Source: a virus
Virus record (IMG/VR): IMGVR_UViG_3300035702_000210
Location: 1-20,777 of that record
DNA: 20,777 bases
Direction: 5' to 3' (one strand)
The position numbers and the translations under genes were made by a program. Positions 1 to 20,777 of the stretch are shown one piece after another. The notes under the pieces were generated by a model. The model did not search any database. It was given only the letters and a program-made list of their open reading frames with translations, and was not told where the DNA came from. Each line of letters begins with the position of its first letter. The first letter of the stretch is position 1.

Positions 1-339
1 CAATTAACATTTTCGGGATCATCTACCTTTCAGGATAATATAACAATAACTAATGGATTAACAGGATCAACGGGTAATTTTTCAAGTAATTTATATGTTA
101 CCGGATCACTAATTACAAATAGTTATATAAGCTCTTCATCATATGTTAGTGGATCTACTATATATGGTGATGATATTAAAAAAGATGGTAAAACTGTATC
201 GAGGTGATTAGGAACACAAACTACTGATACACATCCGGCATCACCATACGAGGGGGATTTTTATTTTAATGGTGGGACGAATACTATAACTGAAGGTGTT
301 TATTGTTATGCGGATTCTTCATGAAGAAAACTAACATAA
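1..339 (+). CDS. C-terminal part of a tail-fibre/adhesin-like structural protein (5' end outside the window)
   Basis: The reading frame is open from the first base to a TAA at 337-339 and encodes 112 residues. The sequence is rich in Ser, Thr, Gly and Asn with short beta-strand-like repeats such as NLYVTGSL and SYVSGSTIYG. This style is typical of beta-helical or trimeric phage fibre and baseplate appendage proteins. The C-terminal stretch, with PASPYEGDFYFN and ADSSWRKLT, resembles the ends of many fibre proteins (xSSWRxL). Two in-frame TGA codons, at 205-207 and 322-324, fall where Trp fits well (SRWLG and SSWRKL), so the gene is intact only if UGA is sense. The role as receptor-binding or decoration fibre is inferred from composition; no specific family is recognised. 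A small protein at 11136-11333 has a similar NLWVTGNI segment. Confidence 0.6.
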
Positions 340-343
340 AATA

Positions 344-1117
344 TTGGATATTATTACTACAAATTTTAATAATGAAGATTATATATTTGGTAGAAACACT
401 TATAGTAAATATTTATATAAGTTTATTAATTCATTAAATATAAATAAAAATTATGTTATAAGTGATGGAAAATTTATTAAAGATTATACATATGATAAAA
501 TATTTATAACTCTACATTCTACTTCGACATTATTATTTGATGGAAGAACCCGAGTTGATTGAAGACCGAATACTCATTTCATAACTCATTATAAATCAAT
601 GGTTGATATATTGAAAGAATATGATAAAATAGCTTATTATACAAAAATGGGTATAGATTTGGATATAATACCTGAAGGGGAAACACCAAAAAATGGAAAA
701 TGAATTTGATATGGGAATATATATGAAAATAAAATCGATAATTTTAATTTACTTAAAAAATATTTAAACTTTGATTATATATCTAAAAATAAATTTAATG
801 GTAAAGGTAAAAAATTATCTCATAGTGAATGTTTAAATATTGTTTCTCAATATTCTTATGGTATGGGTGTTGGAATATGTGCTCTTGAAATGTGTGCAAT
901 GAATATTCCAGTATTAGTAGTGGGAAAAAATATTGGTGGGGTATTATATAATAATGAACATTACAATTTTCATATAACATCTAATACAAATTCGGATATT
1001 TCGAATTCTTTGGGATTAAAAAACGATATAGAAAAAATAAGGAGTAATAAACAAGAAATAGAAAAAAATAAATTGACTTTTGATAAAAATGAATGATTAG
1101 ATATTTTTTGTCAATAA
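344..1117 (+). CDS. Glycosyltransferase-like protein (GT-B fold candidate), with four in-frame UGA codons
   Basis: This 257-aa gene is continuous only if UGA is read through, at 560, 701, 707 and 1094 (residues 73, 120, 122, 251). The start is TTG 344, because a TAA at 332-334 blocks the frame upstream and no early ATG exists; the resulting MDIITTNF is a typical N-terminus for these enzymes. Residues about 171-195 contain GMGVGICALEMCAMNIPV, which matches the C-terminal donor-binding region of GT-B glycosyltransferases (Gly-rich turn, conserved Glu, then A-M-x-x-P-V). The segment GKWIWYGNIYE, with both Trp encoded by UGA, is also plausible for this fold. The gene sits 4 bp after the fibre-like gene, suggesting co-transcription and perhaps sugar modification of virion or cell-surface targets. 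Donor and acceptor are unknown. All four Trp codons are UGA; none is UGG. Confidence 0.6.
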
Positions 1118-1150
1118 AAATATATTTTTCTTATATGTAATAGTATAAAC

Positions 1151-1261
1151 ACGGGTGCTTACCTATTTCGGACTAATGGGAATGGACTTCAAATCCATGT
1201 GCAGATAGGCGGTGTCCAAAGCCGTTGTGCTATTCGGGTTCGAATCCTGACACCCGTGCCA
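1151..1261 (+). tRNA. tRNA with UCA anticodon (UGA decoder), 111 nt, with a very long variable arm
   Basis: The acceptor stem is ACGGGTG (1151-1157) paired with CACCCGT (1251-1257), followed by G73 (1258) and an encoded CCA (1259-1261). The T arm is a 5-bp stem (1234-1238/1246-1250) around the standard loop TTCGAAT. The anticodon arm is a 5-bp stem (1182-1186/1194-1198) around CTTCAAA, giving anticodon TCA at 1189-1191. The D region can form a 6-bp stem, CCTATT (1162-1167)/AATGGG (1175-1180). The variable region is about 35 nt (1199-1233) and can form a hairpin around CGGT/GCCG. A1-U72, G5-C68, G73 and the loop resemble Trp tRNA. The long variable arm and 6-bp D stem resemble Sec/Ser tRNAs, but acceptor plus T stem is 7+5 rather than the 13 bp of tRNA-Sec. 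It most likely serves the UGA codons in this window. The amino acid it carries is not settled by sequence alone. Confidence 0.85.
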
Positions 1262-1279
1262 TTTTTATTTCGAATTTAT

Positions 1280-1510
1280 ATGACTCAATTAAAAACCACA
1301 AACGAATTATTAACTATTAATTTTGATTATACACCGAACGGTAGAATTCAATATGATATGAAAAATCATGTAGATAATAATTATACAATAGGCGATATAA
1401 CTTTTGACATAACAGAATCGGATAGAATAGATATTGTTATGGAACATTTACGAAAAGAATTAGAAAAATTATCTAAAAAATCAAAACCTTTTAACGTTAA
1501 ACACAAATAA
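1280..1510 (+). CDS. Small protein of unknown function (76 aa)
   Basis: I do not recognise this protein. It starts at ATG 1280 (MTQLKTTNEL). The same frame is open upstream to 1199, but that part lies inside the tRNA, so the longer start is rejected. The product is polar, with a probable beta-rich N-terminal half (INFDYTPNGRIQYDM, ITFDITESD) and a basic helical tail (LRKELEKLSKKSKPF). There is no visible Shine-Dalgarno sequence. It is followed 13 bp later by the next gene, so the two are probably co-transcribed. No signal peptide or membrane segment is visible. Confidence 0.6.
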   Translation: MTQLKTTNELLTINFDYTPNGRIQYDMKNHVDNNYTIGDITFDITESDRIDIVMEHLRKELEKLSKKSKPFNVKHK

Positions 1511-1523
1511 TAAACATAAGCAT

Positions 1524-1952
1524 ATGCAAACAACACTAAAATACGGAGAAATCCAACGATCAGTCATCTTTTTGAATAACCTTCTACAAAAAGATAAAAA
1601 CAAAGATGAAACGGGCGTGGATTTAACGAATAAATTTTCATTGAAATTGTTTCGTATTCATTCCACTCTTGAAGAAGAAATGGCGGTTTTCAATAAACGA
1701 TTGGAAGAAGTCAAAATGGAATATATTGAAAAAGATGAAGACGGCAATCCGGTTACCGAAACCAATGATGACGGACAAGATATGTATAAAGTAACGGATC
1801 AAAAAGAGTTACAAAATGCTCTTAATGAACTATATGCAGAGGATTGTGAAATTCATATTTCAATGTCATTGGATCCGGATGAATTGGATAATCAAGAATT
1901 AGGATTAGAAGATTATTCAGATTTTCAATTCCTTAACCCATTCATTCAGTAA
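1524..1952 (+). CDS. Hypothetical acidic protein (142 aa)
   Basis: The gene starts at ATG 1524 and ends at TAA 1950-1952. The N-terminal half reads as a helical region (LKYGEIQRSVIFLNNLLQK, then a second helix around RIHSTLEEEMAVFNKRLEEVK). It is followed by a turn with DEDGNPVTETNDDG and an acidic C-terminus ending in a Leu/Asp-rich segment (DPDELDNQELGLEDYSDF). The N-terminal layout is loosely like small phage helical proteins of unknown role (DUF1617-type), but I cannot confirm this. It is the last gene before a clear terminator at 1978-2016, so it closes a short operon with the gene at 1280. No UGA codons, membrane segments or catalytic motifs are visible. Confidence 0.65.
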   Translation: MQTTLKYGEIQRSVIFLNNLLQKDKNKDETGVDLTNKFSLKLFRIHSTLEEEMAVFNKRLEEVKMEYIEKDEDGNPVTETNDDGQDMYKVTDQKELQNALNELYAEDCEIHISMSLDPDELDNQELGLEDYSDFQFLNPFIQ

Positions 1953-1977
1953 AATTAATTACTCATTTGATTTATGT

Positions 1978-2016
1978 GGCGATGTACTTTTAAGTGTATC
2001 GCCATTTTTATTTTTT
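1978..2016 (+). terminator. Rho-independent terminator
   Basis: The hairpin GGCGAT (1978-1983)/ATCGCC (1998-2003) extends inward through two G-U pairs plus A-T and C-G pairs to a 6-nt loop. It is followed by the T-rich tail ATTTTTATTTTTT. It lies 26 bp after the stop of the 142-aa gene and before the gene at 2049, so it separates two transcription units. Confidence 0.85.
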
Positions 2017-2048
2017 CTATATAATTAAAAACAACACATACATTTACT

Positions 2049-2582
2049 ATGGCAGATAAATCTACACAAAAAATAATTGATAAGTATAAAAAGAAGTGGA
2101 GAATAAAGGATACCACTGATATCGCACTTTCTTCAGTTAAAAAAGTAAAAAGGGAAGTGGGAGAAATATGGAAGGCAGATGATAAATGGCATATACAAAA
2201 AAAGGGATATATAGAAAAAAGATCTTCACATCCAAAAATAGATATTGGAGATTCAAAACTGTATATGAAGTGTATTAAATGTAATAAAAAAGTTTTGAAT
2301 AATAGACGAAGAAGTACTGAAATTGAATTATTGAAAACTACGGGTAAATGTTTAAAATGTAATGCTGATGCTGAAGTTGATGAATTGATTGAAACCGGAA
2401 CTGTTGGATTGAAGCCATGGACAAAAAGAGCCGTATATAAAGATTCTATGGGAAATATTATGATTGATGAAGAAGAAATCAGAAAAGAATATGGTGAAGA
2501 AGAGTATCAAAGGATAAAAGGACGTCATACAAAATATTTACAAGAACTACAAGAAAAAGAAAACAATAAATCAAATGAATAA
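2049..2582 (+). CDS. Hypothetical protein with a zinc-ribbon-like Cys4 motif (177 aa)
   Basis: The protein is basic and carries CIKC (C75, C78) and CLKC (C101, C104), spaced like a zinc ribbon or treble clef with a 22-residue insert. The N-terminus is Lys-rich (DKYKKKWRIKD) and the C-terminus is a charged helix (EEEIRKEYGEEEYQRIKGR...). All four Trp codons are UGG. The Cys4 site suggests nucleic-acid or protein binding, but no family is recognised. Its stop overlaps the start of the next gene by 8 bp, which indicates translational coupling. Genes in this position in T4-like phages are variable, so context does not assign a function. Confidence 0.7.
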   Translation: MADKSTQKIIDKYKKKWRIKDTTDIALSSVKKVKREVGEIWKADDKWHIQKKGYIEKRSSHPKIDIGDSKLYMKCIKCNKKVLNNRRRSTEIELLKTTGKCLKCNADAEVDELIETGTVGLKPWTKRAVYKDSMGNIMIDEEEIRKEYGEEEYQRIKGRHTKYLQELQEKENNKSNE

Positions 2583-3813
2583 ATTACGCAATCTTAGAGT
2601 ATATAATAAACTTCAACGTGTTTTTAATACGGCAAGACTCATTAATGAGGATATTGAAGCCGAAAAATGCCCCTTTACGGCTAAAGATGCTCCACCTAAA
2701 AAAGATCAATACGGAGATAAAAGAGCTGTTGTTGCAAATTTAGCTAAGGTTACGAAAAGAACAAATCGTGAAAATTCATTTATTATTGAAGGTAGTTTAA
2801 AAATTACCAAAAAGGCTGAGGAAACATTTAAAGAAACAGAATTTTCTATTAAGGAAATCGTGGTTGATTTGACAAAGCTAAAAAATGAAATTGAACAATA
2901 TAATTCTTCTAAAGCCAAAGATATAGAAGAATTGAAAAAAGTGATGCGATATTTCGTTACTTATAAGAATCAAACGGAAAAAGCGATTCAAGAAGCAGAA
3001 CAAAAGAAACAACGAATAGAGCAAGAATTAGAAAAAGAGGGATATTTTTCAGAGTTAGATAGATTAGAAGATGATCATCAAGCTAAATTGGATGCATTAA
3101 GAGATAAATATGATGCCGAAGCATTAGAAGATGCTGAAATGGAAGTTGGTGATGAATTGGATAAACAACGTGAAGGAATGAAATCTATTCAGGAAAAGCA
3201 CTTAGGTGAAATTAGAAAAATACGTCAATTCGTAAAAGAAACTGTTGATCTACCATTGGATATTCTACATAATGTTAAGATATATGCTATGGCGTTAGGA
3301 GCATTGACACAACTATCAAAGAATCCGGATAGAATGCAGATGTCAAAAGAAGGTATCGATAAGATTTTAAATACACCGGAACTTAAAAAGGAATTGGGTG
3401 AGTTTATCGAAACTATTGAATATCAAGATTCGGTAAATATTGTATCATCAAAATTACCACAATTGGGTACGTATTATTCAGAAATGAAGACGAAATATGA
3501 AACTGAAATGAAATCATTTGAACAGGCTAAAGATCAAGTTGATGAAGGAGTATTCAGTGATGTTATAAATCAATCCATGGATAAATTTGTTAAGCGTGGT
3601 AAAGCTTTTTTCAATAAAGCAAAATCAGTCTTATCAACATTTATTTCAAAAATAACTACTGATACTGATGCGATATATAATGAAGTGGAAAAAATGAAAT
3701 TGGGGAATGCGGATTTCAAAACCCGTTTTTCTAAATTGGGAATTAAATTGAATGCTGATGTAAAAAAGGTTCAATTCGAAACATCAAAACAAACTGCGGA
3801 TGAAGTCCAATAA
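2575..3813 (+). CDS. Coiled-coil protein of unknown function, possible virion-associated protein (412 aa)
   Basis: The long open frame has a strongly helical, highly charged middle. Residues about 95-225 are heptad-like (for example KAIQEAEQKKQRIEQELEKE and LDRLEDDHQAKLDALRDKYD). A second helical half follows, with GALTQLSKNPDRM and ELGEFIETIEYQD. A single Cys lies near the N-terminus (EKCPFTAKDAPPKK). No enzyme motif, signal peptide or membrane span is visible. It overlaps the upstream zinc-ribbon gene by 8 bp and the downstream small-terminase candidate by 14 bp, so it is part of the packaging operon. A structural or assembly role fits that position but is inference only. Confidence 0.7.
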   Translation: MNKLRNLRVYNKLQRVFNTARLINEDIEAEKCPFTAKDAPPKKDQYGDKRAVVANLAKVTKRTNRENSFIIEGSLKITKKAEETFKETEFSIKEIVVDLTKLKNEIEQYNSSKAKDIEELKKVMRYFVTYKNQTEKAIQEAEQKKQRIEQELEKEGYFSELDRLEDDHQAKLDALRDKYDAEALEDAEMEVGDELDKQREGMKSIQEKHLGEIRKIRQFVKETVDLPLDILHNVKIYAMALGALTQLSKNPDRMQMSKEGIDKILNTPELKKELGEFIETIEYQDSVNIVSSKLPQLGTYYSEMKTKYETEMKSFEQAKDQVDEGVFSDVINQSMDKFVKRGKAFFNKAKSVLSTFISKITTDTDAIYNEVEKMKLGNADFKTRFSKLGIKLNADVKKVQFETSKQTADEVQ

Positions 3814-4276
3814 ACAAATATTGACAGAATCGATTAACCATTTATATAGATCCATATTAACAGAATCACGGGGGGAATATCATATTTTCTTTCGAAGACC
3901 ATTAATAAAAAAGGGCGTTCGACAATTACGATCTATATGAAGAAATGGTGGTAAAAGTTCTGCCAAACAATGTAAAATGGGCGTACGTAAAAATAGAAAA
4001 GATATTTTATTTGTTATTACAGAATTATTAGAGGATGAACGATTCCATATGTATTTGCGTTCAAATAATTTAGATCGTGATTTAAATCGTGATGTATTAA
4101 AAGCTATTTATTTTTATGTAAAGGGTCATGGGGAAACTGTTGATGGTGATACTAAAGAATTGGATAGACAAGAACGATCAGTACTGTATAAATTAAATGA
4201 TAATTATTTTCAATTGTTTGTGCAAACTGTATTGAAGTTTAGGAGGGATATTTTAAGGAATGAGAAAAAAGAGTAG
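3800..4276 (+). CDS. Candidate terminase small subunit (gp16 position), read through one UGA
   Basis: Under the standard code only the second part, from 3977, is open. With UGA as sense the frame extends to ATG 3800 (MKSNKQILTESINHLYRS...), giving 158 aa, with UGA at 3938-3940 as residue 47 (RSIWRNGG). The length is close to T4 gp16 (164 aa), and the gene lies directly upstream of and overlapping the large terminase (17 bp shared), as gene 16 does with gene 17 in T4. The N-terminal half is basic (FFRRPLIKKGVRQLR). The rest is helical (FVITELLEDERFHMYL, then ERSVLYKLNDNYFQLFVQTVLKF). I see no diagnostic motif, so the assignment rests on position and size. An alternative is an unrelated small protein. 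This is the only gene here that ends in TAG. Confidence 0.5.
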
Positions 4277-5927
4277 AAAGAAAAAACTTAGTAAGGATGA
4301 TCAACAAAAAGAATACGATAAATGTAAGAAAAACCCGATTTATTTTATAATAAATTATTGTGTCATTTCTCATCCGATAAAAGGAAATTTACCATTCAAA
4401 TTATTTGATTACCAGAAAGAATTAGTAAAAAAGTTTTTTGATAAAGATTATCGTTTACATCAAATAGTAAAATCCAGACAGTTAGGAGTATCCACTTTAT
4501 ATTCGGCTTTAGTTCTATGGTTAATCCTTTTTTATAATTCTAAAACTGTAGCTGTAGTAGCTACTGATTTGGATACTGCAAAGGAATTATTAGAGAAGTC
4601 TGGTTTTATTTATGATAATTTGCCAACATTTTTGCGTGCTAATAAGCGATTAAGAAATAAGACTACTCTTTGGTTAAAGAATAATAGTCGTATCAAAGTA
4701 TATGCTCACAATAAACGTCGTGGTGTACGTTCATTAGCCGCTTCTGTTATTGTAATGGATGAAGCTCACTTTATTGAGAATTGTGATTCTTTATGGTCAA
4801 CAATTCAACCTTCAATTTCTACGGGTGGACAGGTAATAGCATTATCTTCTCCGGCAGAACCCGCTGGTTGGTTTTTTGATCAATATAAGAAGATTGAAAA
4901 TGGTAAGTCCAATTTTAAATTAACGAAATTACCATGGTTTGTTCATCCCGATAGACAATTAAAAGATGGATCGCCAAATTGGGATTGGAGAAAACAACAA
5001 GACATTGAACTTGATCCCCGTGAAGCACGACAAGAATATGATGCTGAATTTGGTTATTCAAAAGAAACATACTTCAATCCAGATAATTTAGAATATATTG
5101 AGAAAAATTTTGTTAAAGATCCTATACGTAGAGAGTACAGGGATAGATTGTGGATTTGGGAAGATCCATTACCGGATCAACAATACATTATTGCAGTCGA
5201 TTGTGCCGAAGGTGGTAATGATAATAACGTAGTTCAAGTATTAAAATATCCTCAATTGGAACAGGTAGCAGAATATGTAAGTGATGAATCTTATGAAGAT
5301 TTTGGATTTGTTCCGGTTCCACTTGCGAAAAGATATAATAAGGGAGTATTAATCATTGAAAGGAATAGTGTGGGTACTTCAATTATTCAGCGGTCTAAAG
5401 ATTTAAATTATCATAACATATTTATTTTCGGTACGGGTAAAGAAAAGAATTTGTTCGGTACAAAACGTAAAGAATTTGGTTGGAGAACAACAGCACGAAC
5501 CAGACCATTTTTAATTAAAACGTTGGAACAATATACGGAAACTGGTGAACCAGCTATTGTTAGATCGAACCGTTTATTATTAGAATTTAAAACATTTATT
5601 TCAAAAAATGGCAAGGCACAAGCTAAAGATGGCGAACATGATGATGCAATTATGGCGTGGAGTATTGCATTAGCTTTATATCAAATTCGTGGTCATGATA
5701 TAGTTAATAATGATTCTGAATCTCGAATTGATGATGTGATGGGAATGATGAGTTTGGCTACCGAGAGAGCATTAAAACGTTATGAAGACATGCAGGATGA
5801 AAATAAACAAGATGCCGATTTTGAGGATAAATTAGAAAGAGCATTAAATATGATTGTTCCCAAATCAATTCGAACGGCAGAGAAAAGGATGGGTATAGAT
5901 AAATTACAAAAATTAGTAAATAGTTAA
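4260..5927 (+). CDS. 17: Terminase large subunit, DNA-packaging ATPase/nuclease (T4 gp17-like)
   Basis: This 555-aa protein has the full two-domain layout of phage large terminases. The ATPase domain has SRQLGVST (residues 72-79, Walker A-type P-loop), VIVMDEAH (163-170, Walker B with catalytic Glu) and the coupling motif ALSSPAEP (about 194-201). The RNase H-like nuclease domain has IIAVDCAEGG (first Asp at 313), LIIERNS (Glu at 367) and EHDDAIMAWS (Asp pair at 461-462). It drives ATP-dependent DNA packaging into the prohead through the portal, with cleavage of concatemers. Size is close to T4 gp17 (610 aa). All 11 Trp codons are UGG, unlike the UGA-using neighbours. AGGAGG at 4241-4246 and AAGGA just before the ATG are weakly placed as ribosome-binding sites. 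The start overlaps the upstream gene. Confidence 0.95.
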   Translation: MRKKSRKKKLSKDDQQKEYDKCKKNPIYFIINYCVISHPIKGNLPFKLFDYQKELVKKFFDKDYRLHQIVKSRQLGVSTLYSALVLWLILFYNSKTVAVVATDLDTAKELLEKSGFIYDNLPTFLRANKRLRNKTTLWLKNNSRIKVYAHNKRRGVRSLAASVIVMDEAHFIENCDSLWSTIQPSISTGGQVIALSSPAEPAGWFFDQYKKIENGKSNFKLTKLPWFVHPDRQLKDGSPNWDWRKQQDIELDPREARQEYDAEFGYSKETYFNPDNLEYIEKNFVKDPIRREYRDRLWIWEDPLPDQQYIIAVDCAEGGNDNNVVQVLKYPQLEQVAEYVSDESYEDFGFVPVPLAKRYNKGVLIIERNSVGTSIIQRSKDLNYHNIFIFGTGKEKNLFGTKRKEFGWRTTARTRPFLIKTLEQYTETGEPAIVRSNRLLLEFKTFISKNGKAQAKDGEHDDAIMAWSIALALYQIRGHDIVNNDSESRIDDVMGMMSLATERALKRYEDMQDENKQDADFEDKLERALNMIVPKSIRTAEKRMGIDKLQKLVNS

Positions 5928-5928
5928 T

Positions 5929-8121
5929 ATGGCAACATTATCAAAAAATTTAAATAGACTTAGAAATTACTTTTCGGGGAAAACGGTTGTTATTCCGAAA
6001 CCGGATGGTAAGTTAAAACTTAAAACTGTTGATCCCACAGAACGTGCCTATGATACGCTCTGGACAATGAAAAATAATCCTAAGTATAATGCTTTTATCA
6101 ATAATTATGCTTCTCGTACACAAAATCGTATGTATTTGCAGTATGAATATGATTTAATGGAGCGTGATCCTATTATTTCTCGTGCATTGACATTAATATC
6201 GCAAGAAGCCTGTTTAACAGATCAAATGGGTGATATTATTCAAATCGAAACAGAGAATAATAATGTTAAAAAGACTCTTGAACATTTATTTTATGAAATA
6301 ATGAATGTTCAAGCATTATTGCCGTCGTGGATTAGATTAATGTTGAAGTATGGCGATTGTTATTTATATTTAGATCTTCAAGAAGGTGTGGGTATTACTG
6401 ATATTGTTCAATTAGGATCAGCCGATGTTGAGCGTCAAGAAAATCAAGAAACGGGGGAAACCGAATTTTCTATTAATACTTTTGGTGGAGATATTAAAGA
6501 AGAATATATTGCCCACTTTAGACATGCTATTAGTGTAGAATTTTTTCCTTATGGACAATGTTTAGCAGGAGACACAAGAGTAACTACAAACAATGGTTAC
6601 AAAGAGATTAAAGATATAGAAAGGGGAGATATAGTACCTTCTTTTGATACAATAACCCAAACTAAAAAATATTCAAAAGTTCTTGATACTGTTTACTCAG
6701 GTGAAAAGGAAGTGTTTAAAATAGAAACATCACACAATTTTGTTGAAGCTTCCAAAGAACACAAAATATTGGTATATGATAATAATTATAATGAATTTAA
6801 ATATAAAACGGTACCAAATTTAAAAATTGGTGATTTATTAATATTAGATCCTAAAAGTAAAAACTGTACTAATAAAAAAATAGATAAAACAAAACCATTA
6901 GAAAATAAAAATGGATATTGGAATACTATAGATAATATTCCAGATATAGATGATGAAGAATTTGCCGAATTTCTCGGATTTCTAAATTTTGATGAATTTT
7001 TATTGGAACCAATAAAAAATATAGAGTCGTGTGGTAATAAACCAACATATGATATTTTTGTAGAAAATAGTAATCACAATTTTTATGCCAATGGTATTGT
7101 TGTTCATAATTCCATGTTGGAAGCTGTAAGAAAATATTGGAAAATGCAGATGTTATTGGAAGATTTCATGATGGTGTATTATCTATTACGTTCTGTAAAT
7201 CAGAGAGTATTTCGTGTAGATGTTGGAGCATTAGATCCTAATAAAGTACCGGATTTTATTGAAAAGTTTCGACAATTATATAAGAAAAAACCATTAGTGG
7301 ATCAACAAACTGGTGATTATGATATTTATTATGATCCAATGAGTTATATCGAAGATATTATACTTCCAGTCCGTGAGGGTTATGATAATACTGAATTTGA
7401 TGAAATACCTCCATCACCGGAGACAAACATCTTAGAGGGTATTGACGTATTACGTCAAAAAATTATGTCTGGTCTTGGTATCCCCAATTTCTTATTGAAT
7501 TATGAAGAGCAAATTAATAGTCGATCAACTCTATCATCGGAAGATATCCGTTTTGCGAAATTGGTAGAAGGAATACAATCTATTATAGTTTCAGAATTAG
7601 AAAAGATTGCTATTACTCATTTAATTCTACAAGGATATGGTAAGAAAGATATTTTGGATGTTAAGTTATCTTTAACACCACCATCGAATTTACATCAGAT
7701 GGAAAAATTTGAATTGATGGAACGACAAGTTGAAATCGCATCTCAGATGAAAGAAGCCGGATTCCATAGTAAAGAATTTATTTGGAGACAAATTTTCAAT
7801 ATGAGTGAGGATGAGATTGATGAAATGAAGCAGGAGATTCAACAAGACATGGTTGATGAACAAGTCAATGAGGAAACAGTTGCCAATATTGATTTAGAGC
7901 CACAGGGCGAAGGTATGGAAGATACAGAGGATGTGGAAGCTGATACAGAGGATGTGGAAGCTGATACTGGTGGTGGAGAAGGAAGTCAGGGCGGAATGCC
8001 AGAGGGCGAAAAAAGATCAGACCAAGATTCCCGTTCCGGTAGAGCCGAAGAATTACTATCGGATAGAGGATCAGGTGCACCGGAGAGAAGAATTAGTTCA
8101 CCCGATGACTTGGACGTATAA
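5929..8121 (+). CDS. 20: Portal protein (T4 gp20-like), interrupted by an in-frame intein
   Basis: The 730-aa precursor would become a 546-aa portal protein after removal of intein residues 211-394; T4 gp20 is 524 aa. Portal-like segments flank the intein: LMERDPIISRALTLISQEAC, then MLKYGDCYLYLDL and FRHAISVEFFPYGQ before it; SMLEAVRKYWKMQMLLEDF, YYLLRSVNQRVFRVDVG and EDIRFAKLVEGIQ after it. The portal forms the dodecameric ring at the capsid vertex, docks the terminase and nucleates head assembly. The gene follows the large terminase after 1 bp and precedes the prohead genes, as in T4. The C-terminal tail, about residues 660-730, is low-complexity, Gly/Glu/Asp/Ser-rich and contains a short tandem repeat. 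All Trp codons are UGG. Confidence 0.93.
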   Translation: MATLSKNLNRLRNYFSGKTVVIPKPDGKLKLKTVDPTERAYDTLWTMKNNPKYNAFINNYASRTQNRMYLQYEYDLMERDPIISRALTLISQEACLTDQMGDIIQIETENNNVKKTLEHLFYEIMNVQALLPSWIRLMLKYGDCYLYLDLQEGVGITDIVQLGSADVERQENQETGETEFSINTFGGDIKEEYIAHFRHAISVEFFPYGQCLAGDTRVTTNNGYKEIKDIERGDIVPSFDTITQTKKYSKVLDTVYSGEKEVFKIETSHNFVEASKEHKILVYDNNYNEFKYKTVPNLKIGDLLILDPKSKNCTNKKIDKTKPLENKNGYWNTIDNIPDIDDEEFAEFLGFLNFDEFLLEPIKNIESCGNKPTYDIFVENSNHNFYANGIVVHNSMLEAVRKYWKMQMLLEDFMMVYYLLRSVNQRVFRVDVGALDPNKVPDFIEKFRQLYKKKPLVDQQTGDYDIYYDPMSYIEDIILPVREGYDNTEFDEIPPSPETNILEGIDVLRQKIMSGLGIPNFLLNYEEQINSRSTLSSEDIRFAKLVEGIQSIIVSELEKIAITHLILQGYGKKDILDVKLSLTPPSNLHQMEKFELMERQVEIASQMKEAGFHSKEFIWRQIFNMSEDEIDEMKQEIQQDMVDEQVNEETVANIDLEPQGEGMEDTEDVEADTEDVEADTGGGEGSQGGMPEGEKRSDQDSRSGRAEELLSDRGSGAPERRISSPDDLDV
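6559..7110 (+). other. Mini-intein within the portal gene (184 aa), homing endonuclease apparently lost
   Basis: The insert begins with Cys1 in CLAGDTRV (block A) and ends with VVHN before Ser+1 (NFYANGIVVHN|S, blocks F and G). That gives the nucleophile, penultimate His, terminal Asn and +1 Ser needed for protein splicing. A block B-like stretch is HNFVEASKEHKIL, matching the usual xTxxH-type region with Ser for Thr. Between the splicing halves only about 50 residues remain, including EEFAEFLGFL, which looks like the start of a LAGLIDADG block C (xEFLGFLxGDG) without the rest of the enzyme. The intein is therefore best read as a mini-intein derived by endonuclease loss. It interrupts a conserved portal stretch between FFPYGQ and SMLEAV. 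It contains one UGG Trp and no UGA. Confidence 0.9.
7921..7962 (+). repeat. Two exact tandem copies of a 21-bp unit in the portal 3' end
   Basis: Units at 7921-7941 and 7942-7962 are identical and encode DTEDVEA twice, followed by a partial third DT. They lie in the disordered acidic tail of the portal protein and keep the frame, so copy number could vary without breaking the gene. Confidence 0.9.
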
Positions 8122-8191
8122 TTAAATAATTATAAAAATTGATATTTTATTATAATTAATTTTAGGTCAATTTCATACAAAAAAACGGATA

Positions 8192-9040
8192 ATGAGTAAA
8201 ATTAATCACTCCAAATATAAAAATACCTATTTGTTATACGAATTTCTTATTCGTCAAGCAACAGAAGAAGCTATTTCGAATATTAATTTGAAAGAGTCTA
8301 AGGCGTATTATTTAATTAAAAAATACTTTAAAAAGGGCGATTTATGTAAAGAATTGAATCTTTATGAAGCGTTGATGAATACTAATGTAAAGGATCCACG
8401 AACGGCTGATTATTTAGTTGAAGAAACTATTAAGCAATTTGGAAAACTTTCTAAACAGTCATTAAAATCGTCTAAGTATAATCTAATTAATGAAGCTAAA
8501 AAACATTATAATATAGATAAATTATTTTCTACTCCGGTTTCTGAATATAAAGAAGCCGCATCCGTGTATTTGTTTTTGGAACATGTTAGAAAAGATAATA
8601 TAGTAGATAAAGTTAAATATAAAACCAGATTGGTTGAACATTTAACAAAAGACAAACGACCTAAAGAATTATCCGTGTCTCCTATATTTGAAAATTCATC
8701 CAAAGATGAAGTTAAATTGGCTTATCAACTCTTGGTTAAACGTTTCAATAAAATAATGGAAGGAAAGCTGAATGAAAATCAGCAATTATTTATTCGTGAT
8801 TATGTATATAAAACAACACATGAATCCGAATGGATTTCGGAACATATTAATCGTATAGATGAAGGGTTGACCAAAAAAATGAAGTCAATGAATGTTACGA
8901 ATGATCAGGATAATCAAGTATTAAAACTTAAAATTGAAGAAGCCAAGAAAAAAATTAATGAATTATCATCTAAAAAAATATTTGGTGATGATGATTATTA
9001 TAAAATAATGAAATCCTACGAACTTATAGATATAATTTAA
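8192..9040 (+). CDS. Hypothetical protein in the prohead-core position (282 aa)
   Basis: The protein is helical and Lys-rich, beginning MSKINHSKYKNTYLLYEFLIRQ. It has further helical stretches at residues about 35-75 and 120-150 (EAASVYLFLEHVRKDN), and a C-terminal charged helix ending in DDYYKIMKSYELIDII. It has no enzyme motif or membrane segment. In T4 the space between genes 20 and 21 holds prohead core genes 67 and 68; this gene occupies that space and could be a core or assembly protein. That is inference from order only, since it is twice the size of T4 gp68. It is followed 1 bp later by the next small gene, and its only Trp is UGG. Confidence 0.65.
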   Translation: MSKINHSKYKNTYLLYEFLIRQATEEAISNINLKESKAYYLIKKYFKKGDLCKELNLYEALMNTNVKDPRTADYLVEETIKQFGKLSKQSLKSSKYNLINEAKKHYNIDKLFSTPVSEYKEAASVYLFLEHVRKDNIVDKVKYKTRLVEHLTKDKRPKELSVSPIFENSSKDEVKLAYQLLVKRFNKIMEGKLNENQQLFIRDYVYKTTHESEWISEHINRIDEGLTKKMKSMNVTNDQDNQVLKLKIEEAKKKINELSSKKIFGDDDYYKIMKSYELIDII

Positions 9041-9041
9041 T

Positions 9042-9251
9042 ATGGCGTGTAATAAAGATAAAAAGAAAAAATCTGATGAAGCATCGATGACACATGGTGG
9101 CATGGGTTATGATTCCAAAAATTTCTTGGGTAAGTCTGATACATCAAAAATGAAAGATATTGGATATGAAGAAGAAAGTGAAGAAGAGATAAAACAAATG
9201 ATGGAAAATGCATTACAATTTTCAAAAACAATAAGAAAGAATTTAAAATAA
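9042..9251 (+). CDS. Small charged protein in the prohead-core position (69 aa)
   Basis: The gene starts at ATG 9042 directly after the upstream stop and ends 7 bp before the protease gene, so it is clearly part of the operon. The product has a basic N-terminus (CNKDKKKKSDE), a Gly-rich middle (MTHGGMGYDSKNF) and an acidic-to-basic helix (EEESEEEIKQMMENALQFSKTIRKNLK). Size and position resemble T4 gp67 (prohead core, 80 aa, acidic), but I cannot show homology. No UGA is present. Confidence 0.6.
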   Translation: MACNKDKKKKSDEASMTHGGMGYDSKNFLGKSDTSKMKDIGYEEESEEEIKQMMENALQFSKTIRKNLK

Positions 9252-9258
9252 TAAAGAT

Positions 9259-9858
9259 ATGTCTAAACATTTAATAGGTGAAGCGTATAAAGTCAAGTAT
9301 GATCCCAATAAGATCTTACCATTGATCGAAGCCGATGAGCCAATTTTTCTTAATGCATTACTTCAGGCGAAAAGTAAAAAGAATGCTAATCAGAGAGTAT
9401 ATCCCGAATCAGTACTTGTTAGAGAAGATAAAAAATATCAAGAATTGATTGTACAGGGTAATGCTCTTGGAGAATTGGATCACCCACAACGTAATATTGT
9501 AGAGTACAAAACTGCATCACACCGGATTACAAAAACGTGGTGAGAAGGGGATGATTTGCGTGGTACGGTTGAAATATTATCGGGTAAACATTTTCCATGT
9601 GCTAACATTTTACGAGGGGCGTTAAAGCATAATATACCTATTGGATTTTCTTCTCGTGGTTTAGGTAGTGAACATCGCATTGATGATTCTACATATCAGA
9701 TCGGGGAAGATTTTGAATTGATATGTTATGATGCCGTTGTTCAGCCATCGACGTTTGGTGCTTTTGGAAGATTAAATGAACATTCATCCAAAAAAGTATT
9801 ACAAAGAAATAGAAAAATTAATAGAATAAGTTCAATAGTCGAAGAAATTCTAATATAA
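9259..9858 (+). CDS. 21: Prohead maturation protease (T4 gp21-like), continuous through one UGA
   Basis: The standard code would split this gene at TGA 9541-9543. Read as Trp95, the gene gives 199 aa (T4 gp21 is 212 aa). The UGA sits in TKTW-W-EGDDLRGTV, where gp21-type proteases have a Trp-Trp pair (WWxGxxVxG), so the recoded residue is identified by family conservation. Likely catalytic residues of the S80/gp21 protease family are His75 in GELDHPQR and Ser131/132 in GFSSRGLGS. The enzyme is activated inside the prohead and cleaves scaffold, core and capsid proteins at (L/I)xE-type sites. It lies between core genes and scaffold, as in T4. If UGA were not suppressed, a 94-residue fragment lacking the Ser would be made, so the protease depends on the recoding. 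Confidence 0.92.
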
Positions 9859-9863
9859 TACAA

Positions 9864-11048
9864 ATGCCAGAAATAAGAGATCCCAATCAGGAAAATAATT
9901 ATAATAAGTCCAATGTTTTCAATAAACATTTTATTGATTATTTAAAACAAACCGGATGAAATAATGAAGAAGTGCGTAGTGAAATGGTAGCGTTAGTGAA
10001 TAGTATTGTACTTTCTACTAAAGGTAATGTTTCACTACAAAAAAGAATGTTACAATTCTTTAAAACGGCATTGAATATATTAAATATTGAGCTTAAAAAA
10101 TTGAGCCTGAATGATCGTGATGAATTGGTATCAGTAACACCGGAAGATATAACGGGTGATAGTAATATTAACGAAACTGTAAATAACGAAGTAGAAGAAG
10201 CTTGTTGTATGAATAAAAAGAATTTAACGCCCGATGGTGGCGATTTTGGTCGTGATGTTAAAACGTTACTATTTGGATTTAAAAAGGAATTGGAAACAAT
10301 GAATCTTCCAAAATCAAAACAGGTATCTATTATTAGAAAAACGTTTGATTTGGATAATATGCCCAAAGATGATAAGAAGTTGTTATTAGATAAATTACAA
10401 CAAAAAGTTGAAGCGGCTACTGATTATATTAAATCGACAACAAAGCTTCAATTAAATGAAGAAGAAGAGAACGAAGGTGGTAAAGAAAAAAAGAAAGATG
10501 TAGCACCAGAGCCAGAACCCGAAGAGTCAAAACCTTCAAAAAAGGAAAAACCTAAAGAGGATCCAAAGCCGGAAAAATCTGATAAAAAAGAAGAACCGGA
10601 ATCTGAAGAAACTGAATATTCAGAACAGGAGAAAGATGTAAAGGTTACAAATTATAAAACATTCTTTCAAAACTATTTGGTTGATGATATTGGATACACA
10701 CCGGACGGGGCAGAAAAATTTGCTGATTTCGTACTGAATCACGTACGTAAGTTTGCCGATAAAAAAGAAATGCAAAGTAAAATGGTTCGGGATTTGGATG
10801 AACTATTTAATAAAATGAAAAATTCATTTCCAGATACAACTACAGAAAACAAAGCTACCAAAAATTATGATTTGGCTATGGATAATTTATCTAAGATTTC
10901 TGTGCTATTTAATAATTGGGGTAAAAATGAATCAGAAAAATTAAAATCTTCTTTATTAGCATTGGGTAGTGTATCCGAAAAAGTACAAATTCAAAAATCA
11001 GTTCTAAATTCTATTTCCAAATTATCTAAAAAATATAAAAAACAATAA
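9864..11048 (+). CDS. Hypothetical charged protein, possible prohead core/scaffold component (394 aa), one UGA
   Basis: The start is ATG 9864 (MPEIRDPNQENN), 5 bp after the protease stop. The frame passes a TGA at 9957-9959 (residue 32, QTGWNNEE). Without recoding only a GTG or internal start would be available. The protein has a helical N-terminal half with ACCMNKKNL. A Lys/Glu/Pro low-complexity linker follows at about residues 199-258 (for example PEPEPEESKPSKKEKPKED). The C-terminal half is helical (NYKTFFQNYLVDDIGYTPDGAEKFADFV). Such charged linkers are common in proteins packed inside proheads. The gene sits between the protease and the scaffold, but the family is not recognised. It has one UGA and one UGG Trp. 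Confidence 0.7.
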
Positions 11049-11096
11049 TGATTAAATTGTTATTGTGATTATAATGGTTGTAGAATAAAAAAGAAG

Positions 11097-11127
11097 TTGA
11101 CAACATAGTTTCAAATTTAAATAAGAT
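11097..11127 (+). promoter_or_regulatory. Possible promoter upstream of the small fibre-like gene
   Basis: TTGACA at 11097-11102 is a perfect sigma70 -35 hexamer. TAAGAT at 11122-11127 could serve as the -10 element, but the 19-bp spacing is longer than ideal. It lies in the 87-bp gap after the core-protein gene. In AT-rich DNA such a match is weak evidence. Confidence 0.3.
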
Positions 11128-11135
11128 AAATTAAT

Positions 11136-11333
11136 ATGAGTAATAATTTCAAAGTTAAAGGTGATGTAATAGCCGAGTCCAATTTATGGGTTACGGGTAA
11201 TATATACTATGGTGGTGATGTAATAAATAGTAATGATGTAGATAGAGATATTTTATTATCATTTGATAAATCACAATATAAAGGAATTAAAAAAATAATT
11301 CTTAACTGGTTTGGTTTTAAACATGTCGGTTAA
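11136..11333 (+). CDS. Small fibre-like protein (65 aa)
   Basis: The start is ATG 11136 (MSNNFKVKGDVIAESNLW). The N-terminal 35 residues have beta-strand repeats, KVKGDVIAESNLWVTGNIYYGGDVI, similar in style to the fibre fragment at the window start (NLYVTGSL). The C-terminal part is basic and hydrophobic (KGIKKIILNWFGFKHVG). It may be a short head or tail decoration protein or a remnant of a longer fibre gene. Its last 11 bp overlap the start of the bS21 gene, so translation of the two may be coupled. Both Trp codons are UGG. No specific family is recognised. Confidence 0.55.
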   Translation: MSNNFKVKGDVIAESNLWVTGNIYYGGDVINSNDVDRDILLSFDKSQYKGIKKIILNWFGFKHVG

Positions 11334-11511
11334 AGTAGAAGTTAGAAATAATAATATCACCGGAGCATTAAAGGTTTTAAGCAAAAAACTATACGATTCT
11401 GGTATTTTACAAGAGTATAATGAAAAAAGATTTTATAAAAAACCGTCCGAAAAACGCAATGAAATAAAACAATACCATAAAATGATAAATAAAATAAATA
11501 AAAATAAATAA
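11323..11511 (+). CDS. rpsU: Phage-encoded ribosomal protein bS21
   Basis: The 62-aa product from ATG 11323 (MSVKVEVRNNNITGALKVL) follows the bS21 pattern. It has an N-terminal beta strand with VxVRxN, a helix with AL...KKLYDSGIL, then NEKRFYKKPSEKR, matching the family's xxFYEKPxxxR core, and a basic C-terminal helix. E. coli bS21 is 71 aa. The ATG is preferred over the TTG at 11311 because it gives the family-typical N-terminus. bS21 sits on the 30S platform near the 16S 3' end, where it affects initiation and Shine-Dalgarno pairing. bS21 is among the ribosomal proteins known from phage genomes. Here it overlaps the preceding gene by 11 bp and lies just upstream of the capsid operon leader. 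A role in favouring phage mRNA is inference. Confidence 0.85.
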   Translation: MSVKVEVRNNNITGALKVLSKKLYDSGILQEYNEKRFYKKPSEKRNEIKQYHKMINKINKNK

Positions 11512-11528
11512 TTTTATTTATTTTTTTT
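11500..11528 (+). terminator. Possible A/T-only terminator after bS21
   Basis: AAAAATAAAT (11500-11509) and ATTTATTTTT (11516-11525) form a 10-bp A-T stem with a 6-nt loop, followed by more T. It overlaps the bS21 stop codon. A stem without G-C pairs is a weak terminator, but it immediately precedes the promoter-like element at 11535. Confidence 0.35.
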
Positions 11529-11534
11529 ATTATT

Positions 11535-11560
11535 TACCATACTTAATATTAAACACAAAG
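11535..11560 (+). promoter_or_regulatory. Promoter-like element, copy 1 (upstream of scaffold and capsid genes)
   Basis: This 26-bp sequence, with core ACCATACTTAATATTA and ending in ACAAAG, matches a second copy at 17425-17450 in 22 of 26 positions with no gaps. Both copies follow a transcription end (a weak A/T hairpin here, a strong terminator there). Both precede a gene with a Shine-Dalgarno sequence. A phage-specific promoter is the simplest reading; the sigma factor is unknown. Confidence 0.5.
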
Positions 11561-11734
11561 ATTATATTAACGCTTACAATTCCTTTCCAACACAATAGCG
11601 TTACAATCACACACCAATCTTTCCTATCTATTGGGTGTACTACATAGTTTTATCACTTAAACAATTTAAGTATAAACTGATTATTTCAGTTTTTGATCCT
11701 AAACAATAATATTAAACATTAAGGATGTATCAAT
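11561..11734 (+). ncRNA. Structured 5' leader of the scaffold-capsid operon
   Basis: This 174-nt gene-free stretch between the promoter-like element and the scaffold ATG contains four consecutive hairpins. They are TAACGCT (11568-11574)/AGCGTTA (11597-11603); ACACCAAT (11611-11618)/ATTGGGTGT (11630-11638, one bulged G); CTTAAA (11656-11661)/TTTAAG (11665-11670); and AAACTGA (11674-11680)/TCAGTTT (11686-11692). The last is followed by TT and so is terminator-like. It ends with a Shine-Dalgarno sequence. The leader is longer and more structured than any other gap in the window. It matches no riboswitch class I know. It could be a regulatory leader or attenuator, or an mRNA-stabilising element for the most abundant late transcript. 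Confidence 0.5.
11721..11725 (+). promoter_or_regulatory. Shine-Dalgarno site of the scaffold gene
   Basis: AAGGA lies 9 nt before ATG 11735. It stands out because most genes here, including capsid, sheath, tube and portal, have no such site. Confidence 0.6.
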
Positions 11735-12757
11735 ATGTCTAAAACAGAAAAAAATAACATTGCTCGTAAAGCTTTAATCGAAGCTAAACGACTTAAAAAA
11801 GGCTCTGAAGAGCTTATAACTCAACAAATTGTTGAATCTCTTTCTCCACAGATTAAGAATCAAATTTCTAAAATGGTTTCCGAAATGGACGATTTTGACG
11901 AAGATGACGATTATGTAGAAGAGGGTAAAGATGAAGTTGAAGATGAAACAGATTTTGAATCCGATTTCTCCGACGAGGAAGAAGGTGAAGAATATGTTGA
12001 GGAAGGTGACGATGAAGAATATGAAGAAGATTATTCTGAAGAAGAATCCGGATCCAAAGAAGAAGTAGATGATGAAGATGAAGAATTTGTCGAAGAAACA
12101 ATCGATGACGCTGAAGTTGAAGACTTCATTAATCAGTTAGAATCTTACTTGAAAGAGGAAGAACAAGCTGGTGACGAAGAAGATATTGAAGCTGACGATT
12201 TAGATGTTGAAGACATTGATGAAGACGAAGATCGTGATGGTGAAGTACCAACAGACGAAGACGACGACGATGAAGATTATATCGAAGAATCAGAAGATTG
12301 GTTGGGATTGGATGATATTGATGAAGGTTCTGATGGTAAAGATTCAAAATATAAAATGAAGTATGAATCTTTGAAAAAAGATTTTAACGACATGTATAAA
12401 ATTTTGAAAGAAACATCATTGGATGTTGAACGAAGTCGAATCTATCAGGAAATCGCTACTGCTAAAAAAATTACTGAATCTAAAAAATTAAGCTTAATGA
12501 AAGCATTGGATAATGCCTCTTCATCAAAAGAGCTTAAAAGAGTTCAGGAATCTTTTAACTTAGCTTGGGATAATAAGTCAACCAAAAAACGTAAGCCTGT
12601 TTCGGAATCGAAAACACGTGGTCGTAGAGGTTCTTTCTCCAAAGGTGTTAAAACATCTATGAAGAATAAGGGCAAGAAGAAAAAAATCGATGAATCTAAA
12701 CATATCATAGCTCCCGATGCTGTTGCAAAACTGGCTGAATGGGCAGATATCAAATAA
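11735..12757 (+). CDS. 22: Prohead scaffolding/core protein (T4 gp22-like)
   Basis: The 340-aa protein lies directly upstream of the major capsid gene, as gene 22 does in T4 (269 aa). It starts with a basic helical segment (MSKTEKNNIARKALIEAKRLKK). A very acidic Asp/Glu-rich stretch follows at residues about 48-200. Next comes a predicted coiled helix (YKMKYESLKKDFNDMYKILK, RSRIYQEIATAKKITESKK), then a basic tail around residues 275-325 (KKRKPVSESKTRGRRG). It would form the inner core around which capsid protein assembles and would be degraded by the gp21-like protease. The assignment rests on position, composition and coil content; sequence similarity in this family is usually low. A Shine-Dalgarno sequence and a structured leader precede it. 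All Trp codons are UGG. Confidence 0.78.
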   Translation: MSKTEKNNIARKALIEAKRLKKGSEELITQQIVESLSPQIKNQISKMVSEMDDFDEDDDYVEEGKDEVEDETDFESDFSDEEEGEEYVEEGDDEEYEEDYSEEESGSKEEVDDEDEEFVEETIDDAEVEDFINQLESYLKEEEQAGDEEDIEADDLDVEDIDEDEDRDGEVPTDEDDDDEDYIEESEDWLGLDDIDEGSDGKDSKYKMKYESLKKDFNDMYKILKETSLDVERSRIYQEIATAKKITESKKLSLMKALDNASSSKELKRVQESFNLAWDNKSTKKRKPVSESKTRGRRGSFSKGVKTSMKNKGKKKKIDESKHIIAPDAVAKLAEWADIK

Positions 12758-12783
12758 ATTAACAATAACAAAACAATAAAACA

Positions 12784-14346
12784 ATGAGTAATATTCGCAA
12801 TTTTATTAATGAAGCGGTAGACAAACATGCTGTTGACCAAGCCAATTATCAACCACTGGTTGAAACGTGGAAACCAACTCGTTTGTTAAATGGTCTGGAC
12901 AAGAAAGAAGCTACAGATCTTGCTATCCTGCTTCAAAATCAGGCTAACCGCTTGAAAACAGAAGCTTCTCGTACTTCTACTGCGGCTGGTGGTGAAGAAT
13001 GGCACGATGTTGCCCTTCCCATCGTCCGTAAAGTATTCGTAGAAGGAAACGCCAAGAAATTGATATACACACAAAGTATTGACAAACCATCTGGTGTGGT
13101 TTTCTATATGGACTTTGAAGCCAACGATAATAAGCCAAGTGCAGACAATTTCTACGATAGTGGAGAATCTGTATATGGTACATTGGATCAACCTTCTGAT
13201 GTTACCGGTGGTTTTTACGGTGCAGATCGTTATTCTTACTCAATGAACTACTATTCTGCTTCTGCAAACGTAGCTGAATCCGGTTCTGCGACATGGGGTG
13301 ATGTTGACTTCCGTGATGGTCTTTCAGCTTCAGTTGCGGCTGGTGAATTTAAATATTTCACTATCCCAACATCTTCAGCACCTACTGCTGATGTATTAGC
13401 ATTAGAAACACACGTTGCATCTGTATCAGGTGTCGATAAAGTTTACCGCTCATTCACTTCTATTGAAGATGGATATTTCAAATTCGTTCACTCCGGATCT
13501 GTTGTAGCTGATTCAGCTTCAGTAACATTACGTTATACTGAACAGCCCCGTGAGTATGATCGTGGTGACTTTGAATCTGGACAAGATGGTGTAGGACTAC
13601 CTACTGAACTTAACTTAAACGTTTCGCAAAAGCACATCGTTGCGAAAACTCGTTGGTTAAAATCTAAAATGACACCTGAATTAATTCAGGATCTTAAAGC
13701 ATACCAAACTCTGGATGCCCAAAAAGAAGTAACGAACATGATGTCTCAATTCTTAATGCAAGAAGAAGACATGGAAATTCTGAGCATGTTGTCAAATGCG
13801 GCTCCGGTTAAGCGTTATTGGTCAGCACAGATTGGTCGTTTCTTGAATTCTAATGATGGTTCGTTTGATGCAGATCAGCCAACTTTCACGCAATCACCTA
13901 ATGAATGGTACAAAACTCTTGGAATTCGAATGAATGAATTGAGTTACGAGATTCAGAAAAGAACACTTCGTGGACGTGCGAACTGGGCTGTTGTTTCTCC
14001 TAAAATGGCATCATTGATTCAGTCCATGGAGCAATTCCGTTCAAAAGAGGACAAAGAAGGTGAATATACAGTAGGATTGGAGAACGTAGGTTCTTTGGGA
14101 AATTCTATCAAAGTTTATTCTAACCCTTATTGGAAAGAGAACGAAATCCTTATGGGATTCAAAGGAACTGACTTCCTTCAAACAGGTGCTTCATACTTGC
14201 AGTACATCCCATACATGATGACTCCACCTATCACGTCATATGTGGACGCTTCTGTACACCAATTCATCCAAACACGTAATGCGAAAATCGTTACACGTGG
14301 TGAATTCTACGGAAAAATCTTAGTTCAAGATCTGAACAGTTACTAA
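12784..14346 (+). CDS. 23: Major capsid protein (T4 gp23-like)
   Basis: The 520-aa protein matches T4 gp23 (521 aa) in size and in place after the scaffold gene. The N-terminal about 60 residues (MSNIRNFINEAVDKH...) look like a removable prosequence. By position the gp21-type cut could fall near E60-A61, with I8-N-E10 and L25-V-E27 as other (L/I)xE sites. The HK97-fold region includes PIVRKVFVE, a Ser/Ala/Tyr-rich insertion at about 110-270, TRWLKSKMTPELIQDLKAY, RTLRGRANWAVVSPKMASL and VYSNPYWKENEILMGFKGT. It forms the hexamers of the head shell. There is no Shine-Dalgarno sequence. All eight Trp codons are UGG. Codon use is less A/T-biased at third positions than in neighbouring genes, as expected for high expression. 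A strong terminator follows. Confidence 0.95.
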   Translation: MSNIRNFINEAVDKHAVDQANYQPLVETWKPTRLLNGLDKKEATDLAILLQNQANRLKTEASRTSTAAGGEEWHDVALPIVRKVFVEGNAKKLIYTQSIDKPSGVVFYMDFEANDNKPSADNFYDSGESVYGTLDQPSDVTGGFYGADRYSYSMNYYSASANVAESGSATWGDVDFRDGLSASVAAGEFKYFTIPTSSAPTADVLALETHVASVSGVDKVYRSFTSIEDGYFKFVHSGSVVADSASVTLRYTEQPREYDRGDFESGQDGVGLPTELNLNVSQKHIVAKTRWLKSKMTPELIQDLKAYQTLDAQKEVTNMMSQFLMQEEDMEILSMLSNAAPVKRYWSAQIGRFLNSNDGSFDADQPTFTQSPNEWYKTLGIRMNELSYEIQKRTLRGRANWAVVSPKMASLIQSMEQFRSKEDKEGEYTVGLENVGSLGNSIKVYSNPYWKENEILMGFKGTDFLQTGASYLQYIPYMMTPPITSYVDASVHQFIQTRNAKIVTRGEFYGKILVQDLNSY

Positions 14347-14367
14347 TAGATCAACCGAAAGGTAATT

Positions 14368-14403
14368 AAAAAGGCGCATAATTGATTTTATGCGCCTTTT
14401 TTT
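14368..14403 (+). terminator. Rho-independent terminator after the capsid gene
   Basis: GGCGCATAA (14373-14381) and TTATGCGCC (14388-14396) form a 9-bp stem with a 6-nt loop. It is flanked by five A on the left and a seven-T tract on the right, which extends the stem and gives a strong, potentially bidirectional terminator 26 bp after the capsid stop. Confidence 0.93.
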
Positions 14404-14466
14404 ATTTATTTTGTATTTATTTAATTTTTTTCGTATATTTTTTGGAATTTTCTTATAGTTAAAAGT

Positions 14467-14479
14467 GGAATTAATTTAA
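14467..14479 (+). repeat. 13-bp motif GGAATTAATTTAA, copy upstream of the tail sheath gene
   Basis: The same 13 bases occur upstream of the tail tube gene (16830-16842), and in inverted orientation downstream of it (17360-17372). Here the motif ends 23 bp before the sheath ATG. It may be regulatory, or chance in AT-rich DNA. Confidence 0.5.
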
Positions 14480-14502
14480 TTGCAACTCGAAATATATTAT
14501 AA

Positions 14503-16809
14503 ATGTCTAACAAAATCAAGTCGCCCAATACAGTATTTACAGAAACGGACAAATCTCAAACGTTTCAGGCACCGGAAATTACAGATTTTGTTGTTATTGG
14601 TAGAACTCCTAAAGGGAGATGCTACGTACCAACTATTGTAGAAAATTACCAACAATATTCAAAATATTTTGGTGGTGTATCACGAAATGAATATACCGGA
14701 ATAACAGTAAAAGAAACATTATTAGATGCAGATTCTATCGCTGTAGTATCGATTGGTGGTACTGAGGATTATGATCTGGATCATGTATTTGAAATTACAC
14801 AGAGTGGTTCAACACTTGCACAATTATATTTATCAGCAGAAGGTATAGCACAAGGTATTACTTCTGCATCTTTTGGTGTTAATGACGAAGCTGGAAATTT
14901 GGATTTAAAATTCTTTTCCGGTTCAACTGAAGTAGCTGAAGTTACGGGAATCTCCTTATTTGTGGCTGATGAAGATAAATATATCGGAAATTATGATAAT
15001 CCATTAGCAGAAAACAATTTATTCTATACAAAATATAAGGTAGATTTAACTGATGCTGGATTGGATGGTTCTGGTAGTGTTGGTACTACATTTTCTGATA
15101 CAGATTCGGTAAATATTTACAATTTAGCGGGTTCAACTACTTATGGTAAGTATGATGAAGGTGAAACTCCATGGGTTGTATCACAAACAATTTCTAATGC
15201 GAATTATAAACTATTTAAATTTGAAACATTGGCACATGGCGATCAAGCTAATCGTGATGTAAAAATTTCAGTCATAAATGTACGTTCAGCATCAGATTTA
15301 GATATCGATGATAATGATTTTGGATTATTTGATGTATTAGTTAGAGATTATTCTGATACTGATAATGAACCAGTAGCATTAGAACAGTATAATAATTTAT
15401 CACTTAATCCACAAAGCGTCAATTATATTGCTCGAAGAATTGGTGATTTGAAACGTGAATATAATACTGTATCTGGTCAGGTAGAAGAAGATGGAGTTTA
15501 TGAAAACTCTTCTGAATATATTAGAGTAGTAATGGATTATACGGACAAACCAGATGTAGCAATACCATTTGGTTTTGAAGGATATAATTATGCTACAAAA
15601 TTATATGATCCAAACATTGTTCCGGCTTATATTAAATTTCCTGAGTCTGGAAGTGGAAATTATAGTGGTGTAGATTTCGATACAACAACATATATTGATG
15701 ATTTACATAGTGAATTACCAAAATCTACTTCTGAAGGGTTTACAACAGCCGATTCCGGATCTACATTTGTATTATCATCAAGTGTAAGTGCGGTACCGGA
15801 AGATGATAGAAAATTCACTTTTGGATTCCAAGGTGGATCGATAGGTATTAATGAAGCTACTGAAAGTTTAATAGGTGTTTCGGCATCCGTAACAAATACA
15901 TTTGGTTTAGACTTTACGGATACAACATCAGATGGATATTTAGCGTATAAAAAAGCTATTGATACTGTTAGTGATAAAGAATTATTTAGATTCAAAACAT
16001 TATCATTGGCTGGGCTGACTCTTAAACAACACGGTAATGTATTTACTTATGCTTTTGATATGGCAAAAAGTAGAACACGTGGTGAAATTGTAGTATTGGC
16101 AGATCCCACTGAACCGAATTCAAATGGTAAAACTAATGTTTCGGATATTGAAACTACAACTAATGGAGCATTTGATTCATCTCACGGATCCGCTATTGCA
16201 CCATGGTTTTGGTATAATGATTCAGAAATTGGTAGAGTGTTGGCACCACAGGGTGCATTGATGCCAAGAACGCTTGCACACAACGATAGAATCTCAGCCC
16301 CATGGTATGCCGCTTTTGGCTTCGAACGTGGCGCACAGGGTGGATATCGACCTTACACGAGATATAACATCGGACTTCGTGATCGTTTACATGATGCACG
16401 TGTAAATTCTGTAATTCAAATTGTTGGTGAACCTTCTCCGGTTGTTATGAATAACAGAACACTACAACGTAAAGATTCTGCTTTATCATTCTTGAATGTT
16501 AGAAGATTGGTTAATGAGGCAAAAATTCAGTTCGATATAATTACCAGAAAATATTATGGTCGCCCATTTACTCCGGCTACACGTAATAACTTAGCATCTG
16601 AAATAAAAACATATCTTTCACGTGTACAATCTGAAAACGGATTAGAAACATATGAAGCTATTTTTGATGATTCTGTTCAAACACAACAGTCAACGGATCA
16701 AGCAATCATACGTGGTGTTGTATTCTTAGTACCAATTAAAGGTGTACAGGGAATCGAGATTGGATTTGTTGTCGGTAAATCAGGAACAACTTTTGAAGAA
16801 AATCGATAA
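14503..16809 (+). CDS. 18: Contractile tail sheath protein (T4 gp18-like)
   Basis: The 768-aa protein is somewhat longer than T4 gp18 (659 aa). It has the sheath-type C-terminal domain: APWYAAFGFERGAQGG, YNIGLRDRLHDARVNSV, LSFLNVRRLVNEAKIQFD and YYGRPFTPATRNNLASEI, then a beta-rich end with IIRGVVFLVPIKGVQGIE. The N-terminal part (SPNTVFTETDKSQ...) is typical of sheath subunits, and the middle third is a variable Ser/Thr/Asp-rich insertion. Subunits form the contractile outer tube that drives DNA injection. It is followed by the tail tube gene, as 18-19 in T4. All four Trp codons are UGG. No Shine-Dalgarno sequence is visible; the 14347-14502 gap holds the capsid terminator and A/T-rich sequence. 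Confidence 0.94.
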   Translation: MSNKIKSPNTVFTETDKSQTFQAPEITDFVVIGRTPKGRCYVPTIVENYQQYSKYFGGVSRNEYTGITVKETLLDADSIAVVSIGGTEDYDLDHVFEITQSGSTLAQLYLSAEGIAQGITSASFGVNDEAGNLDLKFFSGSTEVAEVTGISLFVADEDKYIGNYDNPLAENNLFYTKYKVDLTDAGLDGSGSVGTTFSDTDSVNIYNLAGSTTYGKYDEGETPWVVSQTISNANYKLFKFETLAHGDQANRDVKISVINVRSASDLDIDDNDFGLFDVLVRDYSDTDNEPVALEQYNNLSLNPQSVNYIARRIGDLKREYNTVSGQVEEDGVYENSSEYIRVVMDYTDKPDVAIPFGFEGYNYATKLYDPNIVPAYIKFPESGSGNYSGVDFDTTTYIDDLHSELPKSTSEGFTTADSGSTFVLSSSVSAVPEDDRKFTFGFQGGSIGINEATESLIGVSASVTNTFGLDFTDTTSDGYLAYKKAIDTVSDKELFRFKTLSLAGLTLKQHGNVFTYAFDMAKSRTRGEIVVLADPTEPNSNGKTNVSDIETTTNGAFDSSHGSAIAPWFWYNDSEIGRVLAPQGALMPRTLAHNDRISAPWYAAFGFERGAQGGYRPYTRYNIGLRDRLHDARVNSVIQIVGEPSPVVMNNRTLQRKDSALSFLNVRRLVNEAKIQFDIITRKYYGRPFTPATRNNLASEIKTYLSRVQSENGLETYEAIFDDSVQTQQSTDQAIIRGVVFLVPIKGVQGIEIGFVVGKSGTTFEENR

Positions 16810-16829
16810 TAGATATAATTAATCATAAA

Positions 16830-16845
16830 GGAATTAATTTAAAAA
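16830..16845 (+). repeat. Left arm of a 16-bp inverted repeat flanking the tail tube gene
   Basis: GGAATTAATTTAAAAA here is the exact reverse complement of 17357-17372. The arms lie 11 bp before the tube start and 7 bp after its stop, so the mRNA could close into a panhandle. Confidence 0.6.
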
Positions 16846-16855
16846 TATAAACAAC

Positions 16856-17350
16856 ATGTATATACAACCAGAAGGATTAACAAGGGGTACTCACCAGCTA
16901 CAAACGAAACACACAAACAGGTTTCTTTTTAGTATCGACGGTGATCCTACAACTAAATTGTTAGTTAAAGAAGCGCCCCGACCATCAGTATCATTTGAAG
17001 ACATCGAAATACCTCATATCAACAAATATAGATATGAAATTGGTCGTCCACGTTACGAATCATTAAACATTACAATGATGGATTATGTAACTCCATCCAC
17101 AGCACAATATGTGTCGGCATGATTAGCAACACAAAGTGAAACATGGACTGGTAAAATGGGTTATTCCATTTTTTATCGCAGACGTTGCACATTAGAAGTA
17201 ATGGGTGGTGTTAACGATGTCGTAGAGCGATGGGATTATTTCAACTGTCATATCGTCAGCGCTGATTTCGGAACCATGTCATGGGATTCTGAAGAACCAG
17301 TACAAATTAATCTCTCAATCCGTTATGATGATTTTATTCATAGATTTTAA
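16856..17350 (+). CDS. 19: Tail tube protein (T4 gp19-like), continuous through one UGA
   Basis: With TGA 17120-17122 read as Trp89 (QYVSAWLATQSE), the gene gives 164 aa, essentially the length of T4 gp19 (163 aa). Without recoding it would be two fragments. Recognisable parts include NRFLFSIDGDP near the N-terminus, RYEIGRPRYESLNITMMDY in the middle, and a C-terminal beta-rich stretch, VERWDYFNCHIVSADFGTMSWDSEEPVQINLSIRYDDF, typical of contractile-phage tube proteins. Hexamer rings form the inner tail tube. The gene follows the sheath gene and precedes a terminator. Three of four Trp codons are UGG and one is UGA, so this abundant virion protein depends on UGA decoding. No Shine-Dalgarno sequence lies at the ATG. 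Confidence 0.92.
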
Positions 17351-17356
17351 ATTGAG

Positions 17357-17372
17357 TTTTTAAATTAATTCC
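17357..17372 (+). repeat. Right arm of the 16-bp inverted repeat flanking the tail tube gene
   Basis: TTTTTAAATTAATTCC is the exact reverse complement of 16830-16845. It lies between the tube stop codon and the terminator hairpin. Confidence 0.6.
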
Positions 17373-17386
17373 AATAATCATTATGG

Positions 17387-17424
17387 GGGAATTCATATCA
17401 TTTGAATTCCCTTTTTTATTTTTT
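17387..17424 (+). terminator. Rho-independent terminator after the tail tube gene
   Basis: GGGAATTCA (17387-17395) and TGAATTCCC (17403-17411) form a 9-bp stem with a 7-nt loop, followed by TTTTTTATTTTTT. It ends the sheath-tube unit and is followed at once by the second promoter-like element. Confidence 0.92.
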
Positions 17425-17450
17425 GACCATATTTAATATTAGAAACAAAG
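17425..17450 (+). promoter_or_regulatory. Promoter-like element, copy 2 (upstream of the tail chaperone and tape measure genes)
   Basis: The core ACCATATTTAATATTA and the terminal ACAAAG match copy 1 at 11535-11560 in 22 of 26 positions. It lies directly behind a strong terminator and 21 bp before an ATG, so a transcription start inside or just after it would give a very short leader. Confidence 0.5.
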
Positions 17451-17460
17451 AAAATTTTAT

Positions 17461-17466
17461 AGAGGA
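17461..17466 (+). promoter_or_regulatory. Shine-Dalgarno site of the gp26-like gene
   Basis: AGAGGA lies 5 nt before ATG 17472. With the scaffold gene this is one of only two well-placed sites in the window, and both follow the same promoter-like element. Confidence 0.65.
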
Positions 17467-17471
17467 AATAT

Positions 17472-18293
17472 ATGAACAATATTTTAGGAAAGAAATTCGA
17501 AACGCAACGTAACATCAAATATGATACTCCAACTATTGATGAGAATCAACGAGTAAAAGAAATCCCATTGCCATCGGAAGGTAAGGTATATTCAAAAGAT
17601 TCATATCTTGCTGATGGTACAATTAAGTTTCGTTATATGAAAGGTAGAGACGAAGATATGTTCTCTAATCCGGATTATGCAAAAAAGGGTACAACCCTTA
17701 ATATGTTATTGAAACATTTATGTGTAGATAAAGAATTTGAACCCAATGATTTAACAGTATCGGATTGGTTATATGCGATTGTAGCTGTTCGAATAATGAA
17801 TCTGGGTCAGGAAGTTATGGTCAAAGATATAATATGCCCAAAATGTGGTGAAAAAAATCCTAAACATACGTTTGAACTTTCTAATATTAAAGAGGGTGAA
17901 CCAATAGAGGATCCTAAAGTTAAACATAACAATAGATATGAATTAAAACTTCCTGTAAGTGGTGAATCTATTGCCATAAAAATATTAGATGGTCATGATA
18001 TGAGGAACTTTACTGATATATTAGGAAAAATGAATGATAAAACGGATAGATTATATACACTAACTACAGCATTGTCTATTATTGAAGCTCCGGTTGAAAA
18101 TTCTGAACAATTAGGTGAATTATTAGACTATGTAGATAATCTACCAATTAGGGATATGAAATATATTCGTTCGACATTAAATGAGATATCAGGCGTGGTA
18201 TCAGCAAATATAGACTATGAATGCCCTACATGCGAAAATGTTGTTGATTATACCGTTCCTACAGACGAAACATTTTTTTTTCCTGAACTATAA
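17472..18293 (+). CDS. 26: gp26-like baseplate hub/tail assembly chaperone with zinc ribbon
   Basis: The 273-aa protein has the N-terminal IPLPSEGKVY motif of the T4 gp26-type family (LPSxGxxY). A helical core follows (LNMLLKHLCVDKEFEPNDLTVSDWLYAIVAVRI). It has a split zinc ribbon, CPKC (C122, C125) and CPTC (C251, C254), and ends in DETFFFPEL. T4 gp26 (208 aa) belongs to the baseplate hub assembly genes; in other phages the gene in front of the tape measure encodes the tail assembly chaperone. This gene lies after the tail tube and just before the tape measure, which fits that role. Its 3' end contains a T9 run, and a second frame continues past its stop. The single Trp is UGG. Confidence 0.8.
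   Translation: MNNILGKKFETQRNIKYDTPTIDENQRVKEIPLPSEGKVYSKDSYLADGTIKFRYMKGRDEDMFSNPDYAKKGTTLNMLLKHLCVDKEFEPNDLTVSDWLYAIVAVRIMNLGQEVMVKDIICPKCGEKNPKHTFELSNIKEGEPIEDPKVKHNNRYELKLPVSGESIAIKILDGHDMRNFTDILGKMNDKTDRLYTLTTALSIIEAPVENSEQLGELLDYVDNLPIRDMKYIRSTLNEISGVVSANIDYECPTCENVVDYTVPTDETFFFPEL
18273..18281 (+). other. T9 slip site: probable programmed frameshift in the tail chaperone gene
   Basis: Nine consecutive T encode FFF near the end of the gp26-like gene. Moving by +1 (or -2) within the run enters the downstream frame at FLNYKNFEEQLYNL, making a longer protein; a -1 move ends after about 15 codons. The equivalent site in lambda G/GT and Mu produces a chaperone extension needed for tape-measure assembly. 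Ribosomal or polymerase slippage are both possible. Confidence 0.55.
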
Positions 18294-18498
18294 AAATTTT
18301 GAAGAACAATTATATAATTTAATGCATCATGACAATAAAACATATTATGAAATAATGATGATGCCTACCGATGTTAGAATAAATTATATAGACTTCTTAA
18401 TTAATGTTGGAAAAGAAAAACAAAAACAATACGATGATATTAAAAGTAAATCATTATCATCGGAACAAACTAATACGACTAATCCAAATATAACATAA
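18274..18498 (+). CDS. Downstream frame of the tail chaperone (frameshift extension, T-like domain)
   Basis: After the T9 run this frame reads FFFLNYKNFEEQLYNLMHHDNK, then TYYEIMMMPTDVRINYIDF and a polar tail, 74 codons to TAA 18496-18498. The YxEIMxMP-type segment resembles the helical extensions of tail chaperones that contact the tape measure. The coherent sequence begins before the first ATG (18322), and 18322 has no Shine-Dalgarno sequence, so expression as an extension of the gp26-like protein is preferred. Separate translation from ATG 18322 (a 58-aa protein in the place of T4 gene 51) is the alternative. The part of this frame upstream of the T run is only a shadow of the gp26-like gene. 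The stop is 1 bp before the tape measure start. Confidence 0.6.
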   Translation, partial: FFFLNYKNFEEQLYNLMHHDNKTYYEIMMMPTDVRINYIDFLINVGKEKQKQYDDIKSKSLSSEQTNTTNPNIT

Positions 18499-18499
18499 C

Positions 18500-20777
18500 A
18501 TGCCAGCCAGTGAACATTTATCGGGTTTAAACATTTCTTTGGGGGATTTACCAAATTTAATAAATAAATTTTTTGGTGAAGATGGTGATATGTCGTATGC
18601 TGAAGAAATAAATAAAAATAATAAAAGATTAGAAGAATTATCATCCAAATTTACCAGTTTTTTGAATTTGGAAAAGAAAGTATTGGATAATAATACTGAG
18701 GTTACTAAAATTGCCGAAAGAATATCAAAAAATAATTCGAAAGAATATAAAATTATAAAAGATTGGGTAAAGAAAAATAGAGCCGATGTTAATTGAAAAT
18801 CCGGAGATATAAAGGATATACAAGAACAAAGAAAAGCTACCGAAGAAGCAAGAAAAGTACTTTCGGATATGGCTAAGGAGATTAAAAAATTAAATGAAAC
18901 AAGATATGAATCGAAATTAAAAGAAGATATATCTACTGCTAATGAAGGAAATGAAAGAGGACTTTTTAGTAGATTAAAAGAAAAATATAATGAAAATAAA
19001 CGTGTAATGTTTCGTGGATTGGCACATATAAAAGGTGTCACCGGAACTATTGCGGCTATTGCTCATCAATCAACTGTTGCATTAAATAGAATAGACGATT
19101 TTGCCGATGAAGGTTTTTTTGCTGAGGATATGTATTCTCAATTCAAAAAGACAAATAGAAGAACATTAGAAGAAACTGAATTTTTAAAAATGCAGACTTC
19201 TGGTTTGAAGCAATTTAAAACAGCAATGAATTTACAGAAGTCGTTTGGTTTAATGGCAGATTATTCTTCTGAAACATTGGGTAATATTAGTATGTATAAT
19301 ACTAATTTAAATATTGCCAATGATGAAGCTATGAAATATTTAGAAACCCTTCGAAGTATAACTGGTGAGTCCATAGATCATAATAATGTATTATTACAAC
19401 AATTAGTAATGGTATCTAAAGATTTAGGTATTTCTTATACCAAATTATTAGATACTTTGGGTGAGAATTCTGAATTTTTTGCTAAATATTCCGGTCAAGG
19501 TTTAAAAAATACATTACGTGCTGTTACTGCATCACAACAATTAGGATTAAATTTTGCATCAATAGCCCAATCACTGGATAGTTTAAGTAGTTTAGATGAT
19601 GTATTACAACGTCAAATGAAAGCTTCTATATTTTTGGGTAAAGGGTTTAATTTAATGGAAGCGGCTCGTTTTCAATTTGCCGGACAGACTGATAAAGCTA
19701 TGCGTTCAATAATGGGACAATTGGGATCTATTAGTGATACTAAGTTTGATCAACCCTTTATGCGTAATATATTGGCAGAACAAACGGGCTTATCGGTTCC
19801 CGAAATTGTAAAAATGCGTCAAAGAGCGCAAGATCCGGATGCTATGAGAACGTTTGATCAAAGATTAAAAATGAATCAAAACCTCGAAGATATTAAAAAT
19901 GGTATTAATAAAATTGGTTTTGGTAGAATACTTAAATCTTTTAATATTAATATTTTAGAACCTATACAAAAAATGTTTGGCGAGGGGGCACCACTCATGA
20001 AACCATTAATTGGTATGGTTGATGGTATATTAATGGGTATAGGAACATTAATAAAGGTAGTAAATAAAACATTAGGTCTATTTCATAATTGGTTTGGTGA
20101 ATTTGGTACAACATTGATATTATTGGGTTCATCGGTTGCTGGTATTGGAAAATTGTTAAGTAGATTTTGATTTGCAGATGTAGAACGAAATCAATTGTTG
20201 CGAGAAATAACATCCATGATGGCATCATCTTTGGTTACTGATACGTTTGGGGGTAATGGTGGTAGTAGATTAAAAAGATTTAATGCATGGGGAATGGGTA
20301 GACCGAGAGGAACAAATAAATTGGGTAATAAAAAAATGGCACGGGCAAGTGGTTATGGAATGTTGGCGGGAATGGCGGGAATGGCGGCTGGTGCTCACAT
20401 GTCAACTTCAGATAATGAGGATACTCAATTTTGAGGTTCGGTACTCTCTGGTGCTGGTGCTGGTGCTTCATTTGGTTCCATGTTTACACCATGGGGAGCA
20501 TTAATCGGTGGTATTGGTGGTGGTATAGCGGGTGGATTGGCACATGCTAAAATGAAAGATGGTGGTATTATTCCCGAAGGATTTAAAAATGATACGTTTA
20601 GAGCGAACTTATCTTCTAATGAAGCTGTTATACCATTAGATTCGGATAGGGGTAAAAACATTTTAACAGATTTCATTGGAAATTTAAAGAATAAAGATGA
20701 AAAGAATAAAATTATATCTCCATTTAATATTAATGATTTACCAATAAAAAATGAAATTACATTTGATTCAAAAAATA
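18500..20777 (+). CDS. Tail tape measure protein, partial at the 3' end, continuous through three UGA codons
   Basis: From ATG 18500 the frame stays open to the window end (at least 759 aa) if UGA at 18794, 20168 and 20432 is sense (residues 99, 557, 645). Under the standard code it would break into four pieces. The N-terminal 170 residues are charged and coiled-coil-like (EEINKNNKRLEELSSKF, IKDIQEQRKATEEARKVL). The middle is helical. Around residues 605-690 are Gly/Ala-rich hydrophobic segments (MLAGMAGMAAGAH, GALIGGIGGGIAGG). Then comes DGGIIPEGFKNDTFRANLSS followed by NEAVIPLD, a hallmark of tape measure proteins. The protein sets tail length and is assembled with the chaperone encoded just upstream. 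T4 gp29 is 590 aa, so this one is larger. It has four UGG and three UGA Trp codons. Confidence 0.88.

Follow-up and report, generated by a model that had tools for sequence, protein, structure and literature searches.

The window analyzed here comprises the whole of a 20,777-bp IMG/VR record, which belongs to a T4-like phage, is probably a genome fragment, and carries genes for a terminase, a Portal_T4 protein with an intein, a prohead protease, the Gp23 capsid protein, the sheath, and the tail tube. The intein lies inside the portal gene (5929–8121), with Intein_splicing and Hint matches at about residues 206–394. In IMG/VR, we found no close protein relatives of the window beyond the near-identical contig L002, and a megablast search of the phage collection with the window gave no match.

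A tRNA gene of 111 nt, including an encoded CCA, occupies positions 1151–1261 of the plus strand, on which the parts of the tRNA and the in-frame UGA codons listed here lie, and the same 111 nt are found unchanged in L002, in which a short insertion (1298–1320) lies just downstream. The initial annotation had described a UCA tRNA at this position, and our analysis upholds it as a real gene. The 5′ strand of the acceptor, ACGGGUG (1151–1157), pairs with the 3′ strand CACCCGU, which is followed by the discriminator base G73 (1251–1258), giving a 7-bp acceptor with A1–U72 and G5–C68; position 8 is a C opposite an A, and with the T arm UCGGG-UUCGAAU-CCUGA (1234–1250) the acceptor/T stack amounts to 7 + 5 = 12 bp and not to the 13 bp of tRNA-Sec. 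The D arm (1162–1180) has a 6-bp stem, CCUAUU/AAUGGG, with similar D arms in L075, L076, and L115, and is followed by an anticodon arm, AUGGA-CUUCAAA-UCCAU (arm 1, 1182–1198), the anticodon of which, UCA (1189–1191), reads UGA. The anticodon loop, A1–U72, G5–C68, G73, the 7 + 5 stack, and the possible 6-bp D stem had been annotated initially, as had an extra region of about 35 nt, which measures 35 nt. This region had been likened to a Ser/Sec arm, but it is not a plain arm of that type, as it contains the hairpin GCGGU-GUCCAAA-GCCGU (arm 2, 1209–1225), which is also supported by covariation across related tRNAs. The loop of arm 2, GUCCAAA (1214–1220), matches the tRNA-Trp loop CUCCAAA, and includes the CCA triplet (1216–1218) that forms the tRNA-Trp anticodon and that we propose as an identity element for tryptophanyl-tRNA synthetase (TrpRS). 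The CCA anticodon is thus present in this tRNA, but in arm 2, with UCA in arm 1. The alternatives originally posed, an oddly armed Trp tRNA or a tRNA derived from Ser/Sec, are not supported; what had been taken for a variable arm is another anticodon-like hairpin, with the Trp loop UCCAAA.

At default settings, ARAGORN found no tRNA in the window, and Rfam returned nothing at its gathering threshold, the best match at relaxed limits being tRNA-Sec (RF01852) with 35 bits versus a cut-off of 47, such that the covariance check against the Sec model proposed initially does not assign the gene to that class. Minimum free energy folding of the window tRNA on its own gave no significant result (z = −1.26), which by itself is little informative for a tRNA.

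The window contains 13 in-frame UGA codons, as first counted, versus 48 UGG codons, and its 21 gene ends comprise 20 UAA, one UAG, and no UGA codons. Two of the in-frame UGA codons are located in a fibre-like gene (205–207, and 322–324 at its DSS[W]RKLT end), four in ORF 344–1117 (560–562, two at 701 and 707 within 701–709, and 1094–1096), one each in ORF 3800–4276 (3938–3940), the prohead protease gene (9541–9543), ORF 9864–11048 (9957–9959), and the tail tube protein gene (17120–17122), and three in ORF 18500–20776 (18794–18796, 20168–20170, and 20432–20434), which is cut by the contig end. Homologues show Trp at the two alignable sites, in 3/3 homologues of the protease and at 8/8 aligned homologous residues of the tail tube protein (11/11 residues), in agreement with the initial proposal that this tRNA is the UGA decoder, with UGA read as Trp. 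We note that UGA is the sole Trp codon of the fibre-like gene and ORF 344–1117, which together (window 1–1117) hold 6 of the 13 UGA codons, and that the terminase, portal, capsid, and sheath genes use only UGG.

Twin-arm tRNAs in viral and genome contigs

The initial annotation regarded such a tRNA as unusual, and proposed a search for the same long arm in related phages. The design is no single oddity, being common to at least 55 distinct phage tRNAs in public viral contigs, referred to here as twin-arm tRNAs, in which the acceptor and D arm are followed by arm 1 (UCA), arm 2 (N-UCCA-N-N), the T arm, and G73. Viral contigs were first scanned for an anticodon arm with UCA that is followed, after a long gap of unspecified content, by a T arm, which yielded selC genes, three other phage tRNAs, and one ambiguous match (L027); UCCAA is present in the extra region of all three of these non-selC phage tRNAs, as well as in that of the window tRNA. 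The set of 55 members combines a scan requiring UCCAA with a scan in which arm 2 was left free, minus selC genes, which were recognized by an 8-bp acceptor and CGCC ends, and minus chance matches, which were excluded by the arm 1 stem and the gap length. In the scan with arm 2 unspecified, UCCA was present in the second loop of 33 of the 34 distinct non-selC long-arm UCA tRNAs, the sole exception being L125. The L125 tRNA (2905–3002, plus strand) has a Trp-type acceptor and an extra arm without UCCA, and UGA occurs at Trp positions in this contig.

Matches in L047, L054, L085, L090, L093–L095, L097, and L100 were rejected, with CTTCAAA occurring by chance upstream of an ordinary tRNA. Caulobacter-type selC genes were likewise not accepted as members despite GUCCAAA in their variable arm, as they have CGCC ends and an 8-bp acceptor. 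This GUCCAAA occurs in selC of L142, L146, L155, L164, L168, and L179, all from Caulobacteraceae and related bins, which is presumably due to chance, though common to the group.

The same pattern in genome contigs returned, besides selC, a handful of true members, namely L149 (the same as viral contig L104), L159, L161, and L182, the last three of which lie on contigs binned as Coriobacteriia, Bacillota, and Methanobrevibacter, respectively. In L149/L104, the twin-arm tRNA is found at a prophage-like locus of Bacteroides neonati MS4, in the assembly of a cultured bacterium; the prophage (L104, 734–13879) carries an integrase, a portal, a protease, and a transposase-interrupted terminase along with the tRNA. 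The Methanobrevibacter bin contig (L182, 1403–7992) has 28 tRNAs including one twin-arm tRNA, and may be a misbinned phage. Several twin-arm phages (L042, L044, L053, L057, and L102) are predicted to encode a tmRNA of their own.

The window member is divergent, with linkers of 10 and 8 nt that are longer than in the rest of the family. A covariance model (R1) built from the other members gave it 44.5 bits, which is no higher than real selC genes, and did not separate twin-arm tRNAs from other tRNAs. As the family model scores the window no better than selC, its membership rests on its defining features (the UCCAAA hairpin, G73, A1–U72, and UGA read as Trp) and on its T4-like relatives L115, L096, and L080, which share the window's tail genes and have typical twin-arm tRNAs close to those genes. 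The D arm and T stem most similar to those of the window are found in L075, L076, L115, and L206.

Conservation of arm 2 and kinship with tRNA-Trp

Across the 55 members, G73 is invariant, and pair 1–72 is A–U in 41, G–U in 11, and G–C in 3. The linker between arms 1 and 2 is mostly 2–6 nt, and arm 2 is separated from the T stem by 3–5 nt in 54/55 members and by 8 nt in the window. The stem of arm 2 has on average 4.49 of 5 positions paired, versus 2.55 ± 0.13 when the 3′ strands are permuted, and covariation is seen in all five helices (in a MAFFT alignment made with no fitting to the structure); L036 is an exception, with an arm 2 that lacks the expected stem. Loop positions 33–36 of arm 2 (U33-C34-C35-A36) read UCCA in 55/55 members, an invariance that is due in part to selection by the scan requiring UCCAA, and position 37 is A in 53. 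These comparisons show the twin-arm architecture, its conservation, and its covariation at the level of gene sequences. An intron or assembly artefact, which the initial annotation had named among the findings that would undo it, does not fit an arm that is conserved, base-paired, and covarying.

We considered whether both arms decode, with the tRNA adopting two folds such that arm 1 reads UGA and arm 2 reads UGG. The gene can be drawn as two overlapping cloverleaves with common acceptor, D, and T arms, and either arm alone mostly leaves a recognizable tRNA: with the T loops set to consensus, masking of arm 1 leads ARAGORN to call tRNA-Trp(CCA) in 45/55 members, and masking of arm 2 leaves a recognizable UCA or CUA tRNA in 51/55. 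However, position 32 of arm 2 is G in 32 members (C in 13 and U in 10), compared to G in 0/46 ordinary phage tRNA-Trp genes, and A38 is lost in 9/55, which suggests that arm 2 is not used as a decoding loop on the ribosome. Furthermore, an ordinary tRNA-Trp(CCA) is also present in 6 of 11 near-complete genomes, hosts have tRNA-Trp(CCA) too, and UCA itself can read UGG. Decoding by both arms is thus improbable, and we prefer the reading in which only arm 1 would decode.

The kinship of arm 2 with the tRNA-Trp anticodon arm is apparent from blastn, in which the 3′ half (loop to CCA end) of two twin-arm tRNAs aligns with ordinary phage tRNA-Trp genes, as does that of a third twin-arm type; from this alignment of the 3′ halves, it follows that the loop of the extra arm corresponds to the Trp anticodon loop (U33-C34-C35-A36). 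Where both lie within the same genome, the twin-arm tRNA corresponds to the ordinary tRNA-Trp(CCA) extended by about 21–22 nt, with identities of 82% in L218 and 84% in L053. This suggests that the design originated when an anticodon arm was duplicated in tandem. Some members have a Ser-like D arm (L029) or a 6-bp D arm, from which we infer that there may have been more than one origin, or that the 5′ half may have been exchanged.

The same relationship could be read as an intron or insertion, consisting of arm 1 and the linker, that is removed to give an ordinary tRNA-Trp(CCA), as in silico excision does in the 45 members mentioned above, and introns have been reported in tRNAs of recoded jumbo phages (PMC13037316). 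After such an excision, however, neither UGA nor UAG would have a decoder, arm 1 is UCA or CUA in accordance with the codon that is recoded, and the insert of 17–27 nt is too short for a self-splicing intron, all of which makes removal of arm 1 extremely unlikely.

Meaning of the recoded stop codons

Tallying the residues that face UGA in the twin-arm phages together, with overlap filtering against antisense ORFs and a local-identity test, we obtained W 526, recoded UGA 441, Y 158, F 100, and little else. By comparison of homologous positions, these counts show that UGA stands for Trp in twin-arm phages. They also bear on the reading of these genes as selenocysteine or serine tRNAs, or derivatives thereof, that translate UGA as Sec or Ser. 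Much about the tRNA invites this reading, including the UCA anticodon, the long extra arm, the 6-bp D stem, G73, the best Rfam match to tRNA-Sec, the Ser-like D arm of some members such as L029, and the ARAGORN label “tRNA-SeC” on 51 of the 55 family members. Nevertheless, the acceptor/T stack has 12 bp and not 13 (8 + 5 in bacteria), the Rfam score falls below the gathering cut-off, and UGA sites align with Trp, with Ser opposite UGA in just 13 of about 1650 aligned pairs, such that a Sec or Ser identity is highly unlikely.

With arm 1 relaxed to CTNNAAA, a scan recovered 30 twin tRNAs carrying UCA and a single one carrying CUA, in the 146-kb phage L218, and no CUA or UUA twin besides L218 emerged from a further scan. 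In this phage, arm 1 is CUA and the CCA of arm 2 is kept; ARAGORN labels the tRNA as tRNA-Pyl, and it adjoins an ordinary tRNA-Trp(CCA). We found no other CUA tRNA in this genome, and no TrpRS in the record. Having predicted ahead of the codon tally that UAG would be Trp in L218, we obtained 179 aligned pairs, in which UAG faces W 56, recoded UGA 48, Y 24, F 7, and Q 2 times, that is, W or recoded UGA in 104/179. This profile resembles that of the phage's own UGG codons (W 53%, UGA 6%, Y 12%, and F 8%), and is unlike that of its own Gln codons (Q 43%, E 10%, and K 8%). The aligned ORFs of L218 yielded a single UGA pair, corresponding to almost no in-frame UGA. As judged from these alignments, UAG stands for Trp where arm 1 is CUA.

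A CUA anticodon alone turns tRNA-Trp into a Gln acceptor (PMC9976931), and bacterial TrpRS contacts C34, C35, A36, and G73 (PMC12135181). The Trp identity of the L218 twin must thus come from elsewhere than arm 1, and the invariant CCA makes arm 2 the obvious and most likely source. It could be argued that arm 2 is instead structural or a decoy (a shield against defences that cleave tRNAs, or a signal for processing), and that arm 1 and the acceptor suffice for TrpRS, given that UCA keeps C35 and A36, which are read most by TrpRS (PMC12135181), and that single-arm UCA tRNA-Trp genes exist in phages. However, this would leave unexplained both the reading of UAG as Trp with a CUA arm 1 in L218 and the exact invariance of UCCA while positions 32 and 38 and the stem vary. 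A purely structural or decoy role is thus improbable, and we favor arm 2 as the putative carrier of Trp identity.

Proposed division of decoding and aminoacyl identity

In all tRNAs known to us, the codon-reading anticodon also, for many synthetases, signals the amino acid, and because of this double role a change of anticodon to match a stop codon often alters or kills charging. The twin-arm phages appear to split decoding and identity by means of a second anticodon arm. We are confident, if not certain, that the window tRNA is a two-anticodon tryptophan tRNA in which codon and amino acid would be set by two different arms. It is likely, moreover, that these tRNAs form a widespread natural class with decoding and aminoacyl identity on two anticodon arms, of which arm 1 is exchangeable (UCA/CUA), and the CCA of arm 2 keeps Trp for the host synthetase.

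In the mechanism we propose, arm 1 (UCA), located at the place of an anticodon arm relative to the D arm, would read UGA on the ribosome by pairing. Arm 2, with the retained tRNA-Trp loop (UCCAA), lies mostly at the place of an anticodon arm relative to the T arm, and would, together with G73 and usually A1–U72, present CCA to the host tryptophanyl-tRNA synthetase, which would touch this arm. In most members, the D arm and arm 1 are in the usual register to each other, as are arm 2 and the T arm, such that either of the two arms could take the in-line stacked position of the anticodon branch. We thus envisage two conformers, one for TrpRS, perhaps with arm 2 under the D stem and arm 1 swung out, and the reverse on the ribosome. 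With separate arms for codon and amino acid, a phage could reassign a stop codon without a TrpRS of its own.

No TrpRS gene was found in the 52 records searched (50 with a UCA twin, the record with the CUA twin, and L206), many of which are fragments, and charging would therefore fall to the host. TrpRS is present in 0/50 UCA-twin phages, compared to 2/13 phages with a single-arm UCA tRNA, a difference that is suggestive only and too small by itself. Some phages with a single-arm UCA tRNA also have no TrpRS, and arm 2 is thus not needed everywhere. Taken with the L218 exchange, the comparisons strongly suggest that arm 2 is an identity element for host TrpRS, and that twin-arm tRNAs are tryptophan tRNAs of a new architecture. 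If true, this would explain stop-to-Trp reassignment with host TrpRS alone, and nature would provide a template for tRNAs that read stop codons yet retain their cognate synthetase.

Compared to bacterial tRNA-Trp(CCA), with which they share G73, usually A1–U72, the T arm, the acceptor, and the Trp anticodon loop (which in the twin is in arm 2), twin-arm tRNAs have an extra UCA or CUA anticodon arm that separates the D arm from the Trp arm. The UCA anticodon, a long arm in the variable position, and sometimes a 6-bp D stem are shared with tRNA-Sec (selC) and type II tRNAs, from which they differ in the 7 + 5 stack, in that the long arm forms an anticodon hairpin whose UCCA loop is invariant, and in their amino acid, Trp. 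Allo-tRNAs and selC* tRNA-Cys (PMC7609411) are also natural tRNAs of unusual build, some with stop anticodons including UCA, but have an 8/4 or 9/3 acceptor branch, and a second anticodon arm is not described in that review. The open-access literature reports phages in which UGA is Trp, along with suppressor tRNAs, and we found no precedent there for a two-anticodon tRNA, which is weak evidence as most subscription journals and preprints fall outside this scope. The suppressor tRNA-Trp(UCA) of code-4 phages, such as opal-recoded zeta crAss-like phages (PMC12386605), is likewise phage-encoded, has a UCA anticodon, and reads UGA as Trp; it is described as an ordinary single-anticodon tRNA, whereas twin-arm tRNAs add a second arm with a CCA loop. 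The same study lists opal-recoded phages in which no suppressor tRNA was found, some of which could be explained by twin-arm tRNAs that standard software misses. On the reading of arm 2 proposed here, many phage “tRNA-SeC” calls and one “tRNA-Pyl” call would be wrong. Separately, two UCA-twin phages, L253 (16294–16370) and L261 (1394–1466), have an extra short CUA tRNA, called tRNA-Pyl, and UAG is scarce inside their aligned genes.
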